Of a DNA stretch of 64,000 nucleotides, positions 1 to 64,000 are shown piece after piece; the stretch's first letter is position 1, and every line of letters starts with the position of its first letter. The DNA comes from Caldilineaceae bacterium. GTDB lineage: Bacteria; Chloroflexota; Anaerolineae; Caldilineales; Caldilineaceae. A program made the translations under genes and the position numbers. The stretch spans positions 1 to 64,000 of the forward strand of contig JALSIX010000140.1 in the NCBI GenBank assembly GCA_026989655.1, read 5' to 3'. A model generated the notes under the pieces. That model saw nothing but the letters and a program-made list of their open reading frames with translations. It was not told the origin of the DNA and searched no databases.

Positions 1-333
1 TGGGGGCGTCGGGACACCCCCGGAGCCCGTCTCCTGACCCGGATCGGGGACCACACGGCCCAGGTGCTGCAGGACCGTTTCCACGCACCGGGATACCTCC
101 TGCCGGATCCCCTGGCCATGGCCGTGGCCCTGGACCCCGACGGAGTCCGGGACGCGCCCCACGTGGCCCTCCGGGTGGAGACCCAAGGCCACTGGGGCCG
201 TGGCCTCACCGCGGTGGACTGGCAGGGGCACTCGGGCCTCTCGCCCAATGTCCACGTGGTGAGGGATCTGGACCCGGATCGGGCCTTCCAGTGGCTGGGC
301 AGGGCGGTGGAAGACGTTCACGAGGAGGCGTGA
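1..333 (+). CDS. Nucleoside hydrolase, C-terminal part (truncated by window start)
   Basis: The frame is open from base 1 to the TGA at 331-333, giving the last 110 residues of a protein whose start lies upstream. The segment DPLAMAVALDP, followed by a V-x-T-x-G-x-x-x-RG-T-VDW pattern, resembles the C-terminal end of inosine-uridine preferring nucleoside hydrolases, which cleave the N-glycosidic bond of ribonucleosides to base plus ribose. The catalytic N-terminal DxDxxxDD motif would be upstream and cannot be checked. The next gene is a nucleoside-type (BMP) binding lipoprotein 109 bp downstream, and the operon contains a PfkB sugar kinase, so a salvage role fits. The family call is moderately sure. 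Confidence 0.65.
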   Translation, partial: WGRRDTPGARLLTRIGDHTAQVLQDRFHAPGYLLPDPLAMAVALDPDGVRDAPHVALRVETQGHWGRGLTAVDWQGHSGLSPNVHVVRDLDPDRAFQWLGRAVEDVHEEA

Positions 334-442
334 AGGACCGGAGAGCCCGGCTTCTGGGGCTGTCCACCCATCTGTCCGGGTGCTGCGCCTCTCCACTTCC
401 GCGGTACACATCTCACCGTTCACATCTCAAGGAGGTCCAAAG

Positions 443-1561
443 ATGATCGCACGACGTAGCTTCTGGGCTGTCTGGCTGTGGGTCGCGGTGCTGATCCTCG
501 CGGCCTGCGCGGCCCCCGCGCAGGCACCGGCCAGCGGCGGGGAGGAGGCCACAGCCGGCGGCGCCCAAGAGGCCGGCGGCGAGGAGGCGCCCCTGAAGGT
601 GGTGCTCCTCATCAACGGCGTCCTGGGCGACCAGTCCTTCTTCGACTCCGCGGCCCGGGGGGTCAACAAGGCCCGAGACGAGCTGGGGGTCCAGGTGAAG
701 ATCATCGAGGCCGGCATCGACCCGGCCCGCTGGGAACCGGCCCTGGAGGACGCCGCGGCCAACGAGGACTACGACATCCTCATCGTGGGCACCTTCCAGA
801 TGGCCGAATACCTGCAGAACCTGGCGCCCCGCTATCCGGACAAGAAGTTCATCATCTTCGACGTCGCGGTGGACTACCAGGCCTGTGACTGCGGGAACGT
901 GTACTCGGTGCTCTACAAGCAGAACGAGGGCTCCTATCTGGCGGGCCTCTATGCGGGGCTGATGACCCAGGTGGAGATGGAGGGCATGAACCCGGAGACC
1001 CTCATCGGGGCCATCGGCGGCCAGGACATCCCGGTGATCAACGACTTCATCGTGGGCTACCGCCAGGGTGCCGGGGACGCGGGCCTGGATCCGGACACGG
1101 GGGTCATCGTCCAGTACGCGGGCGGCTGGAACGACCCGGCCAAGGGCAAGGAGATCACCCTGGCCATGTACCAGCAGGGCGCGGACATCGTCTTCAACAT
1201 CGCGGGGGGCACGGGCATCGGCATCTTCCAGGCCGCCCAGGAGGTGGGCCGCTACGCCATCGGCGTGGACTCGGACCAGGCCCTCATCATCGAGCAGACC
1301 AACCCGGACATGGCCCGCTACATCCTCACCTCCATGATGAAGAACGTGGACAACAGCCTCTTCCGGGCCCTCAAGCTCCACCTGGAGGGCACGCTGCCCT
1401 ATGGCCAGGCCGAGGCCCTGGGCGTGGCCGAGGGCGGTGTGGGGCTGGCCCGCAACAAGTACTACGAGGAGATGACCCCCGACGAGGTGAAGGCCCGGAT
1501 CGACCAGGCCGAGCAGGAGATCCTGGAAGGCAAGATCGTGGTGGACACGGTGTTCAAGTGA
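443..1561 (+). CDS. BMP family substrate-binding lipoprotein of a nucleoside-type ABC transporter
   Basis: A 372-residue Bmp/PnrA-like periplasmic binding protein that should deliver nucleosides (or a related ligand) to the ABC transporter encoded just downstream. Residues 1-22 are a lipoprotein signal ending in a LILAAC lipobox with Cys22, followed by a low-complexity Ala/Gly/Glu linker to about residue 48. The mature part opens with the family pattern VVLLINGVLGDQSFFDSAARG and contains the DPARWEPAL and GSYLAGLYAGL segments typical of the fold. ATG 443 was chosen over the upstream in-frame ATG because AAGGAGG lies 6-7 nt before it and the signal peptide begins there. The actual ligand (purine or pyrimidine nucleoside) cannot be read from sequence. 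Confidence 0.9.
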   Translation: MIARRSFWAVWLWVAVLILAACAAPAQAPASGGEEATAGGAQEAGGEEAPLKVVLLINGVLGDQSFFDSAARGVNKARDELGVQVKIIEAGIDPARWEPALEDAAANEDYDILIVGTFQMAEYLQNLAPRYPDKKFIIFDVAVDYQACDCGNVYSVLYKQNEGSYLAGLYAGLMTQVEMEGMNPETLIGAIGGQDIPVINDFIVGYRQGAGDAGLDPDTGVIVQYAGGWNDPAKGKEITLAMYQQGADIVFNIAGGTGIGIFQAAQEVGRYAIGVDSDQALIIEQTNPDMARYILTSMMKNVDNSLFRALKLHLEGTLPYGQAEALGVAEGGVGLARNKYYEEMTPDEVKARIDQAEQEILEGKIVVDTVFK

Positions 1562-1662
1562 GCCGGATGGGCAGAGAGGAGGGGGGACGGGAGTCCGTGG
1601 CTTCCCAGGAGGACGGGACATCCACAGCCCTCCCCCCTCTCCCTTCCCCCCAAGGAGGCCCC

Positions 1663-3213
1663 ATGTCGTCCCCTCCCCTCATCGAGATGCGCGACATCGT
1701 CAAGGTCTATCCCAACGGGGTGGTGGCCAATGACGGGGTGCACTTCACCGTGGAACCCGGGGAGATCCACGCCCTGGTGGGCGAGAACGGCGCGGGCAAG
1801 ACCACCCTGATGAAGATCCTCTACGGGCTGGAGTCGCCCACCCAGGGCGAGATCCGGCTGCGGGGCCGGCCGGTCCACTTCCGTTCCCCCCTGGATGCCA
1901 TCGCCCATGGCATCGGCATGGTCCACCAGAACTTCATGCTCATCCCCTCCTTCACCGTGGCCGAGAACATCGTCCTGGGCCAGGAGCCCCGGCACCGCAT
2001 GCTGGTGGACCGAGAGGCCGCTCTCCAGATCACCCGGGAGCTCTCCCAGCAGTACGGCCTCCGGGTGGAGGCCGAGGCCGTGGTGGACAGCGTGCCCGTG
2101 GGCATGCGCCAGCGGGTGGAGATCCTCAAGACCCTCTACCGGGGCGCAGAGATCCTGATCCTGGACGAGCCCACCGCGGTCCTCACCCCCCAGGAGACCC
2201 AGGAGCTCTTCCAGGCCATCCGGGCCCTGGTGGCCCAGGGGAAGACGGTGATCTTCATCACCCACAAGCTGCGGGAGGTGAAGGAGATCTCCGACCGGGT
2301 GACGGTCATGCGCAACGGCCGGGTCATGGGCACCCTGCCCACAGCCCAGGCCACCACCGATCAGTTGGCCCGCATGATGGTGGGCCGAGACGTGCTGTTG
2401 ACCGTGGAGAAGCCCCCGGCCCAGCCCGGAGAGCCGGTGCTGGAGGTCCGGGACCTGACCTACGTCTCCGAGACCGGGCGCACCATGTTGCGGGACGTGC
2501 GCTTCACCGTCCGGGCTGGAGAGATCCTGGGGGTCGCGGGGGTGGAGGGCAACGGCCAGACCGAGCTGGTGGAGGTGCTCACCGGCCTGCGGCCGGCCAC
2601 CGGGGGCTCCGCCCGGGTCCGGGGGCGGGAGATCCTGAACGCCACGCCCCGCCAGGTCCGCCTGAGCGGCGTGGCCCACATCCCCGAGGACCGGCTGAAC
2701 AACGGTCTGGCCTTGACCGCCACCATCAACGAGAACCTGATCGTGGACCGTTACTTCCGGCCGCCCTTCCTGCGGGGGCTTTTCATCGACAGCCAGGTGG
2801 TCCAGGAACACGGTGTCCGGCTCATCCAGGCCTTCGACATCCGTGCGCCCGGGGGCGACGTGCCGGTGGCCTCTCTTTCCGGAGGCAACATGCAGAAGGT
2901 CATCGTGGCCCGGGAGTTCTCCGCGGAGCCGGTGCTCCTCATCGCGGCCCAGCCCACCCGGGGCATCGACGTGGGCGCCACCGAGTTCATCCGCCGCCAG
3001 CTGGTGGAGAAGCGAAGCGGAGGCACCGCGGTCCTCCTCATCAGCGCCGACCTGGCCGAGGTCATGAGCCTCTCGGATCGGCTGGTGGTCATGTACGAGG
3101 GCCAGATCACCGGGGTCTTTCCCCAGGTGGACCGGGTGAGCGAGGAGGAGCTGGGGCTCTACATGTTGGGCCTCCGGCGGCAGACACCAGAGGAGATGGA
3201 GGCGTACCTGTGA
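1663..3213 (+). CDS. Nucleoside-type ABC transporter, double ATP-binding subunit
   Basis: A 516-residue protein with two ABC ATPase domains in tandem, as in the YufO/NupA and sugar (RbsA-like) transporters. Domain 1 has Walker A GENGAGKT at residues 40-47 and Walker B ILILDEPTAVL. Domain 2 has the degenerate GVEGNGQTE P-loop usual in this family, the signature SLSGGNMQK and then QPTRGIDVGA. ATG 1663 is preceded by CAAGGAGG and gives the normal N-terminus; a longer in-frame start at 1558 overlaps the previous gene and would add an unconserved Gly/Ser tail. It lies between the binding lipoprotein and two permeases (4-nt overlap with the next gene), so it energises that importer. Confidence 0.93.
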   Translation: MSSPPLIEMRDIVKVYPNGVVANDGVHFTVEPGEIHALVGENGAGKTTLMKILYGLESPTQGEIRLRGRPVHFRSPLDAIAHGIGMVHQNFMLIPSFTVAENIVLGQEPRHRMLVDREAALQITRELSQQYGLRVEAEAVVDSVPVGMRQRVEILKTLYRGAEILILDEPTAVLTPQETQELFQAIRALVAQGKTVIFITHKLREVKEISDRVTVMRNGRVMGTLPTAQATTDQLARMMVGRDVLLTVEKPPAQPGEPVLEVRDLTYVSETGRTMLRDVRFTVRAGEILGVAGVEGNGQTELVEVLTGLRPATGGSARVRGREILNATPRQVRLSGVAHIPEDRLNNGLALTATINENLIVDRYFRPPFLRGLFIDSQVVQEHGVRLIQAFDIRAPGGDVPVASLSGGNMQKVIVAREFSAEPVLLIAAQPTRGIDVGATEFIRRQLVEKRSGGTAVLLISADLAEVMSLSDRLVVMYEGQITGVFPQVDRVSEEELGLYMLGLRRQTPEEMEAYL

Positions 3214-4364
3214 ACAGGGTACTGCGTTCCAATCCGGTCCGGGAGGCCCTGCGGGTGGCCATCGCGGTGGCCGTGGCCCTCACCTTGGGCTTCATCGTCA
3301 CCCTCTTCGTCAGCGAGGACCCGGTGGGTGCCTACAAGGCCTTCCTCTTCGGGCCGGTGAGTCGGTTGAACCGCTTCGGCGACTGGATCGAGGAGTCCAT
3401 CACCCTGATCTTCCTGGGCCTGGCCGTGGCCCTGGTCTTCAAGGCCTCCCAGTTCAGCCTGGGCCAGGAGGGCCAGATGGTACTGGGCGCGCTGGTGGCC
3501 GGCGCGGTGGCCCTCTACGTGCCCCTGCCCGGGATCCTGCGCATCCCCCTGGGGCTGCTGGCGGCCATGGTGGTGGGCTTTCTGTGGGGCATGCTCCCCG
3601 GCTTCCTGAAGGCCTATGTGGAGGCCGACGAGATCGTCTCCACCCTGATGTTGAACGTGGTCGCGCTCAAGATCTACGAGTACCTGCTCACCTACAAGAT
3701 CAAGCCGCCCGATGCCGGCTACACCGCGTCGGCCACCTTCCCCGACCCGGGGATCCTGCCCACCTTCCTGCCGCCCCTGCCCTTCCTGGCCGAGATCCGG
3801 CAGCTCTTCATGCAGCGGACCAACATCTCCATCGCCCTCTACCTGGTCCTGGCCGCGGTGGTGGTGGTCTACCTGCTCATGTACCGCATGCCCTTTGGCT
3901 ACGAGCTGCGGATGGTGGGCGCCAACCTCCGCTTTGCCCGCTACGGCGGCATCCACACCCGGCGCACCATCATGCTCTCCATGGCGGTCAGCGGCATCTT
4001 CGCGGGCCTGGCGGGCGCCCATCTGGCCATGGGCATCCATCGCAAGCTCATCCTCAACATCACCTTTGGCCTGGGCTTCGAGGGCATCGTGGTCAGCCTG
4101 CTGGCCCGGAACAACCCCCTGGCCGTGCCCCTGACCGGCCTGGCCTACGGCTACCTGCGGGCCGGCGCGGACGTGATGGAGCGGAGTTCGGACGTCTCCC
4201 GGGAGATGGTGCTGGTCATCCAGGCGGTGATCATCCTGTTGGTCACCGCGGAGCGGATCCTCCCCATGGTGCAACGGCGTATCGCGGCCCGGCGAAGCGC
4301 CCCGGGAGCTGCCCAGACCCCGGAGCCTGCTCCGGCCTCGGGCCCAGCGAAAGGAGACGCCTGA
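3210..4364 (+). CDS. Nucleoside-type ABC transporter permease 1
   Basis: A 384-residue integral membrane protein of the BPD_transp_2 family (YufP/NupB-like) with roughly eight to ten hydrophobic segments, among them a stretch near residue 15 and the SLGQEGQMVLGALVAG region. It starts with GTG inside the stop of the ATPase gene (GTGA overlap) and ends by overlapping the next permease start (TGATG), so translation of the three is probably coupled. The last 35 residues are an Ala/Pro-rich cytoplasmic tail. It forms the membrane channel together with the neighbouring permease. Confidence 0.9.
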   Translation: MNRVLRSNPVREALRVAIAVAVALTLGFIVTLFVSEDPVGAYKAFLFGPVSRLNRFGDWIEESITLIFLGLAVALVFKASQFSLGQEGQMVLGALVAGAVALYVPLPGILRIPLGLLAAMVVGFLWGMLPGFLKAYVEADEIVSTLMLNVVALKIYEYLLTYKIKPPDAGYTASATFPDPGILPTFLPPLPFLAEIRQLFMQRTNISIALYLVLAAVVVVYLLMYRMPFGYELRMVGANLRFARYGGIHTRRTIMLSMAVSGIFAGLAGAHLAMGIHRKLILNITFGLGFEGIVVSLLARNNPLAVPLTGLAYGYLRAGADVMERSSDVSREMVLVIQAVIILLVTAERILPMVQRRIAARRSAPGAAQTPEPAPASGPAKGDA

Positions 4365-5344
4365 TGTCCATCGGCCTTGTGCTGCGGGGGATCTTCAGCG
4401 CGCTCTTCGTGGCCAGCGTCCTGCGCATCAGCACCCCTCTGATCCTCCCCGCGCTGGGGGGGCTCATCTCCGACCTGGCCGGGGTGATCAACATCGCGCT
4501 GGAGGGGATCATGCTGGTGGCCGCGTTCACCGGCGTGGTGGTCAGCGCGTACACCCAGAACGTCTGGCTGGGGGTGTTGGCCGGCCTGGCCGTGGGCACC
4601 CTCTTCTCCCTGATCCTGGCCCTCTTCCACCTCTACCTGAAGACGGACATCATCCTGGCCGGCATCGCGCTGAACATCATGGCCCAGGGGGGCACCGTCT
4701 TCCTCCTCTTCACCCTCACCGGGGACAAGGGCAGCTCCGCTTCCCTGGCCAGCGGCACGGTCCCCCGGGTGGTCATCCCCTTGCTCCACGACGTACCGGT
4801 GTTGGGCACCATCCTGAGTGGCCACCACATCTTCACCTACCTGGCCTTCCTGCTGGCCGTGGTGGTGGCCGTCTTCCTCTATCGGACGCCTCTGGGAACC
4901 CATCTGCGGGCGGTGGGGGAGAACCCAGAGGCCGCCGCCTCCGTGGGCATCAACGTGGTCCGGGTGCAGACCATCGCCATCGGCCTGAGCGGGCTGTTGG
5001 CCTCTCTGGGGGGCCTCAGCCTCTCCATGGCCTACCTGAGCTTCTTCCAGAACAACATGACCGCGGGGCGGGGCTTCATCGCCCTGGCCGCCATCTTCCT
5101 GGGCGGCCGCACCCCCTGGGGCACCCTCCTGGCCGCGGTCTTCTTCGGCTTCGCCGACGCCCTGGCCAACCAGTTCGGCTCCCTCCAGGTGCCTCCCCAG
5201 TGGGTCCAGATGATCCCCTACGCGGCCACGGTCATCGCCCTGGTGGTCTACAACGTGCGCCGCCGGCGGCAGGCCATCGAGCGAGCCCGACGCATGCAGG
5301 AGCAGCTCCACGCACAGGGCACGGCCTTCGGAGGAGGGGACTGA
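4364..5344 (+). CDS. Nucleoside-type ABC transporter permease 2
   Basis: A 326-residue partner permease (YufQ/NupC-like). The N-terminus carries the family pattern of a hydrophobic helix followed by GGLISDLAGVINIALEGIML, and about eight further membrane segments follow. ATG 4364 overlaps the preceding TGA by one base and has AAGGAG 6-7 nt upstream. The stop overlaps the next ATG by one base, so the ADP-ribosylglycohydrolase gene is in the same transcription unit. With the BMP lipoprotein, ATPase and first permease it completes a four-gene importer. Confidence 0.9.
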   Translation: MSIGLVLRGIFSALFVASVLRISTPLILPALGGLISDLAGVINIALEGIMLVAAFTGVVVSAYTQNVWLGVLAGLAVGTLFSLILALFHLYLKTDIILAGIALNIMAQGGTVFLLFTLTGDKGSSASLASGTVPRVVIPLLHDVPVLGTILSGHHIFTYLAFLLAVVVAVFLYRTPLGTHLRAVGENPEAAASVGINVVRVQTIAIGLSGLLASLGGLSLSMAYLSFFQNNMTAGRGFIALAAIFLGGRTPWGTLLAAVFFGFADALANQFGSLQVPPQWVQMIPYAATVIALVVYNVRRRRQAIERARRMQEQLHAQGTAFGGGD

Positions 5345-6393
5345 TGGACCGCACCCACCTGTTGGACCGGATCCGGGGTGGCCTGTACGGCCAGGCCCTG
5401 GGGGATGCCTGGGCCATGCCGGCCCTGCTCACCCCCCAGGACACCTGGGAACGCTACGGGGGATGGATCGACGAGTTCTGCCCCGGCCCCCAAGACCATC
5501 CCTTCCACGCAGGGCTGCCCCCGGGCCGGGTCACCGACGACACCGAGCAGGCCTTCGCCCTGGCCGAGGCCATCCTGGAGGCCGGCCAGGTCACCTCCCA
5601 GGCCGTGGCCCAGGCCCTGCTCCGCTGGTACCGCCGGGTGGACGGCGACCACTGCCCCTTCATCGGCCCCTCCACCCGCCGGGCCATCCAGGCCATCCAG
5701 GCCGGCCGGGCCCTGGAGGAGGCCGGCCGCTTCGGGGACACCAACGGCGCGGCCATGCGCATCGCACCGGTGGGCCTCATCCACCCCGGAGACGTGGACG
5801 GTGCGGTCCAGGACGCGTACCGGGCCTGTGTCCCCACCCACCACACGGACGTGGCCATCTCCGGCGCGGCCGCGGTGGCCGGCGCCATCGCCGCGGCCAT
5901 GGTCCCCGGCACGACCCTGGAGGAGATGGTCCAGGCCGGCATGGAGGCGGCAGCCCAGGGCCGGGGCCTGGGCCCCCGCTGGATGGGCCCCTCGGTGGCC
6001 CGGCGCATCCAGATGGCCGTGGAGATCGCCCAAGGGGCCGGCCCTGTCCGGGCACGGATCCAGGAGCTGTACGACGTGGTGGGCACCACCCTGGCCATCC
6101 CCGAGTCCGTGCCGGCCGCGTTCGGTGTGCTGGTGTTGGCCCAGGGAGATCCCCGACAGACGGCCGTCTACGCCGCGGCCCTCTCCGGCGACGCGGACAC
6201 CATCGGTGCCATGGCCTGTGCCATGGCCGGAGCCTGGCGGGGTGCAGCCGCCATCCCGGCCGAGGTGCTGGAGCCCCTCCAGCGGGCCAACCCCGAGCTG
6301 GACTTCGAGGGCGTGGCCCAGGGGCTGATGGAGGTGATCCCACCCCCCGGAGGACGCGGTGAGGCAGGGGAACGGAGGGCCCCAGAGGCGTGA
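5344..6393 (+). CDS. ADP-ribosylglycohydrolase (DraG/ARH) family protein
   Basis: A 349-residue protein with the ADP-ribosylglycohydrolase fold. The hallmarks are the N-terminal RGGLYGQALGDA, the metal-binding TDDTEQ motif near residue 65, GDTNGAAMRIAPVG in the middle and SGDADTIGAMACAMAG near residue 280, which supplies further Mg/Mn ligands. Family members hydrolyse N- or O-glycosidic bonds of ADP-ribosyl groups. Translation is probably coupled to the permease (1-nt overlap). In a nucleoside uptake and salvage operon the likelier substrate is a small nucleoside or ADP-ribose-type metabolite than a modified protein; that is inference from context. Confidence 0.85.
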   Translation: MDRTHLLDRIRGGLYGQALGDAWAMPALLTPQDTWERYGGWIDEFCPGPQDHPFHAGLPPGRVTDDTEQAFALAEAILEAGQVTSQAVAQALLRWYRRVDGDHCPFIGPSTRRAIQAIQAGRALEEAGRFGDTNGAAMRIAPVGLIHPGDVDGAVQDAYRACVPTHHTDVAISGAAAVAGAIAAAMVPGTTLEEMVQAGMEAAAQGRGLGPRWMGPSVARRIQMAVEIAQGAGPVRARIQELYDVVGTTLAIPESVPAAFGVLVLAQGDPRQTAVYAAALSGDADTIGAMACAMAGAWRGAAAIPAEVLEPLQRANPELDFEGVAQGLMEVIPPPGGRGEAGERRAPEA

Positions 6394-6440
6394 TGCGGCC
6401 GGGCCATCCGTGGGAGAGACATCGGGAGGACAGACCCCAC

Positions 6441-7784
6441 ATGGAACTCGATCTGCTCATCCAGAACTGCGACGTCCTCACCGTGGAGGTGGCCCCGGAG
6501 GGCCCCCAGGTCCGCTTCCGTCCGGGCATGGACATCGGCGTCCAGGGCGCCCGGGTGGTGGCCGTGGAGCCCACCGGCACCCTCCGCCCTCGACCTGCCA
6601 CCCAGGTGATCTCCGGGGACCGCCGGCTGGCCATTCCCGGGCTGATCAACACCCATGCCCACGTGCCCATGGTCCTCTTCCGGGGCCTGGCCGAGGACGT
6701 GACCATCGAGGCCTGGTTCAACGACTACATCTGGCCGCTGGAATCCAACCTGACCCCGGAGGATGTCTACTGGGGCGCGCTGCTGGGCATCGCGGAGATG
6801 ATCGAGGCCGGCATCACCTGTGTGGCGGACCACTACTTCGCCATGGACCAGGTGGCCCAGGCCGTGGTGGAGAGCGGCATCCGCGCGAACCTGGTGTGGG
6901 CGGTCTTCGGCCACCAGGGCCCGGAGATGCTGGACCGGACCTGCGAGTTCGTGGAACGGTGGCAGGGCCAGGCGGACGGTCGGATCACGGCCTGGTTGGG
7001 GCCCCACGCGCCCTACACCTGCCCACCGGATTTCCTCCGCCTGGCCGCGGAACGGGCCCGGGAGCTGGGCGTGGGCATCCACATCCACGTCGCGGAGACC
7101 CGGGAACAGGTGCAGCGAAGCCTGGAACAACACGGCCGCACCCCCATCCAGCTCCTGGCCGACACCCAGATCCTGGAACGCCCCACCCTCCTGGCCCACT
7201 GTCTCTACCCCCAGGAGGAGGACTATCCCCTGCTCCAGGCCGCGGACACGGGCATCGCCCACGCGCCCAAGACCTACCTCAAGCTGGGCATGGGCACCGC
7301 ACCCCTGGCCCGGTTCTGGGAGCTGGACATCCCCGTGGGGCTGGCCACCGACGGCGCGGTCAGCAGCAACACCCTGGACATCCTGGAACAACTGCGCCTG
7401 ATGGCACTGGCCCAGAAGGACGCGGTCCAGGATCCCACGGCCATGCCCGTGGCCCAGGCCCTGGCCATCGCGTTCCAGGGCAGCGCCCGGGTGGTCCACC
7501 AGGCCGATGCCCTGGGCCATCTGGCCCCCGGCGGGCTGGCCGATATCGTGCTCCTGCGCCAGGACGGCGTACATGTGACGCCTCGCCACGATCCCGGGGC
7601 CAACCTGATCTACTCCGCTCGGGCCGCGGATGTGGACACGGTCATCGTCCACGGGCGGGTCCTGCTCCAGGAAGGCCGTCTCCTCACCATCGACAAGGCC
7701 CGGGTGCAGGCCGAGGTGGCCCGCCGTCTGGCCCGCCTGGCCCAACGGGTTCCTGGCCGTCGTATCGCCACCTACCCGGCCTAG
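6441..7784 (+). CDS. Amidohydrolase, MtaD/SsnA-like nucleoside deaminase
   Basis: A 447-residue metal-dependent amidohydrolase. It shows the metal-binding HAH in LINTHAHVPMVLFRG, the HIHVAETREQ segment, LLAHC and the LATDGAVSSNTLDILEQLR motif that carries the catalytic Asp. This pattern matches 5-methylthioadenosine/S-adenosylhomocysteine deaminases and related N-ethylammeline-type hydrolases, so deamination of an imported or recycled adenosine-type nucleoside is likely. ATG 6441 has GGGAGGA about 10 nt upstream; an alternative start at 6390-6393 would overlap the previous gene. The exact substrate is not decidable from sequence. Confidence 0.85.
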   Translation: MELDLLIQNCDVLTVEVAPEGPQVRFRPGMDIGVQGARVVAVEPTGTLRPRPATQVISGDRRLAIPGLINTHAHVPMVLFRGLAEDVTIEAWFNDYIWPLESNLTPEDVYWGALLGIAEMIEAGITCVADHYFAMDQVAQAVVESGIRANLVWAVFGHQGPEMLDRTCEFVERWQGQADGRITAWLGPHAPYTCPPDFLRLAAERARELGVGIHIHVAETREQVQRSLEQHGRTPIQLLADTQILERPTLLAHCLYPQEEDYPLLQAADTGIAHAPKTYLKLGMGTAPLARFWELDIPVGLATDGAVSSNTLDILEQLRLMALAQKDAVQDPTAMPVAQALAIAFQGSARVVHQADALGHLAPGGLADIVLLRQDGVHVTPRHDPGANLIYSARAADVDTVIVHGRVLLQEGRLLTIDKARVQAEVARRLARLAQRVPGRRIATYPA

Positions 7785-7793
7785 GACCTCCCC

Positions 7794-8774
7794 ATGTCCC
7801 ACCAGGTGGCCCTTGTCGGCGACATCAACGTGGATGTCCTCCTCCCGGTGGAGCGCTATCCCTCCCTGGGGGACGATGCCCCGGCCCAGGAGGTCCTCCT
7901 GCGGCCCGGGGGGACCGTGGCCAACACCGGCGTGGTCCTGGCCAAGCTGGGGGTGGCCGTCCACATGACGAGCTGTGTGGGCCAGGATCCCTGGGCCGAG
8001 CTGGCCCTGGAGGCCCTGGCCAACGTGGGCGTGGATCTCTCGGGCGTCCGGCGCACCCACCAGGCCGGCACCGGCTTCGTGGCCATCCCCGTCACCCCCG
8101 ACGGCGAGCGCACCATGTTCTCCTATCGGGGAGCGAACGCGCTTCTCCGGCCAGAGGACATCCGGCCCCAGGCGTTGGCCTCCGCGCGCATCCTCCACAT
8201 GTCCGGGTACAACTTCATGGCCCCCACACAACGGGAGGCCTCCTTCCACGCCCTGGCCCAGGCCCGAGAGCAGGGGCTTCCCCTCTCCCTGGACGTGGGG
8301 CTGGAGCCTGCTCGGGCCATCCCCGACACCGTCCAGGCGCTGTTGGCCCAGACCCGGATCCTCAGCCTGGGGATGGAGGAGGCACGCCGCCTCTGGGGAG
8401 TGGAGGAGCCGGAGGCGGCCCTGGCCGCGGCCGCGGCCCGGGGGGCAGAGCTCATCGGACTGAAGCTGGGCGGAGCGGGCTGTCTGGTGGCCCAAGGGGA
8501 TGCCCGGATCCGGCTGGCCGGACTGCCTGTGGAGCCGGTGGACACCACCGGTGCCGGGGACGCGTTCACCGCCGGGCTCATCGCCGGTTGGGTATGGGGA
8601 TGGCCGTTGGACGCCACAGCCCTGCTGGCCAACACCTTGGGCGGCCTGGCCACCACCGTGTGGGGCGGTGGACCTGCCCTGCCCGGCCGGGACGAGGTGC
8701 GGAGATACCTGGCCGATCGATGCGAGGCCCCAGAGAGCCGCCCCCTGCTCGCACGTCTGGAGCCCGGGGGCTGA
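7794..8774 (+). CDS. PfkB-family carbohydrate/nucleoside kinase
   Basis: A 326-residue ribokinase-like kinase. It has the N-terminal GDINVDVLLPVERYP, the GGTVANTGVVLAKLG substrate/ATP region and the C-terminal signature DTTGAGDAFTAGLIAG with the catalytic Asp. Family members phosphorylate ribose, nucleosides or related sugars. As last gene of the operon with a nucleoside hydrolase and a nucleoside importer, it may phosphorylate the released ribose or an imported nucleoside. The intergenic distance to the preceding gene is 9 bp. Confidence 0.88.
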   Translation: MSHQVALVGDINVDVLLPVERYPSLGDDAPAQEVLLRPGGTVANTGVVLAKLGVAVHMTSCVGQDPWAELALEALANVGVDLSGVRRTHQAGTGFVAIPVTPDGERTMFSYRGANALLRPEDIRPQALASARILHMSGYNFMAPTQREASFHALAQAREQGLPLSLDVGLEPARAIPDTVQALLAQTRILSLGMEEARRLWGVEEPEAALAAAAARGAELIGLKLGGAGCLVAQGDARIRLAGLPVEPVDTTGAGDAFTAGLIAGWVWGWPLDATALLANTLGGLATTVWGGGPALPGRDEVRRYLADRCEAPESRPLLARLEPGG

Positions 8775-8960
8775 TATCGGCCCCGGCCCCGAGCAGCCTC
8801 GGCTCCGATGGAAACTCCGGGCCACCTCCTCCCCGCCGCTCTGTCCCACCACACCGGCACGGTGGCCCGACATCGGACAGCGCCGTGCCTGCCTCCCCAT
8901 ATCTGCCCGGTTTGGGCCGCCAAGGTGACGGCCATTACAATGGGACCACCCGGACCTGCG

Positions 8961-8966
8961 TATACT
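8961..8966 (+). promoter_or_regulatory. Probable -10 element for the DsbA-like lipoprotein genes
   Basis: TATACT lies 39 nt before the ATG at 9006. A TTACAA at 8935-8940 could be the -35, but the spacer would be 20 nt, which is long. The rest of the 231-bp gap from 8775 shows nothing else I can name. Confidence 0.4.
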
Positions 8967-9005
8967 GCAGATCACAGCCGTTACGTCTCGATCCTGGAGA
9001 GGGCC

Positions 9006-10400
9006 ATGAAGAGCCCTGCCTTGCTCCCTGCCCTGTGGGGTCTGATTGCCCTGGGGCTCCTGGCCGGGTGCGCCGTCCAGGGGTTCCCGCCCCCGGTGCC
9101 CCCACCTGCCCCCCCGATATCCACGGCCCAGGACCCCGCCGAGGGCGGCCTGGCCCCCGAGAGATATCAGGGAATGCCCGTGGGCTTCACCGATGAGGGC
9201 GATCCCTACTGGGGCAGCCTGAAAGCGCCGGTGACCGTGTACGAGTACAGCGACTACCAATGCCCCTTCTGTGCGCAACACGTGCTCCAGATCGAACCCA
9301 CCCTGGTGGAGCGCTTCGTGGCCTCGGGACAGATGCGGCTCGTCTTTCGAGACTTTCCCCTGGAACGGCTCCACCCCAACGCGGTGCCCGCGGCCATCGC
9401 GGCCCGCTGCGTGGCAGAGCAGGGCGCCTCCCTCTTCTGGAGGATGCACGACCTCCTTTTCCAGACCCAGGACCAATGGGCCTCCCTGGAGGACCCCGCG
9501 GCCTTCTTTGCCCGCCTGGCCCGGGACGCGGGCGCGGATTCGGTTCGCTTCGCCCTCTGCATGGCCGACCGGGCCGACACCCTTCGCGAACAGGTCCTGG
9601 CCAGCGCGGCCGAGGCCCGGGCCCAGGGGTACGACGCGGCCCCGGCGTTCCGGTTCGTGGTGGAGGAGAACGGAGAGGAGTACGCCCTGGTAGGGGCCCA
9701 GCCCTACCGTGTCTTCGCCGCCTGGATGGACGCGCTGGCGGTCGGCGAGACGCCGCCCGGGCCAGAACAGATCCCGAGCGACCCAGGCGAGCGGCAGGTT
9801 CCCTTCTGGGCCACCCGCGAGGGCCTGGCACCGGATCCCGAGCGCCCAGGCTACACCCGAGCCGGAGACCCGTATCGGGGGGATCCCGCAGCCCCCCTGG
9901 CGGTGGTGGAGTTCAGCGATTTCCAGTGCCCCTTCTGCCGACAGCACGCCCAGACCACCCAACCCGTGCTCCACGAGCAGTTCGTCGCGACAGGGAAGGT
10001 CCTCTGGGTCTTCAAACACTTCCCCAGCCTGGGAAAGAGATCCTTTGCGGCCAGCGTGGCCGCCGAGTGTGCCGGCCGACAGGGAAAGTTCTGGGAGATG
10101 TACGAACGCCTCTTCCAGGCCCAGGACACGTGGGCCCAGGAGCCGGATCCCGACCCCGCCTTCACCCGCTTGGCAGCCGCGATAGACCTGGACCTGAAGG
10201 CCTTCCAGCGCTGCCGGGCCGACGAACAGGTCCAGGCCGCGGTGCGCCGGGATCAGGAGGACGGTTCTCCGCTCGTGCGCGGCACGCCTACCTTTGTGAT
10301 CCTCGGAGGGGACCGGGGCCGGTTGGTTCCTGGAGCCCTCGCCGTGGACCTGTTCGCGGCGCTCCTGGAGCAACTCTACACCGAGGCCATCGGCCCATGA
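9006..10400 (+). CDS. Tandem DsbA-like thioredoxin lipoprotein
   Basis: A 464-residue secreted lipoprotein with a LLAGC lipobox (Cys22) and two successive DsbA/thioredoxin-fold domains. The first has SDYQCPFC with catalytic Cys86 and Cys89; the second has SDFQCPFC with Cys308 and Cys311. Each is preceded by a strand pattern (VTVYEYSD, LAVVEFSD) and followed by a helical insertion and a cis-Pro region (GTPTFVIL in the second). Such proteins form or rearrange disulfides on the outer face of the membrane. A fused tandem of two DsbA units is unusual. The next gene is a shorter single-domain relative with UGA at the first Cys position. Confidence 0.88.
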   Translation: MKSPALLPALWGLIALGLLAGCAVQGFPPPVPPPAPPISTAQDPAEGGLAPERYQGMPVGFTDEGDPYWGSLKAPVTVYEYSDYQCPFCAQHVLQIEPTLVERFVASGQMRLVFRDFPLERLHPNAVPAAIAARCVAEQGASLFWRMHDLLFQTQDQWASLEDPAAFFARLARDAGADSVRFALCMADRADTLREQVLASAAEARAQGYDAAPAFRFVVEENGEEYALVGAQPYRVFAAWMDALAVGETPPGPEQIPSDPGERQVPFWATREGLAPDPERPGYTRAGDPYRGDPAAPLAVVEFSDFQCPFCRQHAQTTQPVLHEQFVATGKVLWVFKHFPSLGKRSFAASVAAECAGRQGKFWEMYERLFQAQDTWAQEPDPDPAFTRLAAAIDLDLKAFQRCRADEQVQAAVRRDQEDGSPLVRGTPTFVILGGDRGRLVPGALAVDLFAALLEQLYTEAIGP

Positions 10401-10441
10401 CGTCGAGGTCCGCGGCCCCACACGCCCACAAGGAGGGACCC

Positions 10442-11203
10442 ATGCACCGCCCGAGACACCCTGTCATCCACATCCTGTTCACGCCCCTCCTCCTGCTCCT
10501 CCTGGTGCTGGCCGGGTGTGGCGGCCGCCCGACACCGGAACCCACCGCCGCGGAGGGCAGGGCCCAGGAAGACCCGAAGACGCCCACACCTCTCCCGGAG
10601 GTCACGGCCGCGCCGCCCCAGGCCTCCACCCCACCCTCTGCCCCGACCGCTTCCGGCCCGGGCGCCCAGGACTGGAGCCAACACGCCTTCGTGGAGGCGG
10701 GGCTCTTCTTCCTGGGCAACCCGCAGGCCCCCATTCGCATGGTGGACTACTCAGACTTCCTCTGAACGGCCTGTCGCTCGTACGTGCTACGAGTCGAGCC
10801 GCAGGTGGTGGAGAACGACGTGGCCTCTGGTCGGGTGCGCATCGGCTACTGGTATATCCTGGATTTCCCGCCCTCGCTGACGGCAGCCCAGGCCGCGGAA
10901 TGTGCCGGCGCCCAGGATCCCCAGGCCTTCTGGCGCATGCACCGACTGCTCTACGAACGCCAGAGCCAGCTCTGGAGCGCTGACGCGGACACCTACCAGG
11001 GCTTTGCCCAGGAGATCGGGCTGGAGGGGGAAACCTTCCGGCGCTGTATGGCCGACCCGGCCGTCGCGGCTCGAATCCAGGAGCTGGACCGACAGCGCCG
11101 GGACGCGGACATCCGGGTCCGGCCCTCCTTCGACATCAACGGCCGGATCTATCGGGGGGCCCTCCCCTACAACACCCTGAGGCAGATCTTCGCCCAACCG
11201 TGA
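10442..11203 (+). CDS. DsbA-like lipoprotein, probable selenoprotein (UxxC active site)
   Basis: Read through the in-frame TGA at 10763-10765, this is a 253-residue lipoprotein. It has an LVLAGC lipobox with Cys26, a Pro/Thr linker to about residue 78 and a single DsbA-like domain. The active site reads VDYSDFL-U-TAC-RSYV with U108 and Cys111. It aligns residue for residue with the SDFQ-C-PFC-R motif of the upstream gene, the UGA occupying the first catalytic Cys. After the UGA the frame stays open for 145 codons and includes a normal helical insertion and a VRPSFDING cis-Pro region. AAGGAGG lies 7 nt before the ATG. If UGA were a stop, the product would end just before its catalytic residue. 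Sec-containing DsbA-like proteins are a known bacterial selenoprotein class; incorporation here is inferred. Confidence 0.85.
10763..10801 (+). promoter_or_regulatory. UGA recoding site with SECIS-like hairpin
   Basis: The UGA (10763-10765) is followed by a hairpin: outer stem CGGC (10767-10770) with GCCG (10798-10801), middle stem UCG (10774-10776) with CGA (10795-10797), and a perfect apical stem CUCGUA (10777-10782) with UACGAG (10788-10793). The loop is CGUGC (10783-10787), with a CUG bulge on the 5' side and a U bulge on the 3' side. The loop starts 17 nt after the UGA and has G at its second position. Bacterial SelB-binding SECIS elements lie immediately after the UGA with a small G-containing apical loop at about this distance. 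SelB binding itself is not shown. Confidence 0.7.
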
Positions 11204-11228
11204 TGGTGGGGGAAGATCCAGGCAGGGT

Positions 11229-12419
11229 TCAGGGCCGGAGATCGCCGGCCTCCAGGCCCAGCCAGGTCCAGAGGAGCTCCAGGCCCAGCCGGGCGTCCAC
11301 CGGGCCCGCGGCCATCAACGCGGGGAGCAGGCCCTCGGCATCCCACCACTGCCCAGAGGAAGGAGGCCCCAGGAACTCCTCGGGCCACGGCCCGCTGACC
11401 AGACCGACAGGGGGCCATGGGCCCGGGAGAGCGGCCATCTCCCCGGCCGGGGTGAAGGCCACCCGCACCCGATCGCCCTCTGCGGTGGCCTCCACCCACA
11501 CGTGGAGCCACGGATCGCCCAAGGTCCGCAGGCCGTGGAGCCCAGGCAAGTGGTGGAGTTCCCGCCAGAGCCGCACGGCCTGGGCAAATCCCCAGCTCAC
11601 GCTGCGCAGGGAGATGGAGGCAGGACTCTGCCACCGGGCCACCTGCCGGGATACCTCCATGGCCAGGCAGGCATTCCAGTAGTGGCGAGATAGGGCCACG
11701 GCCAGCTCCTGGCCTCGAGGAACGCCGGGCGCAGGCAGCACGTTGGCCACCGTGGCCATGGAGGAGCCCCCCAGCAGCTCCCCCCACAGGGCACGGACCG
11801 CCTTGGCCAGGCCTTCGTGCCCCGCGTAGATCGCGTGGGGGCGTCGGCCCGGGGGGAGCTGGGCCAGGGCCAACACCACGGTCTCGGCCAGGTCCATCAG
11901 CGCCGGGGCCAGCCGAGGGGCTGCGTCCACATATCCACCACAGAGCACCACCACGTCCACCCGGGCCTGCCGGAAAGCCGCGGCCAGGGCCTGGGGCTCG
12001 GGCAGCGGTGCGGACCATCGGCCCACGAGCCGGCAGGGGGCCGCGACCAGGGCCTGGGCGGCCGCTGCCAGGCTTTGGCCCTGGGTCAGCCCCACCAGCC
12101 CCACCCGAGGAGGGGCCAGAGGTTCCAGGGCCGCCACCACTGTGTGGGCCCCCTCCAGGCCCAGGCGATGGGGCATGGCCGGGTCCATCAGCAGGGGGCG
12201 ATCTCGGACCATGTCCCACACAGGGCGTCCCAGGATCTCGCCCAGGGCCCGGCAGCTCTCGGCCAGCCCGGCCACCAGGGAACGCCCGGGCTCCAGGGGG
12301 TGGCTGTACCATCCCACCACCCGGGGCATCCCCTCCACGGCTTCCACCCACACAGCCAGGGCGTGGTGGGCGTCGCCGGCCAGGGCCAACAGCGGCAACG
12401 ATTCCCCGGTCCGGTTCAT
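11229..12419 (-). CDS. Uncharacterised protein, weakly MutL (glutamate mutase L)-like
   Basis: A 396-residue protein, last gene of a six-gene minus-strand operon; its ATG overlaps the previous stop (ATGA). I see no clear catalytic motif. Segments such as VDVVVLCGGYVDAAPRLAPALMDLAETVVLAL and HAIYAGHEGLAKAVRALWGE recall the actin-like/ASKHA-type glutamate mutase L family found widely in Chloroflexota, but the N-terminal nucleotide-binding loop is not convincing. It is predicted soluble, with no signal peptide or membrane helix. A degenerate ASKHA-family member is the best guess; function unknown. Confidence 0.6.
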   Translation of the reverse strand: MNRTGESLPLLALAGDAHHALAVWVEAVEGMPRVVGWYSHPLEPGRSLVAGLAESCRALGEILGRPVWDMVRDRPLLMDPAMPHRLGLEGAHTVVAALEPLAPPRVGLVGLTQGQSLAAAAQALVAAPCRLVGRWSAPLPEPQALAAAFRQARVDVVVLCGGYVDAAPRLAPALMDLAETVVLALAQLPPGRRPHAIYAGHEGLAKAVRALWGELLGGSSMATVANVLPAPGVPRGQELAVALSRHYWNACLAMEVSRQVARWQSPASISLRSVSWGFAQAVRLWRELHHLPGLHGLRTLGDPWLHVWVEATAEGDRVRVAFTPAGEMAALPGPWPPVGLVSGPWPEEFLGPPSSGQWWDAEGLLPALMAAGPVDARLGLELLWTWLGLEAGDLRP

Positions 12420-13186
12420 GGCCCTCCTCCGGGCAGGCCCTGCCGGATCCAGCCCTCCACGGCCTGGATCCGGGCCGCCAACAGGGTGATGCGGGAGAAG
12501 AGGAGCCGGGCCAGGAGCACGCCCGCGGCCAACCAGAGCGCCCGTTGCCCGATACGCCGCCAGCCCCGCACCACCAGGCCGGCACCGCCCCCATAGACCT
12601 GCTGCGCGGTCTCGTCCCGCACCACCCAGGCCAGCAACACACCTCCCGTGAGGATCAGGGAGAGGAGACCGAGGAGCCAGAGCTCCAGGGGAGCGATCCC
12701 CGGCCGGGCCAGCTGACCGGCCCGGAGGAGCTGGGGAAGCAGCGTCCCCTGGAACGCGCCGGCCAGGGCCACACCCAGGCCCACGCCCACCAAGATCCCA
12801 CCGGGCAAGGCGCCCAGAAACCGGAGCACCGCTCCCAGCCGGTCGTCGCCGCCCCCCCGCAACAGGTCCAGCCCTGCCAACCACAGGAGCAGCCCCAGGA
12901 CCAGAGGGGCCCACCCCAGCCAGAAGGGGGCCCCCCCAGGCAAGGGCACCCAGAACTGCTCCTCCAGCGTCCCCTGCCACAGCGGCCCCCACAGCCGGGG
13001 GCGCAGCACGTGGTGCCAGGCCAATACCACCGCGTAGCCCACCCCCGCGCCCACCAAGACGTACTGGGCCAGACGGGCCAGCACCGTCTCCCGCAGCGCC
13101 ATGCTCGCGATGAGGATGGAGATGGCCAGGGCCGTCCAATTCGCCCATTCGGCCCACTGGGCTGGCAGGTCGGCAGTGAAGGGCAC
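12416..13186 (-). CDS. Uncharacterised multi-pass membrane protein
   Basis: A 256-residue protein with about six hydrophobic segments, starting with NWTALAISILIASMAL and YVLVGAGVGYAVVLAWH and ending in an Arg-rich region and an amphipathic tail. The GTG start at 13186 is chosen because GGAG sits 7 nt upstream and the hydrophobic domain begins right after it; the longer in-frame extension to 13435 runs antiparallel to the neighbour's end and looks like out-of-frame sequence. It lies in an operon with a zinc-ribbon membrane protein and two other membrane proteins. No family function recognised. Confidence 0.65.
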   Translation of the reverse strand: MPFTADLPAQWAEWANWTALAISILIASMALRETVLARLAQYVLVGAGVGYAVVLAWHHVLRPRLWGPLWQGTLEEQFWVPLPGGAPFWLGWAPLVLGLLLWLAGLDLLRGGGDDRLGAVLRFLGALPGGILVGVGLGVALAGAFQGTLLPQLLRAGQLARPGIAPLELWLLGLLSLILTGGVLLAWVVRDETAQQVYGGGAGLVVRGWRRIGQRALWLAAGVLLARLLFSRITLLAARIQAVEGWIRQGLPGGGP

Positions 13187-13283
13187 TTCGTTTCTCCGTG
13201 GGGTCTCTTCGGGTGTGCGACCGTCGCGTGCAGACCACGTTCCAGGGCACGGGCCCGGTCCGTCCGGGCCCCGAACCCCAAGG

Positions 13284-14636
13284 CTACGGCTCCCCCAGAA
13301 GGCGCAGGTGGCCCAGGACCAGGGCCACCACCAGCAGCCAGAAGCCCAACTGTTGCCCCCGCTGCAGGCCCGCGATCCGCACCTCCTCCACGAAAGGCAG
13401 GGGCTCCTCCAGCCACCGGGCATAGGCCTGGGCACTGTCGTACCCGCTGACCAGGCCCACCAGTTGGCCGCTGTCCCAGTAGGGACGGAGGACCGGGTCC
13501 GCGGCGGCCGCGGTGACCGCGAGGACCGGAACCCGGTTCAAGGGCTGGACCTGCTCCAGCCAGCGCTGCACATCCTCGCTGTGTGCGGCCAGGACCAGGG
13601 CCAGGGCCGGACCGGTCTCCTGCAGGGCCTGGAGAGGGGCCCGTTCCCGGGCCGGGGTTCCCTCCAGGTCCACCGGGAGCCCCAGTTCCGTGGCCTGGCC
13701 CAACAGGGCCAACACCGGTGCTCCGCCGGGCAGAAACCCTCCTTCCACCACCTGCTGGGCCGCGGTGCGGGCCTGCATCGGGCCTAGCCGTTCCACCTGG
13801 ACAGCCTGGAGGGTCCGCCGGGCCGTGGCCATGCCCCCGGGAAACTGGCTCACCACCACGAACTGGGCGTTTCGGTCCACCAGATGGACCAGGACCGGAT
13901 AGGCCACCCGGTCCAGCTCCCCGGCGGTGGCCGGATCGTAGGCCCAGTCCACCAACACCGAGGCGCCGATCGGCAGGGCCTCCACGGCCTGGTACGCGGC
14001 CTGGGTGCCCGGCCACCCATGTGGGGCGCTCCGCAAGGTGGGCGGCCCCAACAGCCACAGCCCCAGGACCAACACGGCCAGGCCGATCCATTCCATCCCG
14101 TACCCCCGTCGGCTCCCGGGCGGTGGGGCCATGGGCGTGGGAACCGGGTCGGCCAAGGGCACCTCCTCCGCAAAGCGCATCTGCCAGCGCTGGAGGAGCT
14201 CCGGATCCCTGCCGGCAGGTGGCGGGGTGTCCGGGGCCTGGGCGGGGGTTTCCAGGGCCAGGCCGGCCTCCTCCACCGGCTCCAACAGGCCCTGGAGGCC
14301 GGTGACCAGCCGCTGGGAGGCGGCCGTGGGTGGCTCCATGGCGTCCCGTTCCTCCTGAGCCGGCCGGAGCCAGGGCTGTTCCTCGGGCAGCCTCTCCTCC
14401 TCTGGGGAAGGGGACTCCACCGTCTCGGGCTGAAGCCAGGGCTGCTCCGCCAGCAGCCGGCCCTCCTCCCCAGGTAAGGGGGCTTCCGGGGCGGGTGGAA
14501 GGTCGCCAGAAGGACGCGCCTCCTGGCTGCTCCGCTCGTCCCGGGGCAGACTGCGCAGATCCGTGCCGCAGTGCGCGCAGAAGGACGCGTTCAGGGGGTT
14601 CGGTTGGCCACAGTGGGGGCATCCAAAGGTGGACAT
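13284..14636 (-). CDS. Zinc-ribbon membrane protein of unknown function
   Basis: A 450-residue protein. Residues 4-22 form a zinc ribbon (CPHCG ... CAHCG). A long acidic Pro/Glu-rich linker follows to about residue 170, then one membrane helix (WIGLAVLVLGLWLLG). A globular domain of alternating beta/alpha segments (ASVLVDWAYDP, FVVVSQFPGG, ALALVLAAHSEDV, GLVSGYDSA) comes next, and a C-terminal helix (FWLLVVALVLGHLRLL). ATG 14636 follows the upstream stop by one base with GAGGG before it. I recognise the layout as a lineage-typical family without known function. The globular domain may face the outside, with the zinc ribbon in the cytoplasm. Confidence 0.7.
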   Translation of the reverse strand: MSTFGCPHCGQPNPLNASFCAHCGTDLRSLPRDERSSQEARPSGDLPPAPEAPLPGEEGRLLAEQPWLQPETVESPSPEEERLPEEQPWLRPAQEERDAMEPPTAASQRLVTGLQGLLEPVEEAGLALETPAQAPDTPPPAGRDPELLQRWQMRFAEEVPLADPVPTPMAPPPGSRRGYGMEWIGLAVLVLGLWLLGPPTLRSAPHGWPGTQAAYQAVEALPIGASVLVDWAYDPATAGELDRVAYPVLVHLVDRNAQFVVVSQFPGGMATARRTLQAVQVERLGPMQARTAAQQVVEGGFLPGGAPVLALLGQATELGLPVDLEGTPARERAPLQALQETGPALALVLAAHSEDVQRWLEQVQPLNRVPVLAVTAAAADPVLRPYWDSGQLVGLVSGYDSAQAYARWLEEPLPFVEEVRIAGLQRGQQLGFWLLVVALVLGHLRLLGEP

Positions 14637-14637
14637 C

Positions 14638-15255
14638 TCACCCTCTCGACCCGGGTCCACGGATCAGGAGATAGCCCCCGATCCACAGGCTGGCCAGCGC
14701 GCTGCCCAGGAGCACCCCCCGCCAGGCCGCCATCACCGGCCACACCAACAGCCAGTCGGCCAGACGGGCCCACAGGGGAGGGAGAAGATCCGGAGGCCAG
14801 GGGGCCTGGACCACCGCGACCAGCACCAGGCCCACCAGGATCCACAGGCCACCGGGTCGATCCAGGCGCACGAACCGATGGATCGCGGTGAGCAGGAAGA
14901 GGCCGGTCAGCGCGAAGAGGGTGGCCTGCCCGGGCGCGAGCACCGCGTCGAAGATCCACTCCACCGCTGGGGCCCGGATCCCCCGTGGATCCGCCAGGCC
15001 CACACCTACAGTCACCGCGAGAGCGGCCAACAGGGCCACGGAGAGCGGCCATTCCGCCTCGCCCCGACGCACCCGTCCCAGATGGACCCCTGCCAGATGG
15101 ACCGCTCCCAGGAGCAGCGCAAACCCGGCCAGCAACAGGCTCCAGACATAGAGGACGTTCACCCACGGCCGGGTCGCGGGCGCGAGGCCAAAACGGTCGG
15201 CCAGGACCAGCATGGCCACCACCAGGGCCACGGTTCCACCTACCCGTCGGTCCAT
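14638..15255 (-). CDS. Uncharacterised membrane protein
   Basis: A 205-residue polytopic protein with about six hydrophobic segments (for example GGTVALVVAMLVLADRF, VLYVWSLLLAGFALLLGAVHL and LWILVGLVLVAVVQA) and little outside them. ATG 15255 has GGGAGGA 6 nt upstream. It is co-directional and tightly packed with the zinc-ribbon gene (1-nt gap), so the products probably act together. No family recognised. Confidence 0.65.
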   Translation of the reverse strand: MDRRVGGTVALVVAMLVLADRFGLAPATRPWVNVLYVWSLLLAGFALLLGAVHLAGVHLGRVRRGEAEWPLSVALLAALAVTVGVGLADPRGIRAPAVEWIFDAVLAPGQATLFALTGLFLLTAIHRFVRLDRPGGLWILVGLVLVAVVQAPWPPDLLPPLWARLADWLLVWPVMAAWRGVLLGSALASLWIGGYLLIRGPGSRG

Positions 15256-15289
15256 CGGATCCTCCCGGGATGGCCTTTCCGAATCCACG

Positions 15290-15829
15290 CTACGAGAGCC
15301 AGGCAACGGCCACCAGGCCCGCCGCCAGGACCAGGGCACTCCATGCCAGGAGCCGTTCGAACCACCCCGACGTGGGGATCGAGGGCCTGTCGGGGTGGAG
15401 CTGTGCGGCCAGCAGGACCGGGAGCTGTTCGGGCTCGATTCGGGCACCAGGCAGGGCCTCCCCGCCTGTGCTCCAGGCCAGGCCCGCGGGCCAGGCAGAG
15501 ACCGGACGCTCCGGCTCGGCGATGTCCGCGGAGGCCACGAAGGTCACCCGATCGTTGCCCGCGAAGAGCACCGGCGCGTCCACCGGGCCGGGCGCCCAGG
15601 CCCGGGCCGCCAGGAACCAGAGCTCGGCCTCGGCCACCACCCACCGGGGGGCCAGGGGGCCGGACGCCTGTCGCCGCAGGGCGATGAGGGTGGGCAGGCC
15701 CTGGAGCGCGTCGGGATGGATCCCATCGGGGCCCAGGCCCAGGAGCGGTCTCCGCCCGGCCTCCACGGCCTGTTCCAGCACGCGGATCGTCTCCCCAGGA
15801 GCGAACGGGATGGAAGATGTGGGGTTCAT
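15290..15829 (-). CDS. Uncharacterised protein with C-terminal membrane anchor (DUF6754-like)
   Basis: A 179-residue protein whose soluble part begins GETIRVLEQAVEAGRRPLLGLGPDGI and whose last 24 residues are a membrane helix. The first part resembles the repeated ALERAVExGRxxxLxLGxGG pattern I associate with DUF6754-type proteins of Chloroflexota, but the match is from memory and weak. The ATG overlaps the previous stop by 4 nt (ATGA). It is probably a tail-anchored partner of the other membrane proteins in this operon. Confidence 0.6.
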   Translation of the reverse strand: MNPTSSIPFAPGETIRVLEQAVEAGRRPLLGLGPDGIHPDALQGLPTLIALRRQASGPLAPRWVVAEAELWFLAARAWAPGPVDAPVLFAGNDRVTFVASADIAEPERPVSAWPAGLAWSTGGEALPGARIEPEQLPVLLAAQLHPDRPSIPTSGWFERLLAWSALVLAAGLVAVAWLS

Positions 15830-16158
15830 GGAGCGCTCTGTCGGGTTGTGCGGTGTCGGGCCATGCGCTCCAAGGCCTGCTCCAGCTGGGCCCGGTCCCG
15901 AGGCTCGGAGAGCATCCGGGCCCACTGCTCCCAGACTGCGCGTTCCCGGGAATCCAGAGCCCAGAGGAGGAGCGGCTGCGCCACCAGAAGTCCCTGGCCC
16001 AACAGAAAGGCCAGAGGGCGATGGCCCACGAGAAAGAGCAGTGCCGGGAGGGCCAGATAGCGCAGACGTCCCTGGAGCGGCGCCAACAGATCCTCCACGG
16101 GGAGGTCGGGACTCGGACGGCGGGTTCCCCCAGGTGGCCTGTACCATCTCGGTCTCAT
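15826..16158 (-). CDS. Small uncharacterised protein, first gene of the membrane operon
   Basis: A 110-residue protein with a hydrophobic central stretch (YLALPALLFLVGHRPLAFLLG) and an acidic/Arg-rich C-terminal helix. Two starts are possible: ATG 16167 and ATG 16158. A promoter-like TTGCCC-17-CACAAT ends at about 16166, which would put transcription start at or next to 16158, so I prefer 16158 as a leaderless start. If that promoter is wrong, 16167 (113 residues) is equally good. No family recognised. Confidence 0.5.
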   Translation of the reverse strand: MRPRWYRPPGGTRRPSPDLPVEDLLAPLQGRLRYLALPALLFLVGHRPLAFLLGQGLLVAQPLLLWALDSRERAVWEQWARMLSEPRDRAQLEQALERMARHRTTRQSAP

Positions 16159-16165
16159 GGCCTCC

Positions 16166-16194
16166 ATTGTGCCCCAAATTGACCTCCAGGGCAA
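16166..16194 (-). promoter_or_regulatory. Probable promoter of the six-gene membrane operon
   Basis: On the minus strand, TTGCCC (16189-16194), a 17-nt spacer and CACAAT (16166-16171). Expected transcription start is about 16158-16160, at the ATG of the first gene. Confidence 0.4.
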
Positions 16195-16353
16195 TTCCTG
16201 GATCTCCGGCCATTCCGGGGGCGTTCCCCTCGTTCGGCGCGGTGTGGCCATGGGCTGCCGGCCGGGACAAGGGCACCTCCTTCCCCACGGCGTCCTCCCG
16301 ACGCAGGACACCCCTCCCACCCTGGGATCCGATACCGGTTTGTCCCGGGGATG

Positions 16354-16362
16354 TGGTATACT
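16354..16362 (+). promoter_or_regulatory. Extended -10 promoter of the DUF3048 gene
   Basis: TGGTATACT is an extended -10 (TGnTATACT). No good -35 is visible, as is usual for extended -10 promoters. It lies 74 nt upstream of the start codon. Confidence 0.5.
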
Positions 16363-16436
16363 CCTTCCCGTGCACGGGCCGGTATCCGGCCGGATCCTGT
16401 CTGGACACCACGCCACCGGAAGAGAAGACGAAGCCC

Positions 16437-17615
16437 ATGTCCCGTTCCAACACCGTATCCTCGAACATCTCTGCGCCTGCCATGCCTGTCCGAGTGGCCC
16501 TGGTCCTGGCGATGTTGGTGCTGGGTGGGCTCGCGCTCAGCGCCTGCGGCCAGGACACGCCCCCGCCGACCCCCACACCCACCAAGACGCCGACACCCAC
16601 CGCGGCCATGGAGGCCGGCAACGGCCCACCGACCACGCCCACACCGCCTCCTGCCGAGCCCACCCCCCCGCTGCCCACCCCCACCGCGTCGGCCCACATC
16701 GCGCCCTACACCGGCCTGCCGGTGGAGGATCCGGCTCGACTGCGCCGCCGCCCCATCTTCATCTGCGTGAACAACGACGCGGTGGGCCGTGCCGCACACT
16801 ACGGCTTGGTCCGCGCAGACCTGGTCTACGAGTACATCGTGGACGGCTTCACCCTCACCCGCCTGACGGCCATGTACCACAGCCAGGACGCGGAGCGGGT
16901 GGGGCCGGTGCGGAGCGCCCGCAAGCCCAACATCTGGATCACCTACATGTACGACGGTGCCCTGGCCTGCTCCGGCGGCAGCGACGCCATCCGCTACCTC
17001 CTCAAACACGAGGTGGGCTTCCCCTACCTGGACGCGGACATCGACGACCCCACCAACACGGTCTACTTCTCCAACGTGGGCACCGACTATCGGACCCGGC
17101 TCCAGGCCAGCACCCAGGGCGTGCGGCGCTGGCTCCAGGAGACGGGCAACGACAAGGAGTGGAGCCGGCCGGGATTCGCGTTCAGCCCCGAGCCCCCACC
17201 CTTTGCCGCGGGCTCGGCCACGGCCATCCGGCTCCCCTACCCGGGCGGCAACCAGGTGGAGTGGCGGTACGATCCGGAACGGCGGGTCTACCTCCGCTAT
17301 CAGGGCGGCCAGCCCCACGTGGACAACGAGACCGGAGAGCCCCTCACCGCGGAGAACGTGGTGGTCATCAAGGCCCGCCACGAGCTGACGGACATCGTGG
17401 AGGACAGCCTGGGCACCCGGAGCGTGGACATCCAGCTCTACGGCTTCGGCGACCTGCGGCTCTTCCGGGATGGCCTGGTCTACGAGGGCACCTGGCGCGC
17501 GGACGACCGGACCCCTCCCCGATGGCTCGGCCCCGGCGAGCAGCTCATCCCCCTGCGGCCCGGGCAGACCTGGATCCAGGTGATCCGGCTCGACACGCCC
17601 TTCGACTACCGGTGA
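16437..17615 (+). CDS. DUF3048 (YerB-like) lipoprotein
   Basis: A 392-residue exported lipoprotein: lipobox LALSAC with Cys37, a Pro/Thr linker to about residue 80, then the DUF3048 domain. Family hallmarks are YTGLPVEDPARLRRRPIFICVNN, LVYEYIVDGFTLTRLTAMY, the VGPVRSARKP motif and a C-terminal VVVIKARHEL ... GTWRADDRTPP segment. YerB-type proteins are surface proteins of unknown function; homologues sit near DNA repair genes in Bacilli but are isolated here. The first ATG is used; a second at 16482 would still leave a full signal peptide. Confidence 0.88.
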   Translation: MSRSNTVSSNISAPAMPVRVALVLAMLVLGGLALSACGQDTPPPTPTPTKTPTPTAAMEAGNGPPTTPTPPPAEPTPPLPTPTASAHIAPYTGLPVEDPARLRRRPIFICVNNDAVGRAAHYGLVRADLVYEYIVDGFTLTRLTAMYHSQDAERVGPVRSARKPNIWITYMYDGALACSGGSDAIRYLLKHEVGFPYLDADIDDPTNTVYFSNVGTDYRTRLQASTQGVRRWLQETGNDKEWSRPGFAFSPEPPPFAAGSATAIRLPYPGGNQVEWRYDPERRVYLRYQGGQPHVDNETGEPLTAENVVVIKARHELTDIVEDSLGTRSVDIQLYGFGDLRLFRDGLVYEGTWRADDRTPPRWLGPGEQLIPLRPGQTWIQVIRLDTPFDYR

Positions 17616-17701
17616 AACCCGGATACCTGTGAACCTCGCGCGCCCCCCTTCCCGGCCCATCCGGGCTTGCACATCGACACCGCAACCGGTTGCACCCCCG
17701 C

Positions 17702-17730
17702 TTGACAGGGTCGCGGTTGTGCGAGATGAT
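17702..17730 (+). promoter_or_regulatory. Promoter of the ParB-like gene and pyk
   Basis: TTGACA (17702-17707), a 17-nt spacer and GATGAT (17725-17730). The -35 is a perfect consensus. It lies about 93 nt before the start of the ParB-like gene. Confidence 0.6.
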
Positions 17731-17822
17731 TGGGGACGCGGCTTCACGCCTGGGCCATCTGCGCTCCCTGGCCCAGGACCGCATCGCCGGGGGCGACATA
17801 CCGGGAGGAGGCAGCCAGAGCC

Positions 17823-18887
17823 ATGCCCACGCGACAGTACCACGAAGCCCTGGCCCGGGAGCGGTTCAACCGGGAGACCCGCCGGGCCCTGGTCCGGGAT
17901 CTGCTCCGCCGACTGGCCGGCAAGGACACGGATCTGCTCCGCTACGAGGAGGTCGCCCGCCGGCTGCGGGCCGTGCGGGAATCCCGCCGTCGACTGGAGT
18001 CGGTGCCCCTGGAGAAGATCGTGGGCAGTGTGGGCCGTTACCGGGACTTCACCCGGGAGTTCCTGCCCCGCGAGGGCGCGGACCGAGAACGCTGGGTCCG
18101 CCTGGACGCGGCCCTGAACACCCTGGAGCACATGCCCCCTGTCGAGCTGTACCAGATCGGGGACATCTACTTCGTGAAGGACGGCAACCACCGGGTCTCG
18201 GTGGCCCGGGCGAACGGCCTGGACACCATCGAGGCCTACGTCACGGAGATCGACGCCCCCGTGGAGCTGACCCTGGACGACGTGGAACGGGACCGCTGGA
18301 TCATCAAGGCGGAACAGGCCGAGTTCCTGCGCCAGACCCATCTGGACCGAATCCGTCCGGACGCGGCCATCCAGGTCACCGAACCCGGGGGCTATCCCAC
18401 CCTCCTCCACCACATCCAGGTCCACGGCTACCTGCGCAACCAGGAACGGGCCCGACAGGGGCTGCCGCCCCTGAGCCAGGAGGAGATCGTGGCCAGCTGG
18501 TACGACCACGTCTACTGCCCCCTGGTGGAGGCCATCCGCCGCTACCGACTGCTGGAACAGTTCCCCGGGCGCACAGAGGCGGACCTCTACCTGTGGATCG
18601 CCCGACACCGGGAGGCCCTGGCGGCCCGCTATGGCCTGGCCCCCCTGAGCCCGGACGCGGCCGTCTCCACCTTCGCCCAGGTCCACAGCGAACGCCCCCT
18701 GGCCAGGACCTGGAAAGGGGCCCGGCTGACCCTCCATCGGGCACTGGGCGATCGGAAACCCCTGGGCCTGAGCGATGAGGAGTTCCAGGAGCTCCGCCTC
18801 CGCCACGATGCCGGCGAGATCACCCTCCTGGAGGCCCAATCCCGGCAGGCCGCAGAGGAGAACCCGGAGGACGACCCGCCGGGCTGA
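17823..18887 (+). CDS. ParB-like nuclease-fold protein
   Basis: A 354-residue protein whose centre (about residues 60-150) matches the ParB N-terminal fold: VPLEKIVGSVGRYRDF, then VELYQIGDIYFVKDGNHRVSVARANG. The rest is helical, with the conserved-looking WYDHVYCPLVEAIRRYRLLEQFPGRTEADLYLWI segment that Chloroflexota and Actinobacteria homologues share and that is often annotated as a transcriptional regulator. There is no partner parA or parS-like site nearby, so chromosome segregation is unlikely. ATG 17823 has GGGAGGAGG about 12 nt upstream; a longer frame from 17730 would begin inside the promoter. Pyruvate kinase follows after 47 bp and is probably cotranscribed. Confidence 0.75.
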   Translation: MPTRQYHEALARERFNRETRRALVRDLLRRLAGKDTDLLRYEEVARRLRAVRESRRRLESVPLEKIVGSVGRYRDFTREFLPREGADRERWVRLDAALNTLEHMPPVELYQIGDIYFVKDGNHRVSVARANGLDTIEAYVTEIDAPVELTLDDVERDRWIIKAEQAEFLRQTHLDRIRPDAAIQVTEPGGYPTLLHHIQVHGYLRNQERARQGLPPLSQEEIVASWYDHVYCPLVEAIRRYRLLEQFPGRTEADLYLWIARHREALAARYGLAPLSPDAAVSTFAQVHSERPLARTWKGARLTLHRALGDRKPLGLSDEEFQELRLRHDAGEITLLEAQSRQAAEENPEDDPPG

Positions 18888-18934
18888 CCCATCCGCCCCT
18901 CCCACCTTTCGTCTGGATCCAGATACCCAGAGCC

Positions 18935-20695
18935 ATGCGACGCGTCAAGATCGTCTGCACCATCGGTCCGGCCAGCGACTCCCCCGAGATCCTGCGGGCC
19001 ATGATCCAGGCCGGCATGGACGTGGCCCGGCTGAACATGAGCCATGGGGATCACGCCTACCACGCGGAGCTCATCCGTCGTGTCCGGACCCTGGCCCACG
19101 AGCTCCGGCGGCCCATTGCCATCCTGGTGGACCTGCAAGGGCCGAAGCTCCGGGTGGGCCGGATGCAGGAGGGCGGCGTGCCCCTGCGGCCCGGGGAGGA
19201 GGTGATCCTCACCTCCGAACCCGTCGTCGGCGAGCCAGGATGCATCCCCATCCAGAACCCGGAGCTGCCCGGCATGGTGAAGGCCGGGGAGCGGATCCTG
19301 TTGGACGACGGCCTGCTGGAGCTGATGGTGGAGGAGAGCGATGGCCAGACCATCCGGGCCCGGGTGGTGGTGGGCGGCCTTCTGGAGGACAACAAGGGGA
19401 TGAACCTGCCCGACACCCGGCTGGAGCTCCCCTCCATCACCGAGAAGGACAAGCGGGACGTGGCCTTTGCCCTGGAACACCAGGCAGACTGGATCGCGCT
19501 GAGCTTCGTCCGCGCGGCCGAGGACGTGCACGAGCTGCGCAAGCTCATCGTGGGCCGGGCCGCCCTGGGCCGCACCACCCCCATCATCGCCAAGATCGAG
19601 AAGCCCGAGGCCGTCCGCAACATCGACGCCATCATCGAGGCCGCGGACGGGATCATGGTGGCCCGGGGCGACCTGGGCATCGAGACCAGCCCCGAGGCCG
19701 TGCCCATGATCCAGAAGATGATCATCGCCCGCTGCAACCGGGCGGGCAAGCCGGTGATCACGGCCACCCAGATGCTGGACTCCATGATCCGCAACCCGCG
19801 CCCCACCCGAGCCGAGGCCAGCGACGTGGCCAACGCGGTGTTGGACGGCAGCGATGCCCTCATGCTCTCCGGCGAGACGGCCCTGGGGAGATACCCGGTC
19901 CAGTCCGTCCAGACCATGGTCAAGATCGCGGAGGAGGCGGAACGGGTGCGGGGCCTGACCGCGGAGGAGCGGCGGGACCTGCATCGCCACCCCGCGGTGA
20001 CCACCGTGGCCTCCGCGGTGGGCCACGCCGCGGTGGTCACCGCGGAGGAGGTCCAGGCAGCGGCCATCATCACCCCCACGGTCTCCGGCTCCACCGCCAA
20101 GAAGCTCTCCTTCTTCCGTCCCTGCATCCCCATCATCGCGGTCACGCCCAGCCCCCTGGTCTACCGCCAACTGGCCCTGTACTGGGGTGTCTCCCCCCTG
20201 ATGGGAAGCCGCCGCAGCACCACGGACGAGGTGGTGGAGGACGCGGTGCGCCTGAGCCTGGAGGCCGGGTATGTGGACCAGGGAGACACGGTGGTGGTGA
20301 CCGGCGGAACGGTGGGCAGTGTCCCGGGGGTGACCAACCTGATGACCGTGCGCCGGATCGCCCAGGTGCTGGTCCGCGGCCAGGGCATCGGGGACACCCG
20401 GGTGGTGGGCAGGGTGCTGCGGATCCAGCCCGGCGAACCGTGCCACCACGTGGTCGCCACCTCCCGGGACATCGTGGTCGCGGAGCAGCTCTCGCCGGAA
20501 TGCGTGGAGGTGTTGCGCCAGGCCGGGGGTGTGATCACCCGGGAAGGCGACCGGGACAGCTTTGTGGCCCTGGCCGCGGTGGAGCTGGGTGTGCCGGCCG
20601 TGGTGGGCGCCCAGGGAAACTGGGAGGAGCTCACGCCCGGCCGCACCATCGTGGTGGATGCCCAGACGGGCAACGTCTACGATTGGACGGAGTGA
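18935..20695 (+). CDS. pyk: Pyruvate kinase with extra C-terminal domain
   Basis: A 586-residue pyruvate kinase (PEP + ADP to pyruvate + ATP, last step of glycolysis). It has the N-terminal RVKIVCTIGPAS, VARLNMSHG, the active-site region IIAKIEKPEAVRNID, the metal-binding VARGDLGIE and TQMLDSMI. It is about 110 residues longer than the E. coli type. The extension resembles the PEP-utilising mobile domain attached to Bacillus-type pyruvate kinases, but the position expected for TSH/TCH reads ITREGD and the phosphoacceptor His is missing, so the extension is probably structural or regulatory. Confidence 0.95.
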   Translation: MRRVKIVCTIGPASDSPEILRAMIQAGMDVARLNMSHGDHAYHAELIRRVRTLAHELRRPIAILVDLQGPKLRVGRMQEGGVPLRPGEEVILTSEPVVGEPGCIPIQNPELPGMVKAGERILLDDGLLELMVEESDGQTIRARVVVGGLLEDNKGMNLPDTRLELPSITEKDKRDVAFALEHQADWIALSFVRAAEDVHELRKLIVGRAALGRTTPIIAKIEKPEAVRNIDAIIEAADGIMVARGDLGIETSPEAVPMIQKMIIARCNRAGKPVITATQMLDSMIRNPRPTRAEASDVANAVLDGSDALMLSGETALGRYPVQSVQTMVKIAEEAERVRGLTAEERRDLHRHPAVTTVASAVGHAAVVTAEEVQAAAIITPTVSGSTAKKLSFFRPCIPIIAVTPSPLVYRQLALYWGVSPLMGSRRSTTDEVVEDAVRLSLEAGYVDQGDTVVVTGGTVGSVPGVTNLMTVRRIAQVLVRGQGIGDTRVVGRVLRIQPGEPCHHVVATSRDIVVAEQLSPECVEVLRQAGGVITREGDRDSFVALAAVELGVPAVVGAQGNWEELTPGRTIVVDAQTGNVYDWTE

Positions 20696-20726
20696 TCGCC
20701 TCACCTCCCCAGGGCGGCGAGGGAAC

Positions 20727-21524
20727 TCACCCCCGGCCTCTCTGGCCCTCCCGGCTCCCTCCCATCCGCTCCCACAGCACCAGCCCCGCATAGAGGGGCA
20801 GTACCCGCATCCGCCGCCAGCGCCAGGGCTGGGTGACGAGCCGATGGAACCACTCCAGACCCAGGCGCTGCATCCATCCAGGCGCACGACGGGCCGTGCC
20901 GGCCACGAAGTCGAAGGCCCCCCCGACGCCCAGGGCCACCCGGGCCGGCAGTTCCTGTCGATGGTGGGCGATCCACAGCTCCTGGCGAGGGTGGCCGTAG
21001 GCCACGAAGAGGATGTCGGGGCGGGCCGCGGCCAGGCGGGCCCGGATGGCCGGCCACTCCTCTGCGGCCGGGCTGCCCGCGTGGGTCCCCGCGATGGAAA
21101 GGCCGGGGTAGAGGGCCTGCAGGCGGGCTGCGGCCTGCTGGGCGATGCCAGGGGCGGCCCCCAACAGGTAGACCCGCCATCCGGAGACCGCGGCCTGTTG
21201 GCAGATGCGGTAGATCCCGTCCGAGCCGGTGACCCGTTCCCGCAGACGAATGCCCTGGAGCCGAGCCGCCCACAGCACCCCGATCCCGTCCGGAACACAC
21301 AGGTCCGCCTGCCGGAGGACCCGGGCAAAGGCCGGGTTGCGCCGGGCCTCCATGATGAACTCGGGATTGACCGTGCAGATCTGGCGACAGCCGGACGCGC
21401 AGGAGCGCGGCTCCGCCAGCCATCGGTCGATCTGCTCCAGGGTCTGGGCGAAGTCCACCGGATGGATGGGGATCCCCAGCACGGTGAACGGGGACACCGG
21501 GAGGGTGGAGGCCGCAGCCACCAT
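20727..21524 (-). CDS. WecG/TagA/CpsF family glycosyltransferase
   Basis: A 265-residue GT26 enzyme transferring a sugar (N-acetyl-mannosaminuronate type in WecG/TagA) onto a lipid-linked intermediate in surface polysaccharide synthesis. Motifs: VLGIPIHPVDFAQTLEQID, ICTVNPEFIMEARRNPAF, LCVPDGIGVLWAARLQG, GSDGIYRICQ, VYLLGAAPGIAQQAA and ILFVAYGHPRQELWI. It starts 4 nt after the stop of the upstream glycosyltransferase, so they form an operon with the 507-residue membrane protein. Confidence 0.9.
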   Translation of the reverse strand: MVAAASTLPVSPFTVLGIPIHPVDFAQTLEQIDRWLAEPRSCASGCRQICTVNPEFIMEARRNPAFARVLRQADLCVPDGIGVLWAARLQGIRLRERVTGSDGIYRICQQAAVSGWRVYLLGAAPGIAQQAAARLQALYPGLSIAGTHAGSPAAEEWPAIRARLAAARPDILFVAYGHPRQELWIAHHRQELPARVALGVGGAFDFVAGTARRAPGWMQRLGLEWFHRLVTQPWRWRRMRVLPLYAGLVLWERMGGSREGQRGRG

Positions 21525-21528
21525 GGCG

Positions 21529-22707
21529 TCACCGGCCCCGGACGCTCCGGGCCGCTGCCTCCAGCACGGCCAGGGTCTCTCGAGCGGCCCTCTCCCAGGA
21601 GAAGCGTTGCACATTTCGGTAGCCGGCCTGGATGAGCTCCTCCCGCAGAGCTGCGTCCCGGCTCAGGCGCAACATGGCCTGGGCCAGGGCGTCCACGTCC
21701 TCCGGATCCACCAGGAGCGCTGCATCGCCGGCCACCTCGGGCAGCGCGGAGTTGTTGCCACACATCACAGGCACTCCCATCTGCTGGGCCTCCAACACCG
21801 GAAGGCCAAACCCCTCGAACAGGGACGGAAAGGCGAAGAACCAGGCCCCGGCCAGCAGGGCCAGGCGGTCTGTCTCGGGAACATAGCCGGGGAAGTGGAC
21901 CCGATGGCCCACCCCGTGTTCCCGGGCCGCCGCGTAGAGGGCCCGGCTCAGCCAGCCCCGACGGCCGGCCAACACCAGGTCCCACCCGATCGCGTCCTCG
22001 TGGACCAGCCGGGCATAGGCCTGGATCAGCCGGGCCAGGTTCTTCCGGGGCTGGATGGTGCCCACGTAGAGGGCATAGGGCCTGGCCAGGCCGTAGCGAG
22101 CCCGGGCCTGGGCCACCGCGGCCTTCCCAGGCCGCGGGCCGGCCGCCACCCCCTCGTGGACCACCGCGATCCGCGCGGGGGGCACGCGGTAGAGCCGTTC
22201 CAGGTCCCGGGCCGTGGCCCGACTCACCGCGATGACCCGATGGGCCACCCGAACGTTCCAACGGGTGGACAGCTCCAGGTACAGACGCTGCACCCGGGGA
22301 TGGGCCCAGGGCACATGGCGATGGCCCAGATCGTGGACCGTGACCACACACGGCGGCAGCCGGCCCGGTGGCCATACAAAGGGGACCACGTGGGCCGGCA
22401 CGAAGAGCACGTCCGGCGGACGACGGATCACCTCCTGGGCCAGGGCCCGGTGGGTCCACAGGCGCCAGGCCGGGCGGATCCGCAGCTCCACCTGGGGCGG
22501 AAGCCCCTCCACCCAGGGGGCCAGCTCGGGTGGAGGAGATCGGTCCGCGTACAGGCGCCAGTGGATGGCATCCGCCCCGGGCAGGGACACCATGTGGCCC
22601 AGGATCTCCCGGGAATAGCGTTCTGTGCCGGTGGCCTGGGCACGAAAGGCCCTGGAGGCGTCCACGCCGATACAGAGGGCCTCTTCTCCCCACCTCTCCG
22701 GGCTCAC
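21529..22707 (-). CDS. Glycosyltransferase family 4 protein
   Basis: A 392-residue GT-B glycosyltransferase. The N-terminal half holds an acceptor-side Rossmann fold (CIGVDASRAF ... VTVHDLGH). The C-terminal half has the GT4 signatures YALYVGTIQPRKNLARLI and the E-x7-E motif in FPSLFEGFGLPVLEAQQMGVPVMC. It starts with GTG at 22707, overlapping the stop of the upstream gene (GTGA). It probably adds a sugar to a cell-surface glycan together with the WecG-like enzyme downstream; donor and acceptor are unknown. Confidence 0.88.
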   Translation of the reverse strand: MSPERWGEEALCIGVDASRAFRAQATGTERYSREILGHMVSLPGADAIHWRLYADRSPPPELAPWVEGLPPQVELRIRPAWRLWTHRALAQEVIRRPPDVLFVPAHVVPFVWPPGRLPPCVVTVHDLGHRHVPWAHPRVQRLYLELSTRWNVRVAHRVIAVSRATARDLERLYRVPPARIAVVHEGVAAGPRPGKAAVAQARARYGLARPYALYVGTIQPRKNLARLIQAYARLVHEDAIGWDLVLAGRRGWLSRALYAAAREHGVGHRVHFPGYVPETDRLALLAGAWFFAFPSLFEGFGLPVLEAQQMGVPVMCGNNSALPEVAGDAALLVDPEDVDALAQAMLRLSRDAALREELIQAGYRNVQRFSWERAARETLAVLEAAARSVRGR

Positions 22708-24227
22708 TCGAACACCTCGATGCGCCCCAGTCCCTTGCGGCTGAGCAGGGCTCGGGTTCGCTCGTAGACCGTGGGGCCTCCCCGCCGTTCCTCGGTGGCG
22801 AAGATCAGGTTCAAGGTGTACATCCGATGGGCCTTTGCCTGGACCAGGCGCCCCTGCTCCACGTAGACGATGCGCTGGATGGGGTTGTCCATCTTGTACA
22901 GGTAGGGTCGGATATCGTAGCGCATGATGTCCACCAGCCCGGTGAACCGAGGCATATCCGGGTAGAGGCGCTCGAACGCGTCGTTGTAGAGGATCACCTC
23001 CTTCACATAGCGGAGGATCTGCTCGCCCTGGCCATCGTTGTCCAGCTCGGTCATCACCTGGCGGTTCCGGGCCCGCATCACCTCGGGGGGCACCTCGGCC
23101 TCCGGCACGAAGTGGACCTTCTCCCGGACATAGCCCAGCCGATGCTGGCCGTCCAGGGTACGCACGTCGATCCGCTGGTCGAAGAGGTAGCGCCTCAGGA
23201 GCCGGGCGAACGCGGCCCGCCCCAGCTCCTTGATCCGGTCCTTGAACATGTACCCCACCACCAGGGCCGCGAAGAAGGGCATGGTGAAGTTGCCGTAGCG
23301 TTGCTGGAAGTAGAAGGCCACCCAGGTGGCGAAGACCATGGAGATCCCCGCGGCCACCGCGTACATCAGGTGTTCCAGGGTGGTGCCCTCCCGGTAGATG
23401 GCCCGGGAGAGGAAGAGCACGCTGGAGGTATACTTCTTCAGCACCGCCGCCCGGAACATGTACTCCTCGTTCCGGCTGTCCACCGAGAGGATGGACGGAT
23501 AGCCCCGCTCCTTCCGATAGCGCAGCTCGGACTCGGCACACTCGGACAGGTGATGGAAGGTCCGCCGTACCTCCGGCTCGTTGGGCAGCCGCCGGAGGAG
23601 ACGCAGGGCCTGGATGAAGGAGCGCTCCACCAACAGGCTCAGGGCCTCGTCCGTCAGCCGGTAGGCCAGCCCCACCGTCTCCCGGCCCACCGCCACCTGC
23701 TCGGCCTCCCAGGAGATCTGGGCCTGGGCATCCCGATAGGCCGCGACGATGGCCTGGACCTGATCGCAGAGCCCACGCAGGCCCTGGAGCACCCGGGCCC
23801 GCACCTGGGGATCCTCCTGGGCCCTGGGAAGCTGACGCACCACCTCCTCCAGCTCGTCCCGGATGGCGCTCTTCAGGATGGCCCGCAGGAACTTGAAGCT
23901 GTTCACCAGCCGCCGAGCCTTCTCCGGGTCCCGACGCCAGTCCCCCTCGGCCAAGAGCCGCTGCATGACCTTCAGGGGAGAGTTGGGCCGACGACATAGG
24001 TCCTTGGGCGACATCTCCGGGGTCTTCAACCGGATGTAGTTCTGGAGATCCCGGTAGAAGTGCCGAGGTTCGTAGGTGAACCGATTGATGCCCAGGCTCT
24101 GGGGCACGAAGATGTACACGGCAAAGCGGTAGCGGGTCCGCCGCTCGCCGGGCTCGATGGGGTAGTTCAGCTTGAACTCCAGTTGGTACCGATCGTGGAT
24201 CCGAATTCGGGTCTCGACCTCGCGCAA
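22704..24227 (-). CDS. Uncharacterised conserved membrane protein
   Basis: A 507-residue protein I cannot assign. An N-terminal beta-rich region (RIRIHDRYQLEFKLNYPI) is followed by a long helical part, two adjacent hydrophobic segments near residues 295-335 (LMYAVAAGISMVFATWVAFYF, MPFFAALVVGYMF) and a C-terminal mixed domain. The start is TTG 24227, supported by GGAGGTG 7 nt upstream. It heads an operon with two glycosyltransferases, so a role at the cell surface is possible but unproven. Confidence 0.65.
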   Translation of the reverse strand: MREVETRIRIHDRYQLEFKLNYPIEPGERRTRYRFAVYIFVPQSLGINRFTYEPRHFYRDLQNYIRLKTPEMSPKDLCRRPNSPLKVMQRLLAEGDWRRDPEKARRLVNSFKFLRAILKSAIRDELEEVVRQLPRAQEDPQVRARVLQGLRGLCDQVQAIVAAYRDAQAQISWEAEQVAVGRETVGLAYRLTDEALSLLVERSFIQALRLLRRLPNEPEVRRTFHHLSECAESELRYRKERGYPSILSVDSRNEEYMFRAAVLKKYTSSVLFLSRAIYREGTTLEHLMYAVAAGISMVFATWVAFYFQQRYGNFTMPFFAALVVGYMFKDRIKELGRAAFARLLRRYLFDQRIDVRTLDGQHRLGYVREKVHFVPEAEVPPEVMRARNRQVMTELDNDGQGEQILRYVKEVILYNDAFERLYPDMPRFTGLVDIMRYDIRPYLYKMDNPIQRIVYVEQGRLVQAKAHRMYTLNLIFATEERRGGPTVYERTRALLSRKGLGRIEVFE

Positions 24228-24590
24228 GTCCGCTCACCTCCTCCAGCGCTCGTCCCTCCCTGGAACCTGCCCGGGCCACCTGGACCTGCGCCCGGGAGAT
24301 GGCCCTCCCCGGTGGAGGGCAGATGCCGCGACCGCGGCTTGGATCTTCCAGGATGCCACAACTCGCGGTCCCGCGCAACCGTTTTCGCGAAAGGGGACGC
24401 GCCGGCCCCGGCCAGGAGCCTCTGCGCCCCTCTGGAGCCGGCGCAGGACCGCCGCCGAAGCCGGCACGCCGCCCCATCGGGTGGCCCCCGGTTCCGCACA
24501 AGGGAATTCAACCCACTTTACAAACCGGCTTCGCTTCGAGTACACTGGTCCCATACCCCGTGGATGCCACCGTTCAAGGAGTTCCCTCCC
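24228..24590. other. Divergent intergenic region
   Basis: This 363-bp gap separates the minus-strand 507-residue protein and the plus-strand MoxR gene. It holds the MoxR promoter near its right end and a 10-bp palindrome TTTCGCGAAA (24383-24392) that could be an operator. I see no clear minus-strand promoter and no RNA gene. Confidence 0.4.
24517..24546 (+). promoter_or_regulatory. Promoter of the MoxR/VWA operon
   Basis: TTTACA (24517-24522), an 18-nt spacer and TACACT (24541-24546), 45 nt before the MoxR start codon. Confidence 0.5.
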
Positions 24591-25568
24591 ATGACCGGCG
24601 ACGCCCCGATCCGTGCCTTCCCGTCCATCGCGGAGGTCCAGGACGCGCTCGCAGCCCAGCAGTACATCGCCAGCGAGGAGATCGCGACCACGGTCTTCCT
24701 GGCCCAGCAACTGGGCAAGCCCCTGCTGGCCGAGGGACCGGCCGGGGTGGGCAAGACCGAACTGGCCAAGGCCATTGCCGGGGCCACGGGCCGGGAGCTG
24801 ATCCGGCTCCAGTGCTACGAGGGGTTGGACGAGACCAAGGCCCTCTACGAGTGGGAGTACGCGAAACAGCTCCTCTACACCCAGCTCCTGCGGGACAAGC
24901 TCCAGGAGACCCTGAGGGAGACCCGAACCCTCACCGAGGCCGCAGATCGCCTGGCCCAGGAGGAGGACGTCTTCTTCTCCATGCGCTTCCTCCTCCAGCG
25001 CCCCCTTCTGCGGGCCATCCTGAGCGAGCGGCCCACGGTGCTCCTGGTGGACGAGATCGACCGGGCCGACGCGGAGTTCGAGGCCTTCCTGCTGGAGGTG
25101 CTCAGCGACTTCCAGGTGACGGTCCCCGAGATCGGCACCCTCCACGCACGCCATCGCCCTTTCGTGGTCCTCACCAGCAACAACACCCGGGAACTGAGCG
25201 AGGCCCTGAAACGTCGCTGCCTCTACCTCTTCATCGGCTATCCCTCCCTGGAACAGGAGATGGACGTGGTCCGGCTCAAGGTCCCAGACCTGGGGCCCAA
25301 GCTGGCCCGCCAGGCGGTGGAGCTGGTCCAACGGCTGCGACAGATGGACCTGCGCAAGGCCCCCTCCATCAGCGAGACCCTGGACTGGGCCCGCTCGCTG
25401 GTGGCGCTCAACGCGGAGGGCCTGGACCCAGAGACCTTGGACAACACCTTGAGCGTGTTGCTGAAACACGAGAGCGACCTGCGCAAGGTCCGCCGCCGAC
25501 TGCACCCCGACCCCACGGACGAGGACGAGTGGATGGAGCCGCCGCGACGCCGGACCCGCTGGAACTGA
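24591..25568 (+). CDS. MoxR-family AAA+ ATPase (CoxD-like)
   Basis: A 325-residue AAA+ ATPase with Walker A GPAGVGKT at residues 49-56 and Walker B TVLLVDEIDRAD. The ATPase core is followed by a small helical lid and a charged C-terminal tail. MoxR proteins act as chaperone-like ATPases with a VWA-domain partner, here encoded 49 bp downstream. The pair resembles CoxD/CoxE, which help insert metal cofactors, but no CO dehydrogenase or other client is in the window. AAGGAG lies 8-9 nt before the ATG. Confidence 0.88.
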   Translation: MTGDAPIRAFPSIAEVQDALAAQQYIASEEIATTVFLAQQLGKPLLAEGPAGVGKTELAKAIAGATGRELIRLQCYEGLDETKALYEWEYAKQLLYTQLLRDKLQETLRETRTLTEAADRLAQEEDVFFSMRFLLQRPLLRAILSERPTVLLVDEIDRADAEFEAFLLEVLSDFQVTVPEIGTLHARHRPFVVLTSNNTRELSEALKRRCLYLFIGYPSLEQEMDVVRLKVPDLGPKLARQAVELVQRLRQMDLRKAPSISETLDWARSLVALNAEGLDPETLDNTLSVLLKHESDLRKVRRRLHPDPTDEDEWMEPPRRRTRWN

Positions 25569-25617
25569 GCCCCTTGGGGGCCCACCGGCCAGGCCGGCTG
25601 TTCCGAGGAGCCCTGCC

Positions 25618-26994
25618 ATGGAGGAACGCATCCTGAAGTTCATCGCGGCCCTCCGTTCCGGAGGCGTGCGCATCAGCCTGGCCGAGAGCGCGGACGCGTT
25701 CCAGGCCGTGGACCACCTGGGAGTCCAGGACCGGGAGGCCTTCCGGCTCAGCCTGCGGGCCACCCTGGTCAAGGAAGCCCGGGACATCCCCACCTTCGAG
25801 GAGCTCTTCCCCCTCTTCTTCGGCGGAGACGAACCGCCCCTGGCGGCTGGAATGGAGGATCTGACCCCCCAGGAAGCGGAGATGTTGGCCCAGGCCCTGC
25901 GCCAGTTCGGCCAACGCCTGCGGGAGACGTTGGAACGGCTCCTCCGGGGCGAACCGCTCCGCCGGGAGGAGCTGGAGACCCTGGGCCACCTGGTGGGCCT
26001 GCACCGCGCAGACCAGATGCGCTATCGGGACTGGATGGTCCGGCGCATGATGCGGGCCCTCCAGTTCGACCAGGTGCGCCAGGCCCTGGAGGAACTCCTG
26101 GAGCTCCTGGCCCAGATGGGCATGACCAAGCAGCGCCTGGAGCAGATGCGCCGCCTGGTCCAGGCCAACCTCCAGGGGATGGAGGAGCAGCTCCACCGCT
26201 ACGCGGGACAGCAGATCGCGGAGAACATGGGACAGCGTCCCCCGGACGAGGCCGTCGACGCGCTGATGGATCGCCCCTTCCAGGCCCTGTCCGACCGAGA
26301 GATGCAGCTCCTGCGCCGAGAGGTGCAGCGGCTGGCCGTGGCCCTGCGCAGCCGCATCGCCCTGCGCCAGAGACGGGCCAGGACCGGGGCGCTGGATGCC
26401 AAGGCCACCCTGCGGGCCAACCTCCGCCACGGCAGTGTCCCCTTCCACATCCGCCACCGGAACCGCCACCTGAAGCCCAAGCTGGTGGTCCTCTGCGACA
26501 TCAGCACCTCCGTCCGCCACTGCTCCGAGCTCATGCTCAGCCTCCTCTACCATCTCCAGGACCTGATCACCAAGACCCATGCCTTCGCGTTCATCGACCA
26601 CCTGGAGTACATCACGCCCGACTTCCAGGAACACCGCGACGCCCACCGAGCCGTCCAACAGGTCCTGCATCGGATGCCACCAGGCCACTACAGCACAGAC
26701 CTGGGCCACAGCCTGGCCCACTTCGCCCAGCACTACATGGACACCCTCGACGGCCGAACCACCCTGATCATGGTGGGAGACGGCCGGAACAACTACCACG
26801 ATCCCCGCCTGGATCTCTTCCGCCAGATGGCCCGCCGGGCCCGACGGACCATCTGGCTCTGTCCCGAGGTCCCCCTCACCTGGGGCTCGGGCGACAGCGA
26901 TCTCCTGGAGTATGCCCCCCTGTGCGACGCGGTCTTCCACGTCAGCACCCTGGCCGAGCTCACCGCGGCCGTGGACCGTCTGTTGACCTCGTGA
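25618..26994 (+). CDS. VWA-domain protein (CoxE-like), MoxR partner
   Basis: A 458-residue protein with a long helical N-terminal part and a C-terminal von Willebrand A domain. The metal-ion-dependent adhesion site is visible as D294-x-S-x-S in VVLCDISTSVRH, with further MIDAS residues likely in STDLGH and MVGDGRNN. No membrane segment or signal peptide is present, so it is cytoplasmic. It works with the MoxR ATPase immediately upstream; the client is unknown. Confidence 0.85.
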   Translation: MEERILKFIAALRSGGVRISLAESADAFQAVDHLGVQDREAFRLSLRATLVKEARDIPTFEELFPLFFGGDEPPLAAGMEDLTPQEAEMLAQALRQFGQRLRETLERLLRGEPLRREELETLGHLVGLHRADQMRYRDWMVRRMMRALQFDQVRQALEELLELLAQMGMTKQRLEQMRRLVQANLQGMEEQLHRYAGQQIAENMGQRPPDEAVDALMDRPFQALSDREMQLLRREVQRLAVALRSRIALRQRRARTGALDAKATLRANLRHGSVPFHIRHRNRHLKPKLVVLCDISTSVRHCSELMLSLLYHLQDLITKTHAFAFIDHLEYITPDFQEHRDAHRAVQQVLHRMPPGHYSTDLGHSLAHFAQHYMDTLDGRTTLIMVGDGRNNYHDPRLDLFRQMARRARRTIWLCPEVPLTWGSGDSDLLEYAPLCDAVFHVSTLAELTAAVDRLLTS

Positions 26995-27016
26995 GCGGAA
27001 ACCCCGAGCACCGGAG

Positions 27017-29167
27017 ATGCCTGGAACGCGTCCCCCGAGCCATCCCGTTGAGCCCCGCCGCCTCCTGGCCCTGGCCGCAGTGGTCCTGCTCCTGTGGCTG
27101 ACGGGTAGGCCGGAGGTACCTGCTCCCGGCGACCGGCAGCCCCCCTGGGCACCGGAACCCCTGGCCGCCCAGGAGCCCCCTCCCCGTCCCCAGGGCCAGG
27201 TGGTACAGATCCGCTTCCGTAGCTGGAAGGAGCTGCAGGCCCTGGTCGCCCAGGTGGACGTATGGCAGGTACGACGAGACCGGCCCGGCAGCGACACGGG
27301 CATCCTGGTGGCCTGGGTGACGCCCGCACAGCTCCGCTCCCTCCGGGAGGCCGGCCACCCGGTGACCCCGGATCCCCTCCACACCGACACACTCCGCCGG
27401 CCCTGGACCCGCCTCCCCGGGCAGCGCCAGGGGATCCCGGGCTTCGCCTGCTATCGCACCGTGGAGGAGACCTACCGCGACCTGGCCGACCTGGCCGCGG
27501 CCTACCCCGACATCGCCCGCCTGGTGGACTTCGGGGACACCTACGACAAGGTGACCCCAGGCGGACCGGCCGGCTACGATCTCCTGGATCTGGTGCTCAC
27601 CAACCGTCTTCGCGCCGTGCCCGAGAAGGGGACCCTGGTGGTGTTGGCCGCGACCCACGCCCGAGAGCTGGCCACCGCAGAGGTGGCCACCCGCTTCGCG
27701 GAACTCCTGGTGGAAGGCTACGGCCGCGACCCGGACCTCACCTGGCTCCTGGACTTCAACGAGATCCACATCATCCCCTACGGCAACCCGGATGGCCGGA
27801 AGTGGGCCGAACAGGGCTACCTGTGGCGCAAGAACACAGACAACCCCGCGGCCTGCGGTTTCCCCTACTATGGGGTCGACCTGAACCGCAACGCCAGCTT
27901 CCTGTGGGACGTCTGCCCCGGCTGCTCCTCCCCGGATCCGTGCAGCATCATCTACCGGGGGCCCAGGCCGGGCTCCGAGCCGGAGACCCAGGCCCTGGAG
28001 GCGCGGCTGCGCCAGGTCTTCGGAGACTTCAAGGGGCCCCAGCTCGCGGATCCGCCGTCGCCGGAGACCAACGGGATCTTCCTCTCCCTGCACAGCTTCG
28101 GCGAGCTGATCATCTACCCCTGGGACTGGACCGGCAGCCCCGCGCCCAACCAGGCCGCGCTGGTGACCCTGGGGCGCAAGTTTGGTTACTACACGAATTA
28201 CGCCGTCTGCAACACCTCCAACTGTCTCTACGCCATCGACGGCAGCCAGACGGACTACGCCTACGGACAGCTCGGGGTCGCCGCCTACACCTTCGAGCTG
28301 GGCACCACCTTCTTCCAGAGCTGCCAGAGCTTCGAGAGCCAGGTCCTGGGGCCCAACCTCGACGCACTGCGCTACGCGGCCAAGGCCGCCTATCGCCCCT
28401 ATGGCCTGCCGGCCGGCCCCGAGGTGCTGGATGTGGCCGTACGCCCCACCCGGCTCTATCCCGGCATGCCCCTGCGCGTCACCGCCCGGGCGGACGACAC
28501 CCGCTACCGCAGCCAGGGCTACGGCGTGGAGCCCTCCCAGGCCATCGGGGGCGCCCGGGTCACCCTGGACCGGCCAGGCTGGCTCGGGGCCGAGACGGCA
28601 GGGACCCTGGAGCCCGCGGACGGGGCGTTCGATGCCCCCCAGGAGGAGCTGGTGGGATGGCTCGACACCACCGGATGGCCCCCGGGACGCCACACCCTCT
28701 TTGTCCAGGCCCAGGACGCGGACGGGAACTGGGGCGTGCCCACGGCCGTCTTCGTGTGGATCCTGACGCCGGAGGGGCTGGAGGTGGCCGTGGAGCCAGG
28801 CACCACGCTGGAGGCCGCCCCAGGCGAGACCCGCACCTTCACCGTGACCCTCACCAACCGCCTGACGGTGACCGATACCTATCGGCTGGACGTGCTCCGC
28901 ACCGACTGGCCGGTGGGGCTCAGCCGAAGACGTGGGGGGGTCCCCCCGGGCCAGACCCTCTCCATGCCCGTGTCCGTGACCGTTCCCCAGGGCACTCCCC
29001 CCGGTACCCGGGGCCAAACGGTCCTCCAGATCGCCTCCAACACCGTCCCCTTCCGGGCCGTCCAGGTCACCCTCCAGGTCCATGCCGTCCTCTCGAGCGT
29101 GCAGGAGAGCACGGCCCCCGCAGCCCGGGCGGTCTATCTTCCCTGGGTGGGTGGCCCCCCCAGGTGA
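27017..29167 (+). CDS. Secreted M14 zinc carboxypeptidase with C-terminal NEW3-like domain
   Basis: A 716-residue exported peptidase. An N-terminal hydrophobic signal/anchor at about residues 15-30 is followed by a prodomain-like region. The M14 domain occupies about residues 150-470 with the zinc site H-x-x-E in ATHARELATAEVA, then YGNPDGRKWAE, DLNRNASFLWD and the third zinc ligand in FLSLHSFGELIIYPW. The catalytic Glu is probably in YTFELGTTFF. After it come a beta-sandwich linker and a NEW3-type domain (TFTVTLTNRLTVTDTYRLDV). It likely trims C-terminal residues of extracellular peptides. The C-terminal beta domains may bind the cell surface or substrates. Confidence 0.9.
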   Translation: MPGTRPPSHPVEPRRLLALAAVVLLLWLTGRPEVPAPGDRQPPWAPEPLAAQEPPPRPQGQVVQIRFRSWKELQALVAQVDVWQVRRDRPGSDTGILVAWVTPAQLRSLREAGHPVTPDPLHTDTLRRPWTRLPGQRQGIPGFACYRTVEETYRDLADLAAAYPDIARLVDFGDTYDKVTPGGPAGYDLLDLVLTNRLRAVPEKGTLVVLAATHARELATAEVATRFAELLVEGYGRDPDLTWLLDFNEIHIIPYGNPDGRKWAEQGYLWRKNTDNPAACGFPYYGVDLNRNASFLWDVCPGCSSPDPCSIIYRGPRPGSEPETQALEARLRQVFGDFKGPQLADPPSPETNGIFLSLHSFGELIIYPWDWTGSPAPNQAALVTLGRKFGYYTNYAVCNTSNCLYAIDGSQTDYAYGQLGVAAYTFELGTTFFQSCQSFESQVLGPNLDALRYAAKAAYRPYGLPAGPEVLDVAVRPTRLYPGMPLRVTARADDTRYRSQGYGVEPSQAIGGARVTLDRPGWLGAETAGTLEPADGAFDAPQEELVGWLDTTGWPPGRHTLFVQAQDADGNWGVPTAVFVWILTPEGLEVAVEPGTTLEAAPGETRTFTVTLTNRLTVTDTYRLDVLRTDWPVGLSRRRGGVPPGQTLSMPVSVTVPQGTPPGTRGQTVLQIASNTVPFRAVQVTLQVHAVLSSVQESTAPAARAVYLPWVGGPPR

Positions 29168-29187
29168 CAACGGCCTCTCCTCACCAC

Positions 29188-29217
29188 TTGGTGCGTCCCG
29201 GAGACCTCCGGTATACT
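29188..29217 (+). promoter_or_regulatory. Promoter of the DedA gene
   Basis: TTGGTG (29188-29193), an 18-nt spacer and TATACT (29212-29217), 56 nt before the TTG start. Confidence 0.5.
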
Positions 29218-29272
29218 GGGTGGCGAGACAGCCGACGCCGGATCCCTGTCCGGCTTGCCGTGAGGATGGAAA

Positions 29273-29902
29273 TTGCTCGATTGGATCGTCCGTGTGGCCC
29301 AGGTGTTCCACCTGCCGTGGGCCCAGTGGTTTTCCGTGGACCCGTCCCTCCACCCCGGTGTGGCCAGCTACGTCCTTCTGGCCGCGCTGGTGGCCGTCGA
29401 GGGCCCCCTGGCCACCCTCCTGGGCGCGGCGGCCGCAGGCATGGGGATCCTGGATCCCCGGCATGTGTTCCTGAGCGCGGTGGTGGGCAACCTCACCGCG
29501 GACAGCCTGTGGTACCTCCTGGGCTACCTGGGCCGGGTGGAGTGGCTCCACCGCTATGGCCGTTGGCTCGGGGTGAAGCCCCACCATGTGGAGCGCCTGA
29601 CCCGGGAGGTCCGGGCCCATGCGGTGAAGATCCTCCTGGTGGCCAAGCTCACCGCCGGGCTGGTGATCCCCTCCTTGGTGGCCGCGGGCCTCAGCCGGGT
29701 GACCTGGCGGCGATGGTTCCCGCCGGTCTTCCTGGCCGAGATGATCTGGACCGGCAGTCTGGTCTGGATCGGGATGCGGGCCACCGAGACCATGGCCCAG
29801 GTGGAGCGGGGGCTGGAGGTGCTGGGGATCCTGGGGGCAGGGGTCGTCCTGGGCCTCCTGGTGTTCTATCTCCGTCGTCACCGGCACTCGGCCGCCGAGT
29901 AG
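29273..29902 (+). CDS. DedA/SNARE-associated family membrane protein
   Basis: A 209-residue membrane protein with four to five hydrophobic segments. It shows the DedA pattern of E-GP near the start of the second helix (VAVEGPLATLLGAAAAGMG), G-x-x-x-xD-x-x-WY in NLTADSLWYLLGYLGR, and the re-entrant K-x-x-x-G-x-x-x-P-x-x-AG region (AKLTAGLVIPSLVAAG). Family members are linked to polyprenyl-phosphate or phospholipid flipping. The start is TTG 29273 with GAGGA upstream; an ATG 8 nt earlier is out of frame. Confidence 0.85.
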   Translation: MLDWIVRVAQVFHLPWAQWFSVDPSLHPGVASYVLLAALVAVEGPLATLLGAAAAGMGILDPRHVFLSAVVGNLTADSLWYLLGYLGRVEWLHRYGRWLGVKPHHVERLTREVRAHAVKILLVAKLTAGLVIPSLVAAGLSRVTWRRWFPPVFLAEMIWTGSLVWIGMRATETMAQVERGLEVLGILGAGVVLGLLVFYLRRHRHSAAE

Positions 29903-29940
29903 GCCTCTGGCTGGTGGCCCTTCCCGCAGCCTATCGAGCC

Positions 29941-31185
29941 ATGCGCATCCTCATCGGTGGGCAGACCTATGCCCCAGCCCGCAATGGACAGGCGGTGTTC
30001 ACCACCCATCTGGCCGAGGGGCTTGCCCGCAGGGGCCATCAGGTCCACGTGGTCCTGCCATCGGAGCACCTTCGGCCCTACACCGTGGAGCACCACGGGG
30101 TCACCGTACACCATCTGTGGGCCATTCCCCTGACCGCGTTCCACCCCCACGCGTTCCTGTCTCCGGCTCCGGGCGGCCCTCTGCGACACCTCCTGGAGGA
30201 GATCCGGCCCCAGGTGATCCACGTCCAGGACCACTATTCCCTGGGCCAGGCCCTGGTGCGGCTGGCCCAGGAGCGCGGGATGCCCCGGATCGGAACAAAC
30301 CACTTCGTCCCTGCCAATCTGGCTCCCTACTTTCGAGGGCTGAACCGGCTGGGAGCCCTCCTGGAGCACATGCTCTGGCAGTGGATGCTCGGGGTGTTCA
30401 ACCGGCTCGACCTGGTCACCGCCCCTTCCCGCACCGCCGCGACCCTCCTTCGGCTCCAGGGCTGCCAGGTGCCGGTGGTTCCCCTCTCCTGCGGGGTGGA
30501 CTGCGGACGCTTTCGGCCGGACCCGGACGTGGATCGGGGCTTCTGGCGACGACGCTACGGCCTCGCCCCCCAACGAACCGTCTTCCTCTTCGTGGGGCGG
30601 GTCGATCCGGAGAAGCGGCTGGATGTGCTCCTGAGCGCCCTGACCCGCCTGCCCCGAGAGGACCTCCAGCTGGCCATCGCGGGCCAGGGTACGGACCAGG
30701 AGCGGCTCCAGGAGCTGGCTCGGCGCTGGGGGCTGGCCGATCGGGTGCGCTTCCTGGGTTTCGTGCCGGACAAGGAGCTGCCAGCCCTGCTCAACAGCGT
30801 GGACATCTTCGCCATGCCCAGCACCGCGGAGCTGCTGAGCATCGCCACCCTGGAGGCCATGGCCTGTGGCCGCCCCGTACTGGCCGCCCGAGCCCTGGCC
30901 CTGCCCGAGCTGGTGCAACATCGGATCAACGGGCGCCTGTTCCGCCCCAATGACCCCGACGACGCGGCAGCCCAGATGGCCTGGCTGACCGAACATCCCG
31001 AGGAATGGCCCCGGCTCAGCCGGGCAGCCCGGACCGTCGCCGAAGCCCACTGCCTGGAACACACACTCCAGCGCTACGAGGCCCTCTACCACCAGCTCTG
31101 TGCGGCGCGGCTCCGGGGGCCGTCCCGGGCTGTCACCGGACCACGGCCAGGGCCAACCCATCTGGATAGGGCACCACGGTGCTGA
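29941..31185 (+). CDS. Glycosyltransferase family 4 (phosphatidylinositol mannosyltransferase-like)
   Basis: A 414-residue GT-B enzyme. It has the N-terminal GGQTYAPARNGQAVFTTHLAEGL acceptor region, a GTNHF segment and the donor-site motifs FVGRVDPEKRLDVLL and STAELLSIATLEAMACGRPVL. This matches PimB/PimC-like or MshA-like GT4 enzymes that mannosylate or glucosylate lipids. The last 18 codons overlap the end of the convergent O-methyltransferase by 53 bp; the tail is Pro/Arg-rich and probably not part of the fold. Confidence 0.88.
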   Translation: MRILIGGQTYAPARNGQAVFTTHLAEGLARRGHQVHVVLPSEHLRPYTVEHHGVTVHHLWAIPLTAFHPHAFLSPAPGGPLRHLLEEIRPQVIHVQDHYSLGQALVRLAQERGMPRIGTNHFVPANLAPYFRGLNRLGALLEHMLWQWMLGVFNRLDLVTAPSRTAATLLRLQGCQVPVVPLSCGVDCGRFRPDPDVDRGFWRRRYGLAPQRTVFLFVGRVDPEKRLDVLLSALTRLPREDLQLAIAGQGTDQERLQELARRWGLADRVRFLGFVPDKELPALLNSVDIFAMPSTAELLSIATLEAMACGRPVLAARALALPELVQHRINGRLFRPNDPDDAAAQMAWLTEHPEEWPRLSRAARTVAEAHCLEHTLQRYEALYHQLCAARLRGPSRAVTGPRPGPTHLDRAPRC

Positions 31186-31783
31186 TCAGCCGAGGATCCT
31201 GGCTCAACCGCTCCACGAAGCGACGCATTCCCTGGACCCACGCCTCCTCCCGGCTCTCCGGATCCACCAGACGGCCCCCCAGGGCCACGTTGTCGCCCAC
31301 GATCACCGTCCCCGGCCGGCTGTAGGTGATGGCCCACTCCAGATAGGCAGGATAGTTCTCCTTGTCGGCATCGATGAAGACCAGGTCGAAGGGCGCCTCG
31401 TCGGCCAGGTGGGGCAGGGTCTCCAGGGCCGGCCCTATGCGGACCTGGCACTTGCCCTCCAGGCCCATCTGGGCCCACTGACGCCGGGCAAATGCAGCAT
31501 GGGGTTCCTCCAGCTCCAGGCTGATCAGCCGTCCATCCGGCGGCAGGGCCCGGGCCATCCACGCGCCGCTGTAGCCCCCCAACGTGCCGATCTCCAAGAC
31601 CTTTCGGGCCCGGGTGAGGACGATGAGCACCTGGAGGAACTTCCCCTGCTCAGGCCCGATGCTGATGGGAGGCAGCCCGGCCGCCTCGGCCTCGGCCTGC
31701 AGCCGCTGGAGCTCCTCGTCGTCCGCGTGGAAGAGCTGGCGGAGATAACGTTGGTAGGTGTCCAGTTCACGTAGCTGAGACAT
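31133..31783 (-). CDS. SAM-dependent O-methyltransferase (CCoAOMT-like)
   Basis: A 216-residue class I methyltransferase of the COMT/caffeoyl-CoA type. The SAM-binding motif I is VLEIGTLGGYSGAWMA, followed by acidic motif II in LISLELEEPH and the divalent-metal site DLVFIDADKENYPAY plus GDNVALGG. AGGAG lies 5-6 nt before the ATG. It is the last gene of the minus-strand purine-region transcription unit. The substrate is unknown (catechol-type in the family). Confidence 0.88.
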   Translation of the reverse strand: MSQLRELDTYQRYLRQLFHADDEELQRLQAEAEAAGLPPISIGPEQGKFLQVLIVLTRARKVLEIGTLGGYSGAWMARALPPDGRLISLELEEPHAAFARRQWAQMGLEGKCQVRIGPALETLPHLADEAPFDLVFIDADKENYPAYLEWAITYSRPGTVIVGDNVALGGRLVDPESREEAWVQGMRRFVERLSQDPRLISTVVPYPDGLALAVVR

Positions 31784-31875
31784 GGTGGCTCCTTGAAGAT
31801 CGCGAGGACGGATCCGAACGGACGGGGGCCCATCCCCGAGGTCGTGGCCTCGGTTCCCACCGGGCCCCGCGCAGA

Positions 31876-32442
31876 TCACGGAGAGGAGCATGCGGGCAGC
31901 AGACGCTCCAGGCGGTCCCGGTCGGGCACGCAGCGGGCTGGGATCACCAGCACGGTGTCCCCTGAACCCACGAAGAGCACGTAGAGATCCGAGAGCCGGG
32001 CCACCTGGGTGACCTCCTTCCAGGGCACGAACAGCGTCGCGGGCTCGCCCTCCGTGTCCAGGGCCTCCAGGTGGAGCCCCCCGGGGTGGACCCGAAACAA
32101 CACCCCCCGGAGCAGGGGATGGGTGCGGGTCATCGCCCGGGCCCGGGCCCAGATCTGAAGCCGGACGACCACAGCGGTGTAGAGGGCGTACAGGTAGGCC
32201 AGGGTGGCAACGCCCCAGAACCAGGGGCTCAGGGCCTCTGGGGCCAGAAACCAGAGAGCGGCCACCAGGACCGGTGTCAGCACCAGGACTCCCCAGCCCA
32301 CCAGGTCCGCGAAGCGCCGCCCGGCGGAACCGCGGTACTGGTACCACAGCATGGCCTGCCGATATTCCCGGGGCTGGAGATCCACGGTGAACGCCAGCGT
32401 GTCCTCGTCCTGGGACACCCGGGACACAGCGGTACGGGACAT
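31876..32442 (-). CDS. YcxB-like membrane protein
   Basis: A 188-residue protein with two hydrophobic helices in the middle (LVGWGVLVLTPVLVAALWFL, FWGVATLAYLYALYTAVVV) and the YcxB-type C-terminal domain (HPLLRGVLFRVHPGGLHLE ... VPWKEVTQVARLSDLYVLFV). Function of the family is unknown. ATG 32442 is taken; weaker upstream in-frame ATGs exist. It sits between the DCC-family gene (8-bp gap) and the methyltransferase gene. Confidence 0.7.
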   Translation of the reverse strand: MSRTAVSRVSQDEDTLAFTVDLQPREYRQAMLWYQYRGSAGRRFADLVGWGVLVLTPVLVAALWFLAPEALSPWFWGVATLAYLYALYTAVVVRLQIWARARAMTRTHPLLRGVLFRVHPGGLHLEALDTEGEPATLFVPWKEVTQVARLSDLYVLFVGSGDTVLVIPARCVPDRDRLERLLPACSSP

Positions 32443-32450
32443 GGCAACGC

Positions 32451-32855
32451 TCACGGAGTCCAGGGAGGGTCCCATTCCAGGGCAGGGCGGATCCCAGGCA
32501 GGCGTCCCCGATGTCGGGCCACCCAATCATACACCCGATCGGCCAGCCCGGCCACCGGGCCGGCCCGGTACAAGGCCTGGCCGCATCCCAGACCCGTTGC
32601 CCGATCCAGGGCGGCCAGGATGGCCTGGGCGCCGGCGTAGCGGGTGCCGTCGGGAAGGACGAGCCACGCAGCGGCCCGGGCCTCCTGGGCCTCCACACCG
32701 GCACGCTCCCGGATCGCGTCCCACTGGGCAGGGGCGATGTAGAGTCGTCGTCGACGATCCAGCCGACGCAGCCACAGGGCTGTGGCCGTTCAGAACCCTC
32801 AGGTGCCGTCGAAGAGCACGATGGCCTGATCGGCCCTGGGTGGCAGCACGTCCAT
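32451..32855 (-). CDS. DCC-family thiol-disulfide oxidoreductase, probable double selenoprotein (UxxU)
   Basis: Read through two in-frame UGAs this is a 134-residue DCC (DUF393) protein of normal family length. It starts at ATG 32855 with GGAGGAG 6 nt upstream. The family motif LFDG-x-C-x-F-C appears as VLFDGT-U-GF-U-TATALWLRRLDRRRRL, with U19 and U22 replacing exactly both Cys of the CxxC. Downstream the family pattern continues (APAQ, LVLPDGTRYAGAQAILAAL, RVYDWVARHRGRLPG). No other stop interrupts the 112 codons after the second UGA. It follows purD by 89 bp in the purine operon. DCC proteins are predicted thioredoxin-fold redox enzymes; a UxxU form would make a diselenide. Selenocysteine insertion is inferred. 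Confidence 0.82.
32769..32801 (-). promoter_or_regulatory. Two UGA recoding codons with SECIS-like hairpin
   Basis: On the minus strand UGA1 is at 32799-32801 and UGA2 at 32790-32792, separated by GGG UUC. An 8-bp stem, CGGCCACA (32781-32788) with UGUGGCUG (32769-32776), closes a GCCC loop (32777-32780). The loop starts 18 nt after UGA1 and 9 nt after UGA2. An alternative 5-bp hairpin (CAGCC with GGCUG, loop CUGU) is possible. Spacing from UGA1 and the loop G fit a bacterial SECIS; how one element would serve both UGAs is unresolved. Confidence 0.6.
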
Positions 32856-32944
32856 GGTCGCTCCTCCCGCGCGCAATGGATGCACAGAGACAGCCCCGCC
32901 CTTCTCGGCCCCGCCTGGAGGACCGGACGTGGGCTTCGGACAGC

Positions 32945-34252
32945 TCAGCGGGAACTCGGTTCCGGGGGACGGGAAGCGGCCCCGGGATGGCCTCGCCGGG
33001 CGATGTCCCGGCGGTAGACTGCACCCGGAAAGTGGATCCGCCCCACCCCGGCGTAGGCCAACGCTGCTGCCTCCTCCAGGCAGGCCCCCACCCCGGTGAC
33101 ATTCAGCACCCGTCCCCCCGCGGTCACCGGGCGACCCCTCTGCAACACGGTGCCGGCGTGGAACACCCGACAGCCCAGGGCCTCCGCGTCCTCGATCCCG
33201 TGGATGGGATGGCCCGTCTCATAGGCACCGGGATATCCCTGGGAGGCCATGACCACCGTCACCGCGGCCTGGGAGGACCACCGTGGAAGGAACCGATCCA
33301 GGGAGCCCTCGATACAGGCGCGAAGCAGGGGCACCAGGTCGTCCTCCAGCAGGGGCAGGATCACCTGGGCTTCCGGATCGCCGAAACGGCAGTTGAACTC
33401 CAACACCTTGGGCCCCTGGGCGGTCCACATGAGCCCTGCGTAGAGGACACCCACATAGGGCGCGCCCTCCGCGGCCAGGCCGGCCAGGGTGGGCTCCAGG
33501 ATCTCCCGGACCACCCGGTCCAGGAGCTCCGGGGTGGCCAGGGGCGAGGGCCCGAACGCGCCCATGCCCCCGGTGTTGGGCCCGCGATCGCCGTCCAACA
33601 GGCGCTTGTGGTCCTGGACAGGGGGCATCACCCCCACGGTGTGGCCATCGGTCAGGGCCAGGATCGACAGCTCGGGACCCTGCAGCCGCTCCTCCACCAG
33701 CACGGTGGCCCCGGCCGGGCCAAAACGGCCGTGGACCAACATGGCCTCCAGGCCGGCCACCGCCTCCTGGACGGTCTCGGGCAGGAGGACCCCCTTGCCT
33801 CCGGCCAGGCCACTGGCCTTGATCACCGGAAGGGTCTCCATCCCCTCCACGTACGCGACGGCCTCTGCCAGGTCCTGGAAGATCCGGGCCCGGGCCGTGG
33901 GGATGCCATGGCGTTCCATGAAGGCCTTCGCAAAGGCCTTGGAGCCCTCCAGCCGGGCCGCGGCCTGGCTGGGGCCGAAGATGGCCAGGCCCGCAGCCCG
34001 GAACCGGTCCACGATGCCGGCCACCAGGGGAGCCTCCGGCCCCACCACGGTCAGGTCCACCGCCGCCTCCTGGGCAAAGCGGAGCAGACCGTCCAGATCG
34101 GTGGCCTGCAGGGGCACGTTGCGACATCGGGGCGTGGAGGCCGTGCCCCCGTTGCCCGGGGCCACGAAGATCTGCTCCACCCCGTTGGAGCGGCTCAGCT
34201 TCCAGGCCAGGGCGTGCTCTCGCCCCCCCGAACCGATCACCAGCAGCTTCAT
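32945..34252 (-). CDS. purD: Phosphoribosylamine-glycine ligase
   Basis: GARS, 435 residues, ATP-grasp enzyme joining glycine to 5-phosphoribosylamine in step 2 of purine synthesis. Motifs: N-terminal KLLVIGSGGREHALAWKL, FGPSQAAARLEGSKAF, VIKASGLAGGKGV, PVQDHKR-LLDGDRGPNTGGMGA and LEFNCRFGDPEAQ. The start overlaps the purF stop by 4 nt (ATGA). The DCC-family gene follows after 89 bp. Confidence 0.97.
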   Translation of the reverse strand: MKLLVIGSGGREHALAWKLSRSNGVEQIFVAPGNGGTASTPRCRNVPLQATDLDGLLRFAQEAAVDLTVVGPEAPLVAGIVDRFRAAGLAIFGPSQAAARLEGSKAFAKAFMERHGIPTARARIFQDLAEAVAYVEGMETLPVIKASGLAGGKGVLLPETVQEAVAGLEAMLVHGRFGPAGATVLVEERLQGPELSILALTDGHTVGVMPPVQDHKRLLDGDRGPNTGGMGAFGPSPLATPELLDRVVREILEPTLAGLAAEGAPYVGVLYAGLMWTAQGPKVLEFNCRFGDPEAQVILPLLEDDLVPLLRACIEGSLDRFLPRWSSQAAVTVVMASQGYPGAYETGHPIHGIEDAEALGCRVFHAGTVLQRGRPVTAGGRVLNVTGVGACLEEAAALAYAGVGRIHFPGAVYRRDIARRGHPGAASRPPEPSSR

Positions 34253-35715
34253 CGAGGATCTCCCCAGACCGTGGACAGGGCCTCCTTCTCCTGGAGCGCC
34301 AGGTAGGGTATCGGCCCTGGAAACGGATACCGGCCGTGGAAACAGGCGTTGCAGTACCCGTCCACGGCGCCCAAGGCCGCCATCATCCCCTGGATGGAGA
34401 GATAGGCCAGGGAATCCGCGCCGATGTGCTCCCGGATGGCTTCCAGGGAACGGTGGGCCGCGATGAGCTCCTCCTGGCGGGCCATGTCCACGCCCATGAA
34501 GCAGGGATAGCGGATGGGCGGACAGGCCACCCGAAGATGGACCTCCCGGGCTCCGGCCTCTCGGAGCATCTGGACCAAGGGCCCACTGGTGTTCCCCCGG
34601 ACGATGGAGTCGTCCACCAGGACCACCCGCTTGCCCCTGAGGTTGTCCGGCAGGGGGTTGAACTTCATGGCCACACCCATCCGGCGCAGGTGGTGGGTGG
34701 GCTGGATGAAGGTCCGCCCGATGTAGCGGCTCTTGATGAGCCCCTCGCTGTAGGGGATGCCGCTCTCCTGCGCGTACCCGATGGCATGGGGGGTCCCGGA
34801 ATCCGGCACGGGGACCACCATGTCCGCGTCGGCGGGGGCCTCCCGGGCCAGTTGGCGGCCCAGGGCCTGGCGCACCTGGTGGACCAGCCGCCCGTTCAGC
34901 ACGCTGTCCGGTCGGGCGAAGTAGATCTCCTCGAAGGTACAGAAGGCACGGGGATAGGGGGCCATTCCCTGTGCCTGGGTGCAGCCCTGGGCATCCACCC
35001 GGACCACCATGCCCGGCGCCACCTCCTGGACCATCCGGGCCCCGATGGCCCCGAAGGCACAGCTCTCGGAGGCCAGGACGAAGCCACGGTCCAGCGCACC
35101 CAGGGCCAAGGGCCGCAGTCCCCAGGGATCCCGGACACCGTAGATCGCTTCCTGGGTGAGGACCACCAGGGTGTACGCGCCCTGGAGCCGGGGCATGACC
35201 TCCTGGATGCGCTCCATCCAGCTCCCCCGGGCCCGGGCCAGCAGGTGGAGGATCAGCTCGCTGTCCGTGGATGTGGACAGCCCTACCCCCTGCTCCAGGA
35301 GCTCCCGGCGGAGCTGGGGCGCGTTGACCAGGTTGCCGTTGTGGGCAATGGCCAGAGGCCCGGCCAGGGTCTCCAGGATATAGGGCTGGGTGTTCCGCAG
35401 CCGGGGCGCGCCGGTGGTGGAATAGCGGGTGTGGCCAACGGCCAGATGGCCCCGGAGGTGGCTCAGGTTCTCCTCGTTGAAGACCTGGGACACCAACCCC
35501 AGGCCCTTGTGGATGTGGGCGATGGCGCCGTCACAGGTGACGATCCCCGCGCCCTCCTGGCCTCGATGCTGGAGCGCGTAGAGGGCAAAGTACGCGAGAC
35601 GGGCCGCGTCCTTTCCCGGGACGCAGAGCCCCAGCACGCCGCAGGCCTCTCGGGGCCCGTCCAGGGGCAGCCCCGAAGCATCGGCAGGCCCGGGGGCCTC
35701 CCAACGGTGTCCCAT
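34249..35715 (-). CDS. purF: Amidophosphoribosyltransferase
   Basis: A 488-residue enzyme for the first committed purine step (PRPP + glutamine to phosphoribosylamine). An N-terminal propeptide of 24 residues precedes the nucleophile Cys25 in EACGVLGL, as in the processed Bacillus-type enzymes. The glutaminase domain has YALQHRGQEGAGIV and TGAPRLRNTQP; the PRTase domain carries VVLVDDSIVRGNTS. Several C-terminal Cys (VACPPIRYPCF, NACF) may be the Fe-S ligands of that class. It is 5 bp after purE and overlaps purD. Confidence 0.97.
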   Translation of the reverse strand: MGHRWEAPGPADASGLPLDGPREACGVLGLCVPGKDAARLAYFALYALQHRGQEGAGIVTCDGAIAHIHKGLGLVSQVFNEENLSHLRGHLAVGHTRYSTTGAPRLRNTQPYILETLAGPLAIAHNGNLVNAPQLRRELLEQGVGLSTSTDSELILHLLARARGSWMERIQEVMPRLQGAYTLVVLTQEAIYGVRDPWGLRPLALGALDRGFVLASESCAFGAIGARMVQEVAPGMVVRVDAQGCTQAQGMAPYPRAFCTFEEIYFARPDSVLNGRLVHQVRQALGRQLAREAPADADMVVPVPDSGTPHAIGYAQESGIPYSEGLIKSRYIGRTFIQPTHHLRRMGVAMKFNPLPDNLRGKRVVLVDDSIVRGNTSGPLVQMLREAGAREVHLRVACPPIRYPCFMGVDMARQEELIAAHRSLEAIREHIGADSLAYLSIQGMMAALGAVDGYCNACFHGRYPFPGPIPYLALQEKEALSTVWGDPR

Positions 35716-35720
35716 AACAG

Positions 35721-36185
35721 CTACCCTCCCTCCAGCGCGCGGTCTGCCTGGAGCAGCCGTTGCCGTTCCGCCTCCTGGGCCGCGGCCACCTCCCGCTCGC
35801 GGCCCAGGATCTTGGCTGCCAGGAGGGCCGCGTTGGCCGGCTCCAGGACCACGGCCGGCGCCACCCCCGAGGGCATCCGCAGGCTGGAGAAGATGTCCGC
35901 GCCGGCAAAGGTGCTGCTGGGGGGCGGGCACGCGATGACCGGCGCGGTGGTCTGGGCGTCCACGAAGGCGCTGAGGGCATTGCTGCGGCCGGCCACGGTG
36001 ATGTAGACCCGGGGACCTCCCTGGGCCTCGTAGCGGCGGACCAGCTCCAGGACCCGTTCGGGCACCTTGTGGGCAGAGGCGATGTGGAGCTTGGGCCTCA
36101 GCCCGTAACGGGCCAGGGCCTCCACGATCCGGTCGACGAAGGGACGGTCCGAGGGAGAGCCCATGAGGATGATCACGGTGGACAT
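35721..36185 (-). CDS. purE: AIR carboxylase, class II type PurE
   Basis: A 154-residue PurE-fold protein. The motifs VIILMGSPSDRPFVDRI, SAHKVPERV, ITVAGRSNALSAFVDAQTT and SSLRMPSGVAP match class II AIR carboxylases (the animal PAICS type, WSSLRLPSGLG) better than the class I N5-CAIR mutases (YSIVQMPRG in E. coli). A class II enzyme carboxylates AIR directly with CO2, so no PurK is needed, and no purK gene is present in the window. It lies between purC and purF. Class assignment is from motif comparison by eye. Confidence 0.9.
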   Translation of the reverse strand: MSTVIILMGSPSDRPFVDRIVEALARYGLRPKLHIASAHKVPERVLELVRRYEAQGGPRVYITVAGRSNALSAFVDAQTTAPVIACPPPSSTFAGADIFSSLRMPSGVAPAVVLEPANAALLAAKILGREREVAAAQEAERQRLLQADRALEGG

Positions 36186-36231
36186 GGTCGGCACCTTGGG
36201 TGTGAGGATGGGGACGGTCGATCTCCGGAGC

Positions 36232-37233
36232 TCAGGCGGGCCGCCGGATGGACTGGAGCCAGGCCCGCAGATGGCCCTCCACCCGCGGGGGAACCGGGTA
36301 CTCGCCCGGCTGGAAGGGCCGGCCGGTGAGCATCTCGTAGACCTGGATATAGCGTTCCGCGGCCTGTTGGGCCAGGGCCTCGGGCAGGGGAAAGGGTTCC
36401 CCGTCGCCCCGGTAGCCCTGGGCAGCATAGTGGAGACGGATGAACTCCTTGTCGAAGTTCTCGGGCTCCAATCCCTGGGCCCGTCGCTCCTCGTAGGTGT
36501 CCGCGAGCCAGAACCGGCTGGAGTCCGGGGTGTGGATCTCGTCGATGAGCACGGGCTCCCCCTCCGGGGTCAGCCCGAACTCGTACTTGGTGTCCACCAG
36601 GATCAGCCCACTCCGCCGTGCCAGCTCCTGACCCCGACGGAAGAGGGCGAGGGCGGCCTGGCAGATCTGTTCCCAGAGCTGCGGCTCCACCAGCCCTCGC
36701 TCCACCACCTGGGCACGGGTCAGCCGCTCATCGTGGCCGCCCTGGGTGGCCTTGGTGGTGGGTGTGATGATGGGTTCGGGCAGGGGGTCGTTCTTCTGGA
36801 GCCCCTCGGGGAACACCATGCCGTAGATGACCCGCTCCCCCTGGCTGTAGCGATACCAGAGGGCAGTCCGGGTCACCCCGGTGATGTAGCCCCGGACGAT
36901 GACCTCCACCGGCAGCGGACGGCAGCGCCGGGCCACGGTCACGTTGGGGTCGGGCACCTCCAGAAGGTGGTTGTGGATGATGTCCTGGGTCTGCTCGAAC
37001 CAGAAGGCAGAGAGCTGGTTCAGCACCTGGCCCTTGTAGGGGACCGTGCCCAGGATCCGATCGAACGCGGACAGCCGGTCCGTGGCGACCAACACCAGAT
37101 AGTCGTCCACGGTGTAGATGTCCCGGACCTTACCCTGTTGTCGGGGACCCAGGAAGGGCAGCTCCACCCCGGTGAAAGGGTGGGCCAACCCCTGACGGAT
37201 GCGGTGGTGGGGGACGTGGGGAGATGGTGCCAT
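36232..37233 (-). CDS. purC: SAICAR synthetase
   Basis: A 333-residue phosphoribosylaminoimidazole-succinocarboxamide synthase of the longer type. Motifs: GKVRDIYTVDDYLVLVATDRLSAFD, VIVRGYITG and the C-terminal LVDTKYEFG and DEIHTPDSSRFW. ATG 37233 has GGAGG 7 nt upstream. Directly followed by purE, whose product makes its substrate. Confidence 0.96.
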   Translation of the reverse strand: MAPSPHVPHHRIRQGLAHPFTGVELPFLGPRQQGKVRDIYTVDDYLVLVATDRLSAFDRILGTVPYKGQVLNQLSAFWFEQTQDIIHNHLLEVPDPNVTVARRCRPLPVEVIVRGYITGVTRTALWYRYSQGERVIYGMVFPEGLQKNDPLPEPIITPTTKATQGGHDERLTRAQVVERGLVEPQLWEQICQAALALFRRGQELARRSGLILVDTKYEFGLTPEGEPVLIDEIHTPDSSRFWLADTYEERRAQGLEPENFDKEFIRLHYAAQGYRGDGEPFPLPEALAQQAAERYIQVYEMLTGRPFQPGEYPVPPRVEGHLRAWLQSIRRPA

Positions 37234-37259
37234 GGGATCGCCTCCGGATCGGGGTCGGT

Positions 37260-38051
37260 TCAGGGATGAAGCATCCATTCGAACAGCCGCAGACCCAGGC
37301 CACGGCCGTCTCGCAGCGGGTTCTGGAGCGGAACCACGTGGTCCTCGGGGTGGGGCATGAGGCCCACCACGTTGCCCTGCCGGTTGCAGAGGCCCGCGAT
37401 GTCCGCGACGGAGCCGTTGGGGTTCAGGGGATAGCGCCCCCGGGCCGGCTGCCCCACCGAGTCCACATAGCGGAAGAGCACGTGGCCGCCTGCCTCCAGC
37501 GCGGCCAAAGTCCCTGGATCCACGACCTGGAAGTTCCCCTCGCCGTGGGCCACGGGACAGAAGAGAGGCGCCTCCATCTTCCGGGAGAGGGGAGCCCGGC
37601 AGTTCGGGTCCAGGGCCAGATGGACCCATCGACACTCGAAACGCCCCGAGGCATTGGGGGCCAGGGTGACGCGTCGGGTGTCCGGGCCCCAGGCAGGCGC
37701 CCCCTCCGCGTCCGAAAGTCTCCCGGGAAGCAGGCCAAGTTTCACCAGGGCCTGAAAGCCGTTGCAGATCCCCAACACCCGGCCTCCGCGCTCCACGAAG
37801 GCCTGCAGCTCTTCCTGGAAGAAGGCCCACAGGTCCAGGGCCAGGCGGGTGCCCGCGCCCAGGGCATCCCCGTAGGTGAAGCCCCCGGGCAGAAGGAGCA
37901 GATCGTAGTCCCGCAGACGGCGCTCGCCCCCGCGTAGCTGACGAATGTGGACGATCTCGGGGACACCGCCGGCCAGCTCACAGGCCCAGGCGGCCTCGCG
38001 GTCCCGGTTGGTCCCTGGGGCATGGAGGATGAGCACGGAAGGTCGGGCCAT
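37260..38051 (-). CDS. purQ: FGAM synthase glutaminase subunit
   Basis: A 263-residue class I glutamine amidotransferase supplying ammonia to PurL. The nucleophile elbow is GICNGFQAL, the oxyanion region is [16 protein letters not shown], and the catalytic His/Glu are in [10 protein letters not shown]. It sits between purL and purC, 26 bp before purC. Confidence 0.96.
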
Positions 38052-38132
38052 GGCTACATACCGATGCCAGATCCAAGGCGGACAAAGGGTTGGCGGTCCG
38101 ATCGGGCGCTCCATGGAACTCGGACTGGGACG

Positions 38133-41042
38133 TCACGTGGGGGCCGGGTCGGCTCCCTGGGCCGGGCCCTGCCAGGTGCGGACCAAGGTCTCCACGGGCA
38201 GGTCGATCAGCCCGCGGACGCCATGGACGATCTCCAGGCGCCCGCGGTCGGTGACCTGGCCCAGCCGACAGAGGGGCTGGTCCCCGAAATGGGCCTCCAC
38301 CTGGGCCGCATCTTCCGGCGCGACCTCCAGGAGCAGACGTCCGTTGCTCTCCGCGAAGAGCCCATGGACCAGGGCCAGGGGCTCGGGGGCCGTCTCCTGC
38401 AGGGCGGCCAGGTCCACCCAGGCCCCCAGCCGGCCGGCCAGACACATCTCCGCCAGGGCCACGGCCAGCCCGCCCTCGCTCAGGTCGTGGCAGGCCTGCA
38501 CCCAGCCCTCCTGGATGGCCCGGTGGAGGGCCCGATACCGAGCTCGAGGGGCCGCGGGCATCCGGGGCGGCGTTCCGCCGGGATGGCCCCGCACGTGGTG
38601 GAGCAGGGAACCCCCCAGCTCGGGGCGGGTTTCCCCCAACAGATAGAGCCAGTTGCCCGGCCGTTTCAACGGGCTGGTGCAGGTCCGGGCCATGTCCCAG
38701 ACCAGGCCAATGGCCGAGATGAGAAGGGTGCCCGGGATGGGACGGCCGTTGAACTCGTTGTAGAGGCTGTCCTTCCCGGAGATGAAGGGCGTTCCATAGG
38801 CCAGGGCCGCGTCGTGACATCCCTGGCAGGCCCGGACCAGCCCGCCCAGCCGGTCGGGAAGGGTCGGGTTGCCCCAACAGAAATTGTCCAGCAGGGCCAG
38901 CCGCTCCGGATCCCCGCCCACGGCCACCGCGTTGCGCACGGCCTCGTCCACCGCGGCCACGGCCATGGCATAGGGATCCAGCAGGCCGATCAGGGGCTGG
39001 ATCCCCACGCTGAGGACGATGGCCCGAGGGTGGTCCCAGGTCTCCAGGGGCTTGAGCACCGCGGCATCGGAGGGCCCATCCAGGGCCGGGCCTTCCAGGG
39101 GGCGTACCAGGGTGCCGCCTCGGACCTCGTGGTCGTAGGTCCGGACGATGGCCTCCTTGCTGGCTACCGTGGGGTGGCCCAGGAGCTCCAGGAGGGTGGC
39201 CTCCCAGTCCATCTCCGGCTGCCGGGCCGCGATGTCCGGCTGTGGGGTGGGATCCCGGTAGACGGCCTCCATCCGACGGCGGGGCCGCCCCCGATGGAGG
39301 AAGGCCATGGGCAGTTGGGCCACCGCCTGGCCGCCGTAGCGCACCCGCAGCCACCCATCTCCGGTGAAGGTGCCCAGGTCCTGGGCCTCCACGCCCCACA
39401 GCCTGGCCAGGGCCTGCAGGCGTTCCAGGTGTTCCGGTGGCACGGCCATCACCATGCGCTCCTGGGCTTCGGAGAGCCAGATCTCCCAGGGAGTCAGGCC
39501 GGGGTACTTCAGGGGCACCCGTTGGAGCTCCACCTCCACCCCCAGCGCCGCGCCCATCTCGCCGATGGCCGAGGAGAGCCCCCCGGCCCCACAGTCGGTG
39601 ATGGCCGTGTAGAGCCCCTCGTCCCGGGCCGCCTCCACCAGCTCCACGAGTCCCTTCTCGGTGATGGGATCGCCGATCTGGACCGCGCTGCCGGCCTGTT
39701 CGCCGGTCTCGTGGGTCAGCTCTCCGGAGGAGAAGGTCGCGCCGTGGATGCCGTCCCGGCCGGTGCGTCCACCGACCACCACGATCCGATCGCCTGGCCG
39801 GGGGCAGGTGGGATGGGCTCCCCGGGGCAGGAGCCCCACCGCGCCGCAGTAGACCAGGGGATTGGCGGTGTAGCCCGGATGGTAGACCACGGCACCGTTC
39901 ACCGTGGGTAGCCCCAATTTGTTGCCGTAGTCGCCGATACCGGCCACCACCCCCTCCGCGATCCGCTGGGGATGGAGCACCCCCTCGGGCAGCTCGGTGT
40001 AGGGCAGGTCCTGGGGACCAAAGCAGAGGACATCGGTGCAGGCGATGGGCCGGGCCGAGACCCCCAGGATATCCCGCACCACGCCGCCGATGCCGGTGTT
40101 CGCGCCGCCGAAGGGCTCCAGCGCGGAGGGGTGGTTGTGGGTCTCCACCTTGAAGGCCAGGTCGTATCGGTCGTCGAACGCGATGATGCCCGCGTTGTCC
40201 ACGAAGGCCGAACGGAGCCACTCCGGGGCCAGGCTCTCCGTGGCCGTCTGGATGTACCGCTTCAGAAGGCCATCGATGCACTCCTGGCGCCGGATGGAAC
40301 CGTCTGCGGCCAGCCAGGTGAACCGGATCTCCGCCCGAAAGGTCTTGTGGGCACAGTGTTCCGACCAGGTCTGGGCCAGGGTCTCCAGCTCCACATCGGT
40401 GGGATCCCGTCCCTCTGCCCGGTAGAAGCCCTGGATGGCCTCCATCTCGTCCCGATCCAGGGCCAGGAGACGCTCCCGGCTCATCTGGACCAGGGCCTCC
40501 GGGGCCAATCGCCGGAGAGGAAGGATCTCCACCCGAGGGTTCGCCTGGGCTTCCACGCCAAAATGGGGACGGATGGGGCCCAGGGTGTAGTGTTCGATGG
40601 TCTCGTTGCAGAGGAGCCGACGGGCCAGTCGATGCAGCTCCGCAGGAGAGAGTCGGCCGGTGAGCTCGTAGCGGAGAGCCGTGGCCACCCGACAGGGGGG
40701 CAGCCCCAGCTCCACCAGACCCCGCTCCAGCTCCTGGGCGACCACGTTGGTCACCCCAGGCCGCAGGGCCACCTCGATGACGTGTGTGTCGTCCGGGCCT
40801 CCTGGAGCAGGCCCCGGGGGCCCTGGGTCCCGGTCCAGCCAGTGGGCCTCCTGGGTCACCGGATCCGCCAAAAGAAAGGCACAGAGCGTTCGGAGATGCT
40901 CTGCGCCTGGGTGCAGGGACAGGAAGTACACCTGGACGGTGCGCACGCCCGTCAACCCCTGGATGCCGAGCCGACGGGCGTTGTGGAGAATCGTGCGGTC
41001 GTTCGTCGCCTGGCGGGGAACGACCTGGATGCGGACCGCCAT
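38133..41042 (-). CDS. purL: FGAM synthase, large subunit with N-terminal PurS-like region
   Basis: A 969-residue enzyme, about 230 residues longer than the small PurL (about 740). The extra N-terminus (to about residue 190) contains two segments resembling PurS ([11 protein letters not shown] and [26 protein letters not shown]), so the small PurS subunit is probably fused here; no separate purS is in the window. The PurL part has [31 protein letters not shown] and the C-terminal [13 protein letters not shown] 41042 is chosen; a longer frame to 41129 would start inside the leader. ATP-dependent conversion of FGAR to FGAM needs purQ-made ammonia. Confidence 0.93.
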
Positions 41043-41138
41043 CTCTGTGTGGGGGTGGGTGCCGGCTTGTCCGCCATCGGCCACCGAGTGCCGATCACGG
41101 CTCCGTCCGGCAGCGGATTTGTCTGACAACTGGCGATC

Positions 41139-41175
41139 GAAAGCAAAAGACCCACGGCCAGCAGGCCGGGGTCTT
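41139..41175 (-). terminator. Terminator-like hairpin in the pur leader (possible attenuator)
   Basis: On the minus strand AAGACCC-CGGCC pairs with GGCCG-T-GGGTCTT (loop TGCT), directly followed by TTTTGCTTT. It lies between the promoter at 41214-41242 and purL, so transcripts from that promoter must pass it; read-through could be regulated. It could instead end transcription from the aldolase gene upstream. Confidence 0.55.
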
Positions 41176-41213
41176 CCTTGCCTTCCTGGGACGTCTCCAT
41201 CGGCGTCGGGCCC

Positions 41214-41242
41214 AGTATATCAGGGTCCGCGGATGGAGGCAA
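41214..41242 (-). promoter_or_regulatory. Promoter of the purine operon
   Basis: Minus strand TTGCCT (41237-41242), a 17-nt spacer and TATACT (41214-41219), with TGA just before it forming an extended -10 (TGnTATACT). Expected leader to purL is about 165 nt. Confidence 0.6.
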
Positions 41243-41345
41243 ATAGCGCACCCCCTGGACTCCCGGGCCGTCCACTCCGCCCTTGCGCCTCTGTTCCTCG
41301 CCCCGCCGTAGGGGACGATCCCCCCCACGCTCCCCCGCATCCCGG

Positions 41346-42098
41346 TCACGGGGAGGGCTCCACCCCGCACTCTTCGCAGATCTCCTCCCATTGGCCGGGC
41401 CGGAGAAGCCCCTTCTCCCGGCGCCACTCCAGCAGCCGGCGTACCTCCGAGGCCGCCAGGGGGGTGGGGCGGCCCAGCTCGTGGATGGCCTTGGTGATCT
41501 GGGCGATCTGTTCCACCTTCTCCAGGCGCAGGTAGGCCTCCAGAGGCGAGATGCCCACCGTCACCGAACCGTGGCGGCGCAGGACCAGGGCGTCGTACCG
41601 TTGGATGGGCTCCCGGATCACTGCGGCCCCGGCCGCGCTGGCCGGGGTCGCGTACTCGGTGTAGGGAACGCGTCCCAGGGCCAGGATGGCATCCGGGATC
41701 AGACAACCTCCGATGGGGATGTCCAGGACGCTCAGGGCAATGGCCGTGGGCGGGTGTGCGTGGACCACGGCCCGGATCTCTGGGCGTTGGCGGTAGGCCT
41801 CCAGGTGGAGGAGGATCTCGCTGCTGGGACGCAGGCCTGGCCCGGCCTCCAGGGGACGGCCCTCCATATCGACGATCACCAGGTGTTCCGGCTGGAGGAT
41901 CCCCTTGCTGTAGCCCGAGGGGGTGCAGAGGATCCGGCCCTCGTCCAGGCGGGCGCTGATGTTGCCGTCGTTGGCGGCCACAAAGCCCCGCTGCCACACC
42001 ATGTGGCAGACCTGGATCACCTGGGCGCGGATCTCCGCCTCGGTCTGGGGGAGCGGGGGCCCCACATCGGGCTCGTAGCGGATGGGCGGGCTGTCCAT
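41346..42098 (-). CDS. Class II aldolase/adducin family protein
   Basis: A 250-residue L-fuculose-phosphate-aldolase-type protein: FVAANDGNISARL at the N-terminal zinc site region, CTPSGYSKG, SSEILLHLEAYRQ with the catalytic Glu, and zinc His in VVHAHPPTAIAL, with a third in RRHGSVTVG. Such enzymes cleave or isomerise sugar phosphates such as fuculose-1-P or methylthioribulose-1-P. It starts 5 nt after the rnhB stop. The sugar substrate is not decidable. Confidence 0.85.
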   Translation of the reverse strand: MDSPPIRYEPDVGPPLPQTEAEIRAQVIQVCHMVWQRGFVAANDGNISARLDEGRILCTPSGYSKGILQPEHLVIVDMEGRPLEAGPGLRPSSEILLHLEAYRQRPEIRAVVHAHPPTAIALSVLDIPIGGCLIPDAILALGRVPYTEYATPASAAGAAVIREPIQRYDALVLRRHGSVTVGISPLEAYLRLEKVEQIAQITKAIHELGRPTPLAASEVRRLLEWRREKGLLRPGQWEEICEECGVEPSP

Positions 42099-42103
42099 GG
42101 CGT

Positions 42104-42793
42104 TCACTCCGGGCGTGGGGGAGATCCGGGGACATCGAACAGGCTCATCTGGGCAGCCACCGGGGCAAAGCCGCGGCGGTGGACCGGGCTTGGGCCGTGG
42201 GTCTCCAAAGCGGCTCGATGGGCCCGGGTGGCGTATCCCTTGTGTCGGGCAAAGCCGTACTGGGGAAACTCCCGATGGAGCTCCACCATCCACCGGTCCC
42301 GGTGGACCTTGGCCAGGATGGATGCGGACGCGATGGAGAGGACCTGACGATCCCCCCGAACAAAGCTCTCCTGGGGCACGGCGAGCTGCTCCAGCCGCAC
42401 CCAGTCCAGGAGCACGTAGTCGGCCGGAGGTCGCAGGGCCTGGATGGCCCGGGCCATGGCCATCCGGGTGGCCGGGGCAATGCCCCAGCGGTCGATCTCC
42501 CGAGGCGAAGCGGAGGCCACAGCCCAGGCCAGGGCTGCCCGCTGGATGGCCTGGGCCAGGTCCTCGCGGACGGGCGGTGTCAACAGCTTGCTGTCCTGCA
42601 CCTGGTTCCAGGGAGGGGTTCCTGCGTGGACGCGGGGGGGCAGGATCACCGCGGCGGCCACCACAGGCCCGGCCAGGGCGCCCCGGCCGGCCTCGTCCAC
42701 ACCTGCCACCCGGGAATACCCCGCCTGCCACATCCTCTTCTCTTGTTCCAGGTGGGGATATGCGGGGTCCATGGGCCACCGTCCCTCATCCAT
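42104..42793 (-). CDS. rnhB: Ribonuclease HII
   Basis: A 229-residue RNase HII that removes ribonucleotides from RNA-DNA hybrids. Catalytic acidic residues appear in AGVDEAGRGALAGPVVAAAV and in YVLLDWVRLE, with SIASASILAKVHRD and FPQYGFARHKGYATRAH following. The ATG at 42793 is used; ATG 42772 is an alternative. It lies between rplS and the aldolase gene, after the rplS terminator. Confidence 0.93.
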   Translation of the reverse strand: MDEGRWPMDPAYPHLEQEKRMWQAGYSRVAGVDEAGRGALAGPVVAAAVILPPRVHAGTPPWNQVQDSKLLTPPVREDLAQAIQRAALAWAVASASPREIDRWGIAPATRMAMARAIQALRPPADYVLLDWVRLEQLAVPQESFVRGDRQVLSIASASILAKVHRDRWMVELHREFPQYGFARHKGYATRAHRAALETHGPSPVHRRGFAPVAAQMSLFDVPGSPPRPE

Positions 42794-42821
42794 GGCTCGG
42801 AACCATCCTGGCTTCGGATAA

Positions 42822-42855
42822 GGATAAAGAAAGCACCGACAGCGGCCGGTGCTTC
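42822..42855 (-). terminator. Terminator after rplS
   Basis: Minus strand AAGCACCG (42847-42854) pairs with CGGTGCTT (42831-42838), then TTTCTTTATCC. It lies 29 bp past the rplS stop. As rnhB starts right behind it, rnhB needs either read-through or its own promoter. Confidence 0.6.
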
Positions 42856-42883
42856 CCTGGAGTCCTCGGTTGGGGTACCCTTC

Positions 42884-43246
42884 CTAGCGCTTGACGACGC
42901 GCCTTTCCTTCAGGCGGGCCGCCTTGCCCTGCCGCTCCCGCAGGTAGTAGAGCTTGGCCCGGCGCACCTTGGCCTTCCGCAGCACCTCCACCTTCTCCAC
43001 CGTCTTGGAGTAGAGGGGAAAGGTCCGCTCCACCCCCACCCCATCGGCGCCGGTGCGGCGCACGGTGTAGCTGGCGCCCGCGGTCCTCCCGCCCCGGATC
43101 GCGATCACCACGCCCTGGAAGACCTGGATACGCTCATTGCGGCCCTCCCGAATGCGCTGGTGTACCCGGACCGTGTCGCCAGGCTCCAGCTCCGGGACAT
43201 TGGGGTTGCGTTCCGGTATCAGCGAGTTCATCAGTGCGTTCGTCAT
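42884..43246 (-). CDS. rplS: Ribosomal protein L19
   Basis: A 120-residue L19: [28 protein letters not shown] and the conserved [34 protein letters not shown], trimmed here to its start and end. It sits at the 30S-50S interface. AGGTGG lies upstream of the ATG. It is expressed from its own promoter with a leader of about 115 nt. Confidence 0.98.
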
Positions 43247-43367
43247 GGTCCACCACCTGTGATTCCCCCTGGGGATCGGAGGGTCCACGCGCCGAGCCCG
43301 CTCCGTCCACGGATATCCTTCCGCCGCGACAAACCTCGGTCGCCACAGACCGTTGTCACAAAACACA

Positions 43368-43397
43368 AGCATAACACATCCCTGGAGGAGAGGGCAA
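43368..43397 (-). promoter_or_regulatory. rplS promoter
   Basis: Minus strand TTGCCC (43392-43397), an 18-nt spacer and TATGCT (43368-43373). The leader to rplS is about 115 nt and contains a small GC hairpin; I cannot match it to a named leader RNA. Confidence 0.5.
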
Positions 43398-43457
43398 ATT
43401 GGGTCCCCGGCCTGGATACGGTCGCTCGACTCGGTCCCCTGCTCTGCCATCGGGAGT

Positions 43458-44246
43458 TCAGGGGACCGGGAAGGCCACCACAATGACCCGGTGGCTGTTG
43501 TCGTCCTCCGGCCAGCAGCTCACCAGGGTGAGGCGCTCCTCGCCGAACGGCTGGATCCAGCGGGCATTGGCCCGCCGCTGTTCCGGAGGCGCGTCCCTTT
43601 CGGGCAGGATCATCACCTGATCCACCCGGTACCGGTAGGACCGGTTTCCCACCCACACCGTGATCTCATCGCCGGGCTCCAGGGTGTAGAGCTTGCGGAA
43701 GACCGCGCCCTTGATGTTGTTGTGGCCGCTGAGGACGATGTTCTCCCCCTGGCCGGGGAGCGCGCTGTTCTTGTGCCAGCCCACCGCGTAGTCCGCCACC
43801 TCCCACACGCTCACCACCTGGCCGTCGGCCAATCGCACCGCGCGCCAGCCCACGGGGATCACCGGAGAATCCACCCGGATCGCGGGGATCTCCACCCGGG
43901 TGGGCGCCTGGGGCGCTGAACCGTCCAGGGAGGGGTTCAAAGGGGGAGCCGCGGCCACGGAGATCGCGTCCTGGCCCGCGGGGAGGACCGCCGGGGGCGG
44001 CCCGGCCTCGGGCAGGGGTTCGCTGGCCCCCCGGTCGTTGGAGGCCGAGAGGGGCCCAGGGGTGGGTGCATCCAGGAGTTGGGCCCCCGGGGGCAGCTCC
44101 ACGCTCACCTGAGGCTGTTGTCCTCCCGCATCCACCTGGGTACAGCCCGTCAACAGCAACAGGGCCACCCAGAGCCCGAGGATCCGGCCGCAGAGGAGGC
44201 CGCCCCTCACCGGGAAACCCTTCCGCCATGGTCCGGATGCCCTCAT
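43458..44246 (-). CDS. Sortase with lipoprotein-like signal
   Basis: A 262-residue sortase. Residues 1-35 are a signal ending in LLLTGC (Cys35), a lipobox; a Pro/Ala/Ser linker follows to about residue 110. The sortase domain carries the catalytic His in VLSGHNN, the Cys in LTLVSCWP (Cys244) and the Arg in SHRVIVV (Arg253). Sortases cleave a sorting signal and attach proteins to the cell envelope or to each other. No obvious substrate with a sorting motif is in the window. It overlaps the acyltransferase stop by 4 nt. Confidence 0.88.
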
Positions 44247-44971
44247 CTCGTCCTCCTGTCCATGGGCGCGGTCTCGCCTGCCTCGACCGGACAAGGCGTC
44301 ACCCGCTCCGCGTAGACCCCCCGATACTCCGGAGGCAGCAGTCGGGCCAAGGCCACCATGACCTCCTGGGTGTAGGCCTCCAGCTCCTCCATCCGATGTC
44401 TCCCCGGGGGCAGATGGATGGGCTCACCGAAACGGACATGGACCTCGGGGCGGCGCAGACGCTGCCAGCAGGCCGTGGCCTTCTCCTGGCCGAACAGGGC
44501 TACCGGCAGAATGGGGGCCGGAGCCTGGGTAGCCAGGTATGCGATGCCGGGACGACCCGGCTGGAGCCCTCCCGTGCGGCTGCGGGTGCCCTCAGGGGCC
44601 ACACCCAGAACCCCGCCGCGTCGCAGCACCTGGAGAGCTGCCCGCAGCGCTCGGCGATCCGGTGCCCCCCGCTGCACCCAGATGCCGTTGCCCACCCGCC
44701 CCAACAGCCAGTTGGCCACGGGCACACGTCTCCACTTGTCCGCGACGAAGACCACCGTACGCCGGGGAAGGTAGCAGAAGAGGAGAGGGACATCGAAGAG
44801 ATGGATGTGGTTGGGCGCCACGATCAGGGGCCCGGCCTGGGGGAATCCCTCCAACCCCTCCACGTGGACGCGCAGAGTGAGCCGGGCCAGCAGGCGAAAG
44901 ATCCGCCGGAGAACTCGTTGGAGGGGGGTCCAACGCCGGTAGTCCAGCCGAGAGTAGTCCGTGGATGGCAT
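44243..44971 (-). CDS. PlsC-like 1-acylglycerol-3-phosphate acyltransferase family protein
   Basis: A 242-residue glycerolipid acyltransferase. The catalytic H-x4-D motif is in APNHIHLFDVP, followed by the FVADKWRRVPVANWLLG region and APEGTRSRTGGLQPG. It acylates a lysophospholipid or related acceptor at the membrane. It is probably translationally coupled to the sortase gene (ATGA). Confidence 0.88.
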   Translation of the reverse strand: MPSTDYSRLDYRRWTPLQRVLRRIFRLLARLTLRVHVEGLEGFPQAGPLIVAPNHIHLFDVPLLFCYLPRRTVVFVADKWRRVPVANWLLGRVGNGIWVQRGAPDRRALRAALQVLRRGGVLGVAPEGTRSRTGGLQPGRPGIAYLATQAPAPILPVALFGQEKATACWQRLRRPEVHVRFGEPIHLPPGRHRMEELEAYTQEVMVALARLLPPEYRGVYAERVTPCPVEAGETAPMDRRTR

Positions 44972-45061
44972 GGCAGCGGCCGCTCGTAGTGCGATGGATC
45001 TCTCCGGATGTCCGAACAGATACGCGCGCTCCAAATCCCTGGGGAGCCCGAGCGTCGGGCC

Positions 45062-46051
45062 CTATGGCTGCACGGTCCACCGTCTCCCCTGGGCCCGGGC
45101 CGTGATCCGTTCCACCGGCCCTCCGGTGGGGACCAGCACCGCGGTGAAGCGGGTCTCGCCGCCCACAGGCACCACGTTGTGGTCGGGTGTCACCTTGCGG
45201 GTGGCCACCACCCGCCCCAGGGGATCGTAGGCGGTCAGCACCACCTGGACGTCGATGGCCTCCTCGGGGCCCACGTTGCGAACGGTCCCCTGGACCGTGT
45301 AGGAGGCGTAGCGCTCTCCCCGGCTCTCCAGATCCTCCACCACCAGATCCCGGTAGTATCCCCCCACATAGGCCGGCAGTGCCCGGAGCGGGAAGGCCAG
45401 GTAGCGCTCGAAGGCCCCGGGAGCCTGGCCGAAGAGCAGGGCAAAGGGCGCGGTGTCGCCGGCCTCCACCAGATCCAGGAAGACCGGCCCCTCGGCCCGA
45501 CCGATCTCCTGGTCGGTCTCGTCCAGGAGGACCACAGCCACCCGCACCTGTTCCAGAGGCCGATCCGTGTCGTTGCGGACCTCGCCCAGGACCCAGAGCC
45601 CGCCGATGGTGGTCTCGCTGAAATGCAGCCCCTGGACGGTGACGGGCATGGGCGTGGGGGTAGGTGTGGCCGCGGCGTCCACCCGATCGGGTTCGGGGGG
45701 CGGGATGATGAGCTGCTGGCCTACCTGGAGGGTCCGAGGGTCCAGGATGCCGTTGGCGTTCTGCAGCGCGGCCACGCTGACCCCATAGCGGCTGGCGATG
45801 GCCAACAGGTTGTCGCCCGGCCGGATGGTGTAGAGGATGGGCGTGGGCGTCACCGTGGGGGTGGGCGTGGGCTCGGGGGTGTAGGGAGCCGGGGTGGCCG
45901 TGGGCGGCAGGGTGGCCACCAGGGCCACGGCAACGGTAGGCGTGGGCGTGGGGGTGGGCGTGGGCGTCAGGGTGATGACCTGGCCACATCCGGTCAGGAC
46001 CAGGACGGCCCACAGCAGCACCAGAAGTCCGCGGGGTGGACGGGATGGCAC
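45062..46051 (-). CDS. LysM-domain lipoprotein with FxLYD-like domain
   Basis: A 329-residue exported lipoprotein: lipobox LVLTGC (Cys22), a Thr/Pro repeat linker, one LysM module (YTIRPGDNLLAIASRYGVSV ... GQQLIIPP), another Thr/Pro linker, then a beta-sandwich domain (ETTIGGLWVLGEVRNDTDRPLEQVRVAVVL, ERYASYTVQGTVRNVG). LysM binds peptidoglycan or similar glycans. The start is GTG 46051 with GGAGG upstream, though the distance is long (about 12 nt). Confidence 0.82.
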   Translation of the reverse strand: MPSRPPRGLLVLLWAVLVLTGCGQVITLTPTPTPTPTPTVAVALVATLPPTATPAPYTPEPTPTPTVTPTPILYTIRPGDNLLAIASRYGVSVAALQNANGILDPRTLQVGQQLIIPPPEPDRVDAAATPTPTPMPVTVQGLHFSETTIGGLWVLGEVRNDTDRPLEQVRVAVVLLDETDQEIGRAEGPVFLDLVEAGDTAPFALLFGQAPGAFERYLAFPLRALPAYVGGYYRDLVVEDLESRGERYASYTVQGTVRNVGPEEAIDVQVVLTAYDPLGRVVATRKVTPDHNVVPVGGETRFTAVLVPTGGPVERITARAQGRRWTVQP

Positions 46052-46408
46052 GGGAAGCGATGTCCTCCAACAGGGCACCTCGGGATGGCTCTCTGTGGCT
46101 ATGCATTGTATCACAGGCCCGGCCTCCCCGGGCAAGTGCTCCACGGCCGGTCTGTGTCCTCCGGCGCGGCCCATCCCCTCTTCTCCGAGCTGTCCGTAGA
46201 CCGTGGGCGGTCCGAGCGAAGGGAACGAGACATCCTGCCCCGAATCCGGCAGCATGGGGGCCGAATGGCCTGTGAGGATAGCGGCACACCGCATGGCGGA
46301 CCATGGATCTCCCCCGCCCTCCACATCGGTTGGCGGGACCGGAGGATATCGGGTACCATGGAGGGGCGAACGGCCCACCGCCACCTTGCCCGAGAGCACG
46401 CAGACCCC
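46052..46408. other. Divergent intergenic region
   Basis: This 357-bp gap holds weak promoters on both sides: minus strand TTGCCC (46130-46135) with GATACA/TACAAT at 46105-46112 for the LysM gene, and plus strand TTGGCG (46330-46335) with TACCAT (46354-46359) for MoxR. No gene is supported. Confidence 0.35.
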
Positions 46409-47353
46409 ATGGACGCCATCCAGGCCTTTGCCGAGACCCTGATCGCCAACATGGAACGGGTCATTGTGGGCAAACGCCAGGCCCTGGAGGTCCTGGTGGT
46501 GGCCCTGCTGTGTGAGGGGCATGTGCTCCTGGAGGACGTGCCCGGCGTGGGCAAGACCATGCTGGCCCGAGCCCTGGCCGTGAGCCTGGGCGTGGACTTC
46601 CGCCGCCTCCAGTGCACCCCAGACCTGCTGCCCAGCGACATCACCGGGGTCAGCGTCTTCAACCAGGAGAGCCGTCGCTTCGAGTTCATGCCCGGGCCGG
46701 CCTTCACCCACGTGCTCCTCGCGGACGAGATCAACCGGGCCACACCCCGAGCCCAGGCCGCCCTGCTGGAGTGCATGGGGGAACGCCAGATCACCGTGGA
46801 TGGGGTCAGCCGACCCCTCCTCCGCCCCTTCCTGGTCCTGGCCACCCAGAACCCAGTGGAGTACGAGGGCACCTTCCCCCTGCCCGAGGCCCAACTGGAC
46901 CGCTTCCTCTTCAAGCTCCGCCTGGGCTACCTGACCCCAGAACAGGAAGGGGAGATGCTGCGCAACCTGGGCGGCCGCCACCCCATCGAGACCCTGAGCC
47001 GGGTAGTGGACGGCCTGGCCGTGCCCGAGCTGGCCGAGCAGGTCTGGACCGTCCAGGTGGACGACACCCTCCGCGACTACATCGTGGCCCTGGTCCACGC
47101 GACCCGACAACATCCAGACCTGGCCCTCGGGGCCAGCCCACGGGGTTCCCTGGCCCTCTACCGGGGGGCCCAGGCCCGGGCCGCCATCCAGGGACGGGAC
47201 TACGTGTTGCCCGACGACATCCAGGCCCTCGCGCCGCTGGCCCTCCCCCATCGCTGTATCCTCCGCCCAGAGAGCGCCCTGCGGGGACGGACCACCGAGG
47301 CCGTGGTCCAGGAGATCCTGGACCAGGTGCCCTTGAAACTGAACGGGCCATGA
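46409..47353 (+). CDS. MoxR-family AAA+ ATPase
   Basis: A 314-residue MoxR ATPase: RVIVGKRQALEVL, Walker A EDVPGVGKTMLAR, TPDLLPSDITG and Walker B LLADEINRATPRAQ, then sensor ATQNPVEYEGTFPLPEAQLDRF. Together with the DUF58 gene it forms the usual MoxR-DUF58 pair. ATG 46409 chosen; the DUF58 gene overlaps its stop by 4 nt. Client unknown. Confidence 0.92.
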   Translation: MDAIQAFAETLIANMERVIVGKRQALEVLVVALLCEGHVLLEDVPGVGKTMLARALAVSLGVDFRRLQCTPDLLPSDITGVSVFNQESRRFEFMPGPAFTHVLLADEINRATPRAQAALLECMGERQITVDGVSRPLLRPFLVLATQNPVEYEGTFPLPEAQLDRFLFKLRLGYLTPEQEGEMLRNLGGRHPIETLSRVVDGLAVPELAEQVWTVQVDDTLRDYIVALVHATRQHPDLALGASPRGSLALYRGAQARAAIQGRDYVLPDDIQALAPLALPHRCILRPESALRGRTTEAVVQEILDQVPLKLNGP

Positions 47354-48615
47354 TCGACCTCTTCTTCCTCCTGGTGCTCCTCCTCCTGCTGGCCATCCTC
47401 CTGCGCCAGGACTGGATCTACTACCTCCTCTATGTGGTGGGGGGCATCTACGTGGCCAGCCGCGGGTGGACCCGACACAGCCTCCGAGCCCTGGAGATCT
47501 CCCGCCGGCTGGACAGCCGGGCCTTTGCCGGCCAGGCCCTGGAGGAGGTGGTGTTCCTGCGCAACCGCTCCTGGCTGCCCATCCCCTGGCTCCATGTGCA
47601 GGAGGCCGTGCCTCTGGAACTCCAGGAGCGGGAGAGCTACCAGGTGGCCCTGGGCCTGGGCCCCCGGAGCACCACCCGCCACACCTTTCGCCTCTACGCC
47701 CATCGCCGGGGATACTTCCCAGTGGGCCCCCTGCGGGTCACCGCAGGGGATCTCTTCGGCTTCGCCGAGGGCACCTGGCAGGAACGCACCCCCGTCCACG
47801 TGACCGTCTACCCCAAGGTCCTTCCCCTGCCCGAGCTGGGCCTGCCCAGCAACCTGCCCTTCGGCACGGTCCACGCGCCCCAGCGGATCTTCGAGGACCC
47901 GACCCGCCTGGCCGGCGTGCGGCCCTACACCCGAGGAGACAGCCTCCGGCACATCCACTGGCGGGCCAGCGCCCACGAGGACACCCTGCTGGTGAAGAAG
48001 TTCCAGCCGGCCATCGCGCTGGACACCACGGTGGTGCTGGATCTGGACCCCGAGGCCTATCCCGTACGCCACCGCTTCGGCGGCAGCGAATGGGCCATCA
48101 CCGTCGCGGCCTCCCTGGCCAGCCACCTGGTGGAACGGCGACAGGCCGTGGGACTCCTGACCAATGGCTGGGATCCCCGGGCCCAGGCCCCGGCCCACCC
48201 CATCCCCAGCCAATCGGGACGGAGCCACCTGATGACGATCCTGGAGCTCCTGGCCCGGATCCAGCTCCACAAGCCCCGCCAGGCAGCCCGAGCGCGGGAC
48301 GAGACCGCCCCCGAGCCGCCAGGACACTCCGACATCGCCCTGGCCCACTGGCTTCCCCGGGCCGGGGCCTCGCTGACCTGGGGAAGCACCCTCCTGGTGA
48401 TCACGCCGGCCCTGGACGAGGAGACGCTCTGGACCCTCCACCGTCTGTACCGTCGAGGGCTCACCGTGCTGGCCATCCTGGTGGTCCGCCCTCCCCGCTT
48501 TCCGGCCCTGAGACAACAGGCCGCAGCCCTGGGGATCCCCCTCTTCGAGGCCATCTGGGCCTCGGACCTGCGGGAATGGGGACGCCGACGGCCGGCCCCT
48601 GGGCTGCCCGGCTGA
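47350..48615 (+). CDS. DUF58 membrane protein
   Basis: A 421-residue protein with two N-terminal membrane helices, a beta-rich region (RRGYFPVGPLRVTAGDLFGF) and the DUF58 signature GVRPYTRGDSLRHIHWRASA followed by a VWA-like part (LDTTVVLDLDPEA). These proteins pair with MoxR ATPases in envelope assembly or stress functions that are poorly understood. Start overlaps the MoxR stop (ATGA). Confidence 0.9.
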   Translation: MIDLFFLLVLLLLLAILLRQDWIYYLLYVVGGIYVASRGWTRHSLRALEISRRLDSRAFAGQALEEVVFLRNRSWLPIPWLHVQEAVPLELQERESYQVALGLGPRSTTRHTFRLYAHRRGYFPVGPLRVTAGDLFGFAEGTWQERTPVHVTVYPKVLPLPELGLPSNLPFGTVHAPQRIFEDPTRLAGVRPYTRGDSLRHIHWRASAHEDTLLVKKFQPAIALDTTVVLDLDPEAYPVRHRFGGSEWAITVAASLASHLVERRQAVGLLTNGWDPRAQAPAHPIPSQSGRSHLMTILELLARIQLHKPRQAARARDETAPEPPGHSDIALAHWLPRAGASLTWGSTLLVITPALDEETLWTLHRLYRRGLTVLAILVVRPPRFPALRQQAAALGIPLFEAIWASDLREWGRRRPAPGLPG

Positions 48616-48787
48616 GAGAGGCCTCCGCCGCGCTCCTTTCCTCCGCCACCTGGGGCCGGAAGCCCCTGGACAACGTCCCGCCCACCACGGTCGGGCCGGG
48701 CATGGAGGGCAAAACGGCCCCCGCCTCGACAGGCCCGGGGACGGCTCCACCCTGCCGCCCCCGACGCCCCCAAGTCGGCCCGGAGAT

Positions 48788-48816
48788 TTGACCCCGGGAC
48801 GGGCTTCGGGTATGAT
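48788..48816 (+). promoter_or_regulatory. Promoter of the B12 riboswitch operon
   Basis: TTGACC (48788-48793), a 17-nt spacer and TATGAT (48811-48816). It sits 172 bp after the DUF58 stop and about 60 nt before the riboswitch. Confidence 0.7.
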
Positions 48817-48879
48817 GGGGGCGCCCCGGCCCGGGACGTTCCCGCCGGGGCCGGTCACAACCACATATCCATTCAGGCG

Positions 48880-49007
48880 GCAGAGGTGCCCGACGCCCCG
48901 GATGGCAGGGCTGAAAGGCGAAGCCGGTGAGAGTCCGGCGCTGTCCCGCAACGGTAACCAGGGGGCCCATGGTGGGCCATCCTGGAAGCCCGGTCGCCCG
49001 CCTCTGC
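48880..49007 (+). promoter_or_regulatory. Cobalamin riboswitch
   Basis: Contains the B12-box-like core AAGCCGGTGAGAGTCCGGCG followed by CTGTCCCGCAACGGT, with P1 formed by GCAGAGG (48880-48886) and CCTCTGC (49001-49007). It precedes btuFCD and B12 synthesis genes, so it should lower their expression when adenosyl- or other cobalamin is plentiful. The downstream leader has two intrinsic terminators. Confidence 0.92.
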
Positions 49008-49033
49008 TGACTCGGTACCTTCTCGCGGAAGGA

Positions 49034-49103
49034 GGGTAGAGTGCACACCGGCCCGTCCCGGTGTGGCCCTTTGTCGCCCCGGCAAAGGCAGATCACTCTA
49101 CCC
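49034..49103 (+). other. Predicted three-way-junction RNA in the B12 leader
   Basis: A perfect 10-bp closing stem GGGTAGAGTG (49034-49043) with CACTCTACCC (49094-49103) encloses two hairpins: CACACCGG/CCGGTGTG (49044-49065) and CCTTTG/CAAAGG (49068-49088). The last three bases of the closing stem are also the first of the terminator stem at 49101-49120, so the two structures exclude each other. It may be the expression platform or a second sensing element. Confidence 0.6.
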
Positions 49104-49124
49104 GGCCCCCGTTGGCCGGGTTTT
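49101..49124 (+). terminator. First intrinsic terminator of the B12 leader
   Basis: CCCGGCC (49101-49107) pairs with GGCCGGG (49114-49120) followed by TTTT. It overlaps the closing strand of the three-way junction. Confidence 0.7.
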
Positions 49125-49200
49125 CGCGTTCCTGGACCGATGAGCTCTCATCGGATGGGGCCCGATGCTCCGTGGCGCGACACAGACAGGGTCTGTTGCC

Positions 49201-49229
49201 CGCCCGACCGCGAGAGGTCGGGCGTTTTT
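49201..49229 (+). terminator. Second intrinsic terminator of the B12 leader
   Basis: CGCCCGACC (49201-49209) pairs with GGTCGGGCG (49216-49224), loop GCGAGA, then TTTTT. A 9-bp GC stem with U tract, 76 nt before btuF. A smaller hairpin ACAGAC/GTCTGT sits just before it. Confidence 0.8.
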
Positions 49230-49304
49230 GTCTGGAGTGTGGCTCCGGATCTCCATCATCCCTGTGCTCCCTCTGGGAGCCCATCTCAAAGCAGGAGGAT
49301 GTCG

Positions 49305-50285
49305 ATGTCGTACCCACGTCTCCGGACCTTCGTAGGTCTCCTGTTCGTGCTGGCGGTGCTCCTGGCCGGGTGTGCCCTGCCACCGCCGCCCCCCCTCCCC
49401 ACACCGCCCCCGGGAACAACGGCCGAAGCCGAGGTGCCCTCCCCAGAGCCCATCGTCGTGACCGACGGCCTGGGACGGCAGGTGACCCTGCCGGAGATCC
49501 CCCAGCGCATCGTCTCCCTGGCGCCCTCCAACTCGGAGATCCTCTTCGCGGTGGGGGCCGAGGACCAGGTGGTGGGCGTCACCCAGTTCTGCAACTACCC
49601 CCCCGAGGCCTGTGCCGACAAGGAGGTGGTGGGCGGCTTCTCGGCCAAGTCCATCAGTGTGGAGGTGATCGTCTCCCTGGAGCCGGACCTGGTGCTGTCC
49701 AGAGGGGAGATCCATCGCCCCATCATCCAGGCCCTGGAGCAACAGGGCATCCCGGTCATCGCGCTCACGGGCCGCTCCTTCGAGGAGGTCTACGCGGACA
49801 TCCAGCAGGTAGGCCAGGTGACCGGCCATCCGGACCAGGCCGGGCAGGTGGTGGCCGACATGCAGGCCCGGGTGGCCCAGATCACCGAGGCCGTGGCCGA
49901 CATCCCCCAGGAGGAACGGCTGCAGGTCTTCTACGAGGTGTGGGACGAGCCCCTGATGACCGCGGGGCCCAACACCTTCATCGGCCAGATGATCGACCTG
50001 GCCGGCGGGATCAACATCTTCGGCGACGTGGCCGAGGACTACCCGGTGGTCAGCCCCGAGGAGGTGATCCGCCGCAACCCGGACGTGATCCTGGCGCCGG
50101 ACACCCATGCGGAGAAGGTCACGCCAGAGGCCCTGGCCCAACGGCCCGGCTGGGAGACCATCCAGGCCGTCCAGGAGGGACGCATCCACCTGGTGGACGG
50201 CGACATCGTCTCCCGACCGGGTCCCCGCATCGTGGACGGCCTGGAGGCCGTGGCCCGGGCCCTGTACCCGGAGCGCTTCCCCTGA
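49305..50285 (+). CDS. btuF: Cobalamin ABC transporter substrate-binding lipoprotein
   Basis: A 326-residue helical-backbone binding protein with lipobox LLAGC (Cys23) and Pro-rich linker. The domain begins IVVTDGLGRQVTLPEIPQRIVSLAPSN, typical of BtuF/FhuD-like proteins, and contains TQFCNYPPEA. Placed under a B12 riboswitch and next to btuC/btuD, it should bind cobalamin or cobinamide. ATG 49305 has AGGAGG 6 nt upstream; an ATG 6 nt earlier is too close to it. Confidence 0.9.
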   Translation: MSYPRLRTFVGLLFVLAVLLAGCALPPPPPLPTPPPGTTAEAEVPSPEPIVVTDGLGRQVTLPEIPQRIVSLAPSNSEILFAVGAEDQVVGVTQFCNYPPEACADKEVVGGFSAKSISVEVIVSLEPDLVLSRGEIHRPIIQALEQQGIPVIALTGRSFEEVYADIQQVGQVTGHPDQAGQVVADMQARVAQITEAVADIPQEERLQVFYEVWDEPLMTAGPNTFIGQMIDLAGGINIFGDVAEDYPVVSPEEVIRRNPDVILAPDTHAEKVTPEALAQRPGWETIQAVQEGRIHLVDGDIVSRPGPRIVDGLEAVARALYPERFP

Positions 50286-51388
50286 TGGCTGCCCTGCGCC
50301 GCTGGGTGGACCGGGATGACCCCCAGGGTCCCCGGTCCACCACCTGGGCCGAGGAGCCCGTTCCCGGGCGCCACCCGGCGCGGGCGGACAGCCCTTCGGG
50401 GTCCAGGATCCCGGGCCTCTTCCTGTTGGTAGGGGGCGGGCTGGCCGCGGCCCTGCTCCTGGGATTGGCCGTGGGCCCGGTGACCCTGCCCGTCGGGCAG
50501 GTGGTGGCCGCCCTTCTGCGCCCAGAGGACCCGGCCCTGAGCCGGACCACGGTGACCATCGTCTGGGATCTGCGCCTGGCCCGGAGCCTCCTGGCCCTGG
50601 CCATCGGTGCCGGGCTGGCCGCGTCCGGCTCGGCCTACCAGGCTCTCTTTCGGAACCCTCTGGCGGATCCCTACATCATCGGGGCCTCGGGGGGCGCCGC
50701 GCTGGGCGCCACGCTGGCCATCCTGTTGGACAGCCCGACGGTGACCGGCGCGGCCTTCCTGGGTGCCCTGGCCGCGGTGGCCGTGGTCTACCTGCTCGCC
50801 CAGGCCGGAGGGCCTGCCTCCGCGGTGAACCTGATCCTGGCCGGGGCCGCCCTGAGCACCCTCCTGGCCGCCACGGTCTCCCTGCTCATGTTCCTCAGCG
50901 ACCGGGACCTGATGGAGGTCTTCGCCTGGCTCCTGGGCGGTCTGAGCGGGCGGAGCTGGCCCCATCTCCAGATCACCGGCCCGCTGGTCCTCCTGGGCAT
51001 CGGAGCCCTCTGGGCCATGGCCCGGCCCCTGGATGCCCTCACCTTCGGCGAGGAGACGGCCCAGGCTCTGGGCCTTCACCTGGCCTGGGTCCGGACCGCG
51101 CTGGTCGCGGTGGCCACCCTGATCACCGCGGCAGGGGTGGCCAGCGGCGGCATCATCGGCTTCGTGGGTCTGCTGGCCCCTCACATGGCCCGGAGCCTGG
51201 TGGGAGGAGGGCACGGCCACCAGCTTCCCATGGCGGCCCTGCTGGGAGGGCTCCTCCTGGTGTTGGCCGACACCCTGGCCCGAACGGTGATGGCCCCCAT
51301 GGAGCTCCCGGTAGGGGTCCTCACCTCCCTCCTGGGCGCGCCCTTCTTCCTCTGGCTGCTGCGACGAGGTGCACCATGGGCTCGGTGA
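50285..51388 (+). CDS. btuC: Cobalamin ABC transporter permease
   Basis: A 367-residue FecCD-family permease with about ten helices after a 45-residue charged N-terminal extension that is longer than usual. Motifs: LRLARSLLALAIGAGLAASGSAYQALFRNPLADPYIIG, GGLSGRSW, GGIIGFVGLLAPHMAR and a C-terminal GAPFFLWLLRR. It overlaps btuF by 1 nt and btuD by 13 nt. Confidence 0.93.
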   Translation: MAALRRWVDRDDPQGPRSTTWAEEPVPGRHPARADSPSGSRIPGLFLLVGGGLAAALLLGLAVGPVTLPVGQVVAALLRPEDPALSRTTVTIVWDLRLARSLLALAIGAGLAASGSAYQALFRNPLADPYIIGASGGAALGATLAILLDSPTVTGAAFLGALAAVAVVYLLAQAGGPASAVNLILAGAALSTLLAATVSLLMFLSDRDLMEVFAWLLGGLSGRSWPHLQITGPLVLLGIGALWAMARPLDALTFGEETAQALGLHLAWVRTALVAVATLITAAGVASGGIIGFVGLLAPHMARSLVGGGHGHQLPMAALLGGLLLVLADTLARTVMAPMELPVGVLTSLLGAPFFLWLLRRGAPWAR

Positions 51389-52182
51389 AGGTGGAGAAGC
51401 TGGCCCTGGGCTACGAGGGGCCCCACGTCCTCCAGGGGATCGATCTCCAGGTGGCCCCGGCCACGGTGTTGGCCCTGGTGGGGCCCAACGGCGCAGGCAA
51501 GACCACCCTGCTCCGGGCCCTGGCCCGGCAGCTCCGCCCCCGGGAGGGAACCGTGTACGTGGACGGCCGGGACGTGTGGCAACAGGCCGTGGGGCAGATG
51601 GCCCGGCAGGTGGGGCTGGTGCCCCAGCAGGAGGAGGGCCAGTGGCCCCTGACGGTCGCCCAGGTGGTCTCCCTGGGGCGGACCCCCCATCGGGGATGGT
51701 TCCTCCCCCTCACCCCGGAGGACCGGGCCGTGGTGGACCGGATCCTGGAGCAGACCGACCTGTCCCCCCTCCGGGACCGCCCCATCACCGCGCTCTCCGG
51801 CGGCGAGCTGCGGCGGGTGCTCATCGCCCGAGCCCTGGCCCAGGAACCCCGGGTCCTGCTGCTGGATGAGCCCACGGCCAGCCTGGACCTGCGCTTCCAG
51901 GGCCACATCCTGGGGCTGGTGCGGGACCTGGCCCACCGCCGGGAGCTGGCCGTGGTGGTGAGCATCCACGACCTGAACCTGGCCGGCCTCTACGCGGACC
52001 GGATCGCGCTGGTGTCCCAGGGGCGCCTGTGGGCTGTGGGCACCCCGGCCGAGGTGCTCACCCCGGAACGGCTCTCCCAGGCCTACGGCGTGCCGGTGAC
52101 CGTGGTCCCCCATCCGGTCTACGGCACCCCGCTGGTGGTCCCCGCCCTGGAACGGGGCCAGACCCCGACAGCCCCCGATTGA
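51376..52182 (+). CDS. btuD: Cobalamin ABC transporter ATP-binding protein
   Basis: A 268-residue ABC ATPase: Walker A VGPNGAGKTTLLRAL, signature ALSGGELRRVLIARALA and Walker B VLLLDEPTASLDL, then the switch His in SIHDLNLA. It completes the btuFCD importer whose genes overlap or abut. The start overlaps the btuC end. Confidence 0.94.
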   Translation: MGSVKVEKLALGYEGPHVLQGIDLQVAPATVLALVGPNGAGKTTLLRALARQLRPREGTVYVDGRDVWQQAVGQMARQVGLVPQQEEGQWPLTVAQVVSLGRTPHRGWFLPLTPEDRAVVDRILEQTDLSPLRDRPITALSGGELRRVLIARALAQEPRVLLLDEPTASLDLRFQGHILGLVRDLAHRRELAVVVSIHDLNLAGLYADRIALVSQGRLWAVGTPAEVLTPERLSQAYGVPVTVVPHPVYGTPLVVPALERGQTPTAPD

Positions 52183-52218
52183 ACGGTGTTCCAACAAGAG
52201 GACCAGGAGGCCATGGCC

Positions 52219-52782
52219 ATGGACGAGGAGCTCCGTCGACAGGCCCGCCAGGCCCGAAAGCGCAAGGGCCTGGTCATCGTCAACACCGGCAACGGCAAGG
52301 GCAAGACCACCGCGGCCCTGGGCATCCTGTTCCGGGCCTGGGGCCGGGACATGCGGGTCTGCATGCTCCAGTTCCTGAAACACCGCAACGCCTCCTTCGG
52401 CGAGAACAAGGCCGCCCGGAAGCTGGGCATCGAGATCCAGCCCACCGGTGACGGCTTCACCTGGACCAGCCCGGACATGGACGAGACCGTGGCCCGGGCC
52501 CGCCACGGCTGGGAGATGGCCCAGGCCCGGATCGGGTCGGGCACATACGACGTGGTGGTGCTGGACGAGTTCACCTATCCGCTCCACTACGGGTGGCTGG
52601 ATACCCAGGAGGTCATCGCCTGGCTTCGGGAGCACAAGCCCCCCATGCTCCACCTGGTCATCACCGGCCGCTATGCCCCGGAGCCGCTCATCGAGTTCGC
52701 CGACCTGGTCACGGAGATGCGGATGGTGAAACACCCCTTCCAGGAACAGCAGATCCGGGCCCAGCCAGGCATCGAGTTCTGA
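52219..52782 (+). CDS. cobO: Cob(I)yrinic acid a,c-diamide adenosyltransferase
   Basis: A 187-residue CobO/BtuR (CobA-type) adenosyltransferase that attaches the 5'-deoxyadenosyl group to the corrinoid cobalt. The P-loop is [17 protein letters not shown], followed by [29 protein letters not shown] and the C-terminal [23 protein letters not shown] 52219 is chosen for the AGGAGG 8 nt upstream; a GTG at 52186 would add 11 residues. cbiB starts right after its stop. Confidence 0.93.
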
Positions 52783-53796
52783 ATGCCCGTGTTCGGCAGG
52801 AGAAGCCCGGCAACCCCTCCAGAGCCCCCACAGCCCTCCGCCCGGCGTGCACCGGATCGCCACCCCGCCTGGCCGGCAGTGGCCCTGGCCCTGCTCTGGG
52901 ACCGATGGCTGGGCGAGCCGCCCAATGGCCTCCATCCCGTGGCCTGGCTGGGAGGGTGGATGGCCGGTCTGGAGATCCGACTGCGGCGGTGGATGCCCGC
53001 ATCCCGGCTCGGAGAGGCCATGGCCGGCGGGCTGGCCCTGGCAGGTGGGCTGCTGCCGGCCCTGCTCCTCGCCAGGACGGTGGAGCGTCGGACCGGGTGG
53101 CTCACCGGCCTGGCCCTCAAGCAGGCCCTGGCCCATCGGGCCCTGGACCGCGCGGTGGCCCAGGTGGAGGAGGCCCTCCGCGCGGGGGCGCTGGACCAGG
53201 CCCGAAGCCACCTGGGTCACCACCTGGTCAGCCGAGATACCCGGGAGCTCTCCCCGGAGGAGGTGGCCATGGCTGCGGTGGAAAGCCTGGCCGAGAACCT
53301 GAACGACAGCCTGGTGGCGCCCCTCTTCTGGTGGGAAGTGGCCGGGCTTCCCGGGGCCTGGGGCTACCGGGCCGTCAACACCGCGGACGCCATGTGGGGC
53401 TACCGTTGCCCCCGCTACGAATGGTTCGGCAAGCTGGCCGCCCGCCTGGACGATCTGCTCAACTGGGTGCCTGCCCGGCTGACCGCAGCCCTCATCTGGG
53501 GGGTGGCCGCATGCCAGGGCGCCGGCTCCCGCACCTGGCACACCTGGCGGCGAGAGTCAGGGCGGACCCCAAGCCCCAACGCGGGCCATCCCATGGCGGC
53601 CATGGCCGGCGCCCTGGGGGTTTCCCTGAGCAAACCCGGGGTCTACACCCTCCATGGCGGGCCAGAGCCCTGCACCGTGGAACACGTGGCCCAGGCCCGC
53701 AAGCTCGCCCAGAGGGTGGCGTGGCTGGCCTGGGCCACCGCGATCTGGGCCGCGCTCCTCTGGGGCAAGGGAAGCCCTTGGAATCGGCGTGGGTAG
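52783..53796 (+). CDS. cbiB: Adenosylcobinamide-phosphate synthase
   Basis: A 337-residue membrane enzyme joining (R)-1-aminopropanol (or its phosphate) to adenosylcobyric acid. After a Pro/Arg-rich N-terminus of about 30 residues it reads ALLWDRWLGEPPNGLHPVAWLGG, a family hallmark, then SRDTRELSPEEVAMAAVESLAENLNDS (trimmed), PLFWWEVAGLPGAWGYRAVNTADAMWGYR and PNAGHPMAAMAGALG. No gap separates it from cobO. Confidence 0.93.
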   Translation: MPVFGRRSPATPPEPPQPSARRAPDRHPAWPAVALALLWDRWLGEPPNGLHPVAWLGGWMAGLEIRLRRWMPASRLGEAMAGGLALAGGLLPALLLARTVERRTGWLTGLALKQALAHRALDRAVAQVEEALRAGALDQARSHLGHHLVSRDTRELSPEEVAMAAVESLAENLNDSLVAPLFWWEVAGLPGAWGYRAVNTADAMWGYRCPRYEWFGKLAARLDDLLNWVPARLTAALIWGVAACQGAGSRTWHTWRRESGRTPSPNAGHPMAAMAGALGVSLSKPGVYTLHGGPEPCTVEHVAQARKLAQRVAWLAWATAIWAALLWGKGSPWNRRG

Positions 53797-53943
53797 CTCT
53801 TGGGAATCGAACCATGGACGCACGAAAGGAATATCTTCAGCAGAGCCCACCTATAGCGGGAAGGAGGAGCGCGGACGACGTCGCCGCCCGCGCCGAAAGC
53901 GCATGGAATCGCGGGCACGCGTCGATGTAGGAGCGACAGGGCC

Positions 53944-55086
53944 ATGTCCCAGATCGTCCACGGGGGCCTGGACCGGGCCGAACTGGAGCGCCTGGGCCTG
54001 AGACCCGAGTCGGTGCTGGACTTCTCCTCCAATGTCAACCCGTTCGGCCCCCCGGAAGGCGTGGTGGCCGCGGTCCGAAACGCGGTGGATGCCTTCCACC
54101 TGGCCAGCTATCCCGATCCGAGCTGTTGGGCCCTGCGACGGCGGCTGGCCCAGGTCCACCGGGTGGATCCCGAGCGGATCCTGGTGGGCAACGGCTCCGC
54201 GGATCTCATCCACCTGGCCATGCAGGTGCTGGCTCCTGGGCGCCGGGTAGCCGTGCTGGGGCCCACCTTCGGGGAATACGCCCACGCCGCCCGCCGCGCG
54301 GGTGCCGTCCTCCTCTCCGTGGCCTGGCCTGGCTGGGCCCTCTCGCCCCAGGGAGATTTCCACCCCGCGGACACCTCCCTGGACCAGGTCCGGGCCGAGC
54401 TGGAGACGGCCCGACCCCACCTGGTGGTGCTCTGCAACCCCAACAACCCCACCGGGGACCTGCTGACGGCGGAGGCCTTCACCCATCTGCGGAGGGCCTT
54501 GCCCCATACGTGCTGGCTCCTGGATCTGGCCTACGCGGCCTTCGCGGACACCCCGGTGTCGGCCCCCCTGGATTCCCGGACAGTGGTGCTCCACTCCCTC
54601 ACCAAGGACTTCGCCCTGGCCGGGCTGCGGCTGGGCTACCTGGTGGGCCCCCAGGCGCTGGTGGAACGGCTGCGCTCGGCCCAGCCTCCTTGGAACGTCA
54701 ACGGCCTGGCCCAGGTCGCGGGGCTGGCCGCGCTGGACCACCTGGCCTGGCGGGCCCGCACCCTGACCCGTCTGCGGGTGGAATGTGCTCGCCTGCGCGG
54801 GGATCTGGCTCGAATGGGATGGCATCCCCGGAAGACGGCCACTCATTTCTTCCTCCTGCCTGTGGGCGATCCTGGAGAGCTGCGGGCCCGCCTGCTCCGG
54901 GGCGGCCTGCTGGTCCGGGACGCGAGCTCCTTCGGCCTGTCCGGCTTCGTCCGCATCGCGGCCCGCCAGGCCGCGGACAACGCCCGGCTCCTGGCCGGGC
55001 TGGCCCAGGAGCGGGCGTCCGCGGGGCGCCGAGCCCCAAGCCCTCCGGGACGTCCAACGGCCTTGCCCTCAGGAGACCATCCATGA
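53944..55086 (+). CDS. cobD: Threonine-phosphate decarboxylase / HisC-like aminotransferase of B12 synthesis
   Basis: A 380-residue fold type I PLP enzyme. It has VLDFSSNVNPFGPPEGV, YPDPSCWALRRRLAQ, CNPNNPTGDL and the PLP-lysine region SLTKDFALAGLRLGY. In B12 clusters this family makes aminopropanol phosphate from threonine phosphate, the substrate used by CbiB just upstream. Histidinol-phosphate aminotransferase is the alternative, but no his genes are near. It starts after a 147-bp gap and overlaps cbiA by 4 nt. Confidence 0.88.
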   Translation: MSQIVHGGLDRAELERLGLRPESVLDFSSNVNPFGPPEGVVAAVRNAVDAFHLASYPDPSCWALRRRLAQVHRVDPERILVGNGSADLIHLAMQVLAPGRRVAVLGPTFGEYAHAARRAGAVLLSVAWPGWALSPQGDFHPADTSLDQVRAELETARPHLVVLCNPNNPTGDLLTAEAFTHLRRALPHTCWLLDLAYAAFADTPVSAPLDSRTVVLHSLTKDFALAGLRLGYLVGPQALVERLRSAQPPWNVNGLAQVAGLAALDHLAWRARTLTRLRVECARLRGDLARMGWHPRKTATHFFLLPVGDPGELRARLLRGGLLVRDASSFGLSGFVRIAARQAADNARLLAGLAQERASAGRRAPSPPGRPTALPSGDHP

Positions 55087-56489
55087 GCGCCTCCTATGTT
55101 CCCCGCATCCTGGTGGCCGGAACCCACAGCGGCGTGGGCAAGACCACCTTGACCGTGGGTATCCTGGCCGGGCTGCGCCGACGCGGCCTGCAGGTCCAGC
55201 CCTTCAAGGTGGGCCCCGACTACATCGACCCCACCTACCACTCCCTGGCCGCAGGCCGAGAGGCCCGCAACCTGGACGCGTGGATGGTCCCCCGACAGCG
55301 GATCCCCGGCCTCTTCCTCCAGGCGGCCCAGGGAGCGGATCTGGCCTTGGTGGAGGGGGTCATGGGGCTGTACGATGGCTTCGACTACCAGGGGGAGAGG
55401 GGCAGCACCGGGGAGATGGCCAAGCTCCTGGGGGTACCGACGATCCTGGTGGTGGATGCCCAGGCCATGGCCCGCAGCGCGGGGGCTCTGGTGTTGGGCT
55501 ACCGGGCCTTCGATCCCGACCTGCCCCTGGTCGGCGTGATCGTGAACCGGGTGGGCAGCGAAGGACACGGCCAGGGCGTCGCCCAGGCCATCCAAGACGC
55601 CACAGGGCTGCCCGTGTTGGGCTGGCTGCCCCGGGCCGATGGCCTGGCCGTGCCGGAACGCCACCTGGGCCTGGTCCCCACCCAGGAGATGGGCCGGGCT
55701 CGGGAGTTCGTGGACGCGGCCCGAGCCCATGTGGAGCGCCACGTGGACCTGGACGGGCTGCTGGCCCTGGCCCGTCGAGCCCCTTCCCTGGATCGCCCGA
55801 CGCCCCCGCCCCAGGTCCGGCGGGTGGCCGGCCAGGAGACACCGGTCCTCGCGGTGGCCCAGGACCCAGCCTTCTCCTTCACCTACCCGGAGAACCTGGC
55901 CCTGTTGCAGGCCGCGGGCGCCCGGATCGAACCCTTCAGTCCCCTCCAGGATCCGGAGCTGCCCCGGGGAACCGGCGGGGTGCTCCTGAGCGGTGGCTTT
56001 CCCGAGCTCTACGCCCCGGAGCTGGCCCGGAACACGGCCATGCACGAAGCCCTGCGCCAAGCCCATCGGCAGGGGGTACCCATCTACGCGGAGTGTGGCG
56101 GCCTCATGTACCTGACCCAGGCCATCGTGGACCTGGCCGGAAAGCGGCATCCCATGGTGGGGCTGTTGCCCGGCCATTCCGCCATGGCAGAGCGGCTCAT
56201 CCTGGGCTATCGGGAGGCGGAGGCCTGGGCCGATTCCTGGCTGTGGCGGCGAGGGGAACGGATCCGGGGCCACGAGTTCCACCACTCTCGCTGGGAAGGC
56301 CGCCCCCCTTTCCTCCCTCCGGCCTATCGGCTGCTGCCGACCCGTCCGGGCTCCTCGCCCCGGCCGGAGGGAGCCTGTCTGGGCTCCCTGTGGGCCTCCT
56401 ACGTGCATCTCCATCTCTGGGCTCGGCCAGAGGTGGCCGAACGCTTCGTGGCCGCGGCCCTCCGTGCCCGAAGGAGGCGGACACCGTGA
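55083..56489 (+). CDS. cbiA: Cobyrinic acid a,c-diamide synthase
   Basis: A 468-residue glutamine-dependent amidotransferase (CobB/CbiA). N-terminal ATP-binding part: VAGTHSGVGKTTLTVGIL, FKVGPDYIDPTYHSLAAG, EGVMGLYDGF. C-terminal GATase domain: GGVLLSGGFPELY, nucleophile Cys in YAECGGLMYL and GHEFHHSRW. It amidates the a and c acetate side chains of cobyrinate. ATGA overlap with cobD. Confidence 0.94.
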   Translation: MSASYVPRILVAGTHSGVGKTTLTVGILAGLRRRGLQVQPFKVGPDYIDPTYHSLAAGREARNLDAWMVPRQRIPGLFLQAAQGADLALVEGVMGLYDGFDYQGERGSTGEMAKLLGVPTILVVDAQAMARSAGALVLGYRAFDPDLPLVGVIVNRVGSEGHGQGVAQAIQDATGLPVLGWLPRADGLAVPERHLGLVPTQEMGRAREFVDAARAHVERHVDLDGLLALARRAPSLDRPTPPPQVRRVAGQETPVLAVAQDPAFSFTYPENLALLQAAGARIEPFSPLQDPELPRGTGGVLLSGGFPELYAPELARNTAMHEALRQAHRQGVPIYAECGGLMYLTQAIVDLAGKRHPMVGLLPGHSAMAERLILGYREAEAWADSWLWRRGERIRGHEFHHSRWEGRPPFLPPAYRLLPTRPGSSPRPEGACLGSLWASYVHLHLWARPEVAERFVAAALRARRRRTP

Positions 56490-58006
56490 GCCGAGCACCG
56501 GTGCTCATGGTCCAGGGGGCGTCCTCCTCGGTGGGCAAGAGCTGGTTGGCCACCGCGCTCTGCCGCATCTACGCCCGTCGGGGCCTCCGGGTAGCCCCCT
56601 TCAAGGCCCAGAACATGTCCAACAACGCGGCCGTCTGCCCGGGCGGGGGGGAGATCGGCCGGGCCCAGGCCCTCCAGGCCCAGGCCGCAGGGGTGGCTCC
56701 GCGGGTGGAGATGAACCCCATCCTGCTGAAGCCCGAGGGCAACCGGCGCTCCCAGGTGGTGGTGTGGGGACGTCCCTGGGGACGGCTGAGCGCCGGGGCG
56801 TACCACCGTCGCAAGGGAGAACTCTGGTCCGTGGTCACCGACGCGTTGGACCGACTGCGGGCGGAGCACGATCTCGTCATCGCGGAGGGCGCGGGCAGCC
56901 CCGCGGAGCTGAACCTGAAGCCCGGCGACCTGGTGAACATGGCCGTGGCCCGCCACGCGGACGCGACGGTGCTCCTGGTGGGGGACATCGACCGAGGCGG
57001 GGTCTTCGCCCAGCTCCTGGGCACCCTCTGGCTCCTGCCGCCGGAGGAGCAGCGCCTGGTGCGAGCCCTGGTGGTCAACAAGTTCCGGGGAGAGCCGGCT
57101 CTCTTCGTGGACGGAGTACGGATCTTGGAGGAGCGAGGCGGGCGACCGGTCCTGGGCGTGGTGCCCTACGTGCCGGACCTCCTCCTGCCCCGGGAGGACG
57201 GCGCGTCCCTGCCCGAGGCAACGGCCCTGGCCCCGGCCGAGATGCTGGTCATCGGGGTCGTCCACCTGCCCCGACTGGCCAACTTCGACGACGTGGACCC
57301 CCTCCGGGCCGAGCCCGACGTCCAGGTGCGCTTCGTGGCCCACCCAGAGGAGCTGGCCCAGGTGGACGCGATCCTCCTGCCCGGGAGCAAACACACGGCC
57401 GCAGACCTGGCATGGCTGGAGGCCCAGGGACTGGCCACGGCCATCCGGGAACAGGCCCGGGCCGGTGTCCCCGTGGTGGGCCTCTGCGGCGGCTACCAGA
57501 TGTTGGGCCGCTCCATCCGGGATCCCCTGGGGGTGGAGACGGATCGTGGAGAGGTTCCGGGGCTCGGGCTCCTGCCGGTGGAGACCACCTTCCGGGCCGA
57601 GAAGGCCACCTACCAGGTGAAGGCCCAGATCCACCGCGGGGCGCCCTGGCTCTCCTCCCTGGAGAGCACCTGGGTGGAGGGATATGAGATCCACATGGGG
57701 CAGACCGCCAGCCCGACTCCCTGGCTCACCATCCGCTCCCGCAACGGGCAACCGGTCCAGGTGGCCGACGGTGCCATGTCCGAGGACGGCCGGATCTGGG
57801 GATGCTATCTGCACGGGATCTTCGCCAACGACGGTCTGCGTCGAGCCTGGCTGGACGCCGTGCGACACTGGCGGACCGGAACGGCTCGACGTGTGGCCAG
57901 GCCGGTGTCCATGGCGGAACGCCTCCGCCAGGATCTGGAGCGGTGGGCCGACACGGTGGAGGCTGCGCTGGACATGGCCCGGCTGGACGCCATGATATGG
58001 GAATAG
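56486..58006 (+). CDS. cbiP: Cobyric acid synthase
   Basis: A 506-residue CobQ/CbiP enzyme that amidates side chains b, d, e and g. Motifs: VQGASSSVGKSWLATALCRI, FKAQNMSNNA, NPILLKPEG, VLLVGDIDRGGVFAQL and the C-terminal GATase with LPGSKHTAADLAWL and nucleophile VGLCGGYQMLG, then GYEIHMGQT. GTG start overlaps the cbiA stop (GTGA). Last gene of the B12 unit; cobU, cobS, cobT and corrin-ring genes are not in the window. Confidence 0.95.
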   Translation: MSRAPVLMVQGASSSVGKSWLATALCRIYARRGLRVAPFKAQNMSNNAAVCPGGGEIGRAQALQAQAAGVAPRVEMNPILLKPEGNRRSQVVVWGRPWGRLSAGAYHRRKGELWSVVTDALDRLRAEHDLVIAEGAGSPAELNLKPGDLVNMAVARHADATVLLVGDIDRGGVFAQLLGTLWLLPPEEQRLVRALVVNKFRGEPALFVDGVRILEERGGRPVLGVVPYVPDLLLPREDGASLPEATALAPAEMLVIGVVHLPRLANFDDVDPLRAEPDVQVRFVAHPEELAQVDAILLPGSKHTAADLAWLEAQGLATAIREQARAGVPVVGLCGGYQMLGRSIRDPLGVETDRGEVPGLGLLPVETTFRAEKATYQVKAQIHRGAPWLSSLESTWVEGYEIHMGQTASPTPWLTIRSRNGQPVQVADGAMSEDGRIWGCYLHGIFANDGLRRAWLDAVRHWRTGTARRVARPVSMAERLRQDLERWADTVEAALDMARLDAMIWE

Positions 58007-58055
58007 CCAGGGGTGCTGGGACGGGCGGGAGGACCGCGGCAGCCCAGGGGGTGAT

Positions 58056-58084
58056 TTGGGCCCCGTGCGGCCAGACCGTATAAT
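58056..58084 (+). promoter_or_regulatory. Promoter of the riboflavin operon
   Basis: TTGGGC (58056-58061), a 17-nt spacer and a perfect TATAAT (58079-58084), 38 nt before the FMN riboswitch. Confidence 0.75.
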
Positions 58085-58121
58085 GGGGATGGACAACCGC
58101 ATACGCTGGTGTACAGCCGCA

Positions 58122-58332
58122 CCTTCGGGGCAGGGTGAGTCTGGGTCTCCCAGGGGGCCTGGGCAATTCCCGACCGGCGGTATGGCAGGCAGAGGACCTG
58201 CCGAGCCCGCGAGCGGCCCTGCGGTCCAGGCAGCTCCCAATGCCCTGGGCCCAGTCGGGTTCACCGACGGCAGGGTGTCAAGCAGATCCGGTGAGAGGCC
58301 GGAGCCGACGGTATAGTCCGGATGGGAGAAGG
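58122..58332 (+). promoter_or_regulatory. FMN riboswitch (RFN element)
   Basis: Shows the conserved RFN blocks: TTCGGGGCAGGGTG, CAATTCCCGACCGGCGGT, GAGCCCGCGAGC, CAGATCCGGTGAGAGGCCGG and AGCCGACGGTATAGTCCGGA. P1 pairs CCTTC (58122-58126) with GAAGG (58328-58332). One arm is enlarged by about 15 nt between GGGTG and CAATTCCC. It should switch off the rib operon when FMN is high. Confidence 0.95.
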
Positions 58333-58384
58333 TGGCGGGCGATGTGCTTCCGCGCGAAACGCCATCGCGCCGGCAAGGTCCCCG

Positions 58385-58419
58385 CGCCCCCTGGAGGTCC
58401 ACAGACCTGGGGGCGTTTG
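58385..58419 (+). terminator. First intrinsic terminator of the rib leader
   Basis: CGCCCCC with GGGGGCG and inner AGGTC with GACCT (loop CACA, TGG bulge), followed by TTTG. About 50 nt after the riboswitch, so a candidate expression platform. Confidence 0.65.
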
Positions 58420-58506
58420 CATTGGCCGGGGCTACCTGGACGGTGAGGGCCCGGCCTGGGCTCGGCCGCAACGGGATGGCGGATGCCTGGATGCACTTCG
58501 GATCGC

Positions 58507-58543
58507 GCCTGCCCCGAACGCGCGCTGGGGCAGGCCTTTCTTT
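58507..58543 (+). terminator. Second intrinsic terminator of the rib leader
   Basis: GCCTGCCCC (58507-58515) pairs with GGGGCAGGC (58527-58535), an 11-nt loop, then CTTTCTTT. It lies 46 nt before ribD. Apart from these two hairpins the 257 bp between riboswitch and ribD hold nothing I recognise. Confidence 0.75.
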
Positions 58544-58589
58544 GTGTGGACGGGCCAGGAAGGGGCCCGCCGCGAGCCTGGAGGCGAAG

Positions 58590-59771
58590 ATGGACTACAT
58601 GGCACGAGCCTTGGCCCTGGCGGCCCAGGCCCGGGGCCGCACAAGCCCCAACCCCATGGTGGGCGCGGTGCTGGTCCGGGAAGGTCGAGTGGTGGGCGAG
58701 GGCTTCCATGCCCGGGCCGGAGGCCCCCATGCAGAGGTGGTGGCCCTGGCCCAGGCCGGCCCCGAGGCCCGGGGGGCCACCCTGTACGTCACCCTGGAGC
58801 CGTGCAACCACCACGGACGCACGCCCCCCTGTACCCAGGCCCTCATCCAGGCCGGGGTGGCCGAGGTCCACATGGCCATGCTGGATCCGAACCCCAGGGT
58901 GTCGGGCCGGGGGCGGGCCGCGCTGGAGGCCGCAGGCATCCGCACGGTGGTGGGCGAACGGGAGGCCGAGGCCCGCCGCCTCAACGAGATCTTCGTCCAC
59001 TGGGTCACCACCGGTCGTCCCTTCGTGTGGGCCAAGTACGCCATGACCCTGGACGGGAAGATCGCCACGGTGACCGGCCACGCCCGCTGGATCAGCGGGC
59101 CGGAGGCCCGACGCTACGTCCACGAGCTGCGGGACCGGCTGGACGCCATCCTGGTGGGCACGAACACCGTCCTCCAGGACGACCCCCGGCTCACCACTCG
59201 GCTGGCCAAGGAGGACGTGGCCCATCCCCTCCGGGTGATCCTGGACAGCCGGGGGCGCATCCCCCTGTCGGCCCGGGTGTTCGATCCCCGGCTCCCGGGC
59301 CAGACCTTGGTGGCCACCACCGAGGCCATGCCCCGGACCCATCGACAGGCCCTGGAGGCCCAGGGGGTTCGGGTATGGTCCCTGCCCGGGTACCGGGGGA
59401 AAGTGGACCTGGTGGCCCTCCTGGCCAGGCTGGGCCAGGAGGAGATCACCAGCGTCCTGGTGGAGGGCGGCGGCACCGTGCTCGGCGCCCTCTTCGCCCA
59501 CGGGCAGGTGGACAAGGTGACGGCCATCGTGGCTCCACAGATCGTGGGCGGACGTGGAGCCCCCACCCCCGTGGGCGATCCCGGCGTGGCCACCATGGAT
59601 CGGGCCTGGCGGCTCACCGCTCTGGAGGTTCGGCACCTGGGCCCAGATGTGGCCCTCATCGGCTACCCGGCCCCTGCGGAGTGTCCCGATCCGGGCTCTC
59701 TGCCGAGGATGCTGGGGGCAGAGGAACCCGGGAACGAGTCGGGATACCCCCGAGGCCACAGCACCCCATAG
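58590..59771 (+). CDS. ribD: Bifunctional riboflavin deaminase/reductase
   Basis: A 393-residue RibD (deaminase plus reductase of the pyrimidine intermediate of riboflavin synthesis). Deaminase domain: PNPMVGAVLV, zinc site GGPHAEVVAL and LEPCNHHGRTPPC. Reductase domain from about residue 150: WAKYAMTLDGKIAT, ILVGTNTVLQDDPRLTTR and VLVEGGGTVLGALF. It ends with a tail of about 35 Pro/Gly-rich residues beyond the usual length. It is the first gene under the FMN riboswitch. Confidence 0.96.
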   Translation: MDYMARALALAAQARGRTSPNPMVGAVLVREGRVVGEGFHARAGGPHAEVVALAQAGPEARGATLYVTLEPCNHHGRTPPCTQALIQAGVAEVHMAMLDPNPRVSGRGRAALEAAGIRTVVGEREAEARRLNEIFVHWVTTGRPFVWAKYAMTLDGKIATVTGHARWISGPEARRYVHELRDRLDAILVGTNTVLQDDPRLTTRLAKEDVAHPLRVILDSRGRIPLSARVFDPRLPGQTLVATTEAMPRTHRQALEAQGVRVWSLPGYRGKVDLVALLARLGQEEITSVLVEGGGTVLGALFAHGQVDKVTAIVAPQIVGGRGAPTPVGDPGVATMDRAWRLTALEVRHLGPDVALIGYPAPAECPDPGSLPRMLGAEEPGNESGYPRGHSTP

Positions 59772-59781
59772 GGAGCACAGG

Positions 59782-60441
59782 ATGTTCAGCGGCATTGTCG
59801 AGGAGATGGGCCGGGTACGCCGGCTGGAACGTCGAGGCGCTGCCGGCAGGCTGGAGGTGGAGGCCCTCCAGGTCCTGGCCGACACCCGGATCGGCGACAG
59901 CCTCGCGGTGAACGGCGTCTGTCTGACCGTCACCGAGGCCGGGCATGGACGGTTCGCCGTGGATCTCTCGCCGGAGACCCTGTCCCGGACCACGTTGGGG
60001 GCCCTGGTCCCCGGTGACCGGGTCAACCTGGAACGCAGTCTGGCCGTCGGCGGCCGCCTGGGCGGACACTTCGTCCAGGGCCACGTGGACGGGGTGGGGC
60101 AGGTCCGCTCCGTCCGCTCCCAGGGAGAGGGCCGAGCCCTGGTCTTCGCCGCGCCGCCCGAGGTGATGCGCTACGTGGTGGTCAAGGGCTTCATCGCGGT
60201 GGACGGCATGAGCCTCACCGTGGTGGACCGGTTGCGGGATGGCTTCAGTGTGGCCTTCATCCCCCACACCCTGGCCCACACGGTGGCAGGCGCCTACCGG
60301 GTAGGCACTCGAGTGAACCTGGAGGCCGACATCCTGGGCAAGTACGTGGAGCGTTTCCTGGCCAGCCCTGTCGAGGGCAGGAACAGGATGCCAGCGGCCT
60401 GGATCGCCCAGGCCGAGAGGATGGGGAGGGAACGGCCGTGA
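59782..60441 (+). CDS. ribE: Riboflavin synthase, alpha subunit
   Basis: A 219-residue riboflavin synthase with the typical two homologous halves: MFSGIVEEMGRV, GDSLAVNGVCLTVT, GGHFVQGHVDGVG, then VVKGFIAVDGMSLTVVD and IPHTLAHT. It dismutates two lumazines to riboflavin. It ends overlapping ribBA (GTGA). Confidence 0.96.
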   Translation: MFSGIVEEMGRVRRLERRGAAGRLEVEALQVLADTRIGDSLAVNGVCLTVTEAGHGRFAVDLSPETLSRTTLGALVPGDRVNLERSLAVGGRLGGHFVQGHVDGVGQVRSVRSQGEGRALVFAAPPEVMRYVVVKGFIAVDGMSLTVVDRLRDGFSVAFIPHTLAHTVAGAYRVGTRVNLEADILGKYVERFLASPVEGRNRMPAAWIAQAERMGRERP

Positions 60442-61700
60442 GCTGGGCGAGCATTCCAGAGGCCTTGGCCGAGCTCCGGGCCGGGCGGATGATCCTGGTG
60501 GTGGACGACCCGGACCGGGAGAACGAAGGGGATCTGGTGATGGCCGCGGAGAAGGTGACCCCAGAGGCCGTCCATTTCATGGCCGTCCACGGCCGGGGGC
60601 TGATCTGCGTGCCCCTGCCCCGGGAACGAGCCCAGCGCCTGGACCTGGCGCCCATGGTCCCCCCCGAGGAGAACACCACCGGCTTCGGCACGGCCTTCAC
60701 CGTGTCCGTCGATGCCCGACAGGGGATCACCACGGGCATCTCCGCCCACGACCGGGCCCGGACCATCCAGGTGTTGGCAGATCCCTGCAGCCAGGCCGAG
60801 GACCTGGCGCGGCCAGGCCACGTCTTCCCCCTGGTGGCCCGGCCTGGCGGGGTGCTGAGCCGGCCAGGCCACACCGAGGCCGCGGTGGACCTGGCCCGGC
60901 TGGCTGGCCTGGAGCCGGTGGGGGTCATCTGCGAGGTCCTGGCCGAGGACGGACGCATGGCCCGCCTGCCCGAGCTGACACGCCTCGCGGATCGGCATGG
61001 CCTGGCCCGGATCACCGTGGCTGCCCTGGTCGAACACCTCCGGGCCCGGCCCCCAACCGTGCGACGGGCCGCGGAGGCCTGCCTGCCCACCCGCCACGGC
61101 ACGTTTCGGCTCCGGGTCTACCTGGAACCGGGCACCGGACGGGAACACCTGGCCCTGTTCCGGGAGCCCCTCCCAGGCTCCGAACCGGCATTGGTCCGGG
61201 TCCACTCCGAGTGCCTGACAGGAGAGGTCCTGGGATCCCTGCGCTGTGACTGCGGGCCCCAGCTCCAGGAGGCCCTGGCCCGGATGGGGGAGGCGGGCCA
61301 GGGGGTGCTCATCTATCTGCGCCAGGAGGGACGGGGCATCGGACTGGTGGACAAGATCCGGGCCTATGCGCTCCAGGAACGAGGGCTGGACACTGTGGAG
61401 GCCAACCAGGCCCTGGGCCTACCGGTGGACGCCCGAAGCTACGCGGTGGCCGCGGCCATCCTGGCCGACCTGGGCGTGCACCGGGTGCGGCTGCTCACCA
61501 ACAACCCCCACAAGTGCCAGGGGCTGCGGGCACATGGGATCCAGGTGGTGGAACGGGTGCCCTTGGTGGTGGACCCGGACTCCTCGCACGGCCGCAGATA
61601 TCTGTGGGCCAAGCAGCACAAACTGGGCCATCTGCTGGGGCTGGATCCCCCTACTCTTGAGGAGACAGGACCATGGGAACGGTGTACGAGGGAATGCTGA
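60438..61700 (+). CDS. ribBA: Bifunctional DHBP synthase / GTP cyclohydrolase II
   Basis: A 420-residue fusion. N-terminal DHBP synthase (about 1-200): [27 protein letters not shown], and RPGHVFPL. C-terminal GTP cyclohydrolase II (about 210-405): [21 protein letters not shown] with zinc Cys, [11 protein letters not shown] and LLTNNPHK. It provides both branch precursors of riboflavin. GTG start; its end overlaps ribH by 28 nt. Confidence 0.96.
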
Positions 61701-62239
61701 ACGGCGCGGGGCTGCGCTTCGCGCTGGTGGTCTCCCGGTTCAACCACTTCATCACCCGCTCGCTGCTGGAGGGAGCCCAGGACACCCTGCATCGCCACGG
61801 CGTGGCCCCCGAGGACGTGGACGTGGTGTGGGTGCCCGGCGCGCTCGAGATCCCACCGGTGGCCCGACAGCTGGCCCACAGCGGGCGCTACCACGCGGTC
61901 GTCTGCCTGGGCGCGGTGGTGCGGGGCGCGACCCCCCACTTCGACTACGTGGCGGGCGAGGCGGCCAAGGGCATCGCGGCCGCCGCCCTGGAGGCCGAGG
62001 TGCCCGTGGTCTTCGGCGTGTTGACCACCGACACGCTGGAACAGGCGGTGGAACGGGCCGGCACCAAGGCCGGCAACAAGGGAAGCGAGGCAGCCCTGGC
62101 CGGGCTGGAGATGGCGAACCTGATGCGGGTGTTGCCGACGAGGTGCGTTCCCTCCCCAGAGCCCGAACCCCCGCCGGCGACGGGGGCAGGCACAGAGGAC
62201 TCGGCTATCGGAACGCGGCCAACAGCCCCCCCAGGGTGA
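61673..62239 (+). CDS. ribH: 6,7-dimethyl-8-ribityllumazine synthase
   Basis: A 188-residue lumazine synthase: [50 protein letters not shown] and [23 protein letters not shown]. Normal length is about 155; the extra 30 C-terminal residues are Pro/Thr-rich and overlap the convergent ccdA gene by 35 bp. AGGAGACAGG lies upstream of the ATG. Confidence 0.96.
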
Positions 62240-63125
62240 GCCAGTAGTAGACGATGAAGGCCCCGGCCAGGATCATCAGCACCGCGCCCGCAGGCCGCAT
62301 GTAGGGCAGGATCCGGCGCAGCACCCCCAGGAGGGCGCCCTCGAACAGGGTGATGCTGATGGTCAGGACCAGGATCACGGTCCCCATCCCCAGGGCGTAG
62401 AGCACGAACTGGGAGACCGCGCCCAGGAAGCTGGCCCGGGCCATGCTGCTGCCCACCACGGCCAGGAAGATGGGAAGGGTGCAGCTCAAAGAGGCGGTGG
62501 CGTAGGTGATCCCGAACAGGAAATAGCTCCGCACGCCCGGCTGACGGACGTCCCCTACCGGGGCCGCCAGCCGATCCCCCAGGGGGGCGTACAGGGTTCC
62601 GCCGGCCAGGACCCAGGCGCCGGCCCCCACCAGGAGGACGCCGATGACCAGGGCGATCCAGGGGAACAGGGCAATGAGCACCCGGGCGCCCGCGCTGATG
62701 AGCAGCCCCACGGTGCCGAAGAGCAGCACGAAACCCGCGGTGACCAGCAGGCTCACCAGATAGGCCTGCCCCATGCGCCGGTCCGGATGGCCGGCCCCGG
62801 CCTCGCCGGTGCCCAGGTAGAGCCCCAGGTAGGCAGGCAGCATGGCGAAGCCACAGGGGTTCACGGCCGCGGCCATGCCGGCCCCGAAGGCATAGCCCAG
62901 GGGAAGGATGTCGGTGATGCCCCCCAGGAAGACATTGGAGGTCGCGGCCAGCCGTTCCACGCTGCCGGTCAGGGCGCTGGGATTGGTGCCCGTGGCCAGG
63001 CTGCCGCCCACGGCCAGGGCCAGTACCCCTGCGGTCACGCTCCCCGCCACCGCCCAGGAACGCCATCGAGCCCCTGCCAACGCTCCCCGCCCGGAAAGCG
63101 GGGCCGTTTTCTCCACAGCGGACAT
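62205..63125 (-). CDS. ccdA: Cytochrome c biogenesis/thiol reductant transporter CcdA-like protein
   Basis: A 306-residue member of the CcdA/DsbD transmembrane family with an N-terminal extension containing one helix (residues about 25-45), then six helices. Conserved Cys lie in [17 protein letters not shown] and [12 protein letters not shown], the pair that carries electrons from cytoplasmic thioredoxin to outside thiols. It could reduce the DsbA-like proteins or cytochrome apoproteins; this is inference. Upstream GGGGAGAGGG serves as ribosome site. Confidence 0.85.
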
Positions 63126-63218
63126 CGCCCTCTCCCCTTCCATGGTCGCTGAGATTCCGTCCAATGCACGGGGGCACCCTGGAGAGGAGCCCCCGAGAGG
63201 GTGGCCCCCTGGCTCCAG

Positions 63219-63248
63219 GATATACCCTGTATCCCACCCCAAGGTCAA
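63219..63248 (-). promoter_or_regulatory. ccdA promoter
   Basis: Minus strand TTGACC (63243-63248), an 18-nt spacer and TATATC (63219-63224); leader of about 87 nt to ccdA. Confidence 0.6.
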
Positions 63249-63383
63249 GTCCTGCAGAGGCCCGGAACCCCTGGCCCGCTGCCAGCCCCAGGGAGGACGC
63301 CTGGAGAGCCGCGCAGATGCTCCATCGAGTCCCCTGTTCGGACAGGGAGAAGGCCGGGGAGAGTCCCTGAGGGGGCTGCCCAG

Positions 63384-63430
63384 ATAATAGAACGAGGCCT
63401 CCCGGACCCGGGTGGCTCCTGGGAGGCCTC
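63384..63430 (-). terminator. hppA terminator
   Basis: Minus strand GAGGCCTCCC (63421-63430) pairs with GGGAGGCCTC (63394-63403), a 17-nt loop, then GTTCTATTAT. A perfect 10-bp stem 54 bp past the hppA stop. Confidence 0.75.
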
Positions 63431-63484
63431 GGGCACCACCGATACCGGCATGCCGGCGGAAGGCAAGGCCGGACGACCGCAGGC

Positions 63485-64000
63485 TCAGAACAGGTTCAGG
63501 AGCCCGCTGCCGAAGGCGCCGGCGAACACCAGGCTCACGATGCTCATCAGCTTGATGAGGATGTTCAACGAAGGGCCACTGGTGTCCTTGAAGGGATCGC
63601 CCACCGTGTCGCCCACCACCGCGGCCTTGTGGGGATCGGAGCCCTTGCCCCCCAGCTCCCCGGTCTCGATCCACTTCTTCGCGTTGTCCCAGGCGCCACC
63701 GGCATTGGCCATCATCACCGCGAGCATGAAGCCCGAGGCGATCGCGCCCACCAACAGGCCGGCCAGGGCCTCCGCGCCCAGCAGGAAGCCCACCAGCAGG
63801 GGCACCAGCACGGCCATCGCGCCGGGCACCATCATCTCCCGCAGGGCTCCCTCGGTACTGATGGCCACGCAGCGTCGGTAGTCCGGCTTGGCTTTGCCCT
63901 CCATCAGGCCCGGGATCTCCTGGAACTGGCGGCGGACCTCCATCACGATCTCCTGGGCAGCCTTGCCCACTGCGGTCATGGTCATGGCCGAGAAGAGGAA
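63485..64000 (-). CDS. hppA: Membrane-bound pyrophosphatase, C-terminal part (runs off window end)
   Basis: The last 171 residues of an H+/Na+-translocating pyrophosphatase, open to base 64000. Diagnostic sequence: [44 protein letters not shown] and helices on either side. It couples PPi hydrolysis to ion pumping. The residue that separates K+-dependent from K+-independent forms lies outside the window. Confidence 0.95.

Follow-up and report, generated by a model that had tools for sequence, protein, structure and literature searches.

We find that a small gene of the DCC family, lying in a 64,000-nt stretch of DNA from a Caldilineaceae bacterium (hereafter the window), is very likely a selenoprotein gene with in-frame UGA codons at its redox-active Cys positions, a reading made without protein or selenium data. 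Computation shows the UGAs themselves, the selenocysteine (Sec) machinery, the alternation of UGA and Cys among relatives, purifying selection downstream of the UGAs and hairpins across the family. Sec at both sites, 19 and 22, is likely, with actual insertion inferred in the absence of protein or selenium data.

Two in-frame UGA codons at the CxxC positions of a DCC gene

The coding features of the gene are as follows.

32451..32855, minus strand: DCC-family (PF04134) gene, very likely a selenoprotein gene; 134 aa with U19 and U22, from translation with TGA=U, a Pfam score of 66 bits and 60 homologous UGA-bearing loci
32861..32868, minus strand: ribosome-binding site GGGAGGAG, 5 nt before the ATG of the DCC gene, from the sequence
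32801-32799, minus strand: UGA1 (codon 19), at the first DxxUxxU site, where CxxC relatives have Cys
32792-32790, minus strand: UGA2 (codon 22), at the second DxxUxxU site, where CxxC relatives have Cys
32453-32451, minus strand: terminal stop UGA of the DCC gene

With UGA read as U, the product is MDVLPPRADQAIVLFDGTUGFUTATALWLRRLDRRRRLYIAP...DPPWTP, followed by the terminal UGA. The in-frame UGAs fall exactly on the CxxC positions of the family, with the D-x-x-C-x-x-C motif positions kept as D16-G-T-U19-G-F-U22 and both Cys present as Sec codons. When the UGAs are read as Cys, PF04134 is matched with an E-value of 9e-18 and 66 bits, against a curated cut-off of 27.8, and residues 13-121 of the product align to positions 1-112 of the 113 in the profile; apart from the two UGAs, no stop interrupts the domain in translation. 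Conventional annotation ends the gene at UGA1 or begins a shorter ORF after UGA2, and the 81-aa ORF from GTG 32696 in the ORF list is such a truncated form. An initial annotation, made from sequence alone, had placed the gene at these coordinates without stating the strand, and had described two in-frame UGAs at both DCC Cys positions, family sequence on either side, a strong ribosome site and a normal length; all of this holds.

The genome that carries the gene (4.09 Mb, 150 contigs, ~99% complete) encodes selA, selB, selC and selD, the four genes for which the initial annotation had proposed a search. The tRNA-Sec (selC) is on contig C109 with anticodon UCA and 73.6 bits, SelB on C65 (325 bits) and SelA on C86 (582 bits), the last two over cut-off; in SelD, on C118 (332 bits), the catalytic position is itself encoded by UGA (VACAGUASK). 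Of the window genes checked, 9/11 end in UGA as their normal stop, the DCC gene included. The selD gene (G000:C118:17962-18957) is thus a selenoprotein gene itself, and two tandem hairpins follow its UGA with loops 14 and 32 nt away, the second loop being GGUCG; they may parallel the hairpins of the DCC gene described below, which is suggestive only.

UGA and Cys alternate at both motif positions across relatives

Relatives of the gene occupy all four states, CxxC, UxxC, CxxU and UxxU. We find 60 distinct UGA-bearing DCC loci, the window's included, of which 37 are UxxU, 15 CxxU and 8 UxxC, alongside 49 CxxC relatives; beyond the window's gene, 36 loci have two UGAs at the same positions and 23 have one. 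All 97 UGAs in the 60 loci lie at the two motif positions, and the frame is open thereafter to normal length. These loci come from several searches. A survey of 60 related genomes revealed two additional genes with both UGAs, beside CxxC relatives: G016, from the same family as the window's genome, 45% identical with the motif DGTUGFUT and the nearest UxxU relative, and G047, from the same class, with IIDGWUGFUT. A class-wide profile search (396 genomes) yielded 60 DCC loci in which the motif could be read (13 UU, 11 CU, 3 UC and 33 CC), and a phylum-wide profile search (400 genomes) contributed a further 21 loci with UGA, the majority from outside the window's class. Searching named genome contigs for the DNA pattern FDGxUGFU added 12 loci after removal of overlaps, from Thermomicrobiales, Rubrobacteraceae, other Actinomycetota, Chloroflexota and one contig labelled Candidatus Brocadia; these 12 were selected for both UGAs, and the other 48/60 were not selected for UGA. 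The pattern matches outside DCC genes, which make up most of the 54 stretches, were rejected as chance matches.

Several of these loci merit separate mention. The genome G745 has two copies of the DCC gene, one UxxU and one CxxC (L173 and L188). The contig labelled Candidatus Brocadia sp. WS118 (PHFX01000251.1, locus L119) carries a UxxU gene nested among Chloroflexota sequences of the HWLIWDG clade, a placement that may reflect mis-binning of the contig or gene transfer. In the assembly Myxococcales bacterium nzgw257, two contigs (L100 and L146) share ~45 codons ending in LLVFDGDUGFUTD and then diverge; they do not encode a DCC protein over the full length.

SelA is detected in 53/60 genomes with UGA-bearing DCC loci (24/27, 19/21 and 10/12 by group), versus 1/12 genomes matched by the DNA pattern by chance. 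The seven UGA genomes without a detected selA are mostly incomplete or fragmented assemblies, and tRNA-Sec is found in 2/3 of the class-level ones. Since the Sec trait is common in the window's class (selA in 318/396 genomes), this co-occurrence adds little within the class and is supporting rather than decisive. One genome, G149, has two tRNA-Sec matches over the Rfam cut-off (70.9 and 51.3 bits).

In a phylogeny of 109 proteins from which the two motif sites were left out, the four states require at least 21 changes, with 14 at site 1 and 15 at site 2; many forks are poorly resolved, and the change count is a guide only. The window's protein groups with that of G016 (support 82), inside a starred set of four that holds UU, CC and UC. 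Across 12 Sec pairs, the 98-115 codons that follow the second site have a dN/dS of 0.15-0.35, and therefore the part 3' of the UGAs is translated and selected; for the window's gene against G016 the ratio is 0.35, with synonymous sites near saturation in that pair. Purifying selection on the sequence downstream of the UGAs in DCC Sec genes is thus shown by computation.

These comparisons support the selenoprotein reading of the initial annotation; the diselenide and redox function it proposed remain inferred. The alternation of UGA and Cys in homologues, for which it had proposed a test, is seen exactly at both positions and in all four combinations, no frame damage is seen elsewhere in the gene among relatives, and its argument that chance mutation of both Cys codons is improbable holds, as the same pattern recurs in dozens of loci. 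Sequencing error (TGA read where TGC or TGT stands) can in practice be ruled out, since UGA at these positions recurs in 60 loci across numerous genomes. Its statement that UxxU is rare fails for DCC proteins, where UxxU is the commonest Sec state.

SECIS-like hairpins in the family and in the window's gene

Published rules for bacterial SECIS elements (PMC13188914) specify a loop of 3-9 nt, G in the first two loop positions, a loop 16-37 nt from the UGA and an energy of at most -7.5. Across the DCC family the most stable simple downstream hairpin has its loop at a constant distance from the motif, 26-27 nt from UGA1 and 17-18 nt from UGA2, and the best hairpin sits at +17/18 nt after UGA2 in 32/37 UU, 15/15 CU and 4/8 UC genes, versus only 11/49 CC genes. 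Relative to synonymous-codon shuffles it shows excess stability in UU (mean z -1.6) and CU (-2.6) genes, and not in CC genes (+0.3). Likewise, the published bSECIS model is met by 31/37 UU and 15/15 CU genes, versus 17.6 and 5.7 expected from synonymous shuffles, and by 8/49 CC genes versus 14.9 expected, i.e., below expectation. Stem pairs vary on both sides (e.g., CG/TA/GC/AT at one pair), and the loops are GUG, GUC, GGU and similar. Related sequences are not independent, and these counts overstate significance.

The hairpin of E. coli fdhF is similarly placed just after its UGA, with a small loop holding a G, and its loop starts ~18 nt from the UGA, the spacing also seen for UGA2 in most DCC members. 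The DCC genes differ in having two UGAs 6 nt apart before apparently one hairpin, or, in the window's gene, two tandem hairpins. The one hairpin falls in the 16-37 nt range for each of the two UGAs; a single SECIS could thus be enough for the pair, and we consider it likely that it is in most family members. The idea that hairpin spacing always tracks the UGA was rejected as unsupported in UxxC genes, where no clear shift of the hairpin to suit UGA1 is seen. Two CxxC genes, L049 (G132) and L053 (G261), are sisters of a CxxU gene (L052 of G294) and have a hairpin at the SECIS position that beats most synonymous shuffles; these hairpins are possibly relics of a recent Sec-to-Cys change.

The window's gene is an exception: the usual hairpin position of the family is empty, and two tandem hairpins are found instead.

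32769..32788, minus strand: hairpin 1, 8 bp, CGGCCACA-GCCC-TGTGGCTG, loop GCCC at 32780-32777; candidate SECIS for UGA1
32749..32768, minus strand: hairpin 2, 7 bp, loop UGGAUC at 32761-32756; candidate SECIS for both UGAs

The loop of hairpin 1 is 18 nt after UGA1 and 9 nt after UGA2, and all four published rules are met for UGA1 only; its energy is -12.6 kcal/mol (p 0.05 vs synonymous shuffles). The initial annotation had reported this 8-bp hairpin with its loop 18 nt after the first UGA, which holds, and had missed the second, 7-bp hairpin immediately downstream; hairpin 1 fits the published spacing rule only in part, suiting UGA1 (18 nt) and not UGA2 (9 nt). The loop of hairpin 2 lies 37 nt after UGA1 and 28 nt after UGA2, and this hairpin, unlike hairpin 1, meets all four published rules for both UGAs. 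Its helix and loop are common to G016, with one pair changed on both sides (T-A to C-G) and one G-T changed to G-C. Hairpin 2 is nevertheless no stronger than synonymous shuffles (p 0.4; z -0.37), i.e., the rules are met but do not discriminate in this gene. The 62 nt from UGA1 fold with z = -2.5 vs dinucleotide shuffles. Which hairpin works is inferred, with hairpin 2, or both, a possible working SECIS.

Proposed function, rival explanations and relation to known selenoproteins

An AlphaFold model obtained with 38 family members is confident (pLDDT 90) and predicts a strand at 11-15 followed by residues 19-22 at the start of a helix spanning 20-32, such that Sec19 is predicted to lie just before helix 1 of a thioredoxin-like core and Sec22 in the opening turn of that helix. 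The start of a helix after a strand is the usual place of CxxC in thioredoxin-like proteins. Structural comparison is weak, with best matches to GST-type and thioredoxin chains at only Z 4-6 (best Z 5.9); Foldseek returns no match to the model at E below 0.001, and a sequence search of solved structures finds no DCC relative. In the mechanism we propose, both UGAs would be read as selenocysteine by the SelA/SelB/SelC/SelD system, directed by the hairpins just downstream within the coding sequence, and the third UGA would terminate translation. The Sec pair would then form a reductase centre in which one selenolate attacks a disulfide or peroxide of the substrate, the other resolves the attacked intermediate as an intramolecular diselenide, and a thioredoxin-type reductant resets the diselenide. 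The balance of evidence leans modestly toward such a diselenide reductase, with the diselenide step, the substrate and oxidoreductase activity all inferred; without assay data, we infer that the product is a soluble selenol-based oxidoreductase cycling through a diselenide.

Gene neighbourhood gives no clue to the substrate, as the neighbours differ in every relative examined and neither flanking gene is recurrent.

31876..32442, minus strand: downstream neighbour, YcxB-like membrane protein; weak Pfam match, functional link to the DCC gene not shown
32945..34252, minus strand: purD, next gene upstream, on the same strand as the DCC gene; functional link not shown

Purine biosynthesis genes (apparently purQ, purC, purE, purF and purD) lie in a row at 32945-38114 on the minus strand, upstream of the DCC gene.

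The gene might be a dead pseudogene in which two nonsense mutations struck both Cys codons by chance, and the window's copy indeed lacks a close relative and has nothing at the usual SECIS position. We regard this as very unlikely: both UGAs are shared by the 45% identical relative from the same family and recur in dozens of other loci, purifying selection acts on the sequence that follows them, and the domain contains no other stop. A reassigned code, with UGA a sense codon for Trp or Cys in this organism, would also yield a conserved gene with two in-frame UGAs, yet is excluded by the role of UGA as the usual stop of window genes (9/11 checked), the restriction of the UGAs to Cys sites and the presence of the full Sec machinery.

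Less readily dismissed, though still unlikely, is the possibility that only one UGA is efficiently read as Sec in the window's gene, the other leading mostly to termination or to Cys via Cys-charged tRNA-Sec. The spacing of hairpin 1 suits UGA1 only, the usual family position is empty, and UxxC and CxxU relatives show that one Sec suffices; against this, hairpin 2 fits the published rules with respect to either UGA, and UxxU is kept as the commonest Sec state over long divergence, which is unexpected if one UGA mostly killed expression. Finally, Sec may be inserted in an enzyme dedicated to a special substrate, such as a quinone, a small peroxide, or a metal or metalloid, rather than in a general disulfide reductase. 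No conserved neighbour points to a substrate, and no characterised DCC substrate was found in the literature searched; however, thiol-disulfide exchange usually takes place where the DxxCxxC/DxxUxxU motif is placed, at the beginning of helix 1 in a thioredoxin-like core, and we hold the special-substrate alternative to be a serious one that is nevertheless less likely than not. We retain the reading of the gene as encoding a UxxU selenoprotein.

The product resembles other members of PF04134, the DCC1-like thiol-disulfide oxidoreductase family formerly named DUF393, in its full-length domain match, DGxCxxC site and length, and differs from them in that both Cys are UGA-encoded. Sec at one or both Cys of a CxxC redox site is also a feature of the Prx-like thiol:disulfide oxidoreductase selenoproteins (PF00578), which are UxxC or UxxU (PMC9312934, PMC13188914); these belong to a different domain family, and UxxU is one of the two states listed there, whereas CxxU also occurs in DCC. 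A ferredoxin-thioredoxin reductase selenoprotein from the GOS survey (PMC2398784), for which only two sequences were reported, one with two Sec, is likewise predicted to carry two Sec exactly at its two redox-active Cys, in a different protein family. Dozens of selenoprotein families are covered by reviews from 2022 and 2026 and by the deep-Sep study, and UxxU is recorded there for Prx-like, mercuric-reductase-like and FmdB proteins; DCC, DUF393, COG3011 and PF04134 were not found in the relevant passages of these two prokaryotic catalogues or of the deep-Sep study. No DCC selenoprotein appears in the full-text literature searched (subscription papers, preprints and supplements were outside its scope, and a prior report is not excluded), and NCBIfam (June 2026) holds no model matching one, in agreement with the initial annotation, which knew of no characterised bacterial example.

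DCC proteins thus appear to be an uncatalogued selenoprotein family, widespread in Chloroflexota and neighbours; the selenoprotein claim is very likely, with the same caveat as to a prior report. The prokaryotic selenoproteome would gain an apparently unlisted family present in Chloroflexota (including Thermomicrobiales), Actinomycetota and possibly Planctomycetota, whose genes standard annotation truncates at UGA. A bolder reading, in which a large uncatalogued family uses the UxxU diselenide as its usual Sec form, one SECIS decodes UGAs 6 nt apart (loop 26-27/17-18 nt away) and the window's lineage has moved to tandem hairpins, is one that we favour as a whole by a narrow margin only. Diselenide enzymes are rare, and the DCC family would supply many small, probably soluble, single-domain examples. 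Because four states exist among relatives, the family is a natural experiment on the contribution of each selenium atom and on the recoding of two UGAs by one SECIS.

Plasmid and phage collections contain no match to the DCC protein. A second, distant DCC domain, with CPFC, is encoded in the genome from which the window comes (L001, G000:C132:366-689); it sits in a longer 493-aa open frame, seemingly with a hydrophobic segment.
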